Shown: positions 1-64,000 of the stretch, piece after piece
Layout: each line of letters starts with the position of its first letter
Position numbering within the stretch: position 1 is the stretch's first letter
Source of the DNA: Thermoactinomyces vulgaris
Lineage (GTDB): Bacteria; Bacillota; Bacilli; Thermoactinomycetales; Thermoactinomycetaceae
DNA: 64,000 nucleotides
Direction: 5' to 3'
Assembly: GCF_003688725.1 (NCBI RefSeq)
Contig: NZ_REFP01000007.1
Span: forward strand, 602,900 to 666,899
Position numbers and translations under genes: made by a program
The notes under the pieces: generated by a model
The model's database searches: none
What the model was told of the DNA's origin: nothing
The model's input: only the letters and a program-made list of their open reading frames with translations

Positions 1-995
1 TTCCGGAACAAAAAAGAATTGTCCAACGTGTTGAATCCCTGTTGGACAAAATCAATGAAGCCAAGCAGTTAATTGAAGAAGCGAAAGAAACCTTTGCCAA
101 TCGGCGGGCTGCTATCCTTGCAAAAGCCTTTCGCGGAGAATTGACCAAGAAATGGCGTGAAGAAAATCCGGATGTCGAACCAGCAGATATACTGTTAGAA
201 CGGATTCGCGAAGAAAGAGAAAAATTGGGAACAAATAAAAAAGGCAAGAAGAGAGATAAGGAACTCCCGCTAATTGATCCACCGTATGAATTGCCAGAGA
301 ATTGGGTGTGGGTGAGGTTGGATAAAGTTGTTAGTTTTATTGGGGGAGGTACACCATCAAAGAATGAACAAAGGTTTTGGAATGGAAATATTCCTTGGGC
401 AACTGTTAAAGATATAAAAAATATTTATCTAAGTAAAACATTTGATTCTATAACAAAAGATGGATTAGATAATAGCACATCTTCAGTTGCTAATCCAGGT
501 GAAGTATTACTCGTCACGAGAATGTCCCCAGGAAAGAGTACCATTACGCAGATACAAACAGCTATAAATCAAGATTTGAAGATAGTAAGGCCAAAAATAG
601 AGATTTTGCCTTTCTTCTTATGGATGTATTTTACTTTAAACATGTCATTAATTGAGTCTTTGTCAACAGGTTCAACTGTAAAAGGGATACAAGTTGCTAA
701 ATTAAATAAATTACCATTTCCTTTACCACCTCTCCCAGAACAAAAAGAAATTGTCCGACGAGTCGAATCCCTGTTGGACAAAAAACATGAAGCCAAGCAG
801 TTGATTGGTTTAGAAGAGAAATTAAATCAGTTAAAACAATCAATTCTTCTTAAAGCCTTTCGTGGTGAACTTGGCACAAATAACCCTGGAGAGGAAAGTG
901 CTATTGAGCTCCTGAAAGAAACGCTGCTGAAACAAATTAAACCAACTACCAAAAATCAAGAAAAAAATGTCCAACAAGAACTTGAATTTAACTGA
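1..995 (+). CDS. hsdS: Type I restriction enzyme specificity subunit HsdS, 5' end cut by window
   Basis: The reading frame is open from base 3 with no start, so only the C-terminal part is present. HsdS gives the HsdMS/HsdR complex its DNA target. The fragment begins in the central conserved region (PEQKRIVQRVESLLDK), runs through a basic linker, a second target-recognition domain (about residues 95-240 of the visible part) and the distal conserved region (PLPEQKEIVRRVESLLDK). The two conserved regions are almost identical in DNA, as expected for the pseudo-symmetric fold. The recognition domain is visibly more AT-rich than the rest, a common sign of shuffling or transfer. No hsdM or hsdR is seen downstream, so they would lie upstream, outside the window. 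Confidence 0.93.
   Translation, partial: PEQKRIVQRVESLLDKINEAKQLIEEAKETFANRRAAILAKAFRGELTKKWREENPDVEPADILLERIREEREKLGTNKKGKKRDKELPLIDPPYELPENWVWVRLDKVVSFIGGGTPSKNEQRFWNGNIPWATVKDIKNIYLSKTFDSITKDGLDNSTSSVANPGEVLLVTRMSPGKSTITQIQTAINQDLKIVRPKIEILPFFLWMYFTLNMSLIESLSTGSTVKGIQVAKLNKLPFPLPPLPEQKEIVRRVESLLDKKHEAKQLIGLEEKLNQLKQSILLKAFRGELGTNNPGEESAIELLKETLLKQIKPTTKNQEKNVQQELEFN
5..74 (+). repeat. HsdS central conserved-region repeat, copy 1
   Basis: About 70 bp here matches 737-806 with few differences. It encodes the helical spacer that precedes a target-recognition domain. Confidence 0.85.
737..806 (+). repeat. HsdS distal conserved-region repeat, copy 2
   Basis: Direct repeat of 5-74 inside the same gene. 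A shorter second match (AAAGCCTTTCG near 122 and 853) follows each copy. Such repeats permit exchange or loss of a recognition domain by homologous recombination. Confidence 0.85.
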
Positions 996-1013
996 TCATA
1001 TAATTCTTTCCGT

Positions 1014-1041
1014 AAAGCTGGGAACTTCCCAGCTTTTTTAT
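1014..1041 (+). terminator. Intrinsic terminator after hsdS
   Basis: A 10-bp stem AAAGCTGGGA / TCCCAGCTTT with a 3-nt loop is followed by a T run, 19 bases after the hsdS stop. Confidence 0.9.
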
Positions 1042-1286
1042 CAATAAAGGCAAGTGACGAAGTAGAGGTAGAAGCGGATTGCTCCCACCTGCTAACCTCG
1101 AGAGGGGTATGGATTGGAAAAGGAAAGATGGGGTATTATTAATATTCAAGGTCAATTAAAAGATTAACAATAATAAAATAAAATCCAGTTTCCAAAGAGT
1201 TATTTTGGACTACTGGGGTTGTAAGAGAATTAAATTATTAATAATTTTAGAAATTTCAAAGGTAATCGAAATCGATTGAGTAAATC

Positions 1287-1318
1287 AAAGAGCTGCCTTC
1301 CAACCGGGCAGCTCTTTT
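1287..1318 (+). terminator. Orphan intrinsic terminator
   Basis: Stem AAAGAGCTGCC / GGGCAGCTCTTT followed by a short T run. No plus-strand gene lies between it and the hsdS terminator, so it may end an unrecognised small RNA or be a relic. Confidence 0.7.
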
Positions 1319-1461
1319 GATTTAGGGAATGGAATCATGGTTTTGGGCGCTTCTTATTTTTATTCGTAGAAAGCAATCAGTTTTTGTCAAAAACACAGAT
1401 GTCAAGATAATGGGATTTAGTGACGCGGGCAAAGAAAACGATCAAACCCGTTGATTATAAT

Positions 1462-1510
1462 GTAAACAAGTTTGTAAAACAAACAAACCCTTCCAAACAC
1501 CGACAAACAG
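1462..1510. repeat. Dispersed intergenic repeat, copy C (short)
   Basis: GTAAA, then the palindromic core GTTTGTAAAACAAAC (1470-1484), then AAACCC. It resembles the longer copies at 28176-28237 and 51592-51656 but diverges after the core. Confidence 0.6.
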
Positions 1511-1529
1511 GAGTGCATGGGAAAGGAAA

Positions 1530-1575
1530 AACAAAAAAGAACCGGAAAACCCCTGTTTCAAGGGCTTTCCGGTTC
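1530..1575 (-). terminator. Intrinsic terminator of the YitT-family gene
   Basis: Read on the minus strand, stem GAACCGGAAA / TTTCCGGTTC overlaps the stop codon and is followed by a T-rich run (complement of ACAAAAAAG). Confidence 0.85.
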
Positions 1576-2464
1576 AGGGCCGATGGTGATTGCTGTAAGC
1601 GATGGTTTTTTCATAACTGAATCCTTCGCCCAGAACATCTCTGGCATCGCCGACAACGACAAAAGCTTGCGGATCGATTTGATGGACGATTTGTTTCAGT
1701 TTGGGCAGTTCGTTGCGGCCAACCACCACATACAAAACCTCGCGCGTTTTCCCGGTGTATCCGCCGCGTCCGGTCAAAATGGTGACGCCGCGATCCATCT
1801 TTTTGACAATGGTGCCGGCCAATTCCTGAGGGCGGTTGGACACGATGGTGACGGCTTTGGATGCGTTTAAACCTTCAATGACAAAGTCGATGACCCGTGC
1901 GCTGATAAAAACGGAAACCAACGTGTACATGGCCATGTCCAGCCCGATAATAAAGACAGATGAGAGAATGACGCCGAAATCAAACATCAACATGGTGCGG
2001 CCGATGCTCCAGCCGTAAAATTTGTTTACAAGCCGGGCGATAATATCCACGCCGCCGGTCGTGCCGCCGGTCCGGAAAATGAGCCCCAGGCCGATTCCCA
2101 CCAACACTCCGGTATACAAAGTGCACAATAAGGTGTCTTCCGGCGGGGGACCGAACCATGTGACAATGTTTTTGGTGATTTCCAAGAAAAAGGAGGAAGA
2201 GGCGATCCCAAGGATCGTATAAATAAAGGATTGTTTTCCAAATACTTTGTATCCGACAAAGAGAAGAGGTATATTTAAAAGCAGGATCACCAGACCGGGC
2301 GAAAAGCCGAACAAATAAAACAGAAGCAGGCTGATCCCGGTAAATCCTCCTTCAGCCAAATTGCTGGGGATGGCAAAATAGTTGATCCCCATGGCAAAAA
2401 TCAGTGAACCGGTCAAAAGGATCACGATCTTGGAAATATGTAAAAGAATTTTGTTTTTTTTCAT
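1574..2464 (-). CDS. YitT/YpjC-family membrane protein (DUF161 plus DUF2179)
   Basis: This 296-residue protein has a signal-anchor start, about five transmembrane segments in the first 200 residues and a C-terminal soluble DUF2179 domain (roughly 215-290, with GRGGYTG and VVVGDARDVLG). The family is widespread in Firmicutes and its transport substrate is not established. B. subtilis ypjC, a relative, sits just upstream of ypjD and dapB, the same place as here but in the opposite orientation. The ATG at 2464 is chosen because AGGAGA lies 7 bases upstream; an in-frame TTG at 2482 overlaps that site. A good promoter lies at 2500-2528. Confidence 0.9.
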   Translation of the reverse strand: MKKNKILLHISKIVILLTGSLIFAMGINYFAIPSNLAEGGFTGISLLLFYLFGFSPGLVILLLNIPLLFVGYKVFGKQSFIYTILGIASSSFFLEITKNIVTWFGPPPEDTLLCTLYTGVLVGIGLGLIFRTGGTTGGVDIIARLVNKFYGWSIGRTMLMFDFGVILSSVFIIGLDMAMYTLVSVFISARVIDFVIEGLNASKAVTIVSNRPQELAGTIVKKMDRGVTILTGRGGYTGKTREVLYVVVGRNELPKLKQIVHQIDPQAFVVVGDARDVLGEGFSYEKTIAYSNHHRP

Positions 2465-2499
2465 TTGGATTCTCCTTGTCAAAGGATCATTTCCGATAT

Positions 2500-2528
2500 A
2501 TTATACATGCCCTGATTTCCAGGTTCAA
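2500..2528 (-). promoter_or_regulatory. SigA-type promoter of the YitT-family gene
   Basis: On the minus strand, TTGAAC (2523-2528) and TATAAT (2500-2505) are separated by 17 bp. On the plus strand a TATAAT at 2546-2551 may serve the MazG-dapB operon, but its -35 is poor. Confidence 0.65.
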
Positions 2529-2614
2529 TGCTTGAAAAAGATCGGTATAATGAAGGAGATTGAGTTTGTACAGTATTTTACGTTAACATGAGTATGGAGC
2601 AGGAGGGTGAAGCA

Positions 2615-2947
2615 ATGGCAGGCAAAACGATCAATGACCTCCAAAAAGAGGTTGATCAATATATCGGTCAGTTTAAGGAAGGATATTTTCATCCGTTATC
2701 CATGCTGGCCCGCCTCACGGAAGAAGTGGGGGAGCTGGCGCGGGAAGTGAATCACCGCTACGGCGAAAAACCCAAAAAGCCGGAGGAGGAAGAAAATTCG
2801 ATTGAAAATGAGTTGGGGGATCTTTTGTTTATCATTACTTGTTTTGCCAACTCGTTGGACATCGATTTGGAAGAGGCTTACCAAAAAGTGATGGACAAAT
2901 ACCAAACGCGGGATGCCGACCGTTGGACGCGGATTGAAGACAAATAA
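2615..2947 (+). CDS. MazG-family nucleotide pyrophosphohydrolase (YpjD-like)
   Basis: A 110-residue all-alpha NTP pyrophosphatase, the size of B. subtilis YpjD. Metal-binding motifs are visible: EEVGELAREV near residues 36-45 and ENELGDLLF near 65-73. It hydrolyses nucleoside triphosphates to monophosphate and pyrophosphate; the exact substrate is not shown by the sequence. The ATG at 2615 is chosen for the GGAGGG site 8 bases upstream; an in-frame ATG at 2588 lacks a ribosome site. It is the first gene of the conserved MazG-dapB-bsh-cca-birA cluster, with dapB 32 bases downstream. Confidence 0.9.
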   Translation: MAGKTINDLQKEVDQYIGQFKEGYFHPLSMLARLTEEVGELAREVNHRYGEKPKKPEEEENSIENELGDLLFIITCFANSLDIDLEEAYQKVMDKYQTRDADRWTRIEDK

Positions 2948-2979
2948 AAACATCAAGGGAGAAGAGGAGACGAAACACC

Positions 2980-3780
2980 ATGAAGATTCGAGTCATCGTA
3001 GCCGGAGCAAGCGGAAGAATGGGACGGGAAGTTGTGAAGATGTTAACAAAAACCGAAGACTTGGAACTGGTCGGAGCCACATCCCGAACCCACGCGGGAA
3101 AGGATGTCGGAGAAGTGATTGGAATCGGGCCGTTGGGGGTCTCCTTTGTTTCCTCCACACTCGAAGCCATCAGTAAAACCCGGGCGGATGTATTGGTGGA
3201 CTTTACGACACCGGAAGTGGTGAAAGAAAATATGGAACTCGCCATGGAGGCGGGCGTTCGTCCGGTGGTGGGAACCAGCGGGTTGTCTGAATCGGATATA
3301 AAATCCCTCCGGGAAATGAGTGAACAAACCGGGGTGGGTGCGATCATTGCTCCCAATTTTGCCATTGGTGCTGTATTGATGATGGTTTTTGCGCAAAAAG
3401 CGGCGAAATATTTACCCCATGTGGAAATTGTGGAATCCCATCATGACCGGAAACTGGACGCCCCCTCGGGAACGGCGGTCAAAACAGCCGAGATGATTCA
3501 GAGAAGCCGGGTTGAATTAAAACAAGGACATCCGGAAGAAAAAGAGTTGCTCGAAGGGGCCCGGGGCGCTTATGTCGGCGGTTTCCGGATTCACAGTGTC
3601 CGGTTGCCCGGATTGGTCGCTCACCAGGAAGTGATGTTTGGCGGCGATGGGCAATTGCTGACGGTAAGGCATGACTCTTTCGACCGGGAATCGTTCATGC
3701 CGGGCGTGAAATTGGCGATTGAAAAAGTGATGACGTTGGACAAGCTGGTCTACGGTTTGGAAAATATCTTGGAGTTGTGA
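2980..3780 (+). CDS. dapB: 4-hydroxy-tetrahydrodipicolinate reductase
   Basis: DapB reduces hydroxy-tetrahydrodipicolinate to tetrahydrodipicolinate with NAD(P)H in the lysine/diaminopimelate pathway; in spore formers the same intermediate pool feeds dipicolinate. The 266-residue protein has the Rossmann motif GASGRMG (residues 9-15), GTSG near 98, and the catalytic block HHDRKLDAPSGTA (154-166) with the conserved His-His and Lys158. Length is normal. The ATG at 2980 is the natural start, preceded by a purine-rich stretch. The upstream MazG gene and downstream bsh genes are its usual Bacillus neighbours. Confidence 0.97.
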   Translation: MKIRVIVAGASGRMGREVVKMLTKTEDLELVGATSRTHAGKDVGEVIGIGPLGVSFVSSTLEAISKTRADVLVDFTTPEVVKENMELAMEAGVRPVVGTSGLSESDIKSLREMSEQTGVGAIIAPNFAIGAVLMMVFAQKAAKYLPHVEIVESHHDRKLDAPSGTAVKTAEMIQRSRVELKQGHPEEKELLEGARGAYVGGFRIHSVRLPGLVAHQEVMFGGDGQLLTVRHDSFDRESFMPGVKLAIEKVMTLDKLVYGLENILEL

Positions 3781-3798
3781 TCAAAGGAGAATGGAACC

Positions 3799-4794
3799 GT
3801 GCCTCATCCGATGAATCATTTTGTAATCCTGGATGGTTTTACTCCGCTTGAACCGTTGCCTCGTCTCGCAGAGCACTTGGGGTTGAAAAGTTTATGGATC
3901 AAACGGGATGATTTGACGGGACTGATGTTTGGGGGAAATAAACTCAGGAAATTGGAATATTTGATCGGGGATGCTTTGGCCAAGGGGTGTGATCTGGTGA
4001 TCACCGGAGGCAGCCCCCAATCCAATCATGCCCGGCTGACGGCTGCGGTTGCCAATAAGGCCGGCATGGAGACCTGGTTATGTTTTGCCGGTCGCCATAT
4101 GGGGATGCGGCAAGGAAACTTGCTGCTGAATCATATTATGGGAGCGACCATGTTCACAACAGGGGTTTATGGATCAAAAAATTTGTATCAGGCGATGAAA
4201 GAGAAAGCGGCCGAAGCCGAAAAAGAAGGGAAAAAACCTTACACCATTCCGGTCGGCGGATCGACTCCGGTCGGAGATTACGGCTACCTTCGCGCTTGGA
4301 GAGAGCTGGAGGAACAGCGGGAAAAGAAACAGCTTCCTCCTTTTGATGAAATTTATGTGGCAGCCGGTTCCGGCGGGACGATTGCCGGATTGCTGGCCGG
4401 GATTCATTTATATCCGCAAAAAACGAAATTGATGGGAATCAGCGTTTGGGAATCGAAAGAGACTTTATATCAAGAGATTCAGAATTTCACTTCCCAATTG
4501 TTGTCATGGGTGGGTCATGACCAGTCGGTTTCCATGGATGCTTTGAAATTGTTTGATCAATACATCGGGAAAAAATACGGGGTCCCGTCCAAAGACGGCA
4601 ATGAAGCCATTCGTCTGCTTGCGCGTTTGGAAGGCATCATGGCCGATCCGGTTTATACGGGAAAAGCCCTGTCGGGATTGATTGACCGGTCCCGGAAGGG
4701 GCTGTTAAAGGATAAACACGTGTTATTTTGGCACACCGGCGGAACTCCGGCTGTCTTTACCCACGCTTCTTCCCTTTCACAGGATGAAGCGTGA
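3799..4794 (+). CDS. PLP-dependent D-cysteine desulfhydrase / ACC deaminase family
   Basis: A fold-type II PLP enzyme of 331 residues. The PLP lysine lies in GGNKLRKLEY (about residues 46-55), the substrate loop in GGSPQSNHAR (74-83), and the phosphate-binding glycine loop in AAGSGGTIAG (about 190-199). Enzymes of this family cleave D-cysteine to pyruvate, sulfide and ammonia, or open the ACC ring; sequence alone does not decide, but desulfhydrase is the commoner assignment for this type. A GTG start is used with AAAGGAGA 8 bases upstream. It sits where B. subtilis has mgsA, between dapB and bshB1, which suggests a link to cysteine and bacillithiol metabolism. Confidence 0.88.
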   Translation: MPHPMNHFVILDGFTPLEPLPRLAEHLGLKSLWIKRDDLTGLMFGGNKLRKLEYLIGDALAKGCDLVITGGSPQSNHARLTAAVANKAGMETWLCFAGRHMGMRQGNLLLNHIMGATMFTTGVYGSKNLYQAMKEKAAEAEKEGKKPYTIPVGGSTPVGDYGYLRAWRELEEQREKKQLPPFDEIYVAAGSGGTIAGLLAGIHLYPQKTKLMGISVWESKETLYQEIQNFTSQLLSWVGHDQSVSMDALKLFDQYIGKKYGVPSKDGNEAIRLLARLEGIMADPVYTGKALSGLIDRSRKGLLKDKHVLFWHTGGTPAVFTHASSLSQDEA

Positions 4795-4855
4795 TTTCAA
4801 GCACCAAACCAAGCAGGGAACTTTTAAAAAATGAGACAGGAAAAGAGGGTGTGAA

Positions 4856-5557
4856 GTGAATACTACAACCGTTGATATTTTAGCATTTGGCGCTCATCCT
4901 GATGATATTGAAATCGGGGCGGGCGCCTTGGTGGCAAAACATACAAAAAACGGCTATTCTGTTGCTTTTTGTCATTTGACGGATGCCGAGCTTTCTTCCA
5001 ACGGGACGGTGGAGCTTCGCAAACAAGAAGCGAAGAAAGCCGAGGCGATCCTGGGAGTGGAAAAAAGCATTTATCTGGGCTTCCCGGACCGGGGGCTGAC
5101 CGGCAGCAAGGAACAATTGTCAAAAATGACGCAGGTGATCCGCAAGCTCCGTCCCCGTGTGGTGCTCGCCCCCTATTGGAAAGACCGGCATCCGGATCAC
5201 GTTCAGTGCAGCAAAATGGTCACAGAAGCGGTGTTTGACGCAGCCATCCGGAAGAAAGAAACGCCTGGCGGCGAGGGAGCCCATCGTGTGGAGCAAGTTT
5301 ATTATTATTTTATTAATCACATGGGTGAAGCGGATGTGGTTGTGGACGTTTCGGATGTTTACGAGTTAAAAAAGCAAGCCTTGCTTGCCTACCGCAGCCA
5401 GTTTTCCCCCGGGGAAGGACAGGTTCAAACCCCGCTGAACCAGCCCGCATATTTGGCTATGATTCAAGGCCGGGATCAGTTATGGGGGCAACAAATCGGT
5501 GCACGCTATGGGGAAGGATTGGTGAGTCCTCATCCGGTAAAAAAAGATTTTCTTTAA
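4856..5557 (+). CDS. bshB1: Bacillithiol biosynthesis deacetylase BshB1
   Basis: BshB1 removes the acetyl group from GlcNAc-malate to give GlcN-malate, the second step of bacillithiol synthesis. This 233-residue protein belongs to the PIG-L/LmbE zinc deacetylases: zinc-binding AHPDD (residues 13-17, His14 and Asp17) and RHPDH (111-115). A GTG start follows a GAGGGTG ribosome site. The bshA gene starts 18 bases after the stop, and the order bshB1-bshA-cca is that of B. subtilis. No bshC is in the window. Confidence 0.95.
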   Translation: MNTTTVDILAFGAHPDDIEIGAGALVAKHTKNGYSVAFCHLTDAELSSNGTVELRKQEAKKAEAILGVEKSIYLGFPDRGLTGSKEQLSKMTQVIRKLRPRVVLAPYWKDRHPDHVQCSKMVTEAVFDAAIRKKETPGGEGAHRVEQVYYYFINHMGEADVVVDVSDVYELKKQALLAYRSQFSPGEGQVQTPLNQPAYLAMIQGRDQLWGQQIGARYGEGLVSPHPVKKDFL

Positions 5558-5575
5558 AGATGAAGGAGGATTTGG

Positions 5576-6700
5576 ATGCGAATCGGGATTACTTGTTATC
5601 CGTCACACGGGGGATCTGGCGTGGTAGCCACCGAACTGGGCAAACTATTGGCCGAAAAAGGGCATGATATTCACTTTATTACATATGACATGCCTTTCCG
5701 GTTGGGAAACTTTCACCAAAATATCCGGTATCACGGGGTTGAGGCCAACCGGTATGCGGTTTTTAAGTATCCGCCCTATGATTTGTCGCTCGCCAGCCGG
5801 ATGGCACAAGTGGCGAAAACATATGATTTGGACTTGCTCCATGTTCATTATGCCGTCCCGCATGCCATAGCCGCCGTGTTGGCCAAACAAATGGTGGGGG
5901 AAAATTTGAAGGTCGTCACCACCCTGCACGGAACCGACATCACCGTGTTGGGGGAAGATCCATCGCTGAGGGACATTATTTGTTTCGGAATCCGGCAGAG
6001 TGATGCGGTGACGGCGGTATCGGAGGATCTTGCCAAACAAACGAAATCCCTTTTTTGTCAGGATTACGAAAAGAGGATTGACTGCATTTACAACTTTGTT
6101 GATACAAGGGTGTATTATCCGCGGGATGTTTCCGACCTTCGGAAAAAGTATGTGGATCCGGATGAAAAGCTGTTGCTTCACATCTCCAATTTTCGTCCCG
6201 TCAAAAGGCCGATGGATGTGATTGAGATCTTCCGCAAGGTGAGTGAATCCGTGCCGGCCCGGTTGTTGATGGTGGGCGAAGGACCCGAGCTTCCACGGGT
6301 GATTGATCAGGTGAAACAATGGGGGATGGAAGACAGGGTCATCTTTTTGGGAAAACAGGATGAAGTGTCCCGGCTGATATCCCTGGCCGATTTGGTGCTT
6401 CTTCCCTCTGCCAAGGAAAGTTTTGGTCTGGTGATTCTGGAGGCCATGGCTTGCGGGGTTCCGGCCGTTGCATCTGATGCGGGAGGAATCCCGGAGGTTG
6501 TTGAACACGGGAAAACCGGTTTTTTGTCCCCGGTAGGCGCGGTGGATGAAATGGCTGGTTATGCCGTTCAATTGTTGCAGGATCCCGAGATGCATGATTC
6601 GTTTGCAAAAGCGGGCCTGCAAAGAGCAAGAACGGTGTTCAGCGGGATGAAGATCGTTGAACAATATGAAGAAATTTATCGTCGGGTGATTAACGGGTGA
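5576..6700 (+). CDS. bshA: GlcNAc-malate synthase (bacillithiol glycosyltransferase) BshA
   Basis: BshA joins GlcNAc from UDP-GlcNAc to L-malate, the first step of bacillithiol synthesis. The 374-residue protein is a GT-B fold, family GT4 enzyme with the N-terminal glycine loop HGGSGVV (11-17), THLGT-like TLHGTDIT near 117, and the EX7E motif ESFGLVILE (281-289) that binds the sugar nucleotide. AAGGAGG stands 7 bases before the ATG. It shares an operon with bshB1 upstream and cca 14 bases downstream. Confidence 0.96.
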   Translation: MRIGITCYPSHGGSGVVATELGKLLAEKGHDIHFITYDMPFRLGNFHQNIRYHGVEANRYAVFKYPPYDLSLASRMAQVAKTYDLDLLHVHYAVPHAIAAVLAKQMVGENLKVVTTLHGTDITVLGEDPSLRDIICFGIRQSDAVTAVSEDLAKQTKSLFCQDYEKRIDCIYNFVDTRVYYPRDVSDLRKKYVDPDEKLLLHISNFRPVKRPMDVIEIFRKVSESVPARLLMVGEGPELPRVIDQVKQWGMEDRVIFLGKQDEVSRLISLADLVLLPSAKESFGLVILEAMACGVPAVASDAGGIPEVVEHGKTGFLSPVGAVDEMAGYAVQLLQDPEMHDSFAKAGLQRARTVFSGMKIVEQYEEIYRRVING

Positions 6701-6714
6701 GTTGGTGATCTTCC

Positions 6715-7950
6715 ATGGACCATCGAAAAATGGCGGCGCTTCATGTGATGGAGAAACTGGAACAAGCGGGTTATCAAGCTTATTTGGTTGGCGGATGCGT
6801 CAGGGACGAATGCTTGGGAAAGATTCCCCAAGATTATGATGTAACGACTGATGCCCGGCCTGAACAAGTGATGGAGATCTTTGAAAAAGTGATCCCGACC
6901 GGAATCCGGCATGGAACGGTGATGGTGGTGGAACAGAAAGTCCCGGTTGAGGTGACAACGTTCCGAACCGATGGAAAATATTCTAATCACCGGCAACCGG
7001 AAAAAGTGGAGTTTGTGCAATCGTTGAAGGAGGATTTGAAACGCCGGGACTTTACGATGAATGCCATGGCCAAGGACCGAAACGGCCGCATCATCGACTA
7101 CTTTGGCGGGCGGAAAGATCTGGATGAAGGAATCATACGCACGGTGGGCGATCCGTCGGAACGTTTTCAGGAAGATGCACTCCGGATGCTGAGGGCGATT
7201 CGCTTTGCCAACCAATTCCGGTTTGTTTTGGATCCGGCGACAGAAGAAGGCATCTGCCGGCACCGGGACAAGGGAAGCTATTTGTCGGTCGAAAGGGTGA
7301 CTTCGGAACTCAACAAAATGTTTGATGCCGATACCGTGTCTCAAGGATTCCGTCTTCTGTTTCTAACACGCCTGATCCATTTCCTCCCTCCTTTTCGCCG
7401 GTGGGATCTCCCGGATGAGGCGGTGAAGGCAACGCCACGGATTGATCAGATGAAAAGCCGGACGGTGAGATGGGCGTATCTGCTCCATTTATGCGGCACC
7501 CGCCGGGATCAGTTGGCGGAACGGCTCCGCCAGTTAAAGCTTTCCAAAAAGGAGAATAAAGAAATATCGGCTTGTTTTTCGCTGGCTTCCCAGTGGAAAG
7601 ATCCGGTTGATTCCATGAGCCGGGAAGACTGGTGCCGTCTCTTGCTGGCAGAAGGGCCGGAGATTGTGGCCAACGCGGCAAATCTGGCCAAACTGACCGG
7701 CCCCGACACACGGCGGATTCCTTCTGATTCACAGCTTGTACAGTGGTGGAACGGCCTGAAGATTCATCAAGCCCGGGAGTTGAAGGTAAGCGGCCGGGAT
7801 TTCGTCCGGCACTGCGGATGGGAAAAAGGCCCGTGGATTGGTAAAGTCCTGCAGGTTCTTATGGAACAAGTGGCACTTGGAAAACTTCCCAATGAGAAAG
7901 AAATTTTGCTGAAGGAAGGGTGTAAAATTGGAGCGCTCCATCAGAAATGA
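6715..7950 (+). CDS. cca: CCA tRNA nucleotidyltransferase
   Basis: Adds or repairs the 3' CCA of tRNAs without a nucleic acid template. The 411-residue class II enzyme has LVGGCVRD (24-31), the catalytic DYD (40-42), and RRDFTMNAM (112-120) typical of the flexible loop and head domain; the C-terminal body and tail are predicted helical. Length fits Bacillales Cca. The Shine-Dalgarno before the ATG is weak, suggesting coupling to bshA. The 3' end overlaps birA by 23 bases in another frame. Confidence 0.95.
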   Translation: MDHRKMAALHVMEKLEQAGYQAYLVGGCVRDECLGKIPQDYDVTTDARPEQVMEIFEKVIPTGIRHGTVMVVEQKVPVEVTTFRTDGKYSNHRQPEKVEFVQSLKEDLKRRDFTMNAMAKDRNGRIIDYFGGRKDLDEGIIRTVGDPSERFQEDALRMLRAIRFANQFRFVLDPATEEGICRHRDKGSYLSVERVTSELNKMFDADTVSQGFRLLFLTRLIHFLPPFRRWDLPDEAVKATPRIDQMKSRTVRWAYLLHLCGTRRDQLAERLRQLKLSKKENKEISACFSLASQWKDPVDSMSREDWCRLLLAEGPEIVANAANLAKLTGPDTRRIPSDSQLVQWWNGLKIHQARELKVSGRDFVRHCGWEKGPWIGKVLQVLMEQVALGKLPNEKEILLKEGCKIGALHQK

Positions 7951-8905
7951 AATTGTTCGCTTATTCGTCGAGAATCCGGACGAATCCTTGTCAGGTGAAG
8001 AACTGAGCCGCCGGATCGGATGCAGTCGCGCAGCCGTTTGGAAACAGATTGAAGAGCTGAGGAAACAAGGCTATGAAATTGAGGCCAAACCCCGACAAGG
8101 CTACCGGTTAAGGTACCGCCCCGACCGGGTTGCTCCCGAAGAGATTTATCCCCATTTGCAGACGGAGCGGTTGGGGTGTGAAATCCGATATGTCGAATCC
8201 ACGCCTTCCACGCAAAACATTGCTCATCAATGGGCAAAAGACGGGGCTCCCGAAGGGGCCGTCGTAATCGCGGAGGAACAGGTGAACGGGCGTGGAAGGA
8301 TGGGAAAAGCCTGGCATTCTCCACCAAGGTCGGGGATCTGGATGAGCCTGATTTTGCGCCCTCCCATTTCGTTGGCGGAGGCGTCCCAATTAACCCTGCT
8401 GGCGTCGGTGGGGGTTCAGGAGGCCATTTCGAAAGAAACGAATTTGCCGACAAAAATAAAATGGCCCAATGATATTTTGGTGCAAGGAAAAAAAGTGTGC
8501 GGGATTTTGACAGAAATCCGGGGGGAACACGACCGGATCCACTATGTCATTATGGGGATTGGAATGAATGTCAACACAGAAGCCAAAGATTTTCCGGAAG
8601 AACTGGCGAATGTCGGAACGTCGCTAGCCATGGAGACGGGTCGCAAAATCCACCGCGCTTCTTTGGTGGCGGCATTGTTAAAAGAACTGGAACAAACGTA
8701 TTTCCTTTATTTGCAACAAGGTTTTTCCCCCATTCGAAAAAAATGGGAAGAAAAAGCGGGGATGCTGGGGCAAGTGATCACGGCCCGTTCCACGCAAAGC
8801 ACCATCACCGGTTTGGCAGAACACTTGAATGAACAAGGGGCATTGCTGATCCGGACTTCTTCCGGTGTTGTTCCGGTTTATTCCGCGGAGATCGAATGGC
8901 AATAA
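7928..8905 (+). CDS. birA: Biotin-protein ligase / biotin operon repressor BirA
   Basis: BirA activates biotin with ATP, transfers it to the carboxylase carrier protein and, in class II forms, represses biotin genes. An N-terminal winged helix (about 1-62, ELSRRIGCSRAAVWKQIEEL region) shows this is a class II regulator-ligase. The catalytic domain has GRGRMGK (121-127) and KWPNDI (178-183); a C-terminal SH3-like domain follows. The protein is 325 residues with a TTG start after GGAAGGG. A strong terminator follows immediately, ending the core operon. Confidence 0.95.
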   Translation: MERSIRNEIVRLFVENPDESLSGEELSRRIGCSRAAVWKQIEELRKQGYEIEAKPRQGYRLRYRPDRVAPEEIYPHLQTERLGCEIRYVESTPSTQNIAHQWAKDGAPEGAVVIAEEQVNGRGRMGKAWHSPPRSGIWMSLILRPPISLAEASQLTLLASVGVQEAISKETNLPTKIKWPNDILVQGKKVCGILTEIRGEHDRIHYVIMGIGMNVNTEAKDFPEELANVGTSLAMETGRKIHRASLVAALLKELEQTYFLYLQQGFSPIRKKWEEKAGMLGQVITARSTQSTITGLAEHLNEQGALLIRTSSGVVPVYSAEIEWQ

Positions 8906-8950
8906 AAAACGGACAAGACGAGAAAAAACTCGTCTGTCCGTTTTTTATTT
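8904..8950 (+). terminator. Intrinsic terminator after birA
   Basis: A long stem AAAAACGGACAAGACGAG / CTCGTCTGTCCGTTTTT with an A-rich loop and trailing T run. It separates the core operon from the TetR/coiled-coil operon. Confidence 0.95.
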
Positions 8951-9009
8951 TTTGGCATAAAATCTTTATAATGTTTGCCTATTATATTTATTAATAATAT
9001 ACTTTATAT

Positions 9010-9041
9010 TATAATATATCTAAATAGTACGACAACGTACT
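9010..9041 (+). promoter_or_regulatory. Promoter -10 and palindromic operator of the TetR/coiled-coil operon
   Basis: In very AT-rich DNA, TATAAT (9010-9015) is followed by a perfect palindrome AGTACG-ACAA-CGTACT (9026-9041) that would overlap the transcription start, 18 bases before the TetR start codon. A TetR-family protein bound there would block initiation, so autoregulation is likely. No convincing -35 is seen. The half-site GTACG resembles the TACGTA core of the second TetR system at 51.9 kb. Confidence 0.65.
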
Positions 9042-9059
9042 GTTTGGAGGGGGGAGCGT

Positions 9060-9698
9060 TTGGCGGAAATCAAAGGGCAGGAATTATCGCCGATTGACCG
9101 TTTTTTTCAAACGGAAGTGTGTCTCAAAGAGCAGCAGGCGCGGATTTTGTCGGCAGCTGCGAAAGCGCTTTCGAAACGGGGTTATGTTGCCACGACGGTG
9201 AGTGACATTGTCGCATTGGCTCATGCATCCAAATCCACCTTTTACAAGCATTATCCCAATAAAAAAGCGGTGTTGAGCCATCTTTTCGATCTGGTTTCAG
9301 GCGCAGTGGTCCGGCGCGTGGAAAAGAAATTGCGTGATTATCCCCCGACAACGGCAAAACGGACTTATCAGGCGATCAGGGAATATATCGGGATGTGTCT
9401 GACATATCAGGAGCTGGCCAAGCTGCTTTTGATCGATATCATCGGATTTGTCCCGGAGTTGCAGGAAAAACGTGAAGAGATGATGCGATTTTTTGCTGGT
9501 ATTTTCCAAAGGGAATTAATGATGCTTAAAACAGAAAATGAGAAATGGATTATCTCCAATGCCATGGTGGGGGCGATTCATCAAGTGGTGATCCAATCTC
9601 TGTTGTCAGATAAACAGCCGGACGTGGATCACATCGCAACCATTTTGGAAAAAATGCTGAGCAAGATTTTGCGGGAAGAATCGGGAAAGGGGGTGTAA
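9060..9698 (+). CDS. TetR-family regulator of the coiled-coil operon
   Basis: The 212-residue protein has an N-terminal TetR helix-turn-helix (about 25-75, with YVATTVSDIVALAHASKSTFYKHYPNKKAV region) and a helical ligand-binding domain. It is a paralogue of the regulator at 51.9 kb: both carry a VGAIHQVV/VGAINEVV block and the same domain length. It starts with TTG behind GGAGGGGGGAG. It is the first gene of the operon, 5 bases before the first coiled-coil gene, and a palindrome sits at its promoter, so it probably represses itself and the whole operon. The inducer is unknown; the paralogue's setting suggests an acyl or other hydrophobic ligand. Confidence 0.9.
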   Translation: MAEIKGQELSPIDRFFQTEVCLKEQQARILSAAAKALSKRGYVATTVSDIVALAHASKSTFYKHYPNKKAVLSHLFDLVSGAVVRRVEKKLRDYPPTTAKRTYQAIREYIGMCLTYQELAKLLLIDIIGFVPELQEKREEMMRFFAGIFQRELMMLKTENEKWIISNAMVGAIHQVVIQSLLSDKQPDVDHIATILEKMLSKILREESGKGV

Positions 9699-9703
9699 AA
9701 GGG

Positions 9704-10246
9704 TTGCAGAAAAAGCGGGTGGTTTCCGGCTTGATTGCAGCTGTGATCCTTGCCGGGGGAGGTTGGGCCGCCGCCATCAAAGTCCCGTGGTCCGAGATAT
9801 CGTTTGAAGACTTTGATTTAAGTGGAACCCTTGCCAAAATCCATGAAAGAACAGAGCAACTCGGCAATGTAAATCAAGGGATCATTCAGGGGATCCGAAA
9901 GCTGGAAGAGCAATCGGGAAAAACAAAAGAAGTGAATCAAAAGTTGGCCCGGGTGGGAGAGTTGGCCGGCGCCCAGGTGGAACAGCTGAATCAAATCCGG
10001 GTGGTTACCGGCCAGCAAGTCCCGTTGAGCCAAAACTTGCACAGTCTCAGCCAGCGGTTGGCCAAGCAGATGGACACCATTTCCAAAAGCGGGGGAAAAC
10101 AGGCAACGCAAGCGGGCCAATTGAAGAAAATCACGGAACAAACCGAGGCCAATCTGAATGAAGTCTTGCAGCAAAATGAGTTATTGGAGAAAAAGTTGGG
10201 ACAAGCTGCCGAGATGGCCGAACAAGTGAAAAACTCTCTGCCTTAA
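9704..10246 (+). CDS. Membrane-anchored coiled-coil protein A
   Basis: I do not recognise a family. The 180-residue product has a basic N-terminus, one hydrophobic segment (about 7-25) and then about 150 residues of predominantly helical, Gln/Leu-rich sequence with heptad-like spacing (TLAKIHERTEQLGNVNQGI, ELLEKKLGQAAEMAEQVK). It contains no Cys. The topology expected is signal anchor inside, coiled coil outside. A TTG start follows GGGGGTG. It is the first of five consecutive proteins of similar plan; it is 5 bases from the TetR stop and 12 bases from the next gene. Confidence 0.8.
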   Translation: MQKKRVVSGLIAAVILAGGGWAAAIKVPWSEISFEDFDLSGTLAKIHERTEQLGNVNQGIIQGIRKLEEQSGKTKEVNQKLARVGELAGAQVEQLNQIRVVTGQQVPLSQNLHSLSQRLAKQMDTISKSGGKQATQAGQLKKITEQTEANLNEVLQQNELLEKKLGQAAEMAEQVKNSLP

Positions 10247-10258
10247 AGGAGGGAGAAA

Positions 10259-10762
10259 ATGCTGAGGATTATTCAAGTGCTCGGGATCTTGTGCCTGACG
10301 GCTTTGTTGATCAACGGTGTCACCATGACCCAACAGATGAAAAAGATCCAGAGCAGCTTGGACAAAAATTTGAAAGCGGTTCAACAATTGAATCAGGTGC
10401 AGGGAAACATCATTCAAAAGAATGAGGAATTAACCCGGATGACTCAAACGCTGGATCAATTGGACGGTGATTTGAACGGAACCATCCAACAAACGGGAAA
10501 AACGTTAGATTCTTTGTCTGAAGTGGTCCATTACATCAGTGGAAGTTTGGATTTGAACCGTCAAACTTACCAATCTTCCATCAACACCGGCAAAGAGATC
10601 GAAAAAGTGAATCAAACGCTGGCAGAGATGGAACCGCATTTGAAAAAGTTGGATCAATTATTGGGCCAATTATCCAAAACGACGCAAAAAGATCAGGAGC
10701 ATATGAAGCGGTTGAATGAGTCGACGGAATCCTTAAACGGGAAAATTCCGGGAGTGAAATGA
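10259..10762 (+). CDS. Membrane-anchored coiled-coil protein B
   Basis: Unrecognised 167-residue protein. A hydrophobic segment (about 4-22, IIQVLGILCLTALLINGV) anchors it; residues 24-160 are helical with regular Leu/Ile/Met positions (LKAVQQLNQVQGNIIQK, MTQTLDQLDGDLNGTI). The tail KIPGVK is basic. A GGAGGGAG site precedes the ATG. The stop overlaps the start of gene C in ATGA, so the two are probably translated together in fixed ratio. Confidence 0.8.
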   Translation: MLRIIQVLGILCLTALLINGVTMTQQMKKIQSSLDKNLKAVQQLNQVQGNIIQKNEELTRMTQTLDQLDGDLNGTIQQTGKTLDSLSEVVHYISGSLDLNRQTYQSSINTGKEIEKVNQTLAEMEPHLKKLDQLLGQLSKTTQKDQEHMKRLNESTESLNGKIPGVK

Positions 10763-11298
10763 GCATGAGTAAATCATCATTGGGTTTATCCGCATTAACT
10801 TGTGTTTTGCTGATTGTGCTTGCCGGAAACACTTGGCTGCAATTGGGGCTTCAGGATCGCATTGCCAGCGATTCCAAAAAACTGAAAGAAACGCTGGATC
10901 AATCGGCGGCAAAGTCTGAGCAAATGAATAAACAATTGGAAACGATTGCTGTCATCAAGCAAAAAACAAATCAGTTGCAACATAAAATCACGAAAATTCA
11001 AAACAATACAGGGGAATTGGAGGGGGAGTTGATCCAATTAGATCAAGTGGTGGCGTCGATTGCGGATCATGTTGAATGGATCGGAAAAGAGACCAATGCC
11101 ACCACGGCCGGCTTAAACGGGATCAAGACATCTCTTGCCAACAGTGCCGGGTATTTGCAGTCCATGGCAGAAAGCAATCAGAAAATCCGCCAGTCACTTG
11201 CCAATATGGTATCGACACAAAAAGAAATCAACAAAAATTTGGAAGAAATGAATTACAAGACGGATTTCATCCCTCCGCTCAGGGGGAAAGAACAATGA
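10759..11298 (+). CDS. Membrane-anchored coiled-coil protein C
   Basis: Unrecognised 179-residue protein with an anchor at about residues 8-28 and a helical coiled-coil region to about 165, ending in a proline-containing tail (FIPPLRGKEQ). Two starts are possible: ATG 10759 overlapping the previous stop, or ATG 10765 with a better distance to GGGAG. The stop overlaps the start of gene D (ATGA). Asn/Gln/Ser/Thr are enriched at polar positions, as in its neighbours. Confidence 0.78.
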   Translation: MSMSKSSLGLSALTCVLLIVLAGNTWLQLGLQDRIASDSKKLKETLDQSAAKSEQMNKQLETIAVIKQKTNQLQHKITKIQNNTGELEGELIQLDQVVASIADHVEWIGKETNATTAGLNGIKTSLANSAGYLQSMAESNQKIRQSLANMVSTQKEINKNLEEMNYKTDFIPPLRGKEQ

Positions 11299-11948
11299 AA
11301 AAATCATGGAACCGGCACCATGTGAAGACAGGATTGATCGGACTTTTGTTGGTTCTTTTGAGCATGCCGTTTTTAAGCGGATTCAGCGACCATGTATTGC
11401 TTACTTCGTTATCCAAGTATAACATTTTTCAAATCACCAAAGATCTGGTGGGATTGACAGACCGCATGATTGATGAGACCGAAGCTTTGGAGGATCAGGT
11501 CAAACAAGCGGGGCAGTCTTTGGGGGTGTTGGATCGGCAATTGACATTGGCGGATCAACAAATCCGGATCAACCAAGGCATCCGTTCGGAGCTTGAATCG
11601 CAATTGCAGGGAAATATATCCGCCCGCGACAAGATGGAGGAAATCTTGATCCGGCAAAAGGAAACCTCCGCCTTGACGGGGCAAGTTTCCGCAAGAACAA
11701 ACGAAATATCCGGACAGATGGAGCAAGTGATCGGGGATTTGGGCAATGTTGCAGCCGTCACCGGAGACATCGGGAAAAACAGTCAGCAACTTCACCCGCT
11801 GATGGATGATTTGATGGTGGAATTAAACAAATCGTATGACAATTTGCGTTTCATCCGGCGGATTGTTGAATGGCTGGATGATCTCAAAAGAAAGATCGGC
11901 CTGAGTGGTTCCGGATCCGGTCAGACGACAGGGGGGGGAGTCACATGA
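11295..11948 (+). CDS. Membrane-anchored coiled-coil protein D (largest)
   Basis: Unrecognised 217-residue protein. The N-terminus is basic (KKSWNRHHVK), the hydrophobic segment spans about 11-30, and a longer helical region runs to about 200, ending in a Gly/Ser-rich tail (SGSGSGQTTGGG). The ATG at 11295 is chosen because it overlaps the upstream stop and is followed directly by a normal signal-anchor; the frame is open further upstream but without membrane-type sequence. It differs from its neighbours by a short hydrophobic stretch after the anchor (FSDHVLLTSLSKYNIF). Its stop overlaps gene E (ATGA). Confidence 0.78.
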   Translation: MKKSWNRHHVKTGLIGLLLVLLSMPFLSGFSDHVLLTSLSKYNIFQITKDLVGLTDRMIDETEALEDQVKQAGQSLGVLDRQLTLADQQIRINQGIRSELESQLQGNISARDKMEEILIRQKETSALTGQVSARTNEISGQMEQVIGDLGNVAAVTGDIGKNSQQLHPLMDDLMVELNKSYDNLRFIRRIVEWLDDLKRKIGLSGSGSGQTTGGGVT

Positions 11949-12457
11949 GGATACCATGGCTGATCGCTAATGTGGTATTGTTGATCTTATTTGGAGCCGG
12001 TACCTATCAACAAATTGTAAACCAAAAAAATACGAACCTGGTGATGGAAGAAGTTTACCAAAATATTTCCCGCTCCAGAGCGTTGACAGAACAGACAAAC
12101 CGGCATTTGGCCCCGCTTTCACAAACGGCCGCCGTGATGCAAGAGATGAATCAACAATTGTCGGATACGAAAAAGCGCCTGAATCATATGAATGAGAAAA
12201 TCGGGCGGGTGAATGCCAGTGAACAAAAGATTATCACCGGCTTGGATGAATTGAACGAATATACCAAAAATGTATATGAAGGATTAGGGGAAATTTCCTC
12301 TCAAAACAAAGAAATCAAGCAGTTGAGCCAAACCATTTCCGAACAGTCAAACCGTGAGAATCGAAGTTTATTGGACTTATCCAAACTTACTCGTCAATCG
12401 ATTCAAGAATTAAATCAATTAAATAAAAAACTGGCATGGCTTGGTTTATTGCCTTGA
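11945..12457 (+). CDS. Membrane-anchored coiled-coil protein E
   Basis: Unrecognised 170-residue protein of the same plan: anchor at about 4-20 (PWLIANVVLLILFGAGTY), then helical, Gln/Asn-rich sequence with heptad-like hydrophobics (EQTNRHLAPLSQTAAVM, IKQLSQTISEQSNREN) to a hydrophobic end (LAWLGLLP). The start overlaps the gene D stop. The four consecutive overlaps or near-overlaps (B-C, C-D, D-E) point to coordinated synthesis of subunits of one assembly. Confidence 0.8.
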   Translation: MRIPWLIANVVLLILFGAGTYQQIVNQKNTNLVMEEVYQNISRSRALTEQTNRHLAPLSQTAAVMQEMNQQLSDTKKRLNHMNEKIGRVNASEQKIITGLDELNEYTKNVYEGLGEISSQNKEIKQLSQTISEQSNRENRSLLDLSKLTRQSIQELNQLNKKLAWLGLLP

Positions 12458-12476
12458 TCACGAAGGAGTTTCCGGC

Positions 12477-12644
12477 ATGTTTTTCAGTATGCTATATTTG
12501 GTGGATATTTTGGGAACCGTGGGTTGTGCAGCGATGGCAATCTATGCTGTCATCCGGCAGCGTCCGATGATTCAGTGGTTGTGGAGGCTGATTTTCATCA
12601 ACCTGATTTATCTTGCAATAACTGGAATCAGTTTGTTGTTTTAA
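12477..12644 (+). CDS. 55-residue two-helix membrane protein F
   Basis: A small protein with two predicted transmembrane helices (about 5-23 and 32-54) joined by a basic loop (VIRQRPMIQWLWR). It is preceded by GAAGGAG 7 bases before the ATG and is followed within 10 bases by the operon terminator, so it is the last gene of the TetR/coiled-coil operon. It could be a membrane partner or assembly factor for the five anchored coiled-coil proteins. No family is recognised. Confidence 0.8.
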   Translation: MFFSMLYLVDILGTVGCAAMAIYAVIRQRPMIQWLWRLIFINLIYLAITGISLLF

Positions 12645-12653
12645 CCACAAAGG

Positions 12654-12686
12654 ACCCGGATTCCTATTAAAATCCGGGTTTTTTTA
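12654..12686 (+). terminator. Intrinsic terminator of the coiled-coil operon
   Basis: Stem ACCCGGATT / AATCCGGGT with an 8-nt loop and seven T. Confidence 0.93.
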
Positions 12687-12720
12687 TGGTTATATAAGAA
12701 ACATTCATTTCAAATATTAT

Positions 12721-12734
12721 TGAAAGGGTTTACT
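12721..12734 (+). promoter_or_regulatory. cre-like CcpA site upstream of the nucleoside transporter
   Basis: TGAAAGGGTTTACT resembles the CcpA catabolite site TGWAANCGNTNWCA but has GG in place of the central CG and T at the end, so the match is weak. It lies about 70 bases upstream of the transporter start. Confidence 0.3.
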
Positions 12735-12805
12735 TGTTTAGTTAAATTTGCTTTAATGATAATGTTATTTTTGGCTTCATAAAACCGAAAGGAATGAAGA
12801 ACGCG

Positions 12806-13990
12806 ATGATGGACTATATAGGCATCATAGGTATCTTTATCGTGATGGGCGTGGCATGGTTGTTTTCAGAAAACAAAAAAGCAATCAACTACAAAGCCAT
12901 CGGTATTATGTTGGTTCTTCAGGTGATTGTGACCTGGGGGATGTTGAGCACTCAGATCGGGGCCATCATCATTAACGGCGTTTCTGCCGGGATTTTAAAG
13001 CTGGTCGATTTTGCCCATGCCGGGATCGACTTTGTGGTGGGCGGATTAAAGCCGGAAGGTGTGGATACAGTCTTTGTCATTGATGTGTTGTTGCCCATTG
13101 TTTTCTTCTCGGCATTTATGGCCGTTCTGACTTGGATCGGGATTTTGCCCTGGGTGATCCGGGTTGTGGGGGCTGTGGTTTCCAAAATCACCGGGCTTCC
13201 GAAATTGGAAAGTTTTAATGCTGTCAGCTCCATCTTTTTTGGACAAAGTGAAGCGTTGCTGGCGATCCGCACTCATCTGGACGGATTGAAACGCGAGCGG
13301 CTGTATATGCTTTGTGCCTCTGCGATGGGATCGGTCAGTTCGACGATTATCGGAGCGTATATGACCATTTTGCCTCCGACCTATGTACTGGTGGCATTGC
13401 CGCTCAATATGTTCAGTGCGCTGATTATTGCCTGCATATTGATGCCGGTGCAGGTGGACAGTGAAAAAGATGTGATCCAAATTTCCAACGACCGGCGCCG
13501 CGGGTTGTTTGAAGTGATCGGGGAAGGGGCATCCGACGGCATAAAGCTGGTGGCCATCATCTCCGGGATGTTGATCGCATTTATCGCACTGATGGAAGGA
13601 ATCAACTTTGTAACCACCAACTTGACCGGATTGACCTTGCCAAACATTTTGGGGTATATCCTGATGCCGTTTGCCGTGATTTCCGGTGTTCCGGTGTCTG
13701 AAGCGGTGACGGCCGGCGGTGTGATGGGAACCAAAATCATTTTGAACGAATTCGTTGCCATGTTGCAATTCCAAGAATTGACTCCCAAATTAAGCGAAAA
13801 GACGGTTGCCGTGGTGTCCACTTATTTGGTGAGTTTTGCCAACTTCAGTTCCATTGGCATCATTGCCGGAACCTTTAAAGCGATCTCTGAAAAACAAATG
13901 CCGGTGGTGGCCGGTTTCGGATTGAAATTATTATTCGGCGCCTCCCTGGCCAGCTTCCTGACGGCGGCAATGACCGGATTGTTTATTTAA
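12806..13990 (+). CDS. nupC: Concentrative nucleoside transporter, NupC/CNT family
   Basis: Cation-driven uptake of nucleosides. The 394-residue protein has about eight to ten membrane helices, a Nucleos_tra2-type gate domain and the conserved stretches FGQSEALLA (near residue 150), ASAMGSVSSTIIGAYM (near 171) and the C-terminal VSTYLVSFANFSSIGI block that forms the nucleoside-binding half. The ATG at 12806 is preferred because GAAAGGAA lies 11 bases upstream; the ATG at 12794 overlaps that site. The gene is monocistronic, between two terminators. Confidence 0.93.
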   Translation: MMDYIGIIGIFIVMGVAWLFSENKKAINYKAIGIMLVLQVIVTWGMLSTQIGAIIINGVSAGILKLVDFAHAGIDFVVGGLKPEGVDTVFVIDVLLPIVFFSAFMAVLTWIGILPWVIRVVGAVVSKITGLPKLESFNAVSSIFFGQSEALLAIRTHLDGLKRERLYMLCASAMGSVSSTIIGAYMTILPPTYVLVALPLNMFSALIIACILMPVQVDSEKDVIQISNDRRRGLFEVIGEGASDGIKLVAIISGMLIAFIALMEGINFVTTNLTGLTLPNILGYILMPFAVISGVPVSEAVTAGGVMGTKIILNEFVAMLQFQELTPKLSEKTVAVVSTYLVSFANFSSIGIIAGTFKAISEKQMPVVAGFGLKLLFGASLASFLTAAMTGLFI

Positions 13991-14004
13991 AACGAAAAAC
14001 CTTG

Positions 14005-14032
14005 CCCAGCGGATTTTTTCGCTGGGTTTTTT
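14005..14032 (+). terminator. Intrinsic terminator after nupC
   Basis: Stem CCCAGCG / CGCTGGG, 8-nt loop, six T. Confidence 0.92.
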
Positions 14033-14185
14033 CATGAAAATATTGCATTCAGGAGGAAGATCCGATACGTTAAAAGAGATAGGCAACATCTGTGGAAGAG
14101 TTGCACTATCGTTTTCCTGTTTTTTTTCAAAAGGTCAATATTTGAGTTTATGAATCTGCTTCGAGCCATTGGGACGGGGACAGAA

Positions 14186-14246
14186 AGGTAACGGATACCT
14201 GCGCCTTTTTTCGTCTCGGGTGGATGACGAATAAAAGGCGTTTTTT
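14186..14246 (+). promoter_or_regulatory. Structured panB leader: small hairpin plus terminator (possible attenuator)
   Basis: A small hairpin AGGTA-ACGGA-TACCT (14186-14200) is followed at once by a strong terminator-like stem CGCCTTTTTTCGTC / GACGAATAAAAGGCG (14202-14240) with a T run, only 38 bases before panB. No gene precedes it after the nupC terminator, so the terminator must act on the panBCD leader transcript. The pan RNA motif, a stem with bulged A residues, is known from 5' leaders of panB/panC/panD genes; I cannot confirm that this is one. Confidence 0.55.
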
Positions 14247-14283
14247 CTCTCGCCCAAGGGCCCAAATTTGGGAGGGAGTTTTG

Positions 14284-15147
14284 ATGACGGGAAAAAAAGT
14301 GACCAAACGAACGTTGCTCGGCATGAAGCAAAAGCAAGAGCCGATCGCCATGATTACAGCCTATGATTATCCTTCTGCGCGTCTGGCGGAGGAAGCGGGA
14401 GCCGATATTTTGCTGGTGGGCGATTCCTTGGGAATGGTCGTTTTGGGCTATGATTCGACCATCCCCGTGACGCTGGATGATATGTTGCATCATACCAAAG
14501 CGGTGACCCGGGGAGCCAAAAAAGCAATGGTCATTGCTGATTTGCCGTTTGCAACCGCCCATTTGCCGGAAGGGGAAGTGTTGAAAAGCGCAGCCCGCCT
14601 GATGCAGGAAGGACTGGCTTACGGGGTGAAAATGGAAGGCGGCATCGAAATTGTTGACAAGGTCAATAATTTAACCATGGCAGGGATTCCCGTGATGGGG
14701 CATCTCGGTTTGACCCCCCAATCCGTGAATCAATTGGGCGGGTATTTGATCCAGGGAAAAGATTTGCCTGCGGCGAGACGTTTGCTTGATGCGGCGCAAC
14801 GGTTGGAAGAAGCCGGAGCATTTGCAATCGTGTTGGAATGTGTTCCGGAAGAATTGGCGGAACTGGTGACCAAAAAGGTGGGGATTCCCGTGATCGGGAT
14901 CGGTGCAGGACGCCATTGCGACGGCCAGGTTTTGGTGTATCATGATTTGTTGGCCATGGCCGGCGACTTCCGGCCATCCTTTGTCAAGGTTTATCAAGAT
15001 GCCGGGAAAGTCATCCGCAAAGGGATTGCAGACTATGTGCAAGAGGTGAAAGAGAGAAGCTTCCCGGCGGAGAACCATGTCACTCACTTAAAAGATGAAC
15101 TGATTCATGAATTATACGGATCCAGTGAAGGAGAAACAGACCAATGA
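14284..15147 (+). CDS. panB: 3-methyl-2-oxobutanoate hydroxymethyltransferase
   Basis: Transfers a hydroxymethyl group from methylenetetrahydrofolate to ketoisovalerate, giving ketopantoate, the first committed step to pantothenate and coenzyme A. The 287-residue TIM barrel shows [18 protein letters not shown] near the N-terminus, [14 protein letters not shown] with the Mg2+-binding Asp, and [17 protein letters not shown] with the catalytic region. The ATG at 14284 follows GGGAGGGAG; an earlier in-frame start would run through the leader terminator. Its stop overlaps the panC start (ATGA). Confidence 0.96.
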
Positions 15148-15995
15148 AAATCATCCAAACGGTCGCTGAAATGCGAAAGGAATTAAAAAAGCAAACCGGA
15201 ACGATCGGCTTTGTGCCGACCATGGGCTTTTTGCATCAAGGCCATCTCAGTCTGGTGGAACGGGCAAGGAAGGAAAACGATGTGGTGGTCCTGTCCATTT
15301 TTGTCAACCCTTTGCAGTTTGGCCCCAATGAAGACTATGACCGGTATCCGCGGGATCTTGACCGGGATGCCGGACTGGCTGAAAAAGCCGGAGTGGACTT
15401 CATCTTTCATCCGGATGTCAAGGAAATGTACCCGGAGGCTCCGCTGACACAAGTGGATGTGAAACAAATTACGGAACGGTTATGCGGAAAGAGCCGGCCC
15501 GGTCATTTTGCAGGCGTGGCCACAGTGGTCAGCAAGCTGTTTCATATCATTCAGCCGGACCGTGCTTATTTCGGTTTAAAAGATGCCCAGCAAGTGGCCG
15601 TGATCGAACAAATGGTCCGGGATCTCCATTTTCCGGTTACGATTGTCCCTTGTCCGATCGTCCGTGAAGAAGACGGCCTGGCCATGAGTTCGCGAAACGT
15701 TTATCTGACTCCGGAGGAAAGAGAACAAGCGCTGGTGATTTCCCAATCCTTACAGCAAGCCAAAGAGCGGATAGAAAAAGGCAAACTGGTGGAAGCCCGC
15801 GATGCCATCCGGTTTATTACGGAACAAATTGAAACCCGGCCGCTGGCACGCATCGAATATGTGGAAGCGGTGAGTTATCCGAAATTGGAACCGGTGGAAC
15901 GGTTGGACCGCACGACGGTCTTGGTGGCGGTGGCTGTTCACTTTGGAAAAACGCGTTTGATCGATAACTTTTTGTATGAAGGAAAGGGGGAGTGA
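15144..15995 (+). CDS. panC: Pantothenate synthetase
   Basis: Condenses pantoate and beta-alanine with ATP hydrolysis to AMP. The 283-residue nucleotidyltransferase-fold protein has [14 protein letters not shown] (24-37, HIGH-like HQGH at 31-34), [12 protein letters not shown], and the second ATP motif AMSSRNVYL. Length and motifs are standard. It lies between panB (4-base overlap) and panD (3-base gap). Confidence 0.97.
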
Positions 15996-15998
15996 AAC

Positions 15999-16382
15999 AT
16001 GTTCCGGTTCATGATGAAAGGGAAAATTCACCGCGCCACGGTGACGGAAGCCAATTTGAATTATGTGGGCAGCATCACGATTGATGAAGAAATTTTGGAG
16101 AAAGTGGACATTTTGCCCAATGAAAGAGTCCAAGTAGTCAACAACAATAACGGAGCCCGTTTGGAGACGTATGTGATTCCTGGAGAAAGAGGCAGCGGAG
16201 TGATTTGTTTAAACGGAGCGGCTGCCCGCAAAGTGCAACCCGGAGATCAAGTGATCATCATGTCTTATGTGATGTTGAAAGAAGAAGAGGCACGGAAACA
16301 TCAGCCGAAAATCGCCATCATGGATGAAAACAACCGGATTGTGGAATTGATCGGGGAAGAGGTTCACGGTGTCATTTTGTAA
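15999..16382 (+). CDS. panD: Aspartate 1-decarboxylase (pyruvoyl-dependent)
   Basis: Makes beta-alanine from aspartate for pantothenate. The 127-residue proenzyme has the self-cleavage site Gly24-Ser25 in NYVGSITID, generating the pyruvoyl group on Ser25, and the conserved [14 protein letters not shown] and [12 protein letters not shown] blocks. It is the last gene of panBCD, with a terminator 36 bases after the stop. The presence of panD shows beta-alanine is made from aspartate here. Confidence 0.97.
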
Positions 16383-16417
16383 ACCGGGCCGTATCCCGTT
16401 TTTAAAAACTTCAATTG

Positions 16418-16450
16418 AAACTCCCGCACCCAAGAGGCGGGAGTTTTTTT
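16418..16450 (+). terminator. Intrinsic terminator after panBCD
   Basis: Stem AAACTCCCGC / GCGGGAGTTT with a 9-nt loop and T run. Confidence 0.95.
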
Positions 16451-16525
16451 GTGAAAAAAGGTATGGAAAAGGAAGCACGGAGTTAGGCTAACAACATAAA
16501 CGATGTTGTGGATGGAGGAGAAAAA

Positions 16526-17908
16526 ATGGTTCATCAACAATGGCTGAAATGGGCGGAGTCCGCGATCAAAGAGATTGAAAAAAATTATTCCCAAAGCCCG
16601 GCATCCAAGCGGCCGGTATGGCGCCGGCGTTTCATGGAAATCAAGCGGTCTTGCGATGAAATGTTGGAAGCTTGGGCAAAAGTGGAAGAGCAATTGGCGG
16701 AACTGACGAAGAAATATCCCGGTTTATCGTCATCAGTCGAGGAGTTTGAAGAAGAGTTTTGGTTAAACGAATCAGCAGTGCGGCAGTTTCGCCAGGGACA
16801 GGGATATTACGGACTCACGATGTTTCAAGAGGCGGGAAATATTTTTAAAAAGGTCATCGATGATGAACCGGATTTTTTATTGGGCCGGATTTATTACGGG
16901 CTGACGCTTTTCCATGAAGGAAAGTTTACCGAAGCGAGCCGTCAATTCCAATTGGTATCCAACACGGCAAGGCATGAGGCGTTTGCCGGTTTTGCCCGCC
17001 ACATGCTGGGGTGTATTGCGGTGAAGGAAGGGGATGACCACGCGGCAATCCGTCAGTTTAAAAAAGCGGTGGAGCTCATGTCGGACCACAGCGACGCTTG
17101 GTTCAACATGGGGGTTTGCCACTATCGTTTGAAGGAATACCATGAGGCCATTCCTTGTTTTTATCAGGCTTTGTCGACCAATCCGGATGATTGGGAGTCC
17201 ATGTATTATCTTTCGCATTGCTACCGTGAGATCAAGGAATGGGGAAGTGTTTCTTTCTGGCGGTTGGCAACTTATGAAAAAACCAAACATCCGCATGTGT
17301 TGGAATCGATTGCTCATGATTATGAAGAAATGGGGTTGCCGCACAAAGCTTTGGAATGGTATCGGCGTTTGGCCGCGAAACATCCGAAGCATCCGGGAGC
17401 CTATCATGGAATGGCATGGAATCTTTTTTTAACCGGAAAATCAGATGAGGCTTTCAGTTGGATCAAAAAAGGGTTGACCTTGTTTCCGAAACACTCGGGA
17501 TTGTTGTTGGCTTATGTTTGGATGTGTATGGATGTCCATGATCATCACCGGGCGGAAAAAGCGTTGAATGCCTTGCCGGATGAGGTGGCGGAAGAACCCG
17601 TGTGGACGGCGGTGCGTTCCAGGCTTTCCATTCATACCGGAAATGTGAATGAAGCCGCCGATTTAGCCGAGAAGCTGTTAAAACAAGAGAATTCATCGAT
17701 TCGGGCGATGGGGCATTATCACAAAGGACGGGCTTTGATGGAAAAAAGAGATCTCCAGGAAGCGATTCAACATTTCCGCCAGGCTCAAAAGTTGGTTTCA
17801 TCTTGGAAGGATCCGTTGTTTTTTGAAGGGATTTGCCATTTGATTGAAGGTCATCCGGATGCCACCCGTGATTGCTGGAGTCAATTATCCTTAAAAAATG
17901 AGGTGTGA
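16526..17908 (+). CDS. Tetratricopeptide-repeat protein
   Basis: A 460-residue soluble protein with about eight to ten TPR units, e.g. YYGLTMFQEAGNIFKKVIDD (about 93-112), AWFNMGVCHYRLKEYHEAIP (about 192-211) and HYHKGRALMEKRDLQEAIQH near 400. TPR proteins act as scaffolds for protein complexes; no enzymatic domain is seen. B. subtilis YpiA, a TPR protein, lies in the same wider region, but orthology is not certain. ATG 16526 follows GGAGGAG by 5 bases. Ku starts 3 bases after the stop, so the two genes are likely cotranscribed. Confidence 0.85.
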   Translation: MVHQQWLKWAESAIKEIEKNYSQSPASKRPVWRRRFMEIKRSCDEMLEAWAKVEEQLAELTKKYPGLSSSVEEFEEEFWLNESAVRQFRQGQGYYGLTMFQEAGNIFKKVIDDEPDFLLGRIYYGLTLFHEGKFTEASRQFQLVSNTARHEAFAGFARHMLGCIAVKEGDDHAAIRQFKKAVELMSDHSDAWFNMGVCHYRLKEYHEAIPCFYQALSTNPDDWESMYYLSHCYREIKEWGSVSFWRLATYEKTKHPHVLESIAHDYEEMGLPHKALEWYRRLAAKHPKHPGAYHGMAWNLFLTGKSDEAFSWIKKGLTLFPKHSGLLLAYVWMCMDVHDHHRAEKALNALPDEVAEEPVWTAVRSRLSIHTGNVNEAADLAEKLLKQENSSIRAMGHYHKGRALMEKRDLQEAIQHFRQAQKLVSSWKDPLFFEGICHLIEGHPDATRDCWSQLSLKNEV

Positions 17909-17911
17909 ATC

Positions 17912-18715
17912 ATGCATACCATGTGGAAAGGATCGATCAGTTTCGGTCTTGTCAATATTCCGGTGAAAATGTATGCAGCCACCGAGAGCAAAGACATTCG
18001 TTTCCGTTACCTTCACAAAGAATGCCGGACACCGATCAAAACCGTACGGACTTGTCCGCATTGCCAGCGGGAGGTTCCTTGGGATGAAGTGGTGAAAGGA
18101 TTTGAATATGCCGATGGAAAGTTTGTGATGCTCGAAAAAGAGGAGTTGGATGCCATTGCGCCGGATCCGGACAAGGCCATTGAGATTTTGGATTTTGTCG
18201 AGTTAAAAGAAATTGATCCAATTTATTTTAACAAAACCTATTACTTGGGGGCACAGGATGAAAACAACAAGGCTTATGCCTTGCTTCGGCAAGCCTTGGA
18301 AGAAACCGGGAAAATCGGGGTGGCCAAGGTGACGATCCGTTCCAAACAATCCTTGGCCGTAATTCGGATTTACCGGTCCTGCCTCGTGATGGAGACCATT
18401 TTCTATCCGGATGAAGTCCGGAACATCGAGGAAGTCCCGTATGTGCCCGACAATGCGAAAGTGACGGAAAAAGAATTAAAAATGGCGACCCAATTGATTG
18501 AACAATTGACCACCAAGTTTGATCCCGAAAAATACAAAGACGAATTCCGGGCAGCTGTCCAATCCGCCATCGACAAGAAAATAAACGATGAAGAAATCGT
18601 CGAATCCCCGCATCGCCGGCCGGAAAAAGTGGTTGATTTGATGGAAGCGCTGCAAGCCAGTATCGATGCCACGAAAGGGAAAAAAAATGGCCGCAAGAAG
18701 AAAGCTTCTTCCTAA
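17912..18715 (+). CDS. ku: Non-homologous end-joining protein Ku
   Basis: Homodimeric ring protein that binds double-strand ends and recruits LigD. The 267-residue protein starts MHTMWKGSISFGLVNIPVKMY, the hallmark Ku N-terminus, contains the beta-barrel core, and ends in a lysine-rich extension (TKGKKNGRKKKASS) as in Bacillus Ku, which aids DNA and LigD binding. A CRTPIKTVRTCPHCQ segment carries Cys pairs often seen in this family. In Bacillus, Ku and LigD protect spores. The LigD activities are encoded 19-21 kb away (37211-38152 and 38774-39676) and not next to Ku. Confidence 0.96.
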   Translation: MHTMWKGSISFGLVNIPVKMYAATESKDIRFRYLHKECRTPIKTVRTCPHCQREVPWDEVVKGFEYADGKFVMLEKEELDAIAPDPDKAIEILDFVELKEIDPIYFNKTYYLGAQDENNKAYALLRQALEETGKIGVAKVTIRSKQSLAVIRIYRSCLVMETIFYPDEVRNIEEVPYVPDNAKVTEKELKMATQLIEQLTTKFDPEKYKDEFRAAVQSAIDKKINDEEIVESPHRRPEKVVDLMEALQASIDATKGKKNGRKKKASS

Positions 18716-19065
18716 CGGGCATGCCAATAGCGCAGATAAGTTTCATGTTGTGTGGGGTTTTTGTAGAGAAAACGATGGTTGGCATCATAATGATACTCAT
18801 ATTGGCGGTAATGTTCCACAATCCAGTAACCGTTTGCACCGGTGGGAGCCGAAAGGGCAGGCTCGGCCTCAACCTTTTTGGATCCCACTTTTTCCATCAC
18901 ATATTCAACCCGGGTCAAGTTTCCGGTTTCGGGTTCGGCAGAGGAAGAGACGGCTTTATCAATCGGGACGAGAGTTTTTCCCAGCCACAAACCGCCGGTC
19001 ATCATGGCGGCGATGCCGATCATGGCAAGAAGGGGTTGAAAAAGTGAGGAACGGATCCACTTCAT
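18712..19065 (-). CDS. Unknown single-pass membrane or exported protein
   Basis: A 117-residue protein with an N-terminal hydrophobic segment (about 10-33, LLAMIGIAAMMTGGLWLGKTLVP) and a polar C-terminal part rich in Tyr and His (YWIVEHYRQYEYHYDANHRF). GAGGGA precedes the ATG. Its stop overlaps the end of ku on the opposite strand by 3-4 bases, so the genes converge without a separate terminator. No family is recognised. Confidence 0.7.
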   Translation of the reverse strand: MKWIRSSLFQPLLAMIGIAAMMTGGLWLGKTLVPIDKAVSSSAEPETGNLTRVEYVMEKVGSKKVEAEPALSAPTGANGYWIVEHYRQYEYHYDANHRFLYKNPTQHETYLRYWHAR

Positions 19066-19189
19066 ATAAATCCCTCTTTCTTGTTTTTAAGATGTATATG
19101 ACTTTTTCTCAAACGATAGAATCACTGATTGATTGCAGGATGTTTTGTTATAATAAGAGTAATCAGGAAAAAAAGGAAGGCAGGTACTG

Positions 19190-19465
19190 ATGAAAGTTTC
19201 TGAAATGTTGGAAAAATACCGCCGAGATCATCAACATCCGGTCAATCGGGGAACCCATATGATCGGCATTCCAATGATCATTATTTCGCTGCCCCTGTTT
19301 TTCTTTCATTGGAAATGGGCACTGGGGTTGTTTGTGGCGGGATGGATGTTTCAGTTCATTGGTCATGCGTTTGAGGGAAAAAAACCGACTTTTTTCTCCA
19401 ATCCGCTTTATTTAATCATCGGTCCGTATTATTTTTTGCGCAAGCTGTTGCGCAAAACCAAATAA
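19190..19465 (+). CDS. Mpo1-like / DUF962 membrane protein
   Basis: A 91-residue protein with two or three membrane helices and the DUF962 signature HPVNRGTHMIGIP (16-28) and FQFIGHAFEGKKP (55-67). The yeast relative Mpo1 is an Fe(II) dioxygenase acting in alpha-oxidation of 2-hydroxy fatty acids and needs conserved His residues; His16, His23 and His59 are present here. A bacterial role in fatty-acid oxidation is an inference. It stands alone with AAGGAAGG before the ATG and a shared terminator after it. Confidence 0.85.
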   Translation: MKVSEMLEKYRRDHQHPVNRGTHMIGIPMIIISLPLFFFHWKWALGLFVAGWMFQFIGHAFEGKKPTFFSNPLYLIIGPYYFLRKLLRKTK

Positions 19466-19496
19466 TCGCCGCGCCGGAAAAACGGGCGGCCGGAAG

Positions 19497-19535
19497 AAAA
19501 AACGGCTCCCGCAAAAAGTGGGGAGCCGTTTTTTT
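19497..19535. terminator. Bidirectional terminator between Mpo1-like and YeeE-like genes
   Basis: Stem CGGCTCCC / GGGAGCCG flanked by A6 on the left and T7 on the right, serving both converging genes. Confidence 0.92.
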
Positions 19536-19536
19536 A

Positions 19537-20781
19537 TCAACAAAATTGATCGGTGGGTTTCGGGTTTTTTAATGTAAAAAGCGGGCGCAATTTGACGCCG
19601 ACATAACTTCCCAATAATGCAAAGACAGCCCAAACCCAGCCGTGCAGGCTGAAGGAGGCAATCCCGCTGAAATAAGCGCCAATGTTGCAACCAAATGCCA
19701 GACGGGCGCCATATCCCATGATGATTCCGCCGATCAGAGAAGCGGCCGCCACTTTGGGGGTGATTTTTTGCAGTTTAAAGGTTCCGCTGATGGCGGCTGA
19801 AAACAAAGCGCCGAAGATAATGCCAAAATCCATGATGGAGGTGGTGTGCGCCAGGACGGATTCTTTCAAAGCTTGTTCGTTTGCCCCGGACCAATAACTC
19901 CATGAAGCCACATCGATTCCGGTTGCTTGCAAAATTTTCGATCCCCAGAGCACAAAGGCGGAAGTGATTCCCCATGGTTTTCCGCTGAAGAAAAGAGTCA
20001 GGCTGTTTAAGACAGCCAACAGAACCGCCGCCGTCCATAGCGGCCAGGAACCCCGGATGATCCGTTTCCATCCCCGGGTGGTGGGAACCGGTTTCCGAAA
20101 GGGAGCGTTTCTCTTTTTCGAAATCCAGGAGACCGCAAGATAGATCAGCGCACAAACCGCCAGCTGGACCACCAACGCCGGTCCGTATCCCCAACCGGTG
20201 GAGGTGGCTAAAGAAAACGCCCCGAAGCTGGGAAGCCCTTGCCAGAAATCCCAATTCCATGCGGCCAAAACCGATCCGATGATAAATCCGGTCAGGGTCA
20301 GCAACAAGGAGGATCGTCCTCCAGCAACATGGAATAAGGTTCCGGACGCGCAAGCCCCTCCCAACTGCATCCCGATTCCGAACAAAAAGGCGCCGACAAT
20401 CATGGCTGTGCCGACGGGAGACAAGTTGGGTTGCGGAGCGGCACCGGTCCAAGTGACTCCTGTTGCAAAGATGATGGAAAAAAGGATGCTGGCAACCGAC
20501 AGCATCACCATATGGGCCTGGATTCCTTGCCCTTGCCCGACGGTGAGGAGTTGCCGGAATGCCGAAGTAAATCCAAATCGTGCATGATACAAGGTCATTC
20601 CCAACAAAAAGCCGATTCCATACAAAAGGCTTTGGTGGGAGCCTTGTTGCCATAAAATGACCGATCCCAAAAGAAGAAACAACAATCCGGATGCCCATGC
20701 CAGTCCGGTTTGGACCGAAGGCAAGGGAGAGGGATTGACCGGACGGGTTGTTGATTTCAATGAAGTCGAGATCATGGCCAT
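19537..20781 (-). CDS. YeeE/YedE-family transporter (thiosulfate or other sulfur compound)
   Basis: A membrane protein of 414 residues with about ten helices and two pseudo-repeats. Family members such as TsuA take up thiosulfate through conserved cysteines. GGACASGTLFHVAGG and AFGCNIGAYFSG supply two of them; at the place of the first loop the sequence reads HARFGFTSAFR without Cys. So selenium/sulfur-compound transport is likely but the exact substrate is open. ATG 20781 is preferred over TTG 20787 because it lies 9 bases from GGAAG. No sulfurtransferase (TusA-type) gene is adjacent. Confidence 0.87.
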   Translation of the reverse strand: MAMISTSLKSTTRPVNPSPLPSVQTGLAWASGLLFLLLGSVILWQQGSHQSLLYGIGFLLGMTLYHARFGFTSAFRQLLTVGQGQGIQAHMVMLSVASILFSIIFATGVTWTGAAPQPNLSPVGTAMIVGAFLFGIGMQLGGACASGTLFHVAGGRSSLLLTLTGFIIGSVLAAWNWDFWQGLPSFGAFSLATSTGWGYGPALVVQLAVCALIYLAVSWISKKRNAPFRKPVPTTRGWKRIIRGSWPLWTAAVLLAVLNSLTLFFSGKPWGITSAFVLWGSKILQATGIDVASWSYWSGANEQALKESVLAHTTSIMDFGIIFGALFSAAISGTFKLQKITPKVAAASLIGGIIMGYGARLAFGCNIGAYFSGIASFSLHGWVWAVFALLGSYVGVKLRPLFTLKNPKPTDQFC

Positions 20782-20951
20782 CCCCAATCACTTCCTTTCC
20801 GATTAATATAGTTGGTTTTTGGGATAAAAAAATCATTCCTATGAGTACAATATATTACCATGAAAAATCATAATTGGAAACCGGAATAATCGGTTTAAAG
20901 GCCCCAAATTTTTACGGGGCAAGAATGCCCGTTTCAACGGGCGATCACGGA

Positions 20952-21962
20952 TTATATTTTGCGGGAATTATTGTGAACCTGTGAAACCATCAACAGTTGC
21001 GGGGAATCCCATTCTCCAAATCTGCCATCGGTACAGACAACATCTAACTCCGGCCATGGATAGTTTCCATGCTTTTTGATGTATGATTCCACATTGTTCA
21101 CAGCGGTTTCTAACATGGTTTCCGCGTATTTTTCATGCTTTTTGGTATAGTATACATTGACCCTGACGTGCCGGACTTGATCCGAAATCACTTGAAAGCC
21201 GGGATCCATATGGATGGAAAAATCACGGACATGTTTGGCTTGATAACGGTGTGTCACCAAGTTCCCTTGCACCTTTGCCGATCCAATTTCGATCCCGGTG
21301 GCGGCAATCACTTGATGTTTGTCGGTCGTCAGAGTAATATCATAGTTTCCGGGAAGATTATAAAAACTTTCTCCATATGAAGAATACGGGTCCACATTCC
21401 ATTTCTCATGATCGTAAACAGCCAGCACCGGCAACCAATTTTCCAGTGAAGTTGTGGTGTGATGCCACCCAAAACGGCCTTGGTCATGAGGAATGTTGAC
21501 CTCAAAGTCCATGGAAACCGTTGCGCTTTGTTTGGATGGAAGTTGAAAACCAGTGAGATGGAGGGCGGTGTGGTTTTTGACTTGAAATCCGGCTTTTCTT
21601 CCATTGACTTGGACTTGGTTGATGGTTGTTTTTCCGCCTTTTTGCTGATAAGTTTTGGCATTTCCCCGGAGATGAAAGTACACCTCTTGCATTTCCTGCT
21701 GCAGATGGTTGGTAAAAGTGACGGACAGCTTGCCTTGAATGTGGTGATTTTGGCTGTCATAGAAAAGGTTGGCCCGGTAATGGGGGGATGAAGGTCCCAG
21801 AACTTGTGCGGTCTCCGTTTTTTCATTGAAATGTTGGAGCTGTTGGACCGAGGTGCCGGCCGGTTGGCTGGCCTTTGCAACTTGTGGATAGGCATAAGCC
21901 CAGGCAGGTGAAAAAGCCATGCTGATGGTCAGTGCCAAGGCATTCATCGATCTCCGGTTCAT
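20952..21962 (-). CDS. Exported M1 peptidase-like protein, truncated before the catalytic motif
   Basis: The 336-residue protein has a signal peptide (cut likely after AYAYPQVAKA) and an M1-family N-terminal beta domain (EVYFHLRGNAKTYQQ, NWLPVLAVYDHEKW, YDITLTTDKHQVIAATG), then the start of the catalytic domain (YPWPELDVVCTDGRF, EWDSPQLLMVSQ). It stops there: HEXXH and the distal Glu zinc ligand, which should follow, are absent. In full-length relatives 150-300 more residues follow. It is either a decayed gene or an exported substrate-binding domain. AAGGAGGA before the ATG is intact. No in-frame continuation is seen downstream. Confidence 0.75.
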   Translation of the reverse strand: MNRRSMNALALTISMAFSPAWAYAYPQVAKASQPAGTSVQQLQHFNEKTETAQVLGPSSPHYRANLFYDSQNHHIQGKLSVTFTNHLQQEMQEVYFHLRGNAKTYQQKGGKTTINQVQVNGRKAGFQVKNHTALHLTGFQLPSKQSATVSMDFEVNIPHDQGRFGWHHTTTSLENWLPVLAVYDHEKWNVDPYSSYGESFYNLPGNYDITLTTDKHQVIAATGIEIGSAKVQGNLVTHRYQAKHVRDFSIHMDPGFQVISDQVRHVRVNVYYTKKHEKYAETMLETAVNNVESYIKKHGNYPWPELDVVCTDGRFGEWDSPQLLMVSQVHNNSRKI

Positions 21963-22236
21963 GGAAAGCGTCCTCCTTCATAAAACAATACAAAGAAATA
22001 TATTCTATATTAAAATGATATATCCCTTTTTTACAGCAATTTGTCGAAATCTTAAATGAAACAGTCGTCTTCTGTATTGGTGGGCTGTTTGGTGCAGGAT
22101 TTTCCCAAGAGAATCACGGTTTGTTTTTTGATTATTTTCTCAAGAAATATTAAACTTAAAAATATGAATATATTGGTCAAATTCAAAGGTTGAAGGATCG
22201 GAAAGAGTGGATTTGACAAGAAGAGGAGGATGATGA

Positions 22237-22659
22237 ATGAAACTGATTCCCCGCATTGACAGTGTGTTGATGAGAAGAAGGGAAGAAGGTTGGAAGATCT
22301 GCGGAAAAAAACCGAGTCAGACCGCTTTGGCCCGGGCGTTGGGGGTTCGCAAGCAACAGGTTTCTTTGTGGGCCCGGGGCGGGGCGATGCCTAGGCCGGA
22401 AACGATTTTTCATATGGCCCGGTTGCTCGGGGTTCGTCCGGATGAATTATATGAATTTATCCCGCCGACGGAGGAGGAGCAATTACAGCTCGTCCGGGAA
22501 TATGACAAAAAAGAAATGAGAGATATTTTGCGGCGCCGGGAAAATAAAATCAAGGAATTGCGCGCCAAAGGTTACAACGATGAAATGATTCAAGAGCATA
22601 TCCGGATGTTGGGTCTGGGGAAATATGACTCCCTTCCGGAAAAAAGAGTCAGCCAGTGA
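22237..22659 (+). CDS. XRE-family DNA-binding protein
   Basis: A 140-residue protein with an N-terminal Cro/C1-type helix-turn-helix (about 26-73; SQTALARALGVRKQQVSLWARGG) and a highly charged helical C-terminal part (EYDKKEMRDILRRRENKIKELRAKGY) that may form a dimerisation coil. GAGGAGG stands upstream of the ATG. It is monocistronic; the 274-bp AT-rich region upstream holds its promoter. The target is unknown. Confidence 0.85.
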   Translation: MKLIPRIDSVLMRRREEGWKICGKKPSQTALARALGVRKQQVSLWARGGAMPRPETIFHMARLLGVRPDELYEFIPPTEEEQLQLVREYDKKEMRDILRRRENKIKELRAKGYNDEMIQEHIRMLGLGKYDSLPEKRVSQ

Positions 22660-22813
22660 ATTGTGATCCGCCTGAAGGATAAAACGTTTGCCGGAAAGCG
22701 GGGAACGATGGATTCTGTTTGCGGGCGAATGACAAAATTTACAGAATAATCGGGAATCCGCCGGCGTTTTGATGGAAAGCACGGAGAAAGGATTCCCGAT
22801 CGTCGCAGTCCTG

Positions 22814-22993
22814 TCAAAACGAAAAAAAAAGCTCCTCGATGGATTCCATGAACATGTAAAGACTGCCTGTCGCCAGAAGGCCCAAAATCCAGGGGATCAC
22901 CGGAAGGTTTACAAGCACTGCCCGAATGGACATGAGGGAAAAAAACATTGCAGACAAAAAAAGAAGGGTATAAAGGAGGGAGGCGATCAACAT
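22814..22993 (-). CDS. 59-residue two-helix membrane protein
   Basis: Translation gives MLIASLLYTLLFLSAMFFSL at the N-terminus, a basic turn (MSIRAVLVNLP) and a second hydrophobic helix (VIPWILGLLATGSLYMFM), ending acidic then aromatic (ESIEELFFSF). AAAGGAG lies 8 bases before the ATG, and a TATAAT-like box (complement of ATTATTATA near 23021-23031) lies further upstream. These support a real gene although it is short. No family is recognised. Confidence 0.75.
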   Translation of the reverse strand: MLIASLLYTLLFLSAMFFSLMSIRAVLVNLPVIPWILGLLATGSLYMFMESIEELFFSF

Positions 22994-23074
22994 AAAAGGG
23001 ACTCCTTTATCGTTTGTTCTTTATTATTATACCAAAAATAGATGTATAATTTAGAAAAATATGTTAATTAGGGA

Positions 23075-23099
23075 CAAAAAAACTGCCTGAACAGGCAGC
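23075..23099 (-). terminator. Intrinsic terminator of the amino-acid permease gene
   Basis: On the minus strand CTGCCTG-TT-CAGGCAG is followed by seven T. Confidence 0.9.
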
Positions 23100-23110
23100 C
23101 TCATTCATAA

Positions 23111-24475
23111 TTATTTTTCTGTACTTTTTTTCACAAATTGATAGCTGATGAGCAAGATCAAGAGCCAAACAGGCCCCACAATCAAAGCAATCCGGGTTTC
23201 AGGGTTTAAGGACAGTAAGAAAGCCACAAGGACCAGGAAGAGAATGGCGATCCAGTTGGTGACGGGATAACCCGGCATTTTGAAATGGACTTTTGCATGG
23301 TCTGCTTTTTTACGGAATTTTAAGTGAGCATAAAGAATCATACCCCAGGTCCAAAGCGCACCGAAAGTGGCCACGCTGGTGATATATAAAAAGGCTTTCT
23401 CCGGAATGACATAGTTTAACAGTACCCCGATCAGCAGGATCGCTGCAGACAACGTGATACCACGTGCCGGAACCTTTCTTGAATTCAATTGTCCCAAGGC
23501 GCGTGGGGCATGTCTGTCTTTTGCCAGTGTGTAAAGCATGCGTCCGGTGCTGAAGATTCCGCTGTTACAAGAAGACAGAGCGGCCGTGAGGACAACAAAG
23601 TTAATGATGCCGGCGGCAGCGGGAATCCCGACTTTTGTGAAAATCAGCACAAAAGGACTGTTTTCACCACTCATTTGGTTCCAAGGATACAGGGATAAGA
23701 TGATGGCCAAGGCTCCGATATAGAATATCAAAATCCGCCAGATCACACTGTTGATGGCTTTTGGAAGGGTTTTCTCCGGATTTTTTGCTTCCCCGGCGGT
23801 CACTCCGACCAGTTCCACTCCCAAGAAAGAGAACATCACCATTTGCAGGGCCAACAGGACACCTGCGATGCCAAAGGGCATAAACCCGTCATTGGCCCAC
23901 AGGTTTGAAAAGCCGACGGCTTCCCCTCCATTGCCCCAACCGGTCGTGATCATAATGAAACCGATGATGATCAGGGCAACAATGGTGGCCACCTTGATCA
24001 AAGCAAACCAAAATTCGATTTCCCCAAACAGTTTCACCGTAATCAAGTTGACAATATAAACAGCCAAAAGAGCCCCGAGTGCAGGAATCCATTGCGGCAC
24101 TTCCGGAAACCAGTAACGGAAATAAACACCCACCGCGGTAATTTCGGCCATTCCTGTTACCACCCACATAAACCAGTAATTCCAACCGGTGACAAATCCG
24201 GCCCAGGGTCCCACAAATTCCGTCGCGTAGGTGCTGAAGGATCCGGCAACAGGTTTAAAAAGGGCCAATTCCCCCAAAGCTCTCATTACCAAAAAGATCA
24301 TGAGCCCGCCAAGTGCATAAGAGAGGATGATTGCAGGTCCGGCTGTTTGAATCGCCTGGGCTGAACCGAGGAAAAGCCCGACACCGATGGCCCCGCCGAT
24401 CGCGATCAATTGAATATGCCGGTCACCAAGCCCCCTTTCTAATTCATTGACTGAATTGTTTTTTTTGCTATCCAT
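23111..24475 (-). CDS. Amino-acid permease, APC superfamily AAT family (ProY/GabP type)
   Basis: Proton-coupled uptake of an amino acid. The 454-residue protein has twelve predicted helices and the AAT signature near the start: LGDRHIQLIAIGGAIGVGLF and GSAQAIQTAGPAIILSYALGG, with the unwound TM1 glycine motif GGAIGVGLF, and the consensus GEAKNPEKTLPKAINSV near residue 235. The substrate (proline, GABA, aromatic or basic amino acid) is not decided by the sequence. A well-conserved cre site lies 73 bases upstream of the start, so carbon-catabolite control is likely. Confidence 0.92.
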   Translation of the reverse strand: MDSKKNNSVNELERGLGDRHIQLIAIGGAIGVGLFLGSAQAIQTAGPAIILSYALGGLMIFLVMRALGELALFKPVAGSFSTYATEFVGPWAGFVTGWNYWFMWVVTGMAEITAVGVYFRYWFPEVPQWIPALGALLAVYIVNLITVKLFGEIEFWFALIKVATIVALIIIGFIMITTGWGNGGEAVGFSNLWANDGFMPFGIAGVLLALQMVMFSFLGVELVGVTAGEAKNPEKTLPKAINSVIWRILIFYIGALAIILSLYPWNQMSGENSPFVLIFTKVGIPAAAGIINFVVLTAALSSCNSGIFSTGRMLYTLAKDRHAPRALGQLNSRKVPARGITLSAAILLIGVLLNYVIPEKAFLYITSVATFGALWTWGMILYAHLKFRKKADHAKVHFKMPGYPVTNWIAILFLVLVAFLLSLNPETRIALIVGPVWLLILLISYQFVKKSTEK

Positions 24476-24547
24476 TAAGTTGCCTCCTTGAAATAAATGA
24501 TTGTATTAGTATAATGAATGTTTGATATAGAACATTGTAAATGAATT

Positions 24548-24561
24548 TGTTAGCGTTTTCA
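24548..24561 (-). promoter_or_regulatory. CcpA cre site upstream of the amino-acid permease
   Basis: TGTTAGCGTTTTCA fits TGWNANCGNTNNCA fully and the stricter TGWAANCGNTNWCA with one mismatch. Its position suggests repression by glucose. Confidence 0.55.
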
Positions 24562-24643
24562 ACTGAATCGATGACCTCGGGTTTCTGACGAGGGGGTGGG
24601 TGATCCATTGGATCACCAAGCTTAAGTTGTTTTTGACCAATTA

Positions 24644-25366
24644 TTATTTGATTAATTTGTTCAATTCTCCCGTTGTTAATTCACGGTATTCTCCGGGAGC
24701 CAAATCCGGATCCAGTTCCAATGAACCCATGCGGATTCGTTTCAAATTCAGCACCTTTTTCCCAAGGGCCCGGAACATTCTTTTGATCTGGTGAAATTTT
24801 CCTTCATAGATGGTGATTTCGACGGTGGATTGGAGGCCGGCATGCAGGATGTGAAGATCCCCCGGCATGGTTGTGTAACCGTCTTCCAATGTAATTCCCG
24901 TTTGAAATGCGTGGATATCGTTTTCTGTCACTTCTCCTTCGATGTCAGCAACGTACACTTTCGGAATGTGTTTTTTGGGAGACAAAAGCTGGTGTGCCAG
25001 TTTTCCGTCGCTTGTCATCAACAGTAAACCTTCGGTGTCTTTATCCAACCGTCCGACCGGAAACGGCGAGAAAACGCGGTGTTCCGGTTCCAACAGATCC
25101 GTCACCACTTCCTGAAAGGCATCTTCGGTTGCAGACAGGACTCCTTGCGGTTTATTCATCATTAAATAGATATGTTCCCGGTACAAAATCGGCTGGTGAT
25201 CGACTTCAATTTGATCTTCAAAGGGGAACACATGCATGCCTGGGTCGGTTGCGGGTTCATCATTGACTCTGACCCGGCCGGCTTTTACCAGTTTTTTGAT
25301 TTCTTTGCGGGTTCCGATCCCCACATGGGACAGGACTTTATCCAAGCGTTGGCTTTTCTTTTTCAT
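24644..25366 (-). CDS. RsuA/RluB/E/F-family pseudouridine synthase
   Basis: Modifies uridine in ribosomal RNA; most similar in plan to RsuA, which acts on 16S U516. The 240-residue protein has an N-terminal S4 RNA-binding domain (RLDKVLSHVGIGTRKEIKKLVKAGRVRVN region, 6-35) and a catalytic domain with PVGRLDKDTEGLLLMTSDG, where the Asp is the nucleophile, and GKFHQIKRMFRALG. The ATG at 25366 gives the usual length, although its ribosome site (GAGAG) is weak; the frame is open back to an ATG at 25429. Confidence 0.88.
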   Translation of the reverse strand: MKKKSQRLDKVLSHVGIGTRKEIKKLVKAGRVRVNDEPATDPGMHVFPFEDQIEVDHQPILYREHIYLMMNKPQGVLSATEDAFQEVVTDLLEPEHRVFSPFPVGRLDKDTEGLLLMTSDGKLAHQLLSPKKHIPKVYVADIEGEVTENDIHAFQTGITLEDGYTTMPGDLHILHAGLQSTVEITIYEGKFHQIKRMFRALGKKVLNLKRIRMGSLELDPDLAPGEYRELTTGELNKLIK

Positions 25367-25521
25367 CTGATTCACGCTCTCTTTCTCTTGATTCACAAAA
25401 AACATAATAGCACAAGGGAGGGCTTCCATGCAGTCTGATGCTTACTTTGGTATCGTATCTAATATTTTTTTCTTGTGATATACTGGAGTTTGCAGTTGTG
25501 TGATTTCAAAGGAGAGACAAA

Positions 25522-26154
25522 ATGGATATTGAGGTTTATCATGATTTGACCTGTCCTTGGTGCCGGATCGGCCATAAAAATCTCAAAGATGCCATACAGG
25601 AATGGACGGAACAATCCGGCGAACCGTTTGAAATTAAATACCGTTCGTATATGTTATATCCGGAGATCCCGCCCCGTGGCGTTTTGTTTATGGATATGAT
25701 GGTGCGCAAAATGGGAAACATGTCGAGGGCTTATCAGGCATTGGAACAGATTTCAAGAGCCGGGGCCCCTGTCGGTTTGAAATTCAGGTTTGACCGGATT
25801 GAGTGGCTTCCCAACACCATGGCGCCTCATATGCTCCTGAAGTGGACCGATCCCGGTAAGAAAACGCAGATGGCTGAAAAATTGTATCAGGCTTTTTTTG
25901 AAGAAGGGCATAATATTGGTGATATGGATGTGTTGACCGGGATCGCTGAATCCGTGGGATATGATCCGAATGAGGCGAGGAAGGCGCTTCTGGACGAGAA
26001 CATCCGGCACGAAGTCGAAAAAGATTTGGAACAGGCCGGGAATTCAGGGATTCAAAGCATTCCTTTTTTTATTATCCAGGGCCGGTTGGCCATGGCCGGG
26101 GCGCATCCCAAAGATAATTTTTTGCGGGCATTCCAGGAAGTGAAAGCATCCTGA
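25522..26154 (+). CDS. DsbA-family oxidoreductase, FrnE type
   Basis: A cytosolic thioredoxin-fold protein of 210 residues without signal peptide. The active site CPWC is at 11-14 (DLTCPWCRIG), a helical insertion follows, and the cis-Pro loop is GIQSIPFFII near 173-182. FrnE-type proteins act as disulfide isomerases or glutathione/bacillithiol-linked reductants. It precedes trxB by 141 bases, which suits a role in thiol redox balance. Confidence 0.9.
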   Translation: MDIEVYHDLTCPWCRIGHKNLKDAIQEWTEQSGEPFEIKYRSYMLYPEIPPRGVLFMDMMVRKMGNMSRAYQALEQISRAGAPVGLKFRFDRIEWLPNTMAPHMLLKWTDPGKKTQMAEKLYQAFFEEGHNIGDMDVLTGIAESVGYDPNEARKALLDENIRHEVEKDLEQAGNSGIQSIPFFIIQGRLAMAGAHPKDNFLRAFQEVKAS

Positions 26155-26248
26155 ACAAGGAGAGTTTTCAAAGAGGAGGCCGGAAATCCGTTTGGCTTCA
26201 TGGCGAAATTTCAGTTACAATGATGAAGGGATGCTGTAATCATAGAAG

Positions 26249-26262
26249 GTTACATATGTGAC
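26249..26262. promoter_or_regulatory. Near-perfect palindrome upstream of trxB
   Basis: GTTACATATGTGAC is a 14-bp palindrome with one mismatched pair, 33 bases upstream of the trxB start. It may be an operator; the regulator is unknown. Confidence 0.3.
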
Positions 26263-26295
26263 ATAGATCATCATTGTGAACAGGGGGTAAACAAC

Positions 26296-27246
26296 ATGCA
26301 AAAAGTGATTGTATTGGGAACCGGTCCGGCAGGGTTGACCGCAGCCATTTATCTGGCTCGCGCCAACATGGAACCGTTGGTGATTGAAGGGCCTGAACCG
26401 GGCGGACAACTGACGACCACGACGGAAGTGGAAAATTTTCCGGGCTTTCCGGACGGAATCATGGGCCCGGAATTGATGGATAATATGCGAAAGCAGGCCG
26501 AACGTTTTGGAGCCACCTTCAAACGCGGCTGGGTGAAAAAGGTCGACTTGTCCAAGCGTCCTTTTCAATTGTTTCTTGGAGAAGATGAAGTGATTGAAAC
26601 GTCTGCGCTCATTATCTCTACGGGGGCAACGGCCAAATTGTTGGGAATTCCCGGCGAAAAAGAAAGCATCGGGATGGGCGTGAGCACTTGTGCGACATGC
26701 GACGGCTTCTTCTTCCGCGGCAAAAAATTGCTGGTTGTAGGCGGCGGCGATTCCGCGATGGAAGAGGCCACTTTCCTGACCCGTTTTGCATCGGAAGTCA
26801 CCATTGTTCACCGGCGCAATGAATTGCGGGCATCCAAAATCATGCAGGACCGGGCACGGCAAAACGACAAGATTAAGTGGGCCATGAACCGGACACCGGT
26901 GGAAGTGATCCGTGGGGAACAAGGAGTCAAAGGATTAAAAGTGAAAAATAACGAAACAGGGGAAGAAGAAATTCTGGAAGCAGACGGAATTTTTGTCGCC
27001 ATCGGGCACCAACCCAACACCGGCTTCCTTCAAGGGCAAATTGAGTTGGATGAGTTGGGTTACATCCAAGTGAAGCCAGGAACGACGCAAACCAATGTCC
27101 CCGGCGTTTTTGCCTGCGGGGATGTGCAGGACCGGGTTTACCGTCAGGCGATCACGGCGGCCGGAAGCGGTTGTATGGCAGCACTTGATTGTGAACGCTT
27201 TTTGGAAGGGAATGCCGCACAAGACTGGAGCCAGTCGCTGAAATAA
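26296..27246 (+). CDS. trxB: Thioredoxin reductase
   Basis: FAD enzyme reducing thioredoxin with NADPH. The 316-residue protein has the FAD motif GTGPAG (8-13), the redox-active STCATCDG (131-138, Cys132 and Cys135) and the NADPH loop VVGGGDSAMEEA (147-158). The C-terminal FACGDVQDRVYRQAITAAGSG is typical. The CATC rules out the Cys-less bacillithiol-disulfide reductase YpdA. GGGGG lies 7 bases before the ATG. Confidence 0.95.
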   Translation: MQKVIVLGTGPAGLTAAIYLARANMEPLVIEGPEPGGQLTTTTEVENFPGFPDGIMGPELMDNMRKQAERFGATFKRGWVKKVDLSKRPFQLFLGEDEVIETSALIISTGATAKLLGIPGEKESIGMGVSTCATCDGFFFRGKKLLVVGGGDSAMEEATFLTRFASEVTIVHRRNELRASKIMQDRARQNDKIKWAMNRTPVEVIRGEQGVKGLKVKNNETGEEEILEADGIFVAIGHQPNTGFLQGQIELDELGYIQVKPGTTQTNVPGVFACGDVQDRVYRQAITAAGSGCMAALDCERFLEGNAAQDWSQSLK

Positions 27247-27373
27247 AAATGAAGTTTATTCGTTACCCTTTCCTTGAAACTTTCGACGGGGAAGGGGTGT
27301 TTTTTATTTAAAAGATACAGAAAATTTGGTAAAATATAACAAAAAGAATGGCATAAAGAAGGGGATATCCGGA

Positions 27374-27643
27374 TTGAAAAAGAGGTGGATCACCGCAAAG
27401 GAAATTAATCAGTTTTGTTATTGTCCCGAGCAATGGAGGCTGGCCAAATTGCACCGTCAAGGGCTGGTCGAAGCCGATGAACAAAAGTTGAAAACCCAAA
27501 AACGGCTCTTTCAAAAAGGGAAGCGTTACCACCGGAAGAAAGCCGTTTTGGTGTGGGTGAAAACGAAAGGGACGGATTGGGCAGTGGCGGTGTTGCTTGT
27601 CGTGATCCTGTTGTTTGTGATTTGGACGGTGATGAATGCTTGA
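27374..27643 (+). CDS. N-terminal half of a split Cas4/RecB-like nuclease with membrane helix
   Basis: An 89-residue, strongly basic protein. ITAKEINQFCYCPEQWRL (6-23) matches the Cas4 N-terminus with its first Fe-S cysteine (Cys17 before PEQW; Cys15 nearby), and LFQKGKRYHRKK (45-56) matches the G-x3-H motif whose His (53) is a metal ligand in RecB/Cas4 nucleases. Residues 68-87 are a hydrophobic helix, after which the protein ends. A TTG start follows AAGGGG by 9 bases. The stop overlaps the start of the next gene (TGATG). It has no nuclease core of its own and very probably pairs with the next product. Confidence 0.75.
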   Translation: MKKRWITAKEINQFCYCPEQWRLAKLHRQGLVEADEQKLKTQKRLFQKGKRYHRKKAVLVWVKTKGTDWAVAVLLVVILLFVIWTVMNA

Positions 27644-28125
27644 TGGCCATGTTCCTCTCTGTTTTGCTGGTTTTCCTGTTGATCTTTTTACGGTTTTTCT
27701 TAAAATCCAAAAGAAGTTTGGTGTATTCAGACGCAACCGGTGCGGGGAAAGTTCTGGTCAACCGAAAATGGGGTATCCGGGGCAAGCCCGACGAGATCTG
27801 GAAAATGAAGGACGGAACTTATTTCGTGGTGGAATACAAATCAGGAATGTTAAAAAGGACACGCCCCTATGACGGCGACCGGTTGCAATTGGCTGCTTAT
27901 TTCATGCTCGTGGAGGAAACGTATCAAGCGAAAAAAATCCGGGGGGAAATCCGCTATCAAAATCGGGTGTGCGAGGTGGAGTGGACTCCGCAATTAAAGG
28001 AACAATTATTGACCGTCATCAAACAGATGAGGGAAGTGGAACAGACGAATGAAACCCGGGTGAACATTTATTTGCCAAAATGCCGGCAATGTGAATTCTA
28101 CAAAGTTTCCTGCACGAAAGTGTAG
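27643..28125 (+). CDS. C-terminal half of a split Cas4/RecB-like nuclease (PD-(D/E)XK) with membrane helix
   Basis: A 160-residue protein that begins with a membrane helix (3-20) and a basic stop (KSKRS), then a PD-(D/E)XK core: GKPDEIWK (Asp50), VVEYKSG (Glu64, Lys66), and the RecB-type DRLQLAAY (Gln82). The end KCRQCEFYKVSC gives Cys147, Cys150 and Cys157 in Cas4 spacing. Cas4 uses one N-terminal and three C-terminal cysteines for a 4Fe-4S cluster; the first lies on the preceding small protein. Start and stop overlap by one base and there is no strong ribosome site, so translation is probably coupled. No cas genes or CRISPR array are in the window. Confidence 0.8.
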   Translation: MAMFLSVLLVFLLIFLRFFLKSKRSLVYSDATGAGKVLVNRKWGIRGKPDEIWKMKDGTYFVVEYKSGMLKRTRPYDGDRLQLAAYFMLVEETYQAKKIRGEIRYQNRVCEVEWTPQLKEQLLTVIKQMREVEQTNETRVNIYLPKCRQCEFYKVSCTKV

Positions 28126-28175
28126 AAAACGGGGGACGAGAAGAGAAGCGGGCCCTTTTTTTTGGTCCGAAAATC

Positions 28176-28237
28176 GTAAACCAGTTTGCAATACAAACAA
28201 AGTGCTCAAAAAAGAAAAAGCAAAACAAATGAAGGAT
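28176..28237. repeat. Dispersed intergenic repeat, copy A
   Basis: Similar over about 62 bp to 51592-51656: GTAAA, core GTTTGCAATACAAAC (28184-28198), then TCAAAAAAGAAA and GGAT. The core is an inverted repeat GTTTG-N5-CAAAC. Confidence 0.65.
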
Positions 28238-28431
28238 GCCATGAATAAATGTTAAATTCATGTGTTTGCATGAATTAAAATAAAAAAACATGCAGAAAAA
28301 CAAGGAATCAATCCGGACAGGGCTTCGTCAACCCCCGGGGGACCGAGCTTCTTCGAGAAAAAGGAATATCCCGGGTTGAATTTTGCTTCTCGGACGGACA
28401 GAAGTCATGTTAGCTTTTTTTTTGCTGTTTG

Positions 28432-28480
28432 GCACTATATATTGTGTTGGTTATACTTAGATGGCAACTATATATAGTAT
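28432..28480 (+). promoter_or_regulatory. Tandem NrdR boxes upstream of nrdA
   Basis: GCACTATATATTGTGT (28432-28447) and CAACTATATATAGTAT (28465-28480) match the NrdR box consensus acaCwAtATaTwGtgt. Their starts are 33 bp apart, about three helical turns, as NrdR requires for binding both boxes on one face. This predicts repression of nrdAB by NrdR when dATP is high. The nrdR gene is not in the window. Confidence 0.88.
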
Positions 28481-28498
28481 GAATGGCAGGTGTTCGTT

Positions 28499-30709
28499 GT
28501 GTTGAAGACGAATCTGGATCAGATCAGCCCGTTTCGAAATTTGATGAATGAAGCGTGCCGGCGCTTTCCGCATTTGGATCGGGAAGAATGGCTGAGGGAA
28601 GCGGAAGCGCAATTGCACGAAAATATGACGGACAAAGAAGTGTTGCAAACCATTATTCGAACCACGGTGGAAAAAACAACGGCGGAAGAGCCGGATTGGC
28701 AATTTGTCGCCGCGCATCTGTTGGCACATGAGTTGTACATGGAGGCGGCAGAGAACCGCGGTTATCCATCTTCCAGAAAGTATGGCGGATTTTATCCACT
28801 GATACATACATTGACGGAGAAAAAGTTATACGGTGCTTATTTGTTGGAATCATACGAAGAGAATGAAATTAATGAATTGGAAGCGTACATGAAACCGGAG
28901 CGGGATTTGCTGTTTAATTACATCGGTTTAAAAGTGTTGCAAGACCGTTATCTTGTGAAGGATTATGACGGACGGATCATGGAATTGCCGCAAGAGCGTT
29001 TTATGATCATTGCCATGCATCTGGCGCAAAAAGAAGAAGACCGTGTGGGGTGGGCGAAGCGGTTTTATGATGTTTTGTCCAAATTGGAAATCACGGTTGC
29101 CACCCCGACGTTGAGCAACGCGGGAAAACCCCTCCATCAGTTGTCCTCTTGTTTTATCGACACGGTGGGGGACTCGTTGTGGTCGATCTACCACACCAAT
29201 TCGGTGACGGCCCAAGTGTCCAAGCACGGCGGCGGGGTCGGCATCTATCTGGGGAAAGTCCGGGCCAAAGGTTCCAAGATCCGCGGGCATCATGGCGCTT
29301 CCGGCGGGGTGATTCCCTGGATCCGGAATTACAATAACACGGCGGTGGCCGTCGACCAGTTGGGAGTCCGCCGCGGGGCTTTTGCCATTTATTTGGATGT
29401 CTGGCATGCCGATATTTTTGATTTTCTCAATCTCAAAACCAATAACGGGGATGACCGGTTGAAAGCCCATGATATTTTCCCGGGCGTTTGCATTCCGGAT
29501 TTGTTTATGAAACGGGTGGAGGAACGGGGCGACTGGCATTTGTTCGATCCCCACGAGATCCGGGAAGTGATGGGATATTCCATCGAAGATTACTGGGGAA
29601 GCGAGTTTGAAAAACGCTACTTGGAATGTGAAGCCCATCCGGACTTGAAAAAGCAAAAGGTTCCGGCCATTGAGATCATGAAACGGATCATGGTCAGCGC
29701 TTTTGAAACAGGAACGCCCTTTGTGTTTTTCCGGGATGCGGTCAACCGGGCCAATCCCAATAAACATCAAGGGATGATCTATTCTTCCAATCTGTGTACC
29801 GAAATCTGCCAAAACATGTCCCCGACGGAATTGATCAGCGAGGAGTTGGAAGACGGTGTCATCGTAACCAAAACCAAGCCGGGCGATTTTGTCGTATGCA
29901 ACTTGTCATCGCTGAATCTGGGTCGGATTCAATCCCTTGAAGACATCAAGCGGATTATCCCGGTTCAAATGCGCATGTTGGATAATGTGGTGGATTTGAA
30001 TATCTATCCGGTCAAACAAGCGGAACGGACCAATAAAAAATACCGGGCCGTCGGCTTGGGAACGAGCGGATACCATCAATATCTTGCACAACATCAAATT
30101 GTTTGGGAGTCGGAAGAACATCTGGAAGAAGCGGACCGTCTCTTTGAAGAAATTGCTTATCAAGCGATCAAAGCGTCCATGGAAATTGCCAAAGAAAAGG
30201 GAAGTTATCCTTGCTTTGAGGGAAGCGAATGGCAAACCGGAGAGTATTTCCGGCGGCGCGGTTACACCAGTTCACGCTGGCAACAATTGCGCGAGGACGT
30301 GCAAAAACACGGGTTGAGAAATGCGTGGTTATTCGCCGTGGCACCGACCGGATCGACCTCCTTGATTGCCGGATCGACGGCGGGCATTGATCCGGTTTAT
30401 GCCAAATATTTTGTGGAGGAGAAACGGGGGGCGGTCATTCCGCTTACGGCTCCCAATTTGTCGCCCCAAACGGCTTGGTACTATAAAGAAGCCCATCGGA
30501 TTGACCAGCATTGGAGCATCCGGGCTGCGGGGAAAAGACAGTGGCATATCGACCAATCCCAGTCGTTTAATCTGTATATCACCCCCGATACATCGGCAAA
30601 AGAATTTTTGTCACTGTATATGGATGCCTGGAAGCATGGGCTGAAAACCATCTACTATGTCCGGAATCAATCCATTGAAGTGGAAGAATGCGTCAGTTGT
30701 TCATCATAA
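28499..30709 (+). CDS. nrdA: Ribonucleoside-diphosphate reductase alpha chain (class Ia-like), no ATP-cone
   Basis: Large subunit that reduces NDPs to dNDPs. The 736-residue barrel carries the active-site cysteines: HQLSSCFIDT (Cys near 220), SSNLCTEICQN (thiyl Cys with Asn and Glu), and VVCNLSSLNLG (partner Cys). The radical-path tyrosines are in KTIYYVRNQ, and the C-terminal redox pair is in ECVSCSS. The first 90 residues lead directly into the catalytic domain, so the N-terminal ATP-cone that gives dATP feedback appears to be missing. The GTG at 28499 is chosen because GGCAGG lies 8 bases upstream. nrdB follows after 12 bases. Confidence 0.94.
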   Translation: MLKTNLDQISPFRNLMNEACRRFPHLDREEWLREAEAQLHENMTDKEVLQTIIRTTVEKTTAEEPDWQFVAAHLLAHELYMEAAENRGYPSSRKYGGFYPLIHTLTEKKLYGAYLLESYEENEINELEAYMKPERDLLFNYIGLKVLQDRYLVKDYDGRIMELPQERFMIIAMHLAQKEEDRVGWAKRFYDVLSKLEITVATPTLSNAGKPLHQLSSCFIDTVGDSLWSIYHTNSVTAQVSKHGGGVGIYLGKVRAKGSKIRGHHGASGGVIPWIRNYNNTAVAVDQLGVRRGAFAIYLDVWHADIFDFLNLKTNNGDDRLKAHDIFPGVCIPDLFMKRVEERGDWHLFDPHEIREVMGYSIEDYWGSEFEKRYLECEAHPDLKKQKVPAIEIMKRIMVSAFETGTPFVFFRDAVNRANPNKHQGMIYSSNLCTEICQNMSPTELISEELEDGVIVTKTKPGDFVVCNLSSLNLGRIQSLEDIKRIIPVQMRMLDNVVDLNIYPVKQAERTNKKYRAVGLGTSGYHQYLAQHQIVWESEEHLEEADRLFEEIAYQAIKASMEIAKEKGSYPCFEGSEWQTGEYFRRRGYTSSRWQQLREDVQKHGLRNAWLFAVAPTGSTSLIAGSTAGIDPVYAKYFVEEKRGAVIPLTAPNLSPQTAWYYKEAHRIDQHWSIRAAGKRQWHIDQSQSFNLYITPDTSAKEFLSLYMDAWKHGLKTIYYVRNQSIEVEECVSCSS

Positions 30710-30721
30710 AGGGAAGGGGAA

Positions 30722-31765
30722 ATGAAGAAAATGGAAAAACTGCAACGGAAAAAAATATTTAATGAACACGGACAACGGGGAACCCAACGCATGATTAACG
30801 GAAACACCACCAACCTGAGAGAGTGGAACCGGATTAAATACGATTGGGCACACAAATTGTACCGGACCATGCTGAACAACTTTTGGATTCCCGAGGAGAT
30901 TCCGTTGGCGGGAGACGCCAAAATGTTCGCGGAATTGAGTCCGGAAGAACGGCGCGCTTTTGACAAAACCATTTCCTTTCTCAACTTTTTGGACTCGATT
31001 CAAGGGGAGAACCTGCCGAACATCAATGAGTATGTGACGGCGCCGGAAGTTTGCTCCTTGTTAAATATCCAGGCGTTTCAGGAAGAGATTCACGCCCAGT
31101 CATACAGCTACATTTTGGACAGTGTTTGTTCGCCGGAAACACGGGAAAACATTTATGATGAATGGCGCAATGATCCGCGGCTTTTGGAACGGAACCGATT
31201 TATTGCCGATTTATATCAGCAGTTTGTGGATGACCGGAATGACAAAAACTTTGTCCGGACCTGCATGGCGAACTTTTTGCTGGAATCTCTCTACTTCTAC
31301 AGCGGATTCTCCTTCTTCTATGCCTTGGCGCGAAACGGGAAAATGACCGCCACGGCAACGATTATCAAATACATTCAGCGTGATGAACTGACCCATGTGG
31401 TGTTGTTCCAAAACATGATCAAAGAGTTGCGTAAGGAAAACCCGGATCTGTTTACGTCGGAATTGATTGAAGAATTGCGGGAAATGACCCGGACTGCCGT
31501 GCAACATGAAATCCGCTGGGGACAATATATCACCAACAATCACATTCAGGGATTGAACAATGACCTCATTGACCGGTACATCAAATTTTTGGCCAATGAA
31601 CGGTTGGGACGGCTGGGACTGGAAATTTTGTATCCGGAAATCACGTCCCATCCCATGAAATGGGTGGAAAGCTTCTCCAATCTCAATGCCACCAAAACCG
31701 ACTTTTTTGAGCAGAAAGTGACCAACTATGCAAAAGCCGGAAACCTGGATTTCAGTGACCTTTAA
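30722..31765 (+). CDS. nrdB: Ribonucleoside-diphosphate reductase beta chain, tyrosyl-radical type
   Basis: Small subunit holding the di-iron/tyrosyl radical. In this 347-residue ferritin-fold protein, QEEIHAQSYSYIL contains the metal ligands Glu and His and the radical Tyr in the E-x2-H-x3-Y spacing of class Ia R2. FLLESLYFYSGF and QRDELTHVVLF supply the remaining Glu, Glu and His ligands, and an Asp lies in FLNFLDSIQ. The C-terminus (AGNLDFSDL) is the acidic/hydrophobic tail that docks to the alpha chain. It is cotranscribed with nrdA. Confidence 0.95.
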   Translation: MKKMEKLQRKKIFNEHGQRGTQRMINGNTTNLREWNRIKYDWAHKLYRTMLNNFWIPEEIPLAGDAKMFAELSPEERRAFDKTISFLNFLDSIQGENLPNINEYVTAPEVCSLLNIQAFQEEIHAQSYSYILDSVCSPETRENIYDEWRNDPRLLERNRFIADLYQQFVDDRNDKNFVRTCMANFLLESLYFYSGFSFFYALARNGKMTATATIIKYIQRDELTHVVLFQNMIKELRKENPDLFTSELIEELREMTRTAVQHEIRWGQYITNNHIQGLNNDLIDRYIKFLANERLGRLGLEILYPEITSHPMKWVESFSNLNATKTDFFEQKVTNYAKAGNLDFSDL

Positions 31766-31788
31766 TATGGATAGGAAGGATTCTGACC

Positions 31789-32223
31789 ATGAATGAGGCC
31801 TGGAGAAAAGTCAAAGCATTTCATCAAGCTTACTCGGTTCCGGTGAGCGACCAACCCGGGAAACTGTCCGAAGAACGGGTCGCCAAGCGCAAAAAATGGA
31901 TGGAGGAAGAATTGGACGAGTTTGCCAAAGCTTCGACCATTGAAGATCAAGCGGATGCCATGATCGATACCATTTACCTGGCGTTGGGCACGCTGGTGGA
32001 AATGGGAGTGAAGCCGGAAGCGGTTTTTCAAATCGTCCATGAAGCCAATATGAGCAAGTTGTGGCCGGATGGAAAACCCCGTTACCGGGAAACGGACGGA
32101 AAAGTGATCAAGCCGCCGGGGTGGAAAGATCCCCAGCCGCGGATCCGGGAAGAAATCCGGAAGCAAAAAATGGAAACCACCGGCGATCCATCCGATGAAC
32201 CTGCGGGTGTCCAAAAAGATTAA
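31789..32223 (+). CDS. MazG-like / PRA-PH-superfamily nucleotide pyrophosphohydrolase
   Basis: The 144-residue protein has the all-alpha NTP-PPase motif EEELDEFAKA (about 39-48) and DAMIDTIYLALG (about 56-67) with the metal-binding acidic residues, followed by a polar C-terminal tail. It lies 23 bases after nrdB and before a terminator, so it is the third gene of the nrd operon. A role in removing aberrant or excess (d)NTPs fits this setting, but the substrate is an inference. It is only distantly similar to the MazG protein at 2.6 kb. Confidence 0.82.
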   Translation: MNEAWRKVKAFHQAYSVPVSDQPGKLSEERVAKRKKWMEEELDEFAKASTIEDQADAMIDTIYLALGTLVEMGVKPEAVFQIVHEANMSKLWPDGKPRYRETDGKVIKPPGWKDPQPRIREEIRKQKMETTGDPSDEPAGVQKD

Positions 32224-32239
32224 ATGCCGGTACCAAACG

Positions 32240-32271
32240 CCGTCTCTTTCATAAGAGACGGTTTCTTTTTT
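32240..32271 (+). terminator. Intrinsic terminator of the nrd operon
   Basis: Stem CCGTCTCTT-TCAT-AAGAGACGG followed by a T-rich run. Confidence 0.93.
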
Positions 32272-32374
32272 ATGGATATATTCTAAATTGAGTTACTTTA
32301 TTATTTTTATACATATTCCCATCTTGATAATGTATAATCCTCTAAAAGACATTTGTCTTTATAAGGAGGACACC

Positions 32375-33703
32375 ATGAACGCAGAACACAACAGCAATCA
32401 TTTAAAAAGGGACATTGGATTTATTACGGCATTATCCATTGTAATCGGAACAGTCATCGGTTCCGGGGTTTTTATGAAACCCGGCGAAGTGTTGGCCTCT
32501 TCAGGAAATGCAAAGATGGCTTTGTTCGCCTGGCTTTTGGGGGGATTGATCACATTGGCCAGCGGACTGACCGTTGCTGAAGTGGGAGCGCAAATTCCCA
32601 AAACGGGCGGGTTATATATTTATTTGGAAGAAACGTATGGAAAGTTTTGGGGATATTTATGCGGATGGGTGCAGACCGTGGTGTACGGTCCGGCGGTCAT
32701 TGCCGCATTGGGTTTGTATCTGGGTTCATTGATTGTTCATCTGTTTGGCCTGGACGAGTCATGGTTGAAAGGAATCGGGATCGGGTTTGTGGTACTGTTG
32801 ATGTTGGTAAACATCACCGGAACGAAGTATGGAGGATGGGTGCAAAACATCTCCACGGCGGCCAAACTGATTCCGATTGTGCTCATTATCATCTTCGGTT
32901 TATGGAAGGGAGAACAGTCGATCTTCACCCCGGGGGCTTTCGAGCCGGAAGAATTCAGCTTTGGCGCGGCCGTGCTGGCAACCTTGTTTGCGTATGACGG
33001 ATGGATTTTGGTCGGATCCGTTGCCGGGGAAATGAAAAACCCGACCAGATTGTTGCCGAAGGTGATTTTTATCGGTTTGGCGGGGGTCACCGTGGTTTAT
33101 TTGCTTGTCAATATGGCCCTTTTGTATGTGTTGCCTGCAGAAGATATTGTGAAGTTGGGTGAAAACGCGGCAAGTACGGCGGCAACAACGTTGTTTGGCG
33201 ATTTTGGCGGGATTTTGATCACCATTGGAATCATTATTTCGATTTTTGGTTGCCTGAACGGAAAAATGATGGCTTTTCCGCGGATCCCGTATGCGATGGC
33301 CCAAAACGGCCAATTGCCGTTTTCCAAAGGGTTGGGCAAGGTGCATCCGAAATTTCACACGCCTTATGTTTCCATTATTTCACAAGCGGCGATCGCCACG
33401 GTTTTCATGCTGATCAGCGATCCGAACCGTTTGTCGGATATCTCGGTATTTTCCATTTATCTCTTTTATATTTTTGCCTTTTTTGCCGTGTTTACTTTGC
33501 GCAGAAGAAACAGCGGGAAAGAGCGGCCTTACAGTGTTCCGCTTTACCCGTTGGTGCCTCTGGTTGCCATTGTCGGTTCGATTTACATCATTGTCAGCAT
33601 GCTCCGGCATGATCCGGTCGGCGGATTGGGTGCAATCTTCATTATGGTCATCGGACTGCCGGTTTATTATTTCTTAAAACGGAGAGCGACGGATCAGGTT
33701 TGA
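32375..33703 (+). CDS. APC-family amino-acid exchanger (SteT-like)
   Basis: A 442-residue membrane protein with twelve helices. The LAT-type signature is clear: GTVIGSGVFMKPGEVL near the N-terminus (unwound TM1 with GSGVF) and AEVGAQIPKTGGLYIYLEETYG after TM2. B. subtilis SteT, a serine/threonine exchanger, has the same plan; the substrate here is inferred. ATG 32375 follows AAGGAGGA by 5 bases; the frame upstream lacks a ribosome site. It is monocistronic, with a strong terminator. Confidence 0.9.
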   Translation: MNAEHNSNHLKRDIGFITALSIVIGTVIGSGVFMKPGEVLASSGNAKMALFAWLLGGLITLASGLTVAEVGAQIPKTGGLYIYLEETYGKFWGYLCGWVQTVVYGPAVIAALGLYLGSLIVHLFGLDESWLKGIGIGFVVLLMLVNITGTKYGGWVQNISTAAKLIPIVLIIIFGLWKGEQSIFTPGAFEPEEFSFGAAVLATLFAYDGWILVGSVAGEMKNPTRLLPKVIFIGLAGVTVVYLLVNMALLYVLPAEDIVKLGENAASTAATTLFGDFGGILITIGIIISIFGCLNGKMMAFPRIPYAMAQNGQLPFSKGLGKVHPKFHTPYVSIISQAAIATVFMLISDPNRLSDISVFSIYLFYIFAFFAVFTLRRRNSGKERPYSVPLYPLVPLVAIVGSIYIIVSMLRHDPVGGLGAIFIMVIGLPVYYFLKRRATDQV

Positions 33704-33709
33704 TTCATG

Positions 33710-33754
33710 AAAAAAGAAGGTTCACATCCTGCAGGATGCGAACCTTCTTTTTTC
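33710..33754. terminator. Bidirectional terminator between exchanger and MFS genes
   Basis: A long stem AAAAAAGAAGGTTC / GAACCTTCTTTTTT serves both converging genes. Confidence 0.95.
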
Positions 33755-33757
33755 GTA

Positions 33758-34942
33758 TCATGCGACATGACCCCGGCGGCCGGCCCCCAGTCCGGAAAGA
33801 ATCAAACAGACCGTTGTTGCCAGCAGGAGCACAAGGGACGGAACCCATGAGCGGGTTGCATCAAAGAGATAACCCAGCAGGATCGGACCAAAGGCGGCAA
33901 GCAGATACCCGACGGATTGCGACATGCCGGAAAGATTGGCGGCTTCTTTGGCATGGGCCGTCCTCAGTGTGATCAATGTGAGAGCCAGGCTGACGCTCGC
34001 ACCTTGGGCAATTCCGATCATGGCAATACTGATATACAGAAGAACCGGTTCGCTGGTAAACAAACCAATGATTCCCGCAAGGTGAAACAGTCCGATGGCA
34101 AAGGCGATTCCTTTTTGCTGGGATAGCCGGTTGGCCAGAACCGGGGTGGCAAAAGTGGCAGGCAGGCTGATGAGTTGCATGGCCGATACCATCCACCCTG
34201 CGGTTTCTTCACTGAATCCCCGGCTTTGCAAGATGGCGGGAAGCCAGGTGATGGTGCAGTAAAACAGAAAGGATTGCAGTCCCATGAAAAAGGTCACATA
34301 CCAGGCAAGCGGTGAACGCCACATCAAGGTAGCGCCTGTCCGGGGCGATCCCGCTTTGGCCGACCGGTTTTGATTTGCGCTTCGGATCTGGGGAATCCAT
34401 ATACACAAAGCTGCAATGGCCATCCAGGCCCAAAAAGAAAGAGAGGATTTCCATCCCCCGTTCAGCGCATCCGCCAGCGGAATGCTCACGGCTGATCCGA
34501 TGGCGGCAAAGGTGTTCATCGAAGTGGTGTAAATGCTGGTCATCAAGCCGGCTTGTTCCGGAAATTTTTCTTTCACGATACCGGGAAGCAGCACGTTTCC
34601 GATGGCGATTCCGATTCCGATCCAAATCGTGCCGAAAAAGACGGTGAACACCGTTCCGGCCGAACGGATAAGAATGCCGCATGCCAGTGTGAAAAGTCCG
34701 ACAAAGATGGTCCGTTCATTTCCCCATTTTCGCGATAAAGGCGGGGCCACAAGAGACAGCAGGGCAAAAGCAATCAACGGCAAAGTGGTGAGAAATCCGG
34801 CCGTTCCATTGGATATGTGCAGATCGGCTCGAATCGAATGAATCACGGGCCCGACAGAAGTGATCGAAGGGCGCAAATTAAACGCAACAAAAACAATTCC
34901 TGCAACCAAAATGGCTTTTTGCACCGATGGTTGATGATTCAT
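33758..34942 (-). CDS. MFS transporter, CynX/NimT family
   Basis: A 394-residue protein of twelve membrane helices. FVAFNLRPSITSVGPVIHSI near the N-terminus and LSRKWGNERTIFVGL in the loop between helices 2 and 3 match the CynX/NimT group, which includes cyanate and 2-nitroimidazole transporters. The substrate is not known. ATG 34942 lies 8 bases after AAAGGAG; the frame extends upstream without membrane-type continuity. It diverges from nagA. Confidence 0.88.
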   Translation of the reverse strand: MNHQPSVQKAILVAGIVFVAFNLRPSITSVGPVIHSIRADLHISNGTAGFLTTLPLIAFALLSLVAPPLSRKWGNERTIFVGLFTLACGILIRSAGTVFTVFFGTIWIGIGIAIGNVLLPGIVKEKFPEQAGLMTSIYTTSMNTFAAIGSAVSIPLADALNGGWKSSLSFWAWMAIAALCIWIPQIRSANQNRSAKAGSPRTGATLMWRSPLAWYVTFFMGLQSFLFYCTITWLPAILQSRGFSEETAGWMVSAMQLISLPATFATPVLANRLSQQKGIAFAIGLFHLAGIIGLFTSEPVLLYISIAMIGIAQGASVSLALTLITLRTAHAKEAANLSGMSQSVGYLLAAFGPILLGYLFDATRSWVPSLVLLLATTVCLILSGLGAGRRGHVA

Positions 34943-35232
34943 GCTGTGAACTCCTTTGAAGATGGAATAAACAAAAGGTGAAGATAAAAGAAAAGATGGC
35001 ATGAACGTCTGCCATCTTCTTTGCAAGTTGACTTGAAATATGAAAAGATAAAAGGGTTTCTTTGATTGAAAGATATTGTAGCAAAGATGATGCATACTGG
35101 CAATGAAAAAGTGGAGCGCTTTTTTCGGACCGGACGGGCTATATTATGAATGGCATTGCCATCCGATGGACGGATGGGATTGACAGCGTTAAACTTAGGA
35201 ATGACAAAGAGAGCAAAGGAGTTATTATTCAC

Positions 35233-36417
35233 ATGAACCAATTCACGTGGACCTTGATCAATGCAAAGATTTATGCAGAAAACGGTTTGATACCCAACGG
35301 TTTTATTTCTGTGACAGATGATAAAATATCGGCGATCGGCACCATGGATGATTATGTTCCGACTTGCAGCGGATCCGTGCTGGATGTACAAGGAAGAACC
35401 GTTGTTCCGGGAATGATTGATGTCCATATTCACGGTGCCGCCGGGGCTGATGTGATGGATGCCACGCCGGAAGCATTGGATCAAATGGCAGTCGCTTTGG
35501 CCCGGGAAGGGACGACTGCTTTTTTGGCGACAACGATCACTCAGTCACCGGAGAACATTGAAAAGGCGCTGAAAAATGCCGCGGAATATATGCAACATCA
35601 ATCCCCGGGCAAAGCGGAATGTGTGGGGGTTCATCTGGAAGGGCCGTTTGTCAATGCCAAGCGCAAAGGCGCGCAACCGTTGGAATTTATTTTGGAACCC
35701 GATGTAAAGCAGTTTAAAAAGTGGCAGGAGGTTGCCCGGGGAACCATTAAATTGGTTACCTTGGCTCCGGAAGAACCGGGCGGATATGAATTGGCAGCCT
35801 ATTTGAGGGAGACGGGGGTCATTGCTTCCATCGGCCATTCCGATGCCACCTTTGATCAAGTGATGGAAGGAATCGAAGCCGGCATCTCCCATGTCACCCA
35901 TCTTTTTAACGGCATGCGCGGATTTCATCACCGGGAGCCCGGTGTCGCCGGAGCGGCCATGTTGTGTAAAGAATTGAATGTGGAAATGATAGTGGACGGG
36001 ATCCATATCGATCCGCGTAGCGTGCGGCTGGCTTACCAGCAAATCACCAGTGACCGGATTTTGCTGATCACTGATGCCATGCGTGCCAAATGTATGAAGA
36101 GGGGGAATTATGATTTGGGAGGCCAAAAGGTCTTTGTTTCGAACCGGGACGCCCGTTTGGAAGACGGCACGTTGGCCGGAAGCATTTTAAAAATGAAGGA
36201 TGCTGCAAAAAATATGATCGAATATACCGGATGCACCATGGAAGAAGTGATCCAAATGACCGCTTCCAACGCGGCAAAAGAGTTAAAGATGGATGATCGC
36301 AAAGGGAGTATCCGGGTTGGAAAAGATGCGGATCTGGTGGTGTTAAATCCCGACTTGGATATTTACCTCACGATCTGCCGTGGCGAGTTTGCGTATCAAC
36401 AGACACAGGGGGAATGA
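35233..36417 (+). CDS. nagA: N-acetylglucosamine-6-phosphate deacetylase
   Basis: Removes acetate from GlcNAc-6-phosphate in amino-sugar and cell-wall recycling. The 394-residue amidohydrolase has the metal motif DVHIHG (63-68), HLEGPF with the metal Glu, SIGHSDATFDQ and HLFNGM with further His ligands, and ITDAM with the catalytic Asp. ATG 35233 is preceded by AAAGGAG; the frame is open to an ATG at 35146. nagB follows at once, so the two are cotranscribed. No NagR-type regulator is seen next to them. Confidence 0.96.
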   Translation: MNQFTWTLINAKIYAENGLIPNGFISVTDDKISAIGTMDDYVPTCSGSVLDVQGRTVVPGMIDVHIHGAAGADVMDATPEALDQMAVALAREGTTAFLATTITQSPENIEKALKNAAEYMQHQSPGKAECVGVHLEGPFVNAKRKGAQPLEFILEPDVKQFKKWQEVARGTIKLVTLAPEEPGGYELAAYLRETGVIASIGHSDATFDQVMEGIEAGISHVTHLFNGMRGFHHREPGVAGAAMLCKELNVEMIVDGIHIDPRSVRLAYQQITSDRILLITDAMRAKCMKRGNYDLGGQKVFVSNRDARLEDGTLAGSILKMKDAAKNMIEYTGCTMEEVIQMTASNAAKELKMDDRKGSIRVGKDADLVVLNPDLDIYLTICRGEFAYQQTQGE

Positions 36418-36420
36418 ATG

Positions 36421-37158
36421 ATGGAACTGGTCCGTGTACAAAGCTATGAAGAAATGTGTAATTTGGCGGCTGAACGAATCATCCGGTTGGTAAAGGAAAC
36501 GGAGTCTCCCGTGCTGGGACTTGCGACCGGCGCGACCCCCACCGGCGTTTATCAAAAACTGGTCTCGGATCACCGGCAAAACGGCACTTCCTACCGACAT
36601 GTCACCACCTTCAATTTGGATGAGTATATCGGCTTGGGTCCTGAGGATGCAACCAGTTATTACTTTTATATGATGAAACACCTCTTTCGACATATCGATA
36701 TCCCTGTCGGGCAAACCCATATTCCGGATGGCTTGGCAAAAAATCCGGAAGAGGAATGTGTGCGTTATGAGCGGAAGATCGAAGAACACGGAGGCATCGA
36801 TTTGCAAATTTTGGGGATCGGCAGAAACGGACATATCGGATTTAATGAACCCGGGACCCCTTTTTCCTCCAAGACCCACGTGGTGAAGTTGACGGAATCG
36901 ACCCGGGAAGCCAACCGTCCTTTTTTTGACGGGAAGGATCAGGTTCCGACCCATGCGATCACGATGGGGCTTTCGACCATTATGAAAAGCAAAGAGATTG
37001 TATTGCTTGCCAACGGGAAGATGAAAGCCCCGGTCTTGCGCCGGCTGTTCACCATGGATGAACCTTCCCCGGAATTGCCGGCTTCCATTTTGAAACAACA
37101 TCCGAATGTCACCATCATTGCCGATGAAGAGGCTTTGTCCCCGGGCAACCGTGGATGA
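36421..37158 (+). CDS. nagB: Glucosamine-6-phosphate deaminase
   Basis: Converts glucosamine-6-phosphate to fructose-6-phosphate and ammonia. The 245-residue protein contains GLATGATPTGVYQKL (phosphate loop), TFNLDEYIGL (catalytic Asp) and GIGRNGHIGFNEPG (catalytic His), all standard. ATG 36421 is preferred over the adjacent ATG 36418 for spacing to GGGGG. With nagA it completes the route from GlcNAc-6-phosphate into glycolysis. Confidence 0.96.
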   Translation: MELVRVQSYEEMCNLAAERIIRLVKETESPVLGLATGATPTGVYQKLVSDHRQNGTSYRHVTTFNLDEYIGLGPEDATSYYFYMMKHLFRHIDIPVGQTHIPDGLAKNPEEECVRYERKIEEHGGIDLQILGIGRNGHIGFNEPGTPFSSKTHVVKLTESTREANRPFFDGKDQVPTHAITMGLSTIMKSKEIVLLANGKMKAPVLRRLFTMDEPSPELPASILKQHPNVTIIADEEALSPGNRG

Positions 37159-37160
37159 GG

Positions 37161-37185
37161 CACCGGGCATGTAGACCCGGTGTTT
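37161..37185 (+). terminator. Weak terminator-like hairpin after nagB
   Basis: Stem CACCGGG / CCCGGTG with an 8-nt loop but only three T. Confidence 0.45.
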
Positions 37186-37210
37186 GCCGGTTTCAGCTTG
37201 CGCCGGGGTT

Positions 37211-38152
37211 TTATTGATCCAAGCGGCATTGGTGGGGAGGGTGGGTCACGAAGGCCTGAATGCTCGGCTGTCTTAAGGTGTGTCCGTGGCTCCATTCCAG
37301 ATATTGCACTTTCACCGTGATGACCGGCTTCAGCCAAAGCGTGTTTTTCAGACGGGAAGGTGGATTGACAAAAGGCATGTTCTCCTGCACGACGGGTTGA
37401 ATCATACGGGTCAGCGTTTTCCAATCTTCGTGAGTCAATTTGCCGGTTCCTGCGTGACCGATATACCAAAGCCGGTCCTGCTCATCATATAATCCGAGCA
37501 GAAGGGAATGGACCATGGAGCCGCGGACAACGACTCCCCCCACCACCGCGATCAAATCTTGCACATTTTTCTTCTTTCGCCAGCGGTGATCTTTCCCGCC
37601 GATGGCATAGGTGCTGTTCAGGTCTTTGAAAACGATTCCTTCCAAGCCGTGTTCTTTTACTGCCTCAAACAGCGCTTTTCCATCTTCAAAAGAAGGGACG
37701 AGTTGAACAGGGCCGGAAGGCTCGCAGATTTCGTCAAGCAATGCGGTTCTTTCCGAAAGAGGCCGGTGGATGAGCCAGTGACCGTCCAGGTATAACAGGT
37801 CGAAAACCATGTATGTAACCGGAACTTGTTTTTGCACGGCCGGAACCCGGTCGATCTTGCGAAGGCCGTCTCTTTTCATCACTTCATAAAAAGAAGGTTT
37901 TCCGTCTTTTAATGCGATGATTTCCCCGTCCAATATCGCTGATTTGGCTTTTAAGGATTGATCCAAATGCTGAAGTTCGGGATAATGAAACGTCCGTTCG
38001 TTTTTTTTGCGATTAAAAAGCTTGATCTCTTTTCCGTTCCGGTATGCCAGGATGCGGACACCGTCCCACTTCACTTGCGCGATCCATTGTTTTCCTTGCG
38101 GAAAATCATCCGTTGGCACCGGTTCAAACGGGATGATTGGCTTCAAATCCAT
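37211..38152 (-). CDS. ligD: ATP-dependent DNA ligase, LigD ligase domain only
   Basis: Seals breaks in non-homologous end joining. The 313-residue protein has the nucleotidyltransferase motifs: KWDGVR (28-33, AMP-accepting Lys28), LDGEIIAL (motif III), EGIVFKDLNSTY (motif IV) and WRKKK (motif V), followed by an OB-fold domain. There is no polymerase or 3'-phosphoesterase domain, unlike fused LigD. ATG 38152 has GGAGG 8 bases upstream. The polymerase part is encoded divergently at 38774. Confidence 0.93.
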   Translation of the reverse strand: MDLKPIIPFEPVPTDDFPQGKQWIAQVKWDGVRILAYRNGKEIKLFNRKKNERTFHYPELQHLDQSLKAKSAILDGEIIALKDGKPSFYEVMKRDGLRKIDRVPAVQKQVPVTYMVFDLLYLDGHWLIHRPLSERTALLDEICEPSGPVQLVPSFEDGKALFEAVKEHGLEGIVFKDLNSTYAIGGKDHRWRKKKNVQDLIAVVGGVVVRGSMVHSLLLGLYDEQDRLWYIGHAGTGKLTHEDWKTLTRMIQPVVQENMPFVNPPSRLKNTLWLKPVITVKVQYLEWSHGHTLRQPSIQAFVTHPPHQCRLDQ

Positions 38153-38188
38153 GAGAAAGCCTCCTTTTTTTATATTTTTTGCAGGTTT

Positions 38189-38226
38189 TAAAAAAGGACA
38201 CCTCCCAATAAAAGGGAAGTGTCCTT
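38189..38226 (-). terminator. Intrinsic terminator of the first Pro/Tyr-rich small gene
   Basis: On the minus strand GGACACTTCCC / GGGAGGTGTCC (roughly paired) is followed by TTTTTT. Confidence 0.8.
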
Positions 38227-38229
38227 CCG

Positions 38230-38436
38230 TCAATAGCCGCGCCTTCTGTCCCGGCGCCGGTCCCGGGGAAAGAAAGGTGGCCGGAAAACCGGGGGAAACA
38301 AAACCGGCGGATAGAACGGATAGAACGGGGGATAATAAGGTGGCCAGAAGGGTGAAAAAGGCGGGTAAAAACCCCGTTGTTTGGTTTCAATCAGATCTTC
38401 TTCGGTATCCATCCATTCCTCATTGTAAGGATACAT
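38230..38436 (-). CDS. Pro/Tyr/Phe-rich small protein 1 (spore-coat-like)
   Basis: A 68-residue protein. After an acidic N-terminus (EEWMDTEEDLIETKQ) come dense Pro-Pro-Phe/Tyr repeats (PPFSPFWPPYYPPFYPFYPP) and an Arg-rich end (PRDRRRDRRRGY). Such composition is typical of spore coat or outer-surface proteins; no family is recognised. AAGGAGGAG stands 8 bases before the ATG. It lies on the same strand as the adjacent small gene and the LigD ligase gene. Confidence 0.75.
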   Translation of the reverse strand: MYPYNEEWMDTEEDLIETKQRGFYPPFSPFWPPYYPPFYPFYPPVLFPPVFRPPFFPRDRRRDRRRGY

Positions 38437-38466
38437 ACGAAATCTCCTCCTTATCGGGTGATGAAG

Positions 38467-38664
38467 TTAATACGGGCCGAACCGTCCAAAAGGGCGGAAG
38501 AAAGGAAAAAATCCAAAATAAAAAAAGGGACGCGGGTAAATGAAGGGAGCTCCGAAAAACGGCCCCGGGAAAAATTGAGATGCATGGATGGGTTCCTGCT
38601 CCAACCCGGACGCCACAAATTCTGCAGAATCATCATGAAGCGGCTGATTGGCAGATTCCAACAC
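38467..38664 (-). CDS. Pro/Phe/Tyr-rich small protein 2 (spore-coat-like)
   Basis: A 65-residue protein with an acidic N-terminal half (NQPLHDDSAEFVASGLEQEP) and an aromatic/proline/glycine-rich end (FPGPFFGAPFIYPRPFFYFG, then FFRPFGRFGPY). A GTG start lies 8 bases after AGGAGG. It is 30 bases upstream of small protein 1, and the two look like diverged relatives. A SigK-like promoter is seen upstream (38705-38732), which would fit a late mother-cell coat protein; this is inference. Confidence 0.72.
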   Translation of the reverse strand: MLESANQPLHDDSAEFVASGLEQEPIHASQFFPGPFFGAPFIYPRPFFYFGFFPFFRPFGRFGPY

Positions 38665-38704
38665 GTTTCATTCCTCCTGTTTGCTCGGGTTTCTGGGTTT
38701 GTTA

Positions 38705-38732
38705 TAAATTATGCGTTTATCATGTTCCGGGT
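38705..38732 (-). promoter_or_regulatory. Possible SigK promoter of the coat-like genes
   Basis: On the minus strand AC (38731-38732) and CATAATTTA (38705-38713) are 17 bp apart, fitting AC-N16/17-CATANNNTA. Such short matches also occur by chance. Confidence 0.35.
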
Positions 38733-38773
38733 CATTGTCCAATGAAAAATAGGCGTTTGAACGGGGAGGTCAC

Positions 38774-39676
38774 ATGGCTGAAAAAGAGCGTTACGTCCAC
38801 GTTGACGGACGGGAATTAAAGATCACCAATCCGGATAAAATCTGGTTTCCCGAAGCAGGGATCAAAAAGTGGGAGTTTATTTTGTATTGTGCCCGTCTGG
38901 CTCCATATCTCCTGCCTTATTGCAAAGATCGTTTGCTGACGACGATCCGTTTTCCGGACGGGGTGAACCATTCTTCGTTTTATCAGAAAAACGCGCCTTT
39001 TTACCGCCCGGATTGGGTGGAAACCAGCACGTCAGGGGATATTGAATATATTTTGCTCAATAATGTCCCGACATTCATTTGGCTGGCAAACCTGGCTTGT
39101 CTGGAATACCATGTTTCTTTTCACCGGGTGGATCGCCCGGTTCCCACCGAGTTGGTGTTTGACCTGGATCCCAGTGCTCCCGGATTTGTAAAAGTGGCCG
39201 AAGTGGCGTGGCTGATCAAGGAAGTGCTGGAGAAAATCGGATTATTCGGGGTGGTGAAAACCTCCGGCGCAACGGGACTTCAAATTTATGTCCCGATCGA
39301 ACCGGTTTATTCTTATGAAGAAACAAGGAAAATCGGGGAATTGATTGCACATTATTTGACGGAACTTCATCCCGGGTTGGTCACGGTGGAACGACAGGTC
39401 AAAAAGCGGGAGGACAAGGTTTATATTGACTATCTGCAGCATTGGCACAACAAAACGTTGATTGCGCCCTATTCGCCGCGAGCCGTTCCGGAGGCAACGG
39501 TATCGACACCGCTGGAGTGGGAGGAACTGCATACGCTTCGTTCACCCAAGGAATGGACACTGCTCAACATTTTTGACCGTTTGAAGGAAAAAGGGGATTT
39601 GTTTGAACCGGTTATATCCGGTGAAAGGCAACGATTGGATGCGATTCTTCAGTTCATTAAAAAACGCAAACTGTAA
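38774..39676 (+). CDS. LigD polymerase/primase domain protein
   Basis: An archaeo-eukaryotic primase-fold polymerase that fills gaps in end joining. The 300-residue protein has the metal motif ELVFDLDPS (Asp130 and Asp132), KTSGATGLQIYVPI (162-175, nucleotide binding) and VYIDYLQHWHNKTLIAPYSPRA (third Asp219), the order seen in LigD PolDom. It is encoded alone, divergently from the small coat-like genes and the LigD ligase. GGGAGG precedes the ATG by 5 bases. Confidence 0.93.
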   Translation: MAEKERYVHVDGRELKITNPDKIWFPEAGIKKWEFILYCARLAPYLLPYCKDRLLTTIRFPDGVNHSSFYQKNAPFYRPDWVETSTSGDIEYILLNNVPTFIWLANLACLEYHVSFHRVDRPVPTELVFDLDPSAPGFVKVAEVAWLIKEVLEKIGLFGVVKTSGATGLQIYVPIEPVYSYEETRKIGELIAHYLTELHPGLVTVERQVKKREDKVYIDYLQHWHNKTLIAPYSPRAVPEATVSTPLEWEELHTLRSPKEWTLLNIFDRLKEKGDLFEPVISGERQRLDAILQFIKKRKL

Positions 39677-39742
39677 AAAGGAAAAGGGTCATGTTATCTT
39701 AATATTGATGTCATTTTATTTGAATGGTGAGGAGGATCATGA

Positions 39743-41041
39743 TTGAAACGGATATTCATTAACGGCACGATCATCACCCTGGTGGAAGGACAAGAAGTGA
39801 TTGAGCAAGGAGCCATGGGTGTGGAAGGCACCGATATTACATATATAGGCCCGGTTCCGGGAGAAGAAGAACTGGCTTTCTATGATGAAGTCATCGATTG
39901 CCGGGGACGCGCGATCATGCCCGGTCTTGTCAATACACACGGACATGCGGCCATGACGTTGCTCAGAGGGTATGCTGATGATCTTCCGTTACAAACGTGG
40001 CTGGAAGAAAAAATGTGGCCGTTGGAAGCCAAGTTTACAGAAAAACAAGTTTCGGCGGGAACGGCCTTGGCAGTCGCGGAAATGATTAAATCCGGCACCA
40101 CTTGCTTTGTGGATATGTATGACCATATGGAAGAAGTGGCGAAAATCACGATGGAATCCGGGATGCGCGCCCGGTTGTGCCGCGGATCCATCGGGCTTTG
40201 CAGTGAAGAAGAACAAAGACAAAAACTGAATGAAGCCGTGCAATTCGCCAAGGATTGGAACGGACAAGCAGGCGGAAGGATCACCACCATGCTGGCGCCG
40301 CATGCACCTTACACCTGTTCGCCGGATTACATCCGTCAATTTGTGGAAAAAGCAGCCGAACTCTCATTGCCACTGCATACCCATATGTCGGAGACCGCGA
40401 AAGAAGTGGAACAAAATGTGAGGGATTACGGTGTCCGTCCGGTGGAACATTTACGCCGTTTGGGCTTTTTTGATCAGCCTGCGTTGGTGGCGCATGCCGT
40501 GCATGTGACGGATGAGGAGATCGATATTCTTGCTTCTTATGATGTTAAAGTCGCTCACAACCCGGAAAGCAATTTGAAGCTGGGAAGCGGCATTGCTCCC
40601 ATTCCGAAAATGCTTGAAAAAGGCATCCGTCCCGGATTGGCCACGGACGGGGCGGCAAGCAACAACAATCTGGATCTGTTTGAAGAAATGCATATCGCAG
40701 CGATGATCCATAAAGGCGTTCATGAAAATTCGGTGCTGGTTCCCGCAATGACGGCATTGAAAATGGCTACCTTGTACGGTGCGGAATGCGCCTTTTTGGA
40801 AAAAGAAACCGGATCCTTGGAAGTTGGAAAGAAAGCGGATTTTGTGGTGTTGGATTTGTCGGGGGTCCATATGCAGCCTTTGCATGATGTGGTATCGCAT
40901 ATTGTGTATTCGGCCAACCGAAATGATGTGCGGGATGTTTACATTGATGGAAAACCGGTCATGCGAAACCGGGAATTGCTGACCATGGATGAAGAAAAAG
41001 TCAAATATGAAGCCAATCAGGCCATTCAGGAGATCTTATAA
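39743..41041 (+). CDS. mtaD: 5'-methylthioadenosine / S-adenosylhomocysteine deaminase family amidohydrolase
   Basis: Deaminates MTA, SAH or adenosine to the inosine analogues. The 432-residue protein has the zinc motif VNTHGHAAMTLLRG, HAPYTCSP, the substrate/metal stretch LHTHMSETAKEVEQN, LVAHAVHVTDEEI, and the catalytic Asp in LATDGAASNNNLDLFEEM. These agree with the MtaD/TrzA branch. A TTG start lies 7 bases after GGAGG; an ATG 4 bases earlier reads into a stop. It stands alone. Confidence 0.9.
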   Translation: MKRIFINGTIITLVEGQEVIEQGAMGVEGTDITYIGPVPGEEELAFYDEVIDCRGRAIMPGLVNTHGHAAMTLLRGYADDLPLQTWLEEKMWPLEAKFTEKQVSAGTALAVAEMIKSGTTCFVDMYDHMEEVAKITMESGMRARLCRGSIGLCSEEEQRQKLNEAVQFAKDWNGQAGGRITTMLAPHAPYTCSPDYIRQFVEKAAELSLPLHTHMSETAKEVEQNVRDYGVRPVEHLRRLGFFDQPALVAHAVHVTDEEIDILASYDVKVAHNPESNLKLGSGIAPIPKMLEKGIRPGLATDGAASNNNLDLFEEMHIAAMIHKGVHENSVLVPAMTALKMATLYGAECAFLEKETGSLEVGKKADFVVLDLSGVHMQPLHDVVSHIVYSANRNDVRDVYIDGKPVMRNRELLTMDEEKVKYEANQAIQEIL

Positions 41042-41133
41042 GAAAAAGCCGCCAATTATTGGCATCATTGGCAGCGAAAAGAGAGTTGGCGAAGGGGAAT
41101 AGGCAGGAGTTTCTAAGTCATACTAAGAACAAA

Positions 41134-41331
41134 TCAAATTTCCATATCAATATCCAATTGGAAGCGCAAGGGAATGTCTGTATTTCTTTCTTGCCATTCC
41201 CGTTTTTGAGCAGCAGGGGAAGCCCATGTTTCCGCGGGTAAAAAGGCGGACAGCTGTTTCCATTCTTCTTCGGTCAATCGGTTTTGTAACTCTTTGTAAA
41301 TCCAATCGGGATAAAGGGAAGGGGTTGTCAT
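41134..41331 (-). CDS. Unknown 65-residue acidic protein
   Basis: A small soluble protein beginning MTTPSLYPDWIYKELQNR, predicted helical in its first half (LTEEEWKQLSAFLP), with no Cys and no membrane helix. GGGAGGTG lies 6 bases before the ATG. It is divergent from the lipoprotein gene. No family is recognised; the good ribosome site and composition support a real gene. Confidence 0.6.
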   Translation of the reverse strand: MTTPSLYPDWIYKELQNRLTEEEWKQLSAFLPAETWASPAAQKREWQERNTDIPLRFQLDIDMEI

Positions 41332-41398
41332 TGCCTTCACCTCCCTTGTTGGTGTTAGTATCACCGGAGATAACCCGTTTATGATTAGCACATTTTGC

Positions 41399-41429
41399 CC
41401 GTCCGCAAAATTCTCGGCGGACGGCTTTT
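41399..41429 (+). terminator. Hairpin upstream of the lipoprotein gene (possible terminator or attenuator)
   Basis: Stem CCGTCCGC / GCGGACGG with a 10-nt loop and CTTTTG after it. No plus-strand gene precedes it closely, so it may be in the lipoprotein leader. Confidence 0.45.
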
Positions 41430-41529
41430 GTCATGAAATGGTTTGAGGATCCAACGGTTCTTGAACCATTTTTTCTTTTGGGGATAAAAAACAAGGAAAT
41501 GACGTAAGTATGTTGAAAGGAGGGGTCGC

Positions 41530-42168
41530 ATGAAACCGGTCTGTTGCATTATGTTGTTTTCCCTGTTGTGGTTTTGTTCCGGTTGCGGGACGGAAGCGAA
41601 CAAGCCTTCTCCGGCGGAAATCAAGCGTGCGGAGCAAAGCCTGCTTCAGCAAGAACTTCAGCACCTGATCCACCGTGCGGAGCAAAAAAACAATTATGCG
41701 TTTCGTTTGCAAATACAAAATCCGAAACAAAAAGAAGAGTACAAAGGAAAACAAAACGGGGAAAATTGTGTGATTTTGGATGCGCAGGGCAACAAAGTCA
41801 TGGAAAGAAAAAAGGATAAGGTTTGGGCATTCCATTCAGGAAAAAAGGAAGAAATGACACAGGAACAAGCCGGATTGGTTTCGCTGAAAGATCATTTGCG
41901 GTTTATCGGACAGGTTTATGGAGAGATTGAAAAGAATCCGGATGCAAAATGGATGAAAGTATCCGTCGATTCGGCGAAGTTAACCCGTAATTTCAAACAG
42001 CGCGTCAATGCCGAGTCCGAACAAGTGTTATTTCCGGTTTATGAAGAGATGGAAATTTATTATGAGTTGATTTACACCGAACCTCAAATGGATTTGAAAC
42101 AAATGGTATTGCATGTGCATGACAAGAATCAAGCCAAACAAACTTTGATTTATGAGATTGAAGGATAA
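41530..42168 (+). CDS. Predicted lipoprotein
   Basis: A 212-residue exported protein with a short hydrophobic signal and a lipobox-like WFCSGC (lipidation at the second Cys is likely, about residue 19). The mature part is hydrophilic, Lys/Glu/Gln-rich and without known motifs. GGAGGGG precedes the ATG. A terminator follows directly, so it is monocistronic. Function unknown. Confidence 0.75.
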   Translation: MKPVCCIMLFSLLWFCSGCGTEANKPSPAEIKRAEQSLLQQELQHLIHRAEQKNNYAFRLQIQNPKQKEEYKGKQNGENCVILDAQGNKVMERKKDKVWAFHSGKKEEMTQEQAGLVSLKDHLRFIGQVYGEIEKNPDAKWMKVSVDSAKLTRNFKQRVNAESEQVLFPVYEEMEIYYELIYTEPQMDLKQMVLHVHDKNQAKQTLIYEIEG

Positions 42169-42201
42169 AGACAGCATTTCTTAGGAATGCTGTCTATTTT
42201 A
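42169..42201 (+). terminator. Intrinsic terminator after the lipoprotein gene
   Basis: Stem AGACAGCATT / AATGCTGTCT, 7-nt loop, then ATTTTATT. Confidence 0.88.
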
Positions 42202-42289
42202 TTGGAATGGATTGTCAATACGATAGTATATAAAAAATGTTATACTTTTTATGTATTTGTGTATGTCGCTTTAGAAAGGAGCGTGGCGT

Positions 42290-42823
42290 GTGAAAAATAA
42301 AAAAATCATTTTCATCAGTTGCCTGGTCACGCTTGTTTTATTGTTTGGCGGTTTTTGGGGATACCGAGAGCTGCTGGTGAAAAGACCGGTTGTTTCCATG
42401 ATTGAAAAACAACCGGGGATGACGATAAGGAAAATCGATGTTTATCCATCTGATATAGAAATTGAACTGGAAATGACCCGTCCCGATCAAAAGGTCTTCA
42501 CGAGAGAGGTTCCGGATTTAATCCACCGGATTCAGGAAAAAAACAAACACCGTTCTCTTCATGTGAAATGGAAAGACCGTCCCAATGAGAAGTTGCTGGT
42601 TGCTTGGGATCAAATGATCTTTGGGATCCGGGAAGGCTTGGAAACGCAAAAATTTACCGAAATTCCTGAAACCATCGGGAAATGGGCGGACCAGTACCAT
42701 TTGGGTTATGGCGTCAAAATGAATGAAGATGCTGTTTATATTTTGCTTTATGACGGAGATCATTATTTAACCCGTGTGATGCATGTCAATTCTGCGCAGA
42801 AAGGAGGCGACAGTGTTGATTAA
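42290..42823 (+). CDS. Unknown single-pass membrane protein upstream of the FtsH-like gene
   Basis: A 177-residue protein with a signal anchor (about 6-24, IIFISCLVTLVLLFGGFWGY) and a soluble extracytoplasmic domain of about 150 residues with mixed alpha/beta character. GTG start after AAAGGAG. Its 3' end overlaps the FtsH-like gene by 11 bases, so the two are translationally coupled. It could recruit or regulate that protease at the membrane, replacing the protease's own missing outside domain; this is inference. Confidence 0.72.
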   Translation: MKNKKIIFISCLVTLVLLFGGFWGYRELLVKRPVVSMIEKQPGMTIRKIDVYPSDIEIELEMTRPDQKVFTREVPDLIHRIQEKNKHRSLHVKWKDRPNEKLLVAWDQMIFGIREGLETQKFTEIPETIGKWADQYHLGYGVKMNEDAVYILLYDGDHYLTRVMHVNSAQKGGDSVD

Positions 42824-44324
42824 GCCGGTTTTGGCGGGAGCCGGTGCGGCTCTCGTTATTTTTCTTCTATATCTGGGCGTGGATCCGCTGCCGGTTTTGG
42901 TTTTGGCGGCGATCGGAGGAATGGTTTATTTTCAGCGTTCCCGCATGGCGCAAAGGACAGGAAAGATTTTTGAAAAGAAAAAAACAACATCAGTGATTCC
43001 CACTGTTGATTTTGACGAGATCGGCGGTCAAAACCGGGCCAAAAATGAGTTGAAGGAAGCCCTTCAATTCTTGATCGACCGGAAAAAGATCGCTCAATTT
43101 GGAATTCGTCCGATCAAGGGGATTTTGCTCACCGGCCCTCCCGGAACAGGGAAAACGCTGATGGCCAAAGCGGCTGCCCACTACACGGACTCGGTTTTCG
43201 TCAGCGCTTCCGGCAGTGAATTTGTGGAAATGTATGTCGGAGTCGGGGCGAAACGCGTTCGCTCGTTGTTTGAAAACGCCCGTTTAAAAGCCAAGAAAAA
43301 CAAAAAGTCATCCGCCATTATCTTTATTGACGAAATTGATGTCATCGGCGGGAAACGGGATGGCGGCCAACAGCGTGAATATGACCAAACGCTCAATCAG
43401 CTACTTACGGAAATGGACGGGATCCGGTCCGATCAGGATGTGCAGCTTTTGATTGTAGCGGCGACCAACCGGAAAGATATCTTGGATCCGGCACTCCTTC
43501 GTCCGGGACGGTTTGACCGGCATATCCAGGTGGATTTGCCGGATAAAAAAGCAAGGTTAAAGATTCTTCAATTGCACACCAGAAACAAAACGTTGCACCC
43601 GGATGTGTCATTGGAAAAAATCGCATCCGAAACTTTCGGGTTTTCCGGTGCACAATTGGAAAGCCTGACAAATGAAGCAGCCATTTACGCTTTGCGCGAC
43701 AAGCAAACCGAAATCGGACAAGCGCATTTTGCATCCGCCATTGACAAAGTGCTGATGGGGGAGCAAACCGACCGGGAAGCCGGCGAAGAGGAAAAAGAAC
43801 GGGTGGCGGTTCATGAAATGGGTCACGCGATTGTCTCGGAACGGTTAAGACCCGGTTCCGTTTCGGAAATCACTTTGACTCCCCGCGGGCAAGCCCTGGG
43901 TTATGTGCGTCAAAAACCGGAACAGGACCGGCTTTTGTATACCCGGGAGGATTTGGAAGAAAGCATCCGTGTCTGTTTGGCCGGAGCGGCTGCGGAGGAA
44001 CATGTTTACGGCCAAAAGAGCACCGGGGCCAAGAACGATTATGAGCAAGCTTACCGTTATGCCCGGCAATTGATTGAAGCCGGCTTGTCGGGGCTCGGAA
44101 TCATTCACCCCGAGTGGACGGACAAACAAGATATGTACACGGAAGCCAAGAAAATATTGGATAACCTGTATCGGGAAACTTTGAACGACATTGTGCAATT
44201 TTCCTTCATGTTTCAGGATGCATTGCGCATTTTATTAGAAGAAGAAGTGTTATCTGGTGACGATTTTCGGAAAATGTTAAAGAAATATGCTGCAAGAACT
44301 GTTAAAATAGATCAAGTTAGGTAA
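42813..44324 (+). CDS. FtsH-like AAA+ zinc metalloprotease lacking the extracytoplasmic domain
   Basis: A 503-residue ATP-dependent protease. Visible motifs: Walker A GPPGTGKT (108-115), pore loop [11 protein letters not shown], Walker [10 protein letters not shown] (168-176), second region of homology [20 protein letters not shown], and HEMGH (334-338) with the distal Asp in [11 protein letters not shown]. The N-terminus is only a tight pair of hydrophobic helices (about 2-40 with a LGVDP turn), without the roughly 70-100 residue domain found between the helices in FtsH. Housekeeping FtsH is also 100 or more residues longer. The GTG at 42813 follows AAAGGAGG. Confidence 0.88.
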
Positions 44325-44345
44325 AAGATGAAAGGAGTACTTATC

Positions 44346-45236
44346 GTGGCAAGCATACAAAACATCGCAGTCATCGGTGGCGGAACCATGGGACGTGGCA
44401 TTGCCGAATTGATTGCGTCCAAAGGTTTTGATACCACCATTATCGAACAAAACGATGAATTGGCCAAAGAAGCGTACGACTCTATTGAGATGAGCCTGGA
44501 CAAGAAATTGTCGAAATGGGGCATTACGCTTGCTGAAAAGAAAATGACCCTTTCCCGTTTACATGTCACCAGTGACATGAATGTGTTAAAAGAAGCGGAC
44601 TTTGTGATTGAATCCGTTTACGAAGACATGAAGACGAAAATTCAAGTCTTTGAACAATGTGATAAACTGTGCCGTCCTGAAGTCGTATTAGCCAGTAACA
44701 CATCGACCCTCAGTTTGACGGAGATTGCGGCTGCGACCAATCGCCCTCAGAATGTGATTGGTCTTCATTTTGTGCATCCGGTTCCCCGGACACCGCTTGT
44801 AGAGATGGTGCGCGGCTTGAAAACCTCGCAACAAACCGTGGAAACCGTGATGGAGTTGCTGCCGAAACTGGAAATCAAAGGGGTTGAAGTATACGAATCT
44901 CCCGGTTTTGTCACGACCCGTCTGATTGTTCTTTTGATCAATGAGGCGATTTACACCTTGATGGAAGGAGTCGCCAGCGAGAAAGACATTGACCGGGCCA
45001 TGAAAAGCGGATATCACTTCGACAAGGGTCCGTTGGAAATGGCGGACCACTTCGGTTTGGATTCGATTTTGGCGGCTTTGGAACGCCTTTACCGTGAATT
45101 TGGCGATATTAAATATCGTCCCGCACCACTGTTGAAAAAAATGGTCCGTGCCGGGCATTTGGGAGTGAAAACCGGGGAAGGATTTTTCCGGTATGATGAA
45201 GACGGTGAACGTATCGACAAGGAGGAGCAGCAATGA
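44346..45236 (+). CDS. hbd: 3-hydroxybutyryl-CoA / 3-hydroxyacyl-CoA dehydrogenase
   Basis: NAD(P)-dependent oxidation of 3-hydroxyacyl-CoA (or the reverse). The 296-residue protein has the dinucleotide motif VIGGGTMGRGIAELIA (near 8-23), SNTSTLSLTEIA, the catalytic HFVHPVPRTPLVEMV (His and the following Glu) and the C-terminal domain ending with HLGVKTGEGFFRY. GTG 44346 follows AAAGGAG by 8 bases. It overlaps ackA by 4 bases, an unusual pairing that suggests short-chain acyl-CoA metabolism yielding acetyl-phosphate/acetate. Confidence 0.94.
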   Translation: MASIQNIAVIGGGTMGRGIAELIASKGFDTTIIEQNDELAKEAYDSIEMSLDKKLSKWGITLAEKKMTLSRLHVTSDMNVLKEADFVIESVYEDMKTKIQVFEQCDKLCRPEVVLASNTSTLSLTEIAAATNRPQNVIGLHFVHPVPRTPLVEMVRGLKTSQQTVETVMELLPKLEIKGVEVYESPGFVTTRLIVLLINEAIYTLMEGVASEKDIDRAMKSGYHFDKGPLEMADHFGLDSILAALERLYREFGDIKYRPAPLLKKMVRAGHLGVKTGEGFFRYDEDGERIDKEEQQ

Positions 45237-46429
45237 AGATTTTAGTCATCAACTGTGGCAGTTCGTCCATCAAATATCAGCTGTTTGACATGCAGGACGA
45301 GTCCGTCTTGGCCACCGGATTGGTTGAAAAGATCGGGACGGAAAGTTCGATTATCAAACATCAGGTGCCGGAAAAAGAAGAACTGGTGATTGCCAGCGAG
45401 ATTCTGGATCACCGGGTTGGTATGAAAAAAGTGCTTGATTTGTTGATGGATCCGGAAGACGGTGTGATCAAAAGCGCTGAAGAAGTGGCGGCCGTCGGGC
45501 ACCGCGTGGTTCACGGGGGAGAAAACTTCTCCAGTTCGGTGGTGATCGACAGCAATGTGCGCCGGGCCATCCGGGAAACCATCGATTTGGCTCCTTTGCA
45601 CAATCCGCCGAACCTGCTCGGCATTGACGCGGCCCAGGCCCAACTTCCGCATGCCGTCCATGTTGCCGTTTTTGACACGGCTTTTCATCAAACCATGCCC
45701 GATTATGCCTACATGTACCCGCTTCCTTATGTCTTGTATCGGAAATATAAAATTCGCCGTTATGGTTTCCACGGGACTTCGCACAAGTATGTTTCGGAAC
45801 AGGCTTCCAAATTCCTCGGACGTCCGCTGGATGAACTGAAAATTGTCTCTTGTCATATCGGGAACGGAGCCAGCATTACCGCTGTTCAAAACGGAAAATC
45901 GGTGGATACAAGCATGGGGATGACTCCACTGGAAGGTTTGATGATGGGAACACGCAGCGGGGATATCGATCCGGCAATCGTTCCTTTTGTCATTACAAAA
46001 GAAGATCTGACCCTTGCCGAAGTCAATTCCATGATGAACAAGCACAGCGGATTGCTGGGGATTTCCGGAATTTCCGGAGATATGCGCGAAGTGACCGAAG
46101 CCATGGAGAGCGGAAATGATTACGCGCGTCTGGCCATTGACATGTATGTCTATAAAATCAAAAAGACCATCGGAGCTTATATTGCGGCCATGAACGGCGT
46201 GGATGCCATTCTCTTTACCGCCGGGGTCGGCGAAAATGCTGATTTGATCCGGGAAAGAGTGTGCGAAGGGCTTACCTTCCTTGGCGTGGAACTGGATCCG
46301 GCATTAAATGCTGAACGCAGCAAAAAAGAGCGCCGGATCAGTACGCAGCGGTCCAAAGTGGATGTTCTTGTCATTCCGACCAATGAAGAACTGATGATTG
46401 CCAGAGAAACACAAGCACTGGTTCAATAA
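45233..46429 (+). CDS. ackA: Acetate kinase
   Basis: Converts acetyl-phosphate and ADP to acetate and ATP, or the reverse. The 398-residue ASKHA-fold enzyme has NCGSSSIKYQLFD (6-18), VGHRVVHGG, the catalytic FDTAFHQTMP (Asp), RRYGFHGTSHKYV (His) and GNGASI, all standard. Its start overlaps the hbd stop. No phosphotransacetylase gene is in the window. Confidence 0.97.
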   Translation: MKILVINCGSSSIKYQLFDMQDESVLATGLVEKIGTESSIIKHQVPEKEELVIASEILDHRVGMKKVLDLLMDPEDGVIKSAEEVAAVGHRVVHGGENFSSSVVIDSNVRRAIRETIDLAPLHNPPNLLGIDAAQAQLPHAVHVAVFDTAFHQTMPDYAYMYPLPYVLYRKYKIRRYGFHGTSHKYVSEQASKFLGRPLDELKIVSCHIGNGASITAVQNGKSVDTSMGMTPLEGLMMGTRSGDIDPAIVPFVITKEDLTLAEVNSMMNKHSGLLGISGISGDMREVTEAMESGNDYARLAIDMYVYKIKKTIGAYIAAMNGVDAILFTAGVGENADLIRERVCEGLTFLGVELDPALNAERSKKERRISTQRSKVDVLVIPTNEELMIARETQALVQ

Positions 46430-46500
46430 GGCATGTTCATGATAAGATGGATAATAGTGAGATAGATTGTTAGACTGCTGAACATGGGAGGGGCCCGATC

Positions 46501-47694
46501 TTGAAGCTTTCAAAACGTGTGCAACAGTTGGCGCCGTCGCCGACACTTGCGATTACTGCCAAAGCAAAGGCCTTGAAACAACAAGGGCATGATGTGATTG
46601 GCCTGGGAGCCGGTGAACCGGATTTCAACACACCGGAACACATCATTGAAGCTGCCAAATCTGCAATGGACAACGGTTATACCAAATATACGGCAACAGG
46701 CGGGATCCCTGAGCTGAAAGAAGCCATTGCAAACAAGTTGAAAAAGGATAACGGGTTGACTTACAAACCCGGCCAAATTATTGTGACCGTCGGGGCGAAG
46801 CACGCGCTTTACAATCTGTTCCAAGCCTTATTGGATGAAGGGGACGAAGTCATTGTCCCGGCCCCCTACTGGGTCAGTTATATCGAACAGGTGAAACTGG
46901 CCCAAGGAAAGCCGGTGGTGATCGAAGGAACAGAAGAGCAAGAGTTTAAGATCACACCTCAACAATTGCAAGAAGCCATTACTCCGCGGACGAAAGCGAT
47001 GATTTTAAACAGCCCGTCCAACCCGACCGGCATGGTTTATACGGAGGATGAGTTGCGTGCAATTGGAAAAGTCTGCATTGACCGGGATATCCTCATCATT
47101 TCGGATGAAATTTATGAACATCTGATCTATGATCCGGACAAAAAACATGTCAGCATGGCCGGTCTGGGGCCGGATTATTATGATCATACGGTCATCATCA
47201 ACGGGGTTTCCAAATCTTATTCCATGACCGGATGGCGGATCGGATTTGCTGCGGGTCCGGAGCCGCTGATCAAAGCCATGAACGGAATTTCCGACCACAG
47301 CACATCCAATCCCACTTCCATTGCGCAATATGCCGCTTTGGAAGCTTTGTCGGGTACACAGGAACCCATTCAAGAAATGAAAAAAGCTTTCAAAGAACGC
47401 CGAGATTACGTGGTGGACCGCTTGAACAAAATTCCGGGCTTTGTTTGCCTGAAGCCGGCGGGCGCGTTTTATGCGTTTGTCAATATCCGTAAAGCGCTCG
47501 AAAACTCCGGCGGCCGTTACAAAACCCCGGATGAGTGGGCGGCGGATTTGTTGGAAACCGAACGGGTTGCCGTTGTTCCGGGTTCCGGTTTCGGTTCCAA
47601 AGATCATATCCGTATTTCTTATGCCACCTCATTGGAACAATTGGAAAAGGCTTTGGACCGGATCGAACGGTTCGTTTCCCAATCTCAGGCATGA
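46501..47694 (+). CDS. aspB: Aspartate aminotransferase, AspB type
   Basis: Class I PLP aminotransferase, subgroup Ib, interconverting aspartate and oxaloacetate with 2-oxoglutarate. The 397-residue protein has LGAGEPDFNTP (35-45), NSPSNPTGMVY, SDEIYEHLIY (201-210) and the PLP lysine Lys238 in SKSYSMTGWRIGF, plus Arg near the C-terminus for substrate. A TTG start lies 6 bases after GGAGGGG. aspB follows the pan region in B. subtilis too, although there the genes are close. Confidence 0.95.
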   Translation: MKLSKRVQQLAPSPTLAITAKAKALKQQGHDVIGLGAGEPDFNTPEHIIEAAKSAMDNGYTKYTATGGIPELKEAIANKLKKDNGLTYKPGQIIVTVGAKHALYNLFQALLDEGDEVIVPAPYWVSYIEQVKLAQGKPVVIEGTEEQEFKITPQQLQEAITPRTKAMILNSPSNPTGMVYTEDELRAIGKVCIDRDILIISDEIYEHLIYDPDKKHVSMAGLGPDYYDHTVIINGVSKSYSMTGWRIGFAAGPEPLIKAMNGISDHSTSNPTSIAQYAALEALSGTQEPIQEMKKAFKERRDYVVDRLNKIPGFVCLKPAGAFYAFVNIRKALENSGGRYKTPDEWAADLLETERVAVVPGSGFGSKDHIRISYATSLEQLEKALDRIERFVSQSQA

Positions 47695-47728
47695 AAAAAG
47701 GCTGTTGACCGTGGTCAACAGCCTTTTT
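47694..47728. terminator. Bidirectional terminator between aspB and lexA
   Basis: Perfect stem AAAAAGGCTGTTGACC / GGTCAACAGCCTTTTT. Confidence 0.95.
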
Positions 47729-47783
47729 GCCATCCATCAGAATATTTTTTTGACAGATAAAATCCTTGTAAGCATCACATGAA

Positions 47784-48404
47784 TTACAAAACTTCACGAA
47801 TCAAGCTGATCACTTTGCCGAGGATTTTCACACTGGGCAATAAAATCGGCGAAAGGGTGTCATTTTCAGGTTGCAAACGAATATGATCCTTTTCCTTAAA
47901 AAACCGTTTGACCGTTGCTTCCCCTTCAGGAGTCATGGCCACGACGATGTCGCCGTTTTCGGCGGTTGGTTGCTGACGCACGACCACATAATCCCCGTCC
48001 AAAATTCCGGCATTGATCATGCTGTCCCCGCGCACGGACAGGAGAAAAACGGGATCATCTTGTCCGGCGAGCCGTCTTGGAAGCGGATAATAATCTTCGA
48101 TATTTTCAATGGCTGTAATCGGCTCGCCCGCCGTCACTTTACCGACCAGCGGGACCATGACGGTTTCCACGCCTTTGGTATAGATTTCAGGGCGGTGTAA
48201 AAGCTCGATGGCACGGGGTTTGGTCGGGTCACGCCGGATATATCCCTTTTTTTCAAGACGAGCCAGGTGTCCATGCACGGTGGAACTGGAGGCAAGACCC
48301 ACGGCTTCACCGATTTCCCGAACGGAAGGCGGGTATCCTTTTTCGGCCACTTCTTTTTGGATATAGTCTAAAATGGCTTTTTGCCTGGGTGAGAGTTTGT
48401 CCAC
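47784..48404 (-). CDS. lexA: LexA repressor of the SOS response
   Basis: The 206-residue protein has a winged-helix DNA-binding domain (1-65; [22 protein letters not shown]) and a peptidase S24 domain with the self-cleavage bond Ala92-Gly93, nucleophile Ser128 (VRGDSMI) and general base Lys166 (ATVKRFF). GTG start. I looked for a LexA box (CGAAC-N4-GTTCG) upstream and did not find a convincing one within 100 bases. Confidence 0.96.
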
Positions 48405-48475
48405 GTTTTCATCCCCCTTTGATCACATTCACCCGCTCCACATCGACATATCTTCTATTAGTATACATGAACAAT

Positions 48476-48511
48476 GGAAAAAGAACAAACATTTGCAGAA
48501 TGTTTGTTCTT
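48476..48511 (-). terminator. Intrinsic terminator of the recombinase gene
   Basis: A perfect 13-bp stem AAGAACAAACATT / AATGTTTGTTCTT with a 5-nt loop; on the minus strand it continues into CTTTTTCC. It separates the recombinase from lexA. Confidence 0.88.
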
Positions 48512-48521
48512 AAAACACAGT

Positions 48522-49607
48522 TTATAACATTTGATCCAGCCGGTCGAGTGCTTCATCCTTTTCCGTATTGATGACGTGGGTGTAAATCTGGGTGGTTTGA
48601 ATATTGGAATGCCCCAGGATTTCTTGCACCACCCGCAGGTTTTCCCCGTTGGACAAAAGAAGAGTGGCCAGGGTATGGCGCAATTTATGCGGGGAAATGG
48701 AAGCTGCCTTCGGTGGAAGGTTGGCTTCGCGCACGTATTTGCTGATAATATCCGAGATGCCTTTCCGGCTGATGCGCTGATAGTTTTTATTGAGAAACAA
48801 GGCTTGCTGATGTTCCCGTGATGCTTTGTTTTCAGGGCGGACGGTCAAATAATTTTTCAACGCTTGTTTGGCCGTCTCATTCAATTTGAGCATCCGTTCT
48901 TTTCCGCCTTTGCCCAGGATGATCACCCGCATGACTTCGCCGTCGGACTGGATACTGTTCAGGTTTAATTGAATCAGCTCGGACACCCGCATTCCGGTGT
49001 TCAAAAACAGGAGAAGAATGGCCAGATCGCGTCTTTCCATCCATTCCGGGCTTTTGGTGTTTTTCTTTTGATGGTACGTTTTGACGGCGCGAAGAAGGCG
49101 CAGGGCCTCTTCTTTGGTCAGAAAGACGGGCACTTTTTGGCGCGAACGGCTTCTCAGTGAAGCATCTTCGTATTCTGCCATCGGATTTTGGTTCAGCACG
49201 TGCGTTTTGACCAGAAAACGAAAGAGAGAGCGCAACGAAGCGCGCTTTCTTTGTTTGCCGCTCTGGGAGTTTTCCCGGAAGTGTGTCCGGGTGATCCACT
49301 CCTCCTTGATTTTCCCGGTTTTCGGGTCTTTTTTCTTTCTTAAGATATGTACGGTTCGTTCATAGCCGTTTTCTATCTGCCGGAAAAAACGTTTGATGAT
49401 CATCGGATCCACTTGCTCGATCGTTTTGTTGATGGAATTAAGATAATCAAAAAAGAGTGCAAAATCATAGGCATAATTCGCAATGGTTTGTTTTGAACGT
49501 TCGGCGCTGATCATCTCGAGAAAAAATTCTTGCACTTCTGCAGGAAACTGAGAAATGATCCGATTGATGTTTTCTGGCAGTTTGCGTGATTTAAAAACCG
49601 GTTTCAA
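48522..49607 (-). CDS. Tyrosine recombinase, Xer family (XerS-like length)
   Basis: A 361-residue site-specific recombinase with an N-terminal SAM-like core-binding domain (FFLEMISAERSKQTIANYAYDFALFFDYL region, about 28-57) and the catalytic set: Arg in LNTGMRVSELIQL, Lys in ILGKGGKER, His-x-x-Arg in SPHKLRHTLAT, His in LGHSNIQTTQ and Tyr in IYTHV. It is longer than XerC/XerD (about 300) and close to XerS (about 356) because of an insertion with a basic loop (RKKKDPKTGKIKEEW). It may resolve chromosome dimers or belong to an old element; no attachment site or phage gene is adjacent. TTG start after AGGAGG. Confidence 0.87.
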   Translation of the reverse strand: MKPVFKSRKLPENINRIISQFPAEVQEFFLEMISAERSKQTIANYAYDFALFFDYLNSINKTIEQVDPMIIKRFFRQIENGYERTVHILRKKKDPKTGKIKEEWITRTHFRENSQSGKQRKRASLRSLFRFLVKTHVLNQNPMAEYEDASLRSRSRQKVPVFLTKEEALRLLRAVKTYHQKKNTKSPEWMERRDLAILLLFLNTGMRVSELIQLNLNSIQSDGEVMRVIILGKGGKERMLKLNETAKQALKNYLTVRPENKASREHQQALFLNKNYQRISRKGISDIISKYVREANLPPKAASISPHKLRHTLATLLLSNGENLRVVQEILGHSNIQTTQIYTHVINTEKDEALDRLDQML

Positions 49608-49673
49608 GCCGAATCCACCTCCTGTTTCCGGAAAGTCAATGTCATTATTCTACCATAAAGAATGGAAGGTGAT

Positions 49674-49739
49674 TTGACTTATGAGGTCAGGATCATCTAT
49701 AATATCTATCCGGGTGTGGGAAAACACCCGTTTTTTTAA
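49674..49739 (+). promoter_or_regulatory. Promoter and start-proximal terminator-like hairpin of the purine permease gene
   Basis: TTGACT (49674-49679) and TATAAT (49698-49703) are 18 bp apart. A hairpin CGGGTGT / ACACCCG with seven T (49711-49737) begins almost exactly at the predicted transcription start. A second hairpin CACGCAA-CTCG-TTGCGTG lies at 49786-49803. The arrangement suggests attenuation in the leader. Confidence 0.6.
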
Positions 49740-49847
49740 TGACCACAATTCCATTTTATATGATAAACGACATCGATCTTTTTGTGTCACGCAACTCGTT
49801 GCGTGGCGGGTGGGTGAGGGAACATCTCAAAGGAATAGAAAGGCAAG

Positions 49848-51098
49848 ATGGATCGATCAACATTGAAAGTTGAGATCATTGCAGGAGTGACTTCCTTTTT
49901 CACGACAGCCTATATTCTGCTTGTTAATCCACTGATTTTGAAAGATGCCGGAATTCCGTTGGGAGCAGGATTGATGGCCACCATTTGCGCTTCCGTCTTC
50001 GGTTGTTTGATCATGGGATGGTTTGCCAAAGCTCCGGTTATCCTGGTTCCCGGAATGGGAGTCAATGCATTTTTCAGTTACACCATTGTGCAATCTTTTG
50101 GCCTTTCGTGGAAGCAAGGGTTGGCTGTGGTGATTCTCTCCGGGTTTTGCTTTTTCGTCGCCAGTGTGACATCCTGGGGCGATAAGCTTGTCACCGGGGT
50201 CCCGGATTCGTTGAAGCACGGAATCACAGCAGGGATTGGTTTCTTGCTGACCTTTATCGGTTTGCAAAAAGGGATGATCATCCGACCGAGTGAAATCAAC
50301 GTGGTTCAACTGGGGGATTTTTCTCATCCGGTAACCCTCGCCACGATTCTGGGACTTGTTGTCACGCTGTTTTTGTTTGTCCGGGGAACCAGAGGAGGCA
50401 TGTTGATCGGGCTGATCATCACCAGCTTGCTGACGATGATCCTGACCGGTGATTTTCGTCCCCGGGCAACTGATGTGAAGCTGCAAGATTATGTCCATCT
50501 GTTTGCTGCGGCAGAGTTCAGCTTTTGGCAGATCCCGTTTTGGCTTTCCGTTTTTTCGATGACCATGATTGTGGTTTTTGAAAACATGGGCTTATTAAGC
50601 GGTATGCTGCCGGATGCAAAAAAATTTCCGCGGGCTTATCAGGTGGTGGCGGTATCCACGCTCACATCCGGTATCTTTGGAACGAGCCCGACGGTGGCAT
50701 CGGCTGAAAGCTCAGCCGGAATCGCGGAAGGGGGAAGAACGGGCGTTCCGGCTCTGGTTGCAGCCGGGTTGTTTGCCCTTTCCGTTTTGATGCTGCCAGT
50801 CATCAGCATGATTCCGGAAAATGCAGTTGCTCCTGTATTGATGGTGATTGGCGCGCTGATGATGAAAAGCGTGGAAGAGATTCCCTTCCATGATTTTTCA
50901 GAAGGGTTTCCCGCTTTTTTGATCATCGCCGGAATCCCGCTTACGGGCAGTATCGCGGACGGGTTGGCGTTGGGATTCATCGCATACCCGTTGATCAAAG
51001 CCGCAAGCGGAAAATGGAAACAGGTTTCGCGCTTGATTTATATGACAGCGGGACTGTTTTTAATCTATTTTGTTGCATCCGCATGGATGATGCATTAA
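49848..51098 (+). CDS. AzgA/PbuG-family purine permease
   Basis: A 416-residue nucleobase transporter of the NCS2/AzgA type with about twelve to fourteen helices. The family signatures are near the N-terminus (TAYILLVNPLILKDAGIP), LVPGMGVNAFFSYT, and the key acidic motifs VFENMGLLSGML and FGTSPTVASAESSAGIAEGGRTG. Substrates of relatives are hypoxanthine, guanine or adenine. The gene is monocistronic behind a structured leader; a classical purine riboswitch was not recognised. Confidence 0.92.
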   Translation: MDRSTLKVEIIAGVTSFFTTAYILLVNPLILKDAGIPLGAGLMATICASVFGCLIMGWFAKAPVILVPGMGVNAFFSYTIVQSFGLSWKQGLAVVILSGFCFFVASVTSWGDKLVTGVPDSLKHGITAGIGFLLTFIGLQKGMIIRPSEINVVQLGDFSHPVTLATILGLVVTLFLFVRGTRGGMLIGLIITSLLTMILTGDFRPRATDVKLQDYVHLFAAAEFSFWQIPFWLSVFSMTMIVVFENMGLLSGMLPDAKKFPRAYQVVAVSTLTSGIFGTSPTVASAESSAGIAEGGRTGVPALVAAGLFALSVLMLPVISMIPENAVAPVLMVIGALMMKSVEEIPFHDFSEGFPAFLIIAGIPLTGSIADGLALGFIAYPLIKAASGKWKQVSRLIYMTAGLFLIYFVASAWMMH

Positions 51099-51128
51099 AA
51101 AAGAGGCCGGATCCGGCCTCTTTTTTTG
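51097..51128. terminator. Terminator after the purine permease gene
   Basis: Stem AAAAAAGAGGCCGGA / TCCGGCCTCTTTTTT, symmetric, so it can also serve the converging small minus-strand gene. Confidence 0.95.
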
Positions 51129-51143
51129 TGTGATGACATTTCA

Positions 51144-51398
51144 TCACGGGTGAGGAGATTTCTTGAGGAAACAAAGAATGAGCCGGGACAGCCGGACGGG
51201 GCACTTGTGTGCCGTTTCAGGTTGCCCTGTCCGGAAAGATTCCGGGCGGGGCGGATTCAAACGAATGTAATCCAAGGTGGCATTTGTTTTTGCCGGCGGT
51301 GGATTCATGATGGGGACGGGGAGGGAAAACACGAGAAAAAATGTCAACAAAAAGCCGAGGGAGAAGACGAGAATGACCGATATTTTTTTGGCAATCAT
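51144..51398 (-). CDS. Unknown 84-residue single-pass membrane protein
   Basis: Residues 5-28 (ISVILVFSLGFLLTFFLVFS region) form one helix, followed by a Pro-rich outside part (PVPIMNPPPAK) and an Arg/Pro/Ser C-terminus with two Cys. AAGGAG lies 8 bases before the ATG at 51398. The gene converges on the permease terminator. No family is recognised; moderate confidence that it is expressed. Confidence 0.62.
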   Translation of the reverse strand: MIAKKISVILVFSLGFLLTFFLVFSLPVPIMNPPPAKTNATLDYIRLNPPRPESFRTGQPETAHKCPVRLSRLILCFLKKSPHP

Positions 51399-51591
51399 AG
51401 TTTTTCTCCTTTTCATCCCGATAATGGATCATTCGTAAGGAGAAATTATTTTTTGTTTATTTCCACTATTCAAAATTAAATTCAAGTTCCAACGGAATGG
51501 AACCAATCCCCGTTAATCCCGTTGAATGCAGGTGAATGCAGGCATTTCATCCAAAAAGTTTTCGTTTGCACGAAACACCAATGGAACATCA

Positions 51592-51656
51592 GTAAAAACT
51601 AGTTTGCAACACAAACAAAAAATTCTTCAAAAAAGAAACAACCCCATACAAAGGAT
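51592..51656. repeat. Dispersed intergenic repeat, copy B
   Basis: Similar over about 65 bp to 28176-28237: GTAAA, core GTTTGCAACACAAAC (51602-51616), TTCAAAAAAGAAA and AAGGAT. Confidence 0.65.
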
Positions 51657-51847
51657 ATGTTTAGAATCCAACCCATTAACCCTAAAATAAACACAAAACT
51701 AAACTGCCCAGCCGAAATCCCCCGGGTAGCCCCAAAACATCAATAATCAACCGAACCACTTCCGATTTAAAAACAAATCTGTCGAGAAATGAGGAAATCA
51801 CAGACGGAAAGAAATAAAAATATATTATTCAAAAAATAATAAATTAA

Positions 51848-51899
51848 TTGATAAATGGATTGGTTTTGTAGTATAATACTAATACGTACTGGTACTCAT
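51848..51899 (+). promoter_or_regulatory. Promoter and operator of the second TetR gene
   Basis: TTGATA (51848-51853) and TATAAT (51872-51877) are 18 bp apart. The operator ATACGTACTGGTACT (51882-51896) covers the predicted start. In wider form TACTAATACGTACTGGTA (51878-51895) is palindromic around TACGTA with a few transitions. Confidence 0.75.
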
Positions 51900-51909
51900 T
51901 GGAGAATGG

Positions 51910-52548
51910 ATGATGGAAATGCTTCATGTAACCAAAATGCCAACAGAAGCAAAAGACAAGTTACTGTATGCAGCTCTTCAACTGTTTACCACCAAAGGCT
52001 TTAAAGAGACCTCGATCCTTGAAGTGGTGGAACAGGCAAGGGTGTCCAAAACGACTTTTTACCGCTTTTTCCGCAGCAAAGAAGAATTGCTTGTCTGTTT
52101 GTTTGAACTGTTGGCCAACGAAGTTCTGAAGGAAGTGGAGGAAGCGGTTCGCCGGGAAGAGCAAATTGCGTACAAGGGGTATGCCGGCATACGCCGTTAC
52201 ATCGAGATTTGTGTGAATCGTTCAACCGTTGCGAAATTATTGTTGGTGGAGTCTGTCGGGGTGAGTAAGGCAGTCGAACGAATGCGCCGGACAGCGCACC
52301 TGAGATTTGCCGGCTTGATTGACCGGATCGTGCAAGAGATTCTCCCGCCAGCCAAACAAAACCAGGATGCCCGGTTCATTTCGCAAGCAATGGTTGGAGC
52401 GATCAATGAAGTCGTGATGCAAAATCTTTTCCAGTCTGATGAAAAAATCGACACGGACCACTTGGCACGGTTGTTAAACCGGATCATGGTCAGTTCGTAT
52501 GTCAACTTTTCGTTTGGGAAATCAGCTGGAAACGTGGTTCGCCAATAG
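51910..52548 (+). CDS. TetR-family regulator of the acyl-CoA operon
   Basis: A 212-residue regulator with an N-terminal helix-turn-helix (FTTKGFKETSILEVVEQARV and SKTTFYRFFRSKEELL) and a ligand-binding domain similar to the TetR at 9.06 kb. FadR-like TetR repressors in Bacillus respond to acyl-CoA; that ligand is inferred here from the neighbours. It probably binds the operator at its own promoter and the inverted copy after its gene, and so represses itself and the catabolic genes. GGAG precedes the ATG by 5 bases. Confidence 0.92.
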   Translation: MMEMLHVTKMPTEAKDKLLYAALQLFTTKGFKETSILEVVEQARVSKTTFYRFFRSKEELLVCLFELLANEVLKEVEEAVRREEQIAYKGYAGIRRYIEICVNRSTVAKLLLVESVGVSKAVERMRRTAHLRFAGLIDRIVQEILPPAKQNQDARFISQAMVGAINEVVMQNLFQSDEKIDTDHLARLLNRIMVSSYVNFSFGKSAGNVVRQ

Positions 52549-52566
52549 GCCTGTCTTTGGACAGGA

Positions 52567-52590
52567 AGTACCAGTACGTATCGGTATCAA
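52567..52590. promoter_or_regulatory. Second operator copy, before the acyl-CoA dehydrogenase gene
   Basis: AGTACCAGTACGTAT (52567-52581) is the exact reverse complement of 51882-51896. With its flank it forms TACCAGTACGTATCGGTA (52569-52586), palindromic except for two transition pairs. It lies between the TetR stop and the dehydrogenase ribosome site. Confidence 0.8.
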
Positions 52591-52606
52591 ACGGAGGGAT
52601 GCCATC

Positions 52607-53779
52607 ATGTCAGGAACCAATAAGGAAGCAAATCCTGGACTTTGTTTCCAACTTTCTGATGAACAATTGGAGCTCAAAAAGTGGGCGCATGGATTTGCAG
52701 AAAAAGAGATCCGCCCGATCGCGGCCGAGTATGACGAAAAAGAAGAGTTCCCCATGCAAGTTTTGGAAAAAGCTGCGAAAGCCGGCTTAACCAGCTATGC
52801 GGCTCCGGCGGAATACGGAGGGGGCGGGCTGACCAGCGTGATGGCTGCTTGCCTGATTGCCGAGGAGTTGTATTGGGGATGTGCGGGAATTGCCACTTCG
52901 CTGATGGTGGCGGGGTTGGCCGGATTGCCTCTTTATTATATGGGAACGGAAGAACAAAAAAAGAAATGGATCCCGTTCTTGTGTGATCCGGAAACCCCGC
53001 GGATGGGAGCCATGGCACTGACTGAGCCGGGCGCTGGTTCCGATGTCAAAGCGATTAAAACCCGCGCCGAAAAAGACGGCAACGAATGGGTGATCAACGG
53101 ACGGAAATGTTTCATCACCAATGGCGGCATTGCCGATTTGTACGTCGTTTTTGCACGGACCATTCCGGATGCGGGTTATCACGGGGTGTCGGCTTTTATT
53201 GTCCCTAAAGGAACGCCGGGGCTTTCCGGAGGGAAAAAAGAGCGAAAAATGGGAATTCGGGCTTCTCATACCGGAGATGTGATTTTTGAGGATGTCCGCG
53301 TTCCGGAGGAAAACCTGCTGGGAGAAGAGCACATGGCATTCTTCGGGGCCATGCAGATGTTGGAAAAATCAAGACCGGTAGTGGCTGCCGGGGCTGTCGG
53401 TGTTGCCCGGGCTGCATATGAATATGCATTGGAGTATGCAAAAAACCGGGTGCAATTCGGGCGTCCCATCATCAAAAACCAGGCGATTTCCTTTATGCTT
53501 GCACAAATGAAAACCAAAATCGAAGCGGCCCGCCTGCTGACTTATCGCGCGGCCGATCTGGCAGACCGGGGGGAACCCTGTACGACCGAAGCCAGTATGG
53601 CCAAAGCATTCGCAGCCGAAACAGCCATGGAAGTCACGACCAATGCGGTGCAAATTTTGGGCGGATACGGTTATATGCGGGATTATCCGGTTGAAAAGTG
53701 GATGAGGGATGCGAAAATCCTGTCCATTTATGAAGGAACCACACAAATTCAATATAAAGTGATCACCAACAGTTTCTAA
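52607..53779 (+). CDS. Acyl-CoA dehydrogenase
   Basis: FAD enzyme introducing the 2,3 double bond into acyl-CoA. The 390-residue protein has the N-terminal helical domain, the middle beta domain with MALTEPGAGSDVKAIKTRA and WVINGRKCFITNGG, and the C-terminal domain with RVQFGRPIIKNQAISF, QILGGYGYMRDYPVEKWMRD and IYEGTTQIQ, where the Glu is the catalytic base position of this subgroup. ATG 52607 with GGAGGG 8-10 bases upstream gives the usual length; the longer frame would run through the operator. First enzyme of the operon. Confidence 0.94.
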   Translation: MSGTNKEANPGLCFQLSDEQLELKKWAHGFAEKEIRPIAAEYDEKEEFPMQVLEKAAKAGLTSYAAPAEYGGGGLTSVMAACLIAEELYWGCAGIATSLMVAGLAGLPLYYMGTEEQKKKWIPFLCDPETPRMGAMALTEPGAGSDVKAIKTRAEKDGNEWVINGRKCFITNGGIADLYVVFARTIPDAGYHGVSAFIVPKGTPGLSGGKKERKMGIRASHTGDVIFEDVRVPEENLLGEEHMAFFGAMQMLEKSRPVVAAGAVGVARAAYEYALEYAKNRVQFGRPIIKNQAISFMLAQMKTKIEAARLLTYRAADLADRGEPCTTEASMAKAFAAETAMEVTTNAVQILGGYGYMRDYPVEKWMRDAKILSIYEGTTQIQYKVITNSF

Positions 53780-53805
53780 ACATTATCAATATGAAGGGAG
53801 AAATG

Positions 53806-54162
53806 ATGATGAAAGACTTGAGCATTCATGAAATTTTCGAAAAAATCGAGCAGGCGTTAAATGAGGATTCCAAGCCGATTGAAGGAATGAATGCCGTTTA
53901 TCAATATGATCTCACAGGCGAAGAAGAAGTCACCTATCAGCTGCAATTGTCCAATGGTCAAGCCAAAGTGGAGAAAGGTTCACCGGCTGAAGCGGATTGT
54001 GTGTTGCAAATGAAAATCGATGATTTTAAAGAATTGCTTTTGGGAAATCTGAGCGGAACCGCAGCGTTCATGTCCGGGAAATTGAAAATCAAAGGAAATA
54101 TCGGTGCTGCGATGAAGATGGAAAACTTGCTCCGTCAATATGACGTAAGCAAATATGTATGA
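53806..54162 (+). CDS. SCP-2 sterol-transfer domain protein
   Basis: A 118-residue single-domain protein of the SCP2 family, which binds lipids, acyl-CoAs or sterols in a hydrophobic tunnel. The C-terminal pattern ADCVLQMKIDDFKELLLGNLSG, then FMSGKLKIKGNIGAAMKMENLL is typical. Placed between the dehydrogenase and ligase genes, it could shuttle acyl substrates. The start is ambiguous among three consecutive ATGs (53803, 53806, 53809); spacing to AAGGGAG favours the second or third. Confidence 0.9.
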   Translation: MMKDLSIHEIFEKIEQALNEDSKPIEGMNAVYQYDLTGEEEVTYQLQLSNGQAKVEKGSPAEADCVLQMKIDDFKELLLGNLSGTAAFMSGKLKIKGNIGAAMKMENLLRQYDVSKYV

Positions 54163-54228
54163 TTTCAGTTCCCGGTCCGGACCGGGAACTGCCTCAGGCG
54201 TCATATCACTGCTTCTGGAGGGCTGCCA

Positions 54229-56085
54229 ATGAAAAACCAAAATCTGGTGGAAATGGTATGGCGCTCCGTTGAAAAATATCCGGACAATATCGCACTGAAG
54301 TGGAAAGAAAACAACACTTACCAAACACTCACTTATCAGAATTTTTGGAACCGTATTCAATGGGTGGCCGCAGGATTGTATCGTTTCGGGGTCCGGAAGG
54401 ATACCAAAGTCGGCATCCTTTCCAACAATCAATACAAATGGCCCATTGCGGATCTGGCTGTCGGCAGTTTGGGGGCTGTCAGCGTGCCGGTCTACCCGTC
54501 CCTTCCTGCGGACCATGTCAACACCATTTTAAAACAAGCAGACTGCGAAGTGGTTTTTGTAGAGGATGAAGAACAACTCCAAAAAGTCATCCATGGCCAA
54601 AACGATGTCCATACCATTATTTATATGGGATTCAGAGAATATTCAGGAAATAACGGGAATATCGTCACCTTTTCTTCCTTGGAGCGCCAAGGAAAGGAAC
54701 ACCCGCTGGATCAATGGTCAGAGATTTGGAAAGCAATCGGGCGCGATCAACTGATGACCATCATCCATACATCCGGAACGACGGGTGTTCCCAAGGGTGC
54801 TATGTTAACACACGGAAATTTTTTATCCAATATTGAGGGAATTCAAATTTGGTGCATGGAAGCCCGGCACGATGACATTTTCTTGTCCTATCTGCCGCTG
54901 GCGCATGTTTTTGAACGAATGGCCGGACAGTTTATGCCGTTATCGGTCGGGGCCACGATTGCTTATGCAGAAAGCCTGGAGACGATCCCGCAAAATCTGT
55001 TGGAGGTTCGTCCCACGGTGATGACCAGTGTGCCAAGGCTTTTTGAAAAAATTTATGCCCGCGTCCAAGAAGAGATCCAATCGGGGACACCGATCCGCCG
55101 TGCGGTTTTTGAATGGGCTCTTAAGATCGGGGAAAAACGGTATGAACTGTACACCAGCAAGCCGGCTGATTATTTGATGATGCATGATTTGCCGCCGAAT
55201 CTGAAATGGAAATGGAAAATTGCCGACAAGCTCGTTTTTCAGAAGATCAAATCGCAACTGGGCGGGCGGCTGCGCGGTTTGATTTCGGGCGGGGCTGCTT
55301 TGAATCCCGACATCGCCCGGTTCTTTTGGGCGATTGATGTGCCGGTGTTGGAGGGATACGGACTGACCGAAACCTCACCGGTGATCAGTGTCAATCCGTT
55401 TTCCCGTGCCCGGATCGGAACTGTGGGGCTGCCGCTGCCCAACTTGGAAGTCAGTATCGCCGAGGACGGCGAAATTTGGGTTCGCGGTCCCAATGTGATG
55501 CAAGGGTATTACCGAAATGAGGAAGCAACCGCCAATCAGTTCCACAACGGATGGTTGAAGACAGGGGATCTGGGTGAAATCAACGAGGAAGGTTATTTGA
55601 AAATCACGGACCGGAAAAAACGGCTTTTGATATTGTCCACCGGAAAAAATGTGAGTCCCCAACCGGTGGAAAATGCGATTTGCGCCAGTTTGTACATCAA
55701 CCAGTGCTGTTTAATCGGCCAAGACCGAAAATACACCACCGTGTTGATCGAACCTGATTTTGAACAGCTGGTCCCTTGGGCAAAGAAGAAGAATTTGCCT
55801 GCCGATTCCCGTGAGAAGCTGGTCGAATGCGAAGAAGTGAAAACGCTTCTTCAAAACGAGATCAAGCAGGCGGTCAAGAATTTCCCCCGTTATGAACGGC
55901 CCAAAAAAGCTTGGATATCCGGACGGGAGTGGACAGAGGAAACCGGAGAGATCACGCCTTCATTGAAAGTACGGACACATGAGATCGAAAAAATTTATAA
56001 AAATGAAATTGCCCAAATGTACGGGGATGTTTCTCATCCGCGCATGATTATTTTAGAATCCGCAAAGCAAGGAGGTACATCATGA
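54229..56085 (+). CDS. Long-chain acyl-CoA synthetase (AMP-forming, FAA1 type)
   Basis: Activates a carboxylic acid with ATP and CoA. The 618-residue protein has the P-loop IIHTSGTTGVPKGAMLTHGN (A3), SYLPLAHVFERM, EGYGLTETSPVISVN (A5), GWLKTGDLGEINEEGYLKITDRKK (A7-A8) and a C-terminal domain with GKNVSPQPVENAI. Length and the FERM-containing motif place it with long-chain (FAA1/FadD15-like) ligases. SDR starts 4 bases before its stop. Confidence 0.94.
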   Translation: MKNQNLVEMVWRSVEKYPDNIALKWKENNTYQTLTYQNFWNRIQWVAAGLYRFGVRKDTKVGILSNNQYKWPIADLAVGSLGAVSVPVYPSLPADHVNTILKQADCEVVFVEDEEQLQKVIHGQNDVHTIIYMGFREYSGNNGNIVTFSSLERQGKEHPLDQWSEIWKAIGRDQLMTIIHTSGTTGVPKGAMLTHGNFLSNIEGIQIWCMEARHDDIFLSYLPLAHVFERMAGQFMPLSVGATIAYAESLETIPQNLLEVRPTVMTSVPRLFEKIYARVQEEIQSGTPIRRAVFEWALKIGEKRYELYTSKPADYLMMHDLPPNLKWKWKIADKLVFQKIKSQLGGRLRGLISGGAALNPDIARFFWAIDVPVLEGYGLTETSPVISVNPFSRARIGTVGLPLPNLEVSIAEDGEIWVRGPNVMQGYYRNEEATANQFHNGWLKTGDLGEINEEGYLKITDRKKRLLILSTGKNVSPQPVENAICASLYINQCCLIGQDRKYTTVLIEPDFEQLVPWAKKKNLPADSREKLVECEEVKTLLQNEIKQAVKNFPRYERPKKAWISGREWTEETGEITPSLKVRTHEIEKIYKNEIAQMYGDVSHPRMIILESAKQGGTS

Positions 56086-56915
56086 ATCTTCCACTCAAAG
56101 GAAAAGTGGCGGTTGTCACCGGGGCTTCCCGCGGTTTGGGGAGAATGGACGCTTTGAAGTTGGCAGAAGCCGGAGCCGATGTGGTGGTGACGGATATTTT
56201 GATCGAAGAAGACGAGAAATTGGAGGAAAAGTCCGAACAGTACGGGCCGATGTCCCAAATCATGGCTCAATCCAAAACCATTTACACCAAATCTACGGCC
56301 AAACAAATTGAAGAAATGGGACGGCGCTCGGCGGCATACCGGATGGATGTCACAGATCGGGAAGAAGTCCAAAAGGTCATGGCTGAAATCAAAGACAGGT
56401 TCGGTCGGATTGACATCTTGGTCAACAATGCCGGAACCTTGGATCATACAGCGCGTTTGGAACATCAGAATGATGATTTTTGGGACCGGGATTTGAAGGT
56501 GAATTTGACCGGAGCTTACAACTGTTCCAAAGCGGTTTGGCCCTATATGAAAGAACAGAAATGGGGACGCATCATCAATATGGCTTCTGTGGCCGGAACC
56601 TTGGGAGGATACGGACAAGCCAGTTATTCAACCACCAAAGCGGGAATCCTGGGCTTGACCAAAACCTTGGCTTTGGAAGGGGCCCGGTACAATATTACGT
56701 CCAATGCCATTGTGCCGGGAATTATCAATACGGAGGCTTTTCAATACACCAACCCGAAAATGCGGGAGCGCATGATTGAACGGACGGCTTTTAAAAGACC
56801 GGGGGAACCGAAGGATATTGCATATGCCATCGTGTTCTTGGCATCAGATCAGGCCAAATACATTACCGGGGTCGGACTTCCGGTTGCAGGCGGAATCGAT
56901 CTGTTTACTTTTTGA
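56082..56915 (+). CDS. SDR-family 3-hydroxyacyl-CoA dehydrogenase-type oxidoreductase
   Basis: A classical short-chain dehydrogenase of 277 residues: TGASRGLG (13-20), NNAG (115-118), and the catalytic Ser169, Tyr182 and Lys186 (SYSTTKAG). Residues 41-80 form an unusually long, charged insertion after the second beta strand. By position it would oxidise the 3-hydroxyacyl-CoA made by the hydratase in the same operon, a step for which no HAD-type dehydrogenase is present here. Start overlaps the upstream stop. Confidence 0.88.
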   Translation: MNLPLKGKVAVVTGASRGLGRMDALKLAEAGADVVVTDILIEEDEKLEEKSEQYGPMSQIMAQSKTIYTKSTAKQIEEMGRRSAAYRMDVTDREEVQKVMAEIKDRFGRIDILVNNAGTLDHTARLEHQNDDFWDRDLKVNLTGAYNCSKAVWPYMKEQKWGRIINMASVAGTLGGYGQASYSTTKAGILGLTKTLALEGARYNITSNAIVPGIINTEAFQYTNPKMRERMIERTAFKRPGEPKDIAYAIVFLASDQAKYITGVGLPVAGGIDLFTF

Positions 56916-56935
56916 TGAAGAAAGGAGAGAAAAGC

Positions 56936-58090
56936 ATGAGTGACCGCGATGCAGTGATCATTGATGCCATCCGGACACCGATCGGGCGGAAAAAAGGAAC
57001 ACTCTCGACGGTCCGGCCTGATGACATGGCAGCTTTCGTCCTGCAAAAGCTGGTGGAGAAAAACCAATTGAATCCGGCAGAAGTGGAAGACATTAAAATG
57101 GGATGCGTCACGCAAATCGGCGAGCAAGGATACAATATCGGCAGAATGGCCGGCTTGATCGCAGGGTTTCCGGTGGAAGTGTGCGGAGTGAGTGTCAACC
57201 GGATGTGTGCTTCCTCTTTGGAAACCGTTGCCCAAGGGGCTCATGCCATCATGGCGGGGATGGCGGATTGTGTGATCGCGGCCGGGGTTGAAAGCATGAA
57301 CCGGGTCCCCATGGGCAGTGACGGCGGCAGTTTCAGCGACCGGCTGTTGTCCAAATACAACATTATTCCGCAAGGGCTCTCAGCGGAAATGATTGCCGAA
57401 AAATGGGGAATCTCCCGTGAGGAGATGGACGAATTTTCATTGCACAGCCATGAAAAGGCACTGGTTGCACAACAGGAAGGACGTTTTGACAACGAGCTGG
57501 TGCCGGTGGAAATCAAAGGAGATAAAGGGGAATGGGTAAAACTGGACAAGGATGAGACGCCCCGGGCCAATACCAGTTTGGAAGCACTGGCTCAATTGTC
57601 GCCTTCCTTCCGTCCCGACGGCAATGTGACACCGGGAAATTCCAGCCAGATCAGTGATGGTTCGGCCGCTGTTTTGCTCACCTCCCGCCGGAAAGCCAAA
57701 GACTTGGGGCTCGTTCCGAAAGCCCGGGTGGTTGCCACACAATTGGCTGGTGTGGAGCCGGATATCATGCTGACGGGGATCATTCCCGCCACCCGAAAAG
57801 TGTTGGACCGTGCCGGTTTAAGCTTGGATGACATCGGGGTGTTTGAAGTCAATGAAGCGTTTGCTTCGGTGGTTCTTGCCTGGGAGCGGGAGATCAAACC
57901 GGACAAGGAAAAAGTCAACCCCAACGGAGGCGCGATTGCATTGGGGCATCCCCTCGGAGCCAGTGGTGCCCGGATTATCGCGACATTGGTCAATGAGCTG
58001 GAACGCCGAAAGGAACGTTACGGGTTGGCCACGATGTGCATCGGATTTGGAATGGCGCTTGCAGTCATTATTGAACGGGAGGAAGACTGA
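56936..58090 (+). CDS. Acetyl-CoA acyltransferase (thiolase)
   Basis: Cleaves 3-ketoacyl-CoA with CoA. The 384-residue thiolase has nucleophile Cys91 in VNRMCASSLETV, GHPLGASGARI with the His, and the second Cys in TMCIGFGMALAV. CASS and CIGFGMA differ from the common CGSG and CGGGQG, so this is a divergent subgroup. ATG 56936 follows AAAGGAG. The stop overlaps the hydratase start in TGATG. Confidence 0.93.
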   Translation: MSDRDAVIIDAIRTPIGRKKGTLSTVRPDDMAAFVLQKLVEKNQLNPAEVEDIKMGCVTQIGEQGYNIGRMAGLIAGFPVEVCGVSVNRMCASSLETVAQGAHAIMAGMADCVIAAGVESMNRVPMGSDGGSFSDRLLSKYNIIPQGLSAEMIAEKWGISREEMDEFSLHSHEKALVAQQEGRFDNELVPVEIKGDKGEWVKLDKDETPRANTSLEALAQLSPSFRPDGNVTPGNSSQISDGSAAVLLTSRRKAKDLGLVPKARVVATQLAGVEPDIMLTGIIPATRKVLDRAGLSLDDIGVFEVNEAFASVVLAWEREIKPDKEKVNPNGGAIALGHPLGASGARIIATLVNELERRKERYGLATMCIGFGMALAVIIEREED

Positions 58091-58872
58091 TGGAGTGGAA
58101 GCAATTTTTGGTGGAGATTCGCGATCAGGTTGCACGGATCACCATCAACCGCCCGCCAATGAATACGCTGAGCCGGGATGCCCTTTTTGAATTGGGTTCC
58201 ATTCTGGATCAGCTGGAAAAGGATCCGTCCGTCCGGAGTTTGATCCTCACCGGGGCGGGAGAGAAAACTTTTTCCGCCGGTGCGGATGTTTCCGAGTTTG
58301 GCGGAATGGGGGATCGGGAACAGGCAGAAGGTTTTTTAAAACAAATCCATGATTTATTCAACCGGATTGAAAACTTCCCCAAACCGGTGATTGCCGCCAT
58401 CAACGGGAAAGCGTTGGGCGGCGGGAACGAATTGCAAATGGCTTGCCATTTGGGGATTGCCGCCGACCATGCCGAACTCGGGTTGCCGGAAGTCCGGTTG
58501 GGGATCATGCCGGGTTATGGAGGGACACAGCGGTTACCACGTCTGATCGGGCAAAGGCGCGCTTTGGAAATCATGCTGGAAGGAAAAAGAATTTCCGCAC
58601 AGGAAGCATTGGAAATCGGACTGGTCAATAAAGTTGTGCCGGCGGAACAGTTGGCCGAAGAAGCGTTTGAATGGGCCAAACAATTGGCCGAAGGACCGCC
58701 CGTTGCCATGAAAGGAATCATCCAATCGGTCATCAACGGGAGCCGGAAGGAATTAACAGAAGGGTTAAAAGTCGAACGCGAGAACATGCTGGCCGTGATG
58801 CGCACGGAGGATGCCATTGAAGGAGTTGCCGCTTTCTTTTCCAAACGCAAACCGTCTTTTAAAGGAAAGTAA
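58090..58872 (+). CDS. Enoyl-CoA hydratase
   Basis: Crotonase-fold enzyme hydrating 2-enoyl-CoA. The 260-residue protein has the oxyanion-hole blocks FSAGADVSEFG (61-71) and ALGGGNELQMACH (108-120), both catalytic glutamates Glu114 and Glu134 (GLPEVRLGIMPGYGGTQRLPR), and the C-terminal helical trimerisation part. It directly follows the thiolase gene with a one-base overlap. Confidence 0.95.
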   Translation: MEWKQFLVEIRDQVARITINRPPMNTLSRDALFELGSILDQLEKDPSVRSLILTGAGEKTFSAGADVSEFGGMGDREQAEGFLKQIHDLFNRIENFPKPVIAAINGKALGGGNELQMACHLGIAADHAELGLPEVRLGIMPGYGGTQRLPRLIGQRRALEIMLEGKRISAQEALEIGLVNKVVPAEQLAEEAFEWAKQLAEGPPVAMKGIIQSVINGSRKELTEGLKVERENMLAVMRTEDAIEGVAAFFSKRKPSFKGK

Positions 58873-58875
58873 TAT

Positions 58876-58910
58876 CGGCACACAAGCCTCCCGGACAGGG
58901 AGGCTGTGCC
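58876..58910 (+). other. Stable hairpin between the hydratase and reductase genes
   Basis: GGCACA-CA-AGCCTCCC pairs with GGGAGGCT-GTGCC around a short loop. There is no T run, so it is not a normal terminator; it may stabilise or process the operon mRNA. Confidence 0.5.
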
Positions 58911-58936
58911 TGCATTTCATTTAAAGGGGGGATCCT

Positions 58937-60031
58937 ATGCCTTCACATACTTACTTTTTTACCGGTTTCCCCGGATTTATTGCCACCAGGCTGGTTGAAA
59001 AGTTGTTTGACCAGGATCCGTCTTCCCGATTCCTGCTGTTGGTTCACCCCAGCCAACAGGAGAAGGCGGAAAAGGTGATTTCGCAATTAACGCAAAAGAA
59101 AGCAGGGTCCAGAGGATGTTTCATCCCGATCCCCGGCGACATTACCAAGGAAAATTTGGACATCCCGCAGCAACGCATGGAACGCCTCCGGGAGGAGATC
59201 GATTATGTTTTTCATTTGGCCGCGATTTATGACTTGGCGGTTTCCAAGGAGACCGCCTATAAGGTCAATGTGACCGGCACCCGAAATGTAAACGATTTCG
59301 TCTTAAGTTTATCCGGATTGAAGCGGTACGTCTATTTCAGTACCGCTTATGTATCGGGCAAGCGGACCGGCCGGATTTTGGAGACTGAATTGGATGAAGG
59401 ACAGTCTTTTAAAAACCATTATGAAGCGAGCAAGTTTGAAGCGGAGGTTATCACTCAGAAGATCATGAAGCAAGTGCCTTTGACAATCATCCGGCCGGGA
59501 ATTGTCATGGGAGATTCCAAAACGGGGGAAACGGTCAAGTTTGACGGACCTTACTTTGTGATGCGTTATTTGGACAAATTTTCCCGTTTCCCCATTCCTT
59601 ATCCGGGCCGGGGGAAAGCCTTGTTAAATCTCGTGCCGGTGGATTATATCGTGGACGCAACGTGTTATTTGGCCACGCATCCGGTGGGGGAAGGAAAAGT
59701 GTATCATTTGACCGACCCCAACCCTTATCCGGCCCGGGAAGCGTTCGGTATCATTTGCGAGACACTGGTTGGAAAGAAAGCGTCCTTTACGCTGCCCTCT
59801 TTCATTGTATACGGTTTGCTTTCAATCCCCGCGTTTCGAAGGTGGTTGATGGTGGAAAAAGAGACCATCGAATACTTTCGCCTGAAGGCGGAATACGATT
59901 GCTCACAAGCGTTGGAAGATTTAAAAGATTCAGGGGTCAAGTGCGCGGATTTTAAAGATTACATTCAGGTTTGTGTCAAATTCTATGAAAATCACCGGCA
60001 TGATCCGGACAAAATGATTGAAGTGCGGTAA
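58937..60031 (+). CDS. Extended SDR / fatty acyl reductase-like NAD(P)-binding protein
   Basis: A 364-residue protein of the NAD_binding_4 (male sterility/acyl reductase) type. The cofactor motif is TGFPGFIATRLV (8-19; G-x2-G-x2-A), followed by PGDITKENLDIP, FHLAAIYDLAVSKETAYKVNVTGTRNV and the catalytic YFSTAYVSGKRTG plus YEASKFEAEV (Tyr and Lys in YEASK). It lacks the second domain of plant-type acyl reductases. With an acyl-CoA operon a role in reducing an acyl thioester or oxidising a hydroxyl is likely; the direction is not known. A strong terminator follows. Confidence 0.85.
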   Translation: MPSHTYFFTGFPGFIATRLVEKLFDQDPSSRFLLLVHPSQQEKAEKVISQLTQKKAGSRGCFIPIPGDITKENLDIPQQRMERLREEIDYVFHLAAIYDLAVSKETAYKVNVTGTRNVNDFVLSLSGLKRYVYFSTAYVSGKRTGRILETELDEGQSFKNHYEASKFEAEVITQKIMKQVPLTIIRPGIVMGDSKTGETVKFDGPYFVMRYLDKFSRFPIPYPGRGKALLNLVPVDYIVDATCYLATHPVGEGKVYHLTDPNPYPAREAFGIICETLVGKKASFTLPSFIVYGLLSIPAFRRWLMVEKETIEYFRLKAEYDCSQALEDLKDSGVKCADFKDYIQVCVKFYENHRHDPDKMIEVR

Positions 60032-60033
60032 GA

Positions 60034-60081
60034 AACAATAAAGCTTGTCGGCCGGATGACTTGGCGACAAGCTTTATTGTT
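60034..60081. terminator. Bidirectional terminator between the acyl-CoA operon and trhO
   Basis: A perfect 17-bp stem AACAATAAAGCTTGTCG / CGACAAGCTTTATTGTT with a 14-nt loop. Confidence 0.85.
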
Positions 60082-60088
60082 GCGCTGA

Positions 60089-61006
60089 TTAAGAAGCGGA
60101 TGCCTCTTTGGATGCTTTTTGAAGATCCCGCTCTTTGCATTCCGTGGTGCAATAGCCTTCATATTTTTCTTCGCATTCCGGACAACAAATGTGCTGTTTA
60201 TGGCAAGGATCATATTTGCAATTGATGTAGCGGTCTTCCGGTTTTCCGCAATGGGAACATTTCCCGACGATCTTGTCTTCGACTTGATTGATGCGGACCG
60301 AGATCCGTTCATCAAACACATAACATTTTCCGTCAAAGAGTTGCCCTTTTACTTCCGGATCTTGGCTGTAGGTGATGATACCCCCGTCCAGCTGGTAAAC
60401 TTCTTTAAACCCTTCTTCCAGCATCAGGGCCGTCAGTTTTTCACAACGGATGCCCCCGGTGCAATAAGTGATGATCGGTTTGTCTTTGTATTGGCTCATG
60501 TTTTTGCGAATCCATTCAGGGAACTCCCGGGTGGTTTTGACATCCGGGCGGATGGCTCCGCGAAAATGGCCGATGTCATACTCATAGTCGTTTCTTCCGT
60601 CTAATACGATCACGTCATCCCGTTGGAGCATTTCGTAAAATTCTTTGGGCGACAAACGTTTTCCCGTTTTTTTGTGGGGATCCACGTTCTTTTTCAAACG
60701 CCAGGTGACCAATTCTTTTTTCGGGCGTACAATCATTTTTTTGAATGCATGTTTGTGATGTTTGTCGACCTTAAAGGGCATATCATGGAACAACGGGTGC
60801 TGATGCATGTAATCCATATATTTTTGGGTTTGTTCAACTGTTCCCGACACGGTTCCGTTAATTCCTTCTTTGGAAACCCAAATCCGTCCCCGCAAGCCGA
60901 GTTCATTGCAAAATGCACGGTGTTCATCCGCAAAGGATTCCGGATCTTCCAAAGGTGTGTATTTATAGTAAAGGAGTACACGATAGTTTTGATCATTGGT
61001 TTCCAT
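60089..61006 (-). CDS. trhO: tRNA uridine(34) hydroxylase, rhodanese-like
   Basis: TrhO adds the hydroxyl group at C5 of the wobble uridine in an O2-dependent way. The 305-residue protein has an N-terminal acylphosphatase-like domain (KEGINGTVSG), a rhodanese domain with ITYCTGGIRCEKLTALML (active Cys in CTGGIRC), and a C-terminal Cys-rich tail (SHCGKPEDRYINCKYDPCHK, then CCPECEEKYEGYC) that may bind zinc. This layout matches Bacillus YbfQ/E. coli YceA relatives. It is monocistronic. Confidence 0.93.
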   Translation of the reverse strand: METNDQNYRVLLYYKYTPLEDPESFADEHRAFCNELGLRGRIWVSKEGINGTVSGTVEQTQKYMDYMHQHPLFHDMPFKVDKHHKHAFKKMIVRPKKELVTWRLKKNVDPHKKTGKRLSPKEFYEMLQRDDVIVLDGRNDYEYDIGHFRGAIRPDVKTTREFPEWIRKNMSQYKDKPIITYCTGGIRCEKLTALMLEEGFKEVYQLDGGIITYSQDPEVKGQLFDGKCYVFDERISVRINQVEDKIVGKCSHCGKPEDRYINCKYDPCHKQHICCPECEEKYEGYCTTECKERDLQKASKEASAS

Positions 61007-61168
61007 GTCTGATCACTTCCCCTTTTCAACAGTTTTCCCGAAAAAAGTCCTGCCTTTTAGTATACAACAGACATGAAAAAACGCAAAGTACGGCTTAAGG
61101 CCGAAGCCGATCGCACAAAGGCCTTTTTTCCATTATGATAATCAAAAAGACCAAAAGGTGGGAAGAAG

Positions 61169-61684
61169 TTGAAAGAACAAAACAAAGCCGTTTTTCTCGA
61201 CCGGGACGGGGTTATCAACGAAGTGAAAACGGACCGGGTGGATCATGTCAACCGGCCGCAGGATTTCTATTTGCTTGAAAAAGTTCCGGAAGCGATTGCC
61301 AAATTAAGGGGACTCGGGTACAAAATTTTTGTGGTTACCAATCAAGGCGGTGTGGGGCTGGGTTATATCCAGGAAAAAACCTTGAAAAAAATCCATGAAA
61401 AAATGCAGGAAGATTTAATCGCCGGACATCCCGAAGCCATCATTGACGACATCTTGTATTGTCCCCATAAACCTTTTGAAGGTTGCTCTTGCCGCAAGCC
61501 CCAAGCCGGCATGATTCTGGAGCTGGCAAAGAAACATCAAGTGGATTTGTCCCGGTCATGGATGGTGGGGGACCGGCAAGTCGATCTGGAAGCGGGCAAA
61601 AGAGCGGGATGCCGGTCCATCCTGGTTTCGAGCGAATATACTCTGTGGGATTTTGCCTGTTCATTGGATCCAAAGGAGGAGTGA
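61169..61684 (+). CDS. HAD-IIIA phosphatase, GmhB / histidinol-phosphatase-like
   Basis: A 171-residue HAD hydrolase: FLDRDGVINE (nucleophile Asp and acid Asp), VVTNQGGVG (motif II), CPHKPFEGCSCRKPQAGM with the zinc-binding His/Cys loop and Lys (motif III) and MVGDRQVDLEAG (motif IV). The family includes heptose-bisphosphate phosphatase and HisB-N; the substrate here is open because no heptose or his genes are nearby. TTG start after AGGTGGG. Confidence 0.9.
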   Translation: MKEQNKAVFLDRDGVINEVKTDRVDHVNRPQDFYLLEKVPEAIAKLRGLGYKIFVVTNQGGVGLGYIQEKTLKKIHEKMQEDLIAGHPEAIIDDILYCPHKPFEGCSCRKPQAGMILELAKKHQVDLSRSWMVGDRQVDLEAGKRAGCRSILVSSEYTLWDFACSLDPKEE

Positions 61685-61793
61685 TTTTCCTCCTTTTTTC
61701 TTTCCAAGCAAAAAAATCTCTGAATATAGCCCGAAGGAATCATGCGAAAAAGGAGGACTATAAATATAATAAACTCGGGATGGGGGTGCAAGA

Positions 61794-62375
61794 TTGGCTA
61801 CATTGGCAGTCGGATATCTGATCTGGATAGGGTTTACGGCTTATGTCATGATCATCGCCAACATACATAATCGTTGTCTGACCAAAATGACGGGCATGAT
61901 GGTTTCCATGGGTGTGGCCATGATGAGCAGCCTGTTATTGGGAACCTTGCTCGGTGTTTTTCTGGAAACCATGATGGTTTCCACGGAAATTGCCATGGTG
62001 TTTGGGATGGTTGCCGGTTATTTTACCGGTAAACCGATACATCTTTTGGCTTCCCTGGACGGGTTGCTGGCAGGGATCATGGGAGGAATGATGGGGGCGA
62101 TGCTGGGGGTGATGATAGTTCCCGAAAATTCGGCATGGACCCTGGCCGTGGTGATTGCCTCTTTTGTCATTGCCATGGCGTTGATCATCCAATTGATTGC
62201 ACAGGAAGTGAAAAAAGCGGATAAAAAGATGGAAGCCATGCGGGAAAAGAAAATCGCCGGTTGGGGGGTTTTGTTTTCGATCGCACTCATTATCGTTTCG
62301 TTTCCGCTCAATGCGGTGTGGGTGGATGCTTTTCCGGCTTCCACAACCAATACCATCCAGCCACACCACCATTAA
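61794..62375 (+). CDS. Unknown Met/Gly-rich polytopic membrane protein with His-rich C-terminus
   Basis: A 193-residue protein with five or six membrane helices, unusually rich in Met and Gly (GIMGGMMGAMLGVMIV; MTGMMVSMGVAMMSS), a basic loop (KKADKKMEAMREKK), and a final PHHH. Met and His richness can indicate copper or other soft-metal handling, but no family is recognised. TTG start with GGGGGTG upstream. It is followed by a terminator. Confidence 0.75.
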   Translation: MATLAVGYLIWIGFTAYVMIIANIHNRCLTKMTGMMVSMGVAMMSSLLLGTLLGVFLETMMVSTEIAMVFGMVAGYFTGKPIHLLASLDGLLAGIMGGMMGAMLGVMIVPENSAWTLAVVIASFVIAMALIIQLIAQEVKKADKKMEAMREKKIAGWGVLFSIALIIVSFPLNAVWVDAFPASTTNTIQPHHH

Positions 62376-62412
62376 AAAACGCTTGGAAAAATGAATCCAG
62401 GCGTTTTTTTTG
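62374..62412. terminator. Terminator shared by converging genes at 62.4 kb
   Basis: AAAAAACGC ... TTGGA / TCCA ... GCGTTTTTTTT, an imperfect stem with A and T runs on both sides. Confidence 0.85.
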
Positions 62413-62423
62413 CATTATGCCAT

Positions 62424-63248
62424 TTATAAATTCTTAAAGTTTTCCACTTGGGTTTGAATGGCCACTTCCGTGGGGAGGCGCTCGATGCTGGATGCGCCGA
62501 AGAACCCGTCCACGCCTTTGGTCATGGATAAGATTTCTTTCACGTCTTGCGGTTCGGCAATGGGTCCTCCGTGGCAAAGGATGATGATGTCGGGATTCAC
62601 TTTTTTGGCGGCATCATGGATGGCCTGAATCCGTTCGGCGGATTTCTCCAAGGTCAATGCCGTTTCCGCTCCAATCGAACCTTTGGTGGTCAACCCCATA
62701 TGCGCCACCAGGACATCGGCGCCGGCTTCAGCCATGGCGCCGGCTTCTTCCGTATTGAAGACGTATGGACAAGTCAACATATCCAGTTGGTGGGCTTCAC
62801 GAATCATTTCGACTTCCAAATCAAAGCCCATTCCGGTTTCTTCGAGGTTTTGACGGAAATTCCCGTCAAAAAGTCCGACGGTGGGGAAGTTTTGCACCCC
62901 GTCAAATCCCATTTCTTTCAGTTGTTTCAGGAAAACGGGAATTCTGCGGAAGGGATCGGTGCCGCAAACGCCGGCCAAGACAGGAGTGTTTTGGACGATC
63001 GGCAACACTTCGGAAGCCATTTCCACCACAATGGCGTTGGCGTCTCCATAGGGGAGCAAACCGGCCAGGGATCCGCGACCGGCCATGCGATAACGGCCGG
63101 AATTATAAATAATGATGATGTCGGCTCCGCCTCGTTCGGCGAATTTGGCAGAAATTCCGGTTCCGGCCCCGCAGCCGATAATCGGCTTTCCTTGCTGAAT
63201 TGTGTTTCTTAAACGTTTTAGTGATTCTTCTCTGCTGATAAACGGCAT
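62424..63248 (-). CDS. Phosphoenolpyruvate-hydrolase-family TIM-barrel protein
   Basis: A 274-residue TIM-barrel protein of the family annotated as PEP hydrolase or TIM-barrel signal protein (DUF with [22 protein letters not shown] near the N-terminus, [12 protein letters not shown] near 95, and [14 protein letters not shown] near 222). It regularly pairs with UPF0261/Tm-1-like proteins, as here: its start is 15 bases from the neighbour's stop. The reaction in vivo is not established. Confidence 0.87.
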
Positions 63249-63263
63249 GATGTCAAACTCCTT

Positions 63264-64000
63264 TCATTCGTTTTCTTTTTGAATCAGTTCCATCAATTTT
63301 TTCGTCACGGCATCGGCAAATTCCGGATCATTAATATTGCAATCCAACTCGTAGATTGGGATATCCGGATTGGTGTATTGCTTGATGGCATCAAACAGCG
63401 CTTGGTCGGCTTCCGGCCACCAAAATTCTTTTCCGGGAGCATCCAGTTCGGAAACGCCTTTTAATGGAAGAAAGACGGCGGATTCTCCTTTGGACCGGTT
63501 GATTTTTTCGGCCAGGATCCGGCCCAGTTTTTCATTTTCTTCAGGGGTGGTTCTCATTAATGTGATGTTATCGTTCCAATAATAAAAGAGTCGGTCTCTG
63601 AATTTTTCCGGCACGGTGGACGGTCCCCAAAAGTTCACCATGTCCAGGCACCCCGGCGCCACGACTTGAGGCAACGCCCACTTGGCGGCGGCATCCATCC
63701 GGGTGGGGCCTGCGGACAGCACTCCTCCCACCAGTTCATCGGCCAATTCTGTCGTGGTGATGTCCAACACGCCGGTTATGTATCCTTGACCAATCAAATA
63801 TTCCATGGTTTTCCCGCCGGTGCCGGTTGCGTGAAACACCAATACTTCATAGCCTTTTTGTTCCAGCAAATGTTTGCATTGATTCACCAGCGTGGTGGTG
63901 TTTCCAAACATGGAGGCGGTGATCAAAGGTTTGGTATCGATGGGCGGCACCTCGGCTTCCAACATGCCGACAATGGCACCGACGGCATTGGAATAAATTT
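63264..64000 (-). CDS. UPF0261 / Tm-1-like ATP-binding protein, 5' end outside the window
   Basis: Read on the minus strand, the frame is open to the window edge (IYSNAVGAIVGMLEAEVP before the first internal Met), so the start is missing. The visible 245 residues contain PLITASMFGNTTTLVNQC, VFHATGTGGKTMEYLI and GVLDITTTELADELVGG, characteristic of the UPF0261 family whose plant fusion Tm-1 binds ATP and inhibits viral RNA replication. About 150 N-terminal residues should lie beyond the window. It is upstream of, and cotranscribed with, the TIM-barrel gene. Confidence 0.9.
   Translation of the reverse strand, partial: IYSNAVGAIVGMLEAEVPPIDTKPLITASMFGNTTTLVNQCKHLLEQKGYEVLVFHATGTGGKTMEYLIGQGYITGVLDITTTELADELVGGVLSAGPTRMDAAAKWALPQVVAPGCLDMVNFWGPSTVPEKFRDRLFYYWNDNITLMRTTPEENEKLGRILAEKINRSKGESAVFLPLKGVSELDAPGKEFWWPEADQALFDAIKQYTNPDIPIYELDCNINDPEFADAVTKKLMELIQKENE

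Follow-up and report, generated by a model that had tools for sequence, protein, structure and literature searches.

In E. coli, exogenous long-chain fatty acids are delivered by FadL, an outer-membrane barrel, and trapped as they arrive by the membrane-associated acyl-CoA ligase FadD, in what is known as vectorial acylation. The Mce1 importer of mycobacteria comprises the MCE proteins A–F, YrbE and MceG, and its operon includes fadD5. Two further points of reference are coiled coils: that of cartilage oligomeric matrix protein (COMPcc), a short homopentamer of animals, and those of methyl-accepting chemotaxis proteins (MCPs), whose four-helix bundles are cytoplasmic and antiparallel and carry signalling tips. 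We know of no dedicated long-chain fatty-acid conduit across the thick Gram-positive envelope. Transport terms were looked for in the S. aureus fad paper and were absent. The Mce1 needle is built from six subunits and carries density resembling fatty acids (PMC9882608), and long-chain fatty acids bind within the axial channel of the COMPcc pentamer (PMC3487892).

The window analysed here, a stretch of 64,000 nucleotides from Thermoactinomyces vulgaris, carries a gene set whose conservation and tie to an acyl-CoA ligase suggest an undescribed machine for fatty-acid uptake or handling; no published description of the five-rod set was found in the literature searched. A preliminary description had placed a TetR gene (R), five genes for membrane-anchored helical proteins (A–E) and one for a small membrane protein (F) between two terminators, and its reading frames, lengths and order are borne out (Table 1), as are the single N-terminal hydrophobic segment in each of A–E and the three ATGA overlaps read in the sequence (B/C at 10759, C/D at 11295, D/E at 11945). 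Terminator-like hairpins lie at both ends; the downstream one was read on the plus strand with its T7 tract from the sequence, the scan having reported the minus strand only. The 55-residue length given for F holds for the ATG at 12477, and an upstream TTG would yield 67 residues. Judged by its orthologues, the N-terminus of D may be a cleavable signal peptide. Placement in unrelated known families had been named as an outcome that would speak against a common system; no known family claims the A–F proteins, and profile searches assigned none of them to a Pfam or NCBIfam family at curated cut-off. The lone F-like gene elsewhere in the window probably remains from an earlier site of the operon, a reading based on gene order compared by eye with locus L026.

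Table 1. Features of the gene set and related features in the window.
Feature	Coordinates	Strand	Description	Evidence
Upstream hairpin	8902..8950	+	Terminator-like hairpin of the preceding birA gene	Sequence and hairpin scan (stem 8916-8935)
Palindrome	9026..9041	.	AGTACG-N4-CGTACT, presumed TetR operator	
R	9060..9698	+	TetR-family regulator, 212 aa, TTG start	Pfam TetR_N, 48 bits
A	9704..10246	+	N-terminal membrane helix and coiled-coil rod, 180 aa	
B	10259..10762	+	Membrane-anchored coiled-coil rod, 167 aa	
C	10759..11298	+	Membrane-anchored coiled-coil rod, 179 aa	Paralogue of E end to end
D	11295..11948	+	Coiled-coil rod with low-confidence C-terminal tail, 217 aa	
E	11945..12457	+	Membrane-anchored coiled-coil rod, 170 aa	Predicted single continuous helix 3-168
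F	12477..12644	+	Two-helix membrane protein, 55 aa	Kept downstream of E
Downstream hairpin	12650..12690	+	Terminator-like hairpin and T tract	Hairpin 12654-12679, then T7
F-like gene	22814..22993	-	Lone F-like gene, 59 aa	HMM 32 bits, E 5.5e-8
TetR paralogue	51910..52548	+	Heads the acyl-CoA operon	
Acyl-CoA ligase	54229..56085	+	Long-chain acyl-CoA ligase of the acyl-CoA operon, 618 aa, no membrane tail	

The set is conserved well outside this strain. A, B, C, D and E occur in the same order at all 34 loci examined, in carriers that span ten families within one Bacillota class, and among 398 genomes sampled across the phylum the sole copy was the window's own. F follows E at 22/22 loci in which the ligase described below is not fused to A, and a TetR gene stands beside the unit at 8/34 loci, most carriers being without one. 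Weak E matches in G244, G094 and G108 were kept outside these counts, locus L043 (genome G057) holds no A–E, and an apparent C match near the ligase of G025 turned out to lie in a different frame of a gene with DPENPPTDP-type repeats. A–E and F, with a ligase in many relatives, are a unit that is inherited together and is larger than first seen.

The preliminary description had drawn its lipid connection from the regulator, and this connection is stronger than was claimed because relatives place a long-chain acyl-CoA ligase beside gene A or fuse it to A. The ligase belongs to the unit at 24/34 loci, lying directly upstream of A in 12 and fused to A in 12, and the fusions read, from N to C terminus, ligase, basic linker, membrane helix and A coiled coil. 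PF00501 (AMP-binding) was found in the three ligases scanned for it, at 279–290 bits. Motif scans covered 21 of the 24 ligases (10 adjacent and 11 fused; all but L033, L038 and L083) and found TSGT(T/S)G and TGD in every one and the A10 lysine motif in 20, with L081 unmatched by the pattern. A C-terminal membrane helix is present in 9/9 ligases beside A and B versus 0/20 related ligases elsewhere, three of which (L133, L134, L136) are too short for a tail to be judged; in the f19 ligases the membrane tail is weak (hydropathy 1.31–1.66). Locus L124 has no readable ligase. The association of A–E with a ligase is well supported, and because ten loci, the window's included, have none adjoining A–E, a dedicated ligase is not obligatory.

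Within the window, the soluble long-chain ligase encoded near 54 kb is a likely candidate to substitute for the missing dedicated ligase. It was also considered as a relocated operon ligase; other genomes (among them G002, G010, G026, G029-G031 and G033) hold both a tailed operon ligase and a second full-length ligase, and the second copies read, those of G026 (L139) and G033 (L138), are both tail-less. The 54-kb ligase is more likely a separate paralogue. The operon that contains it is of beta-oxidation type, and R is, as first proposed, a paralogue (35%) of the TetR that heads it. The best NCBIfam model for R is Bacillus FadR (NF053878), which at 42 bits falls far under its cut-off of 200 and so does not place R in that family. 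The presumed operator is unique in the genome at up to one mismatch, and the palindrome, exact or with one change, also lies 5' of the TetR gene in four other genera, and it precedes TetR in 5/6 genomes.

The architecture of the rods is strikingly uniform. The heptad-like spacing seen at the outset lies far above chance, with a hydrophobic period of 3.48–3.49 in all five families that none of 300 permutations equalled in strength, and A–E show the 3.5-residue period of a canonical heptad coiled coil along the full rod. Each rod, about 140–150 residues long, runs as an unbroken heptad coiled coil through 39–42 core layers, which include Leu, Met, Thr, Asn and Gln. Core positions have an entropy of 0.93–1.19 bits versus 2.35–2.60 elsewhere, and at a mean identity of 32–36% only 0–1 rows among 32–34 orthologues contain an indel, whereas the ligase, at 52% identity, has 6.1 indel events per row; rod length and core are conserved and the surface is variable. 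These alignments omit L037 and L079 for B (broken genes) and L041 and L079 for A, fused A sequences were cut to the last 190 residues, L039 was trimmed to the last 175 residues for A and the last 300 for D, and L039 is absent from the tool alignment of D. Forward paralogy scores are 97.8% for C–E, 94.9% for B–C, 93.7% for A–C and 93.6% for A–B, against 2–43% throughout for reversed-sequence controls. On these comparisons A, B, C and E at least are paralogues; for D, paralogy with B, C or E is not clear, B–D scoring 10.3% forward versus 41.9% reversed. Cross-correlation between families found no register shared by the polar layers in the cores of all five rods. AlphaFold models E as one helix and D as a helix over residues 44–201, with moderate confidence (73.5 and 65.5, respectively) and as single chains that are silent on partners. 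Many weak Pfam, NCBIfam and PADLOC matches to known coiled-coil families (SMC, Rad50, FliJ, DUF948, MCP, JetC) were rejected because they lie under the curated cut-offs, where these exist, and are typical of coiled-coil composition. Searches of solved structures matched nothing beyond designed coiled coils, viral fusion proteins, an engineered SNARE and chemoreceptors.

How might such a unit act on lipid? We hypothesize, giving the idea about an even chance, that A–E form a heteromeric stalk that passes long-chain fatty acids to a ligase on the inside, with F as its membrane partner. The five subunits would make up one parallel coiled coil, anchored in the cytoplasmic membrane through their N-terminal helices and extending ~21 nm outward, and long-chain fatty acids from outside the cell, or some comparable lipid, would be passed to the ligase at the inner face and trapped there as acyl-CoA. 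Indirect support for a single hetero-oligomeric bundle of A–E comes from equal numbers of core layers, the lack of indels, a conserved core and paralogy; that the polar layers share no common register and that D is not clearly paralogous count against it. The rods presumably lie outside the membrane, since in the fusions a basic linker precedes the membrane helix. We infer the fatty-acid substrate and the inward direction, as well as uptake, pentamer and channel; the unit itself holds no permease or energy source besides the ligase. A more specific version, which we hold to be unlikely, is a 1:1 parallel heteropentamer in which layers of Leu, Met, Thr, Asn and Gln line an axial channel that would serve as a 21-nm conduit. 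Fatty acids would then be threaded across the monoderm wall zone directly to the ligase, itself part of one strand in some species, and ordinary coiled coil would do the work of an Mce needle with neither MCE domains nor an ABC pump.

The same machine could carry other traffic, salvaging or remodelling the cell's own acyl chains or exporting an acyl product. The ligase points only to acyl-CoA chemistry at the membrane, and with a TetR gene beside so few of the units catabolic regulation is not general; however, ATP-dependent acylation is established to trap its substrate inside, and the window's regulator has its paralogue at the head of a beta-oxidation-type operon, and we regard this alternative as unlikely. 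We likewise think it improbable that the rods are a structural scaffold without lipid carriage, spacing the membrane from the wall at a fixed length or holding the ligase in membrane domains. A conserved length and core under a variable surface would suit such a role, as would the persistence of sets that lack an adjacent ligase, but five diverged subunits, or fusion to a fatty-acid enzyme, would be no obvious requirement for a general spacer. A role as envelope sensor for lipids or membrane stress, resembling a chemoreceptor stalk, is very improbable: the C profile does match MCP coiled coils weakly in the PDB (E 3.8e-6), but this match reflects coiled-coil composition, the E profile matches designed coiled coils instead, and the unit showed no HAMP, kinase or output domain.

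If the stalk model is correct, the seven-gene unit of ligase, five rods and F would be a concrete, deletable candidate for a Gram-positive fatty-acid conduit, and a long Mce-like needle would be reachable by convergent evolution with plain heptad coiled coil. The ligase–rod fusions give structural work, and the engineering of fatty-acid uptake, an unusually direct starting point.

The hosts of the A–E set are monoderm, unlike the mycobacteria that carry Mce1. The likeness to Mce systems proposed in the preliminary description holds for the general plan, in that a multi-gene set of membrane-anchored helical proteins stands in fixed order at 34/34 loci, with paralogy among A, B, C and E. It does not extend to membership, which was rejected: neither the MCE domain (MlaD, PF02470) nor the YrbE/MlaE permease (PF02405) was found in nine carrier genomes (0/9 for each, with positive controls detected in 4/14 known genomes for each), and MlaD is absent among the best 25 Pfam matches listed for each of A–F. 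Mce1 shares several paralogous subunits with one membrane helix and a long helical part reaching ~20 nm outward, a link to an acyl-CoA ligase and a proposed fatty-acid route, whereas its kinked modules, there called unrelated to six-helix coiled coils, differ from the canonical heptads found here (PMC9882608). Mce1 moreover has six rods and A–E five, its MCE domain, YrbE and portal were not found here, and the ligase of the present unit is fused to the rods or tail-anchored beside them. MCP coiled coils resemble A–E as long heptad bundles of similar composition, matched weakly by profile, but each chain here is predicted to be one helix and no signalling domain was seen. COMPcc is likewise a heptad bundle whose core has Leu, Met, Thr and Gln layers (PMC3487892). 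It has five chains, whereas the A–E rods, of about 140–150 residues, are membrane-anchored and may assemble in a different number. With FadL–FadD the unit would share trapping by a membrane-associated acyl-CoA ligase, and coiled-coil rods would take the place of FadL.

The operon follows birA and a terminator-like hairpin, runs from the TetR-family regulator gene through A-F, and closes at a second terminator-like hairpin, in an assembly of 2.56 Mb (see table). ORF reading of the sequence bore out the preliminary description: the ORFs have the stated lengths, three junctions are ATGA overlaps, and each rod has one membrane helix. The profile search that it had suggested for hidden domains was run, and no Pfam or NCBIfam model reached its cut-off for A-F; likewise, 18/18 E orthologues of alignment A1 had no Pfam match at 1e-5. 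Matches to chemoreceptors and designed coiled coils reflect composition only. Farther along, a pan RNA motif (RF01749) lies at 14080-14187, upstream of panB.

Coordinates of the operon and of two ligase-related features
Feature	Position	Strand	Basis
TetR gene (R)	9060-9698	+	ORF reading
A	9704-10246	+	ORF reading
B	10259-10762	+	ORF reading
C	10759-11298	+	ORF reading
D	11295-11948	+	ORF reading
E	11945-12457	+	ORF reading
F	12477-12644	+	ORF reading
486-aa ligase relic	L099 1462-2922, G000:C9:58455-59822	-	ORF reading, motif scans
Acyl-CoA operon	window 51910-60031		domain matches, ORF reading

A search with protein D matched 19 of 121 genomes at E <= 0.001, the window's genome included, and 17 of the 18 others contain A-E, the exception being G057. 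Carriers include Lihuaxuella thermophila, Thermoactinomyces daqus, Paenactinomyces guangxiensis, Marinithermofilum abyssi, Melghirimyces profundicolus and one metagenome bin. Against 398 genomes of the class, an E profile gave 33 strong matches (E 3.4e-29 or better, ten families) and five weak ones, 38 in all; among the weak matches, G273 has nothing readable and G091 carries a decayed ligase-A-B-C-E operon (L090 6744-9182), which is evidence for loss in progress. In 398 phylum-wide genomes, a sample in which the class is sparsely represented, the window's genome was the sole match. Conserved gene order outside the strain, which the preliminary description held would support a system, was found throughout: A-E stand in the same order on one strand in 34/34 loci scored together (the window plus 17 plus 16), with B split over two frames in L037 and A and B damaged in L079. 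Two distant carriers have genes for exported-looking proteins ahead of the set, an SLH-domain protein and a subtilase (L074 5708-7027, L040 4282-5766).

Each of the five rod families has a hydrophobicity period of 3.48-3.49, a signal equalled in 0/300 permutations. Along the best heptad paths, A to E have 40, 40, 39, 42 and 41 core layers, with two or three register breaks per rod, and core positions are conserved (entropy 0.93-1.19 bits) whereas the remainder vary (2.35-2.60 bits). These core layers include Leu, Met, Thr, Asn and Gln; a common register of the polar layers across the five rods was looked for and not found. The e and g flanks are mostly intermediate and of only moderate charge, and Asn, Ser, Ala, Thr and Gln are frequent there, a composition that would suit a bundle of at least four helices. 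In the A-E alignments (143-170 residues, mean identity 32-36%), 0, 0, 1, 1 and 0 rows contain an internal indel, compared with 6.1 indel events per row in a ligase alignment at 52% identity, and for this reason selection appears to act on rod length. Since an alpha helix rises 1.5 A per residue, about 140 residues would form a helix of about 21 nm. AlphaFold models from seven-row alignments place E (pLDDT 73.5) in one helix (3-168) and D (65.5) in a helix (44-201) followed by a low-confidence tail. Profile comparisons among A, B, C and E scored 82-98% forward and 2-43% in all ten reversed controls, and on these alignments the four rods are judged paralogous, C and E from end to end; smaller alignments gave 96.9 for C-E, 81.2 for B-C and 53.8 for A-B, the latter two over part of the length. 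For B-D the reversed score exceeded the forward one, and D is not clearly paralogous. At about residues 20-35 of D orthologues, inspection by eye shows motifs such as TPTLA-KWSD that resemble cleavage sites for signal peptidase; D may therefore be shed from the membrane.

An AMP-binding long-chain acyl-CoA ligase lies directly before A in 12/34 loci and is fused to A in another 12; the remaining ten, including the window, have no adjacent ligase. The fused protein reads ligase, linker (usually with a basic cluster at its end), membrane helix and rod A. Basic residues flanking a membrane helix mark its cytoplasmic side (the positive-inside rule), and because the basic linker precedes the helix, the ligase would be cytoplasmic and the rod extracellular. 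The C-terminus of the adjacent ligases is a hydrophobic tail. As a test of how specific this tail is, 61 related genomes were searched, giving 30 ligase loci of which 29 could be read. Nine of these ligases had the tail, all nine beside A and B; the other 20, three of them too short to judge, scored 0/20 for both tail and adjacency (Fisher p 1e-7, the related genomes not being independent). G004 and G025, both lacking gene C, have a tail-less ligase at apparently the same site, close to genes that are YgzB-like, perR-like and nth-like. The window's own genome retains a ligase relic lacking the catalytic motifs TSGTTG, TGD and A10, near an nth-like gene; G001, G002, G010, G019 and G022 likewise contain short ligase copies (about 450-515 aa). 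An intact tail-less ligase (54229-56085) sits in the window's acyl-CoA operon with a TetR gene, an SCP2 protein, a NAD_binding_4 (male-sterility type) reductase and, named from reading ORFs, acyl-CoA dehydrogenase-like, SDR-like, thiolase-like and enoyl-CoA hydratase-like genes. The ligase tree places unfused f19 ligases among fused ones and does not settle the order of fusion and fission.

Downstream of E, 22/22 non-fused loci and 1/12 fused loci have an F-like gene of 55-60 residues, a count made with profiles built from the same genes, eight distant ones having first been picked by position and size; distant and near F profiles resemble each other weakly (hhalign 18%), and homology of these eight is putative. 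The low count in the fused clade may go back to a single loss. A lone F-like gene (59 aa, 22814-22993, minus strand) is flanked by an amino-acid permease gene and an HTH gene, at a place matching F of the whole operon in T. daqus (L026). It resembles a remnant left at a former operon site, which would mean that the 9-kb copy was moved or regained. A TetR gene precedes the set in 8/34 loci by profile, the L074 call by profile alone. AGTACG-N4-CGTACT, exact or with one change, stands just before TetR in 5/6 genomes compared and is absent in L030; with up to one mismatch allowed, the window's genome has this site and no other. The weaker sites in front of the acyl-CoA operon, which differ at two positions, are no more than chance would give: 9 sites with up to three mismatches were counted against 5.9 expected.

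The system is a fixed gene set of equal-length membrane-anchored heptad rods, with a membrane-held long-chain acyl-CoA ligase coupled in 24/34 loci. How might it work? We propose that the rods would assemble into a single heteromeric stalk of parallel chains on the outer side of the cell membrane, that fatty acids would reach the ligase by moving alongside or within it, and that ATP use by the ligase would pull them inward. The chances of this mechanism seem about evenly balanced; the missing common polar-layer register and the ten loci without an adjacent ligase count against it, and two published structures make it plausible. According to PMC3487892, long-chain fatty acids bind within the axial channel of the COMPcc pentamer, where layers of Met, Thr/Asn and Gln serve as gate, water chamber and trap; layers of these residues, and of Leu, also occur in the A-E cores. 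A preprint (PMC9882608) describes mycobacterial Mce1 as a six-subunit helical needle assembly with a reach of about 225 A and density resembling fatty acids in its interior.

A search of PMC literature, where most subscription papers are missing, found no published description of the set. The likeness to Mce proposed in the preliminary description holds for the plan, as does its report that no MCE domain is present, and the operon is not Mce itself: PF02470 and PF02405 each matched 0/9 carrier genomes in searches that did detect the known controls.

Follow-up and report, generated by a model that had tools for sequence, protein, structure and literature searches.

A Cas4-type nuclease probably encoded as two membrane-anchored proteins by a conserved gene pair of Bacillota and plasmids of other phyla

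We propose that two short, overlapping genes form a conserved operon for a single Cas4-type PD-(D/E)XK nuclease that is made as two polypeptides, each anchored in the membrane; their translation would be coupled, and they would assemble in the membrane. We hold this reading with a probability of roughly 0.77. The genes, referred to as gene 1 and gene 2, lie in the window, that is, the whole stretch of 64,000 nucleotides that was analyzed, and their features are collected in Table 1. The earlier note on this DNA had described a Cas4/RecB-like nuclease that is split between the two genes. Everything it had read residue by residue was confirmed, including the gene limits, the CPEQW and G-x3-H motifs of gene 1 (C17-P-E-Q-W and G49-K-R-Y-H53), Asp50, Glu64-x-Lys66, Gln82 and the C-x2-C-x6-C motif of gene 2, the two helices and the TGATG junction.

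Table 1. Features of the gene pair, in positions of the window
Feature	Position	Strand	Remarks
Promoter-like site (extended -10), 5' of gene 1	27307..27335	+	Consensus match only
Gene 1	27374..27643	+	89 aa, TTG start, TGA stop; N-terminal third of a Cas4-type nuclease and C-terminal membrane anchor (predicted); kept in 26 aligned pairs
Cys17 codon, gene 1	27422..27424	+	Putative N-terminal Fe-S ligand; equivalents SSO0001 Cys32 and Pcal_0546 Cys64
G49-x3-H53, motif I, gene 1	27518..27532	+	His equivalents SSO0001 His62 and Pcal_0546 His94
C-terminal membrane helix, gene 1	27572..27634	+	Hydrophobic segment, residues ~67-87; topology comparison
TGATG stop-start overlap, one shared base	27641..27645	+	Likely translational coupling point; ATGA or short-overlap junctions in most relatives
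Gene 2	27643..28125	+	160 aa, ATG start; N-terminal membrane anchor (predicted) and C-terminal two-thirds of a Cas4-type nuclease
N-terminal membrane helix, gene 2	27646..27702	+	Hydrophobic segment, residues 2-20; topology comparison
Motifs II and III, gene 2: Asp50, Glu64, Lys66 (E64-Y-K66)	27790..27840	+	Asp and Glu equivalents SSO0001 Asp99 and Glu113
QLxxY motif, gene 2: Gln82-Tyr86	27886..27900	+	Invariant in 26 pairs; alignment to 4ic1
C147-x2-C150-x6-C157, gene 2	28081..28113	+	Three putative C-terminal Fe-S ligands

The division of the domain was apparent from profile searches. Gene 2 matched the Pfam Cas_Cas4 profile only at positions 54-157 of 160 (E 9.5e-11) and TIGR00372 (cas4) at positions 59-177 of 180, with a score above the cut-off; since both matches run only from about position 54-59 to the end, gene 2 alone corresponds to the C-terminal two-thirds of Cas4. 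Gene 1 of the window, searched by itself against the profiles, matched no family. Its relatives matched TIGR00372 at positions 1-59 (E 5.1e-5) and 1-44 (E 1.8e-4) and PF12705 at positions 1-43 (E 0.0015). Judged by these alignments, gene 1 relatives cover the part of the Cas4 profile that is missing from gene 2, and the two genes match adjacent, nonoverlapping parts of it. The solved Cas4 SSO0001 (4ic1) has His62, Asp99, Glu113 and Cys32/188/191/197 as ligands (PMC4176176), and alignment of the gene 2 profile with it brought the GKPD Asp, Glu-x-Lys and Gln into register. When the two chains are combined, RecB motifs I (His), II (Asp), III (Glu-x-Lys) and QhxxY are all present, as is the Cas4 set of one N-terminal and three C-terminal cysteines; the binding of an Fe-S cluster by this set is itself inferred. 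An AlphaFold2 prediction of gene 2 alone, based on a three-row alignment, was poor (mean pLDDT 49) and was not used for a fold search.

Comparison of 26 Bacillota pairs left only Y16, C17, Q20, G49, Y52 and H53 fully invariant in gene 1, and D30, G47, K48, P49, D50, E64, K66, Q82, L83, Y86, G101, Y105, C147, C150 and C157 in gene 2. Among these 21 positions are the whole active site, made up of motifs I, II, III and QxxxY, and the four cysteines of the cluster. Because they are invariant over 26 pairs, the motif pattern of the two genes is not a product of chance, and the division of the Cas4-type active site and cluster ligands between two genes, first claimed for the window, holds in distant relatives as well. 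A complete domain in a single polypeptide, as characterized Cas4 proteins have it, is not found; every intact relative has two genes. Purifying selection acts on both genes, with dN/dS between close species of 0.14-0.29 for gene 1 and 0.21-0.24 for gene 2. The distance matrices of the two genes are closely correlated (r 0.98), which shared descent alone could also yield.

The arrangement of hydrophobic and basic residues was equally constant. In all 26 Bacillota pairs, and in the pairs on Bacillus and planctomycete plasmids, the terminal hydrophobic segment of gene 1 follows basic residues and is itself followed by no more than about 11 residues, and gene 2 opens with a hydrophobic segment that precedes basic residues. 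By the positive-inside rule, the soluble parts of both proteins are predicted to be cytoplasmic. The earlier note had placed them there from the charge pattern of the window, and the same pattern in distant relatives bears this out.

The split recurs in relatives, which had been named as a check, and it does so in the order of the window, in a second class of Bacillota and on plasmids of other phyla. Our genome search covered a sample of the phylum Bacillota, with one genome per species; other phyla were covered by plasmids, not by chromosomes. The pair is present in 7 of 42 genomes of the order, distributed over three families, and a phylum scan with the gene 1 profile found it in 19 of 37 genomes of the second class. 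There, gene 2 occurs in 19 of 20 genomes of one family (f123) and in both genomes of another (f103), and gene 1 is intact in 19 of these 21 carriers and has a broken reading frame in L086 and L092. Both of these are draft genomes in which gene 1 is apparently frame-broken in A-rich stretches and gene 2 is intact, which points to sequencing error or homopolymer slippage. The pair is near-core in f123. No relative of it was found in viral-contig scans or in a phage collection.

Homologues of gene 2 are carried by plasmids of Bacillus subtilis, of Paludisphaera and Singulisphaera (Planctomycetota), and of Vibrio, Aeromonas, Marinobacter and Pseudomonas (Pseudomonadota), and most are annotated as Dna2/Cas4 or PD-(D/E)XK. 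A gene 1 homologue lies directly upstream at 10 of 11 inspected plasmid loci (L132, L133, L134, L135, L137, L138, L139, L140, L141 and L142), with an overlap of 4-10 bases or a spacing of a few bases; L136 is the exception, and there it is gene 2 that has degenerated. At L137, L140, L141 and L142, gene 1 is absent from the gene table, which by design does not list every gene. On gammaproteobacterial plasmids, gene 1 has no clear membrane helix. The gene 1 partners at L138:2510-2929 and L139:2492-2920 are annotated CFI-box-CTERM and end in a CFI-box domain (NF041770 match), and those at L140 and L141 have a similar look; the CFI-box seems to take the place of the gene 1 membrane helix on these plasmids. 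Like gene 2, the plasmid genes that RefSeq assigns to the Dna2/Cas4 or PD-(D/E)XK 'family' combine a membrane helix with the active site. Their records give the partner as hypothetical, as CFI-box-CTERM or not at all, and the link between the two is not made. On our reading, some genes filed as complete 'Cas4' or 'PD-(D/E)XK' nucleases are half an enzyme, the partner being a small, often unannotated neighbor.

Single-gene versions with two central helices, for which a search had been suggested, do exist, one of them in the same genome, and their active site is lost. The genome of the window has a gene (L070:7422-8951, minus strand; G000:C1, about 246.4-248.0 kb) for a single chain of ~509 aa with CPEYW, two central membrane helices and three C-terminal cysteines, and thus with all four cysteines, but without Glu-x-Lys. 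Relatives of it occur in G005 and G015, and the family is matched by the gene 1 profile (E 1.4e-9) as well as by the gene 2 profile (E 9.5e-10). Since the Glu-x-Lys site is lost, this family is not an active single-gene version. That the natural fusions lack catalytic residues, and so would not be active nucleases, counts against our explanation. A further two-helix Cas4-like chain, in G023 (L068:7637-8491), is interrupted by an in-frame TAG that follows the second helix and precedes the catalytic half, and its Glu-x-Lys is gone. A tree built from the gene 2 domain set the canonical soluble Cas4 proteins, which are single chains, apart on a branch of their own (support 93), and the split genes fell on the opposite side together with the degenerate single-chain proteins. 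A single ancient split followed by re-fusion would agree with this tree, with the reservation that the branches of the fused proteins are long and not placed with certainty. The split would have been refuted by homologues of gene 2 that have a His and Cys of their own and lack gene 1; the only ones are the canonical soluble Cas4 proteins of the separate branch.

The junction between the genes bears on whether two proteins are made at all. The seven genomes of the order show the TGATG of the window, ATGA overlaps, 5-base gaps, a 34-base gap (L008, with a strong GGAGGAGGAG ribosome-binding sequence ahead of gene 2) and a pair in the same frame with stops between the genes (L006), and all f123 junctions with an intact gene 1 are ATGA. 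Relative to gene 1, gene 2 is in the -1 frame in most pairs, in frame 0 in L006 and in +1 in L008, L140 and L141. The earlier note had allowed for programmed frameshifting into a fusion; -1 frameshifting or stop-start readthrough would join the two into one chain with a hairpin of two helices, whether or not the separate proteins are made as well. The common relative frame at most junctions would suit this explanation, as would a T_TTA_AAA heptamer (TTTAAAA) present in 10 of 26 pairs (L093-L096, L098-L101, L085 and L088), where it stands in slippery register right before the TGA of gene 1 and the ATG of gene 2 that overlaps it. However, all ten belong to f123, the heptamer is absent from the window and from the other 15 of the 26 pairs, the four exceptional loci have a different relative frame, L008 has its 34-base gap and strong ribosome-binding sequence ahead of gene 2, and every gene 2 except the decayed G023 copy has a plausible start of its own. 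A conserved slippery site together with a constant frame relation, the criterion for programmed frameshifting, is thus not met. Frameshifting as a general mechanism was therefore rejected, with frames that vary and a heptamer confined to one family, and we judge it quite unlikely here; lineage-specific frameshifting in f123 is possible. It can hardly be maintained, either, that an ordinary single-chain gene was broken by a recent mutation or by a sequencing error. Such a frameshift would indeed leave two small overlapping frames, and gene 1 is broken within A-rich stretches in two relatives, but the same split is seen in dozens of genomes and plasmids from three phyla, and both genes are under purifying selection. 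This recurrence excludes the recent frame-breaking mutation that had been left as an alternative, and the prospect that correcting a sequencing error would restore one frame, which would have refuted the split, fails too.

Two further explanations accept the pair as genuine and dispute its meaning. Gene 2 might work alone, as a nuclease or a DNA-binding Fe-S protein, with gene 1 as a separate small membrane regulator or inhibitor. Most catalytic residues do lie in gene 2, and G029 has a second gene 2 domain without gene 1. Yet the residues that never vary in gene 1 are precisely those Cas4 residues that gene 2 lacks, relatives of gene 1 align to the section of the profile that gene 2 leaves uncovered, both parts are joined in the single-chain relatives, and the extra G029 copy has no membrane helix and looks like a truncated recent duplicate, which makes independent action of gene 2 unlikely. 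The pair might also be a CRISPR adaptation Cas4 displaced from its array, as gene 2 scores above the NCBIfam cas4 cut-off. No Cas1 was found in the genome of the window or in G029, which also carries the pair, however, and because the genome of the window lacks Cas1, the pair cannot be counted as a CRISPR Cas4. In the second class, Cas1 is present, but complete contigs place it far from the pair, and canonical Cas4 keeps to its own branch. The pair does not satisfy the definition of a CRISPR-associated Cas4, which is encoded with cas1/cas2 in an adaptation module, and it does satisfy that of a solo-Cas4, a Cas4 gene outside CRISPR loci. CRISPR membership was rejected on these grounds, Cas1 being absent or unlinked and canonical Cas4 separate, and we find displacement from an array scarcely credible.

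We return to the reading of one nuclease formed by two chains, for which we provide a putative mechanism. Gene 1 would be a tail-anchored protein that brings the N-terminal part, the first Fe-S cysteine and the motif-I His, and gene 2 would be a signal-anchored protein, with its N-terminus outside, that brings the Asp, Glu-x-Lys, Gln and the other three cysteines. In a single chain, the two helices would form a hairpin between motifs I and II, and the break would then sit in its outside turn. Through the stop-start overlap, translation would be coupled and both chains would be made in about equal amounts; assembled side by side in the membrane, they would jointly complete a single metal site and a single Fe-S cluster. 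The coupling of translation, the heterodimer, the assembly of the cluster and the nuclease activity are all inferred, without a model of the complex. Of the two-chain reading first put forward, the split, the ligand division and the topology are supported, but the physical assembly of the chains is still an inference. Characterized Cas4 proteins act 5' to 3' on single-stranded DNA (PMC3466216, PMC4176176), and by analogy the pair would probably do the same. Some Cas4 proteins are active as nucleases even without the cluster (PMC4176176), so activity is not necessarily under its control. Should the chains come together as inferred, the pair would be an example from nature of an enzyme whose active site and metal cluster are each shared by two membrane proteins.

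Known members of the Cas4 family (PF01930 / TIGR00372; SSO0001, PDB 4ic1; Pcal_0546, PDB 4r5q) are one soluble chain, whereas the pair has a break between motifs I and II and gives two proteins, each with a membrane anchor. Our literature search, limited to open-licence papers, returned nothing relevant on membrane or split Cas4 and no published description of the pair. AddB is a single large helicase-nuclease subunit and, unlike the pair, has no membrane anchors. Its 'iron staple' nuclease domain resembles the pair in that a RecB-type nuclease is flanked by one cysteine on the N-terminal side and three on the C-terminal side (PMC3466216). Hudaiberdiev et al. 2017 found solo-Cas4 to be monophyletic in most Thermoanaerobacterales (PMC5704561). 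Like gene 2 of the second class, that group lies away from CRISPR loci and is largely vertically inherited, and we infer that the two are probably the same. The same paper states four cysteines for all Cas4 members and makes no mention of a partner gene, a split or membrane helices (PMC5704561). Since genetically tractable strains allow either part to be deleted on its own, the function of solo-Cas4 becomes testable.

As to the biological role, we can only guess that the pair processes or removes DNA at the inner face of the membrane, for example, incoming or transferred DNA, and we put this forward as a doubtful possibility. The genomic context is not constant, so no role is supported by it: the genes that flank the pair in the window, for thioredoxin reductase (upstream) and ribonucleotide reductase (downstream), are no longer its neighbors outside the genus, the FhuF-like, spore photoproduct lyase and polysaccharide deacetylase neighbors are lineage-specific, and a neighborhood comparison of relatives found no constant neighbor that would explain the function. 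Hints to DNA at the membrane are the frequent occurrence on conjugative or mobilizable plasmids, one copy close to traD and another adjoining weakly TraG-like and Replic_Relax genes. A further hint comes from a Synechococcus screen, in which a Cas4-like nuclease lowered plasmid transfer or maintenance (PMC10653904). The near-core status in f123 counts against a pure defence role. We speculate, very tentatively, that the pairs constitute an undescribed cross-phylum family of obligate two-chain membrane nucleases, in which the site and the cluster form only when the separately anchored proteins meet, so that cluster assembly would be the on-switch of an enzyme acting on DNA at or crossing the membrane in uptake, conjugation or their control.

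Some minor observations concern the copies outside the standard arrangement. The single chain of the window's genome (L070) has a C-terminal extension of ~200 aa that ends in a 'LNIASDLATIRA' motif, which is common to an adjoining small protein. In G005 (L069:6566-14703), the paralogue and its small partner lie directly downstream of the type I restriction-modification genes hsdM, hsdS and hsdR, a context suggesting a defence-related inactive Cas4-like protein. G029 has two copies of the gene 2 domain on two contigs (L067:2038-2442 and L066:3588-4355), identical over the matched 104 residues; they adjoin duplicated Replic_Relax and weakly TraG-like genes, and one copy is without the helix and gene 1.
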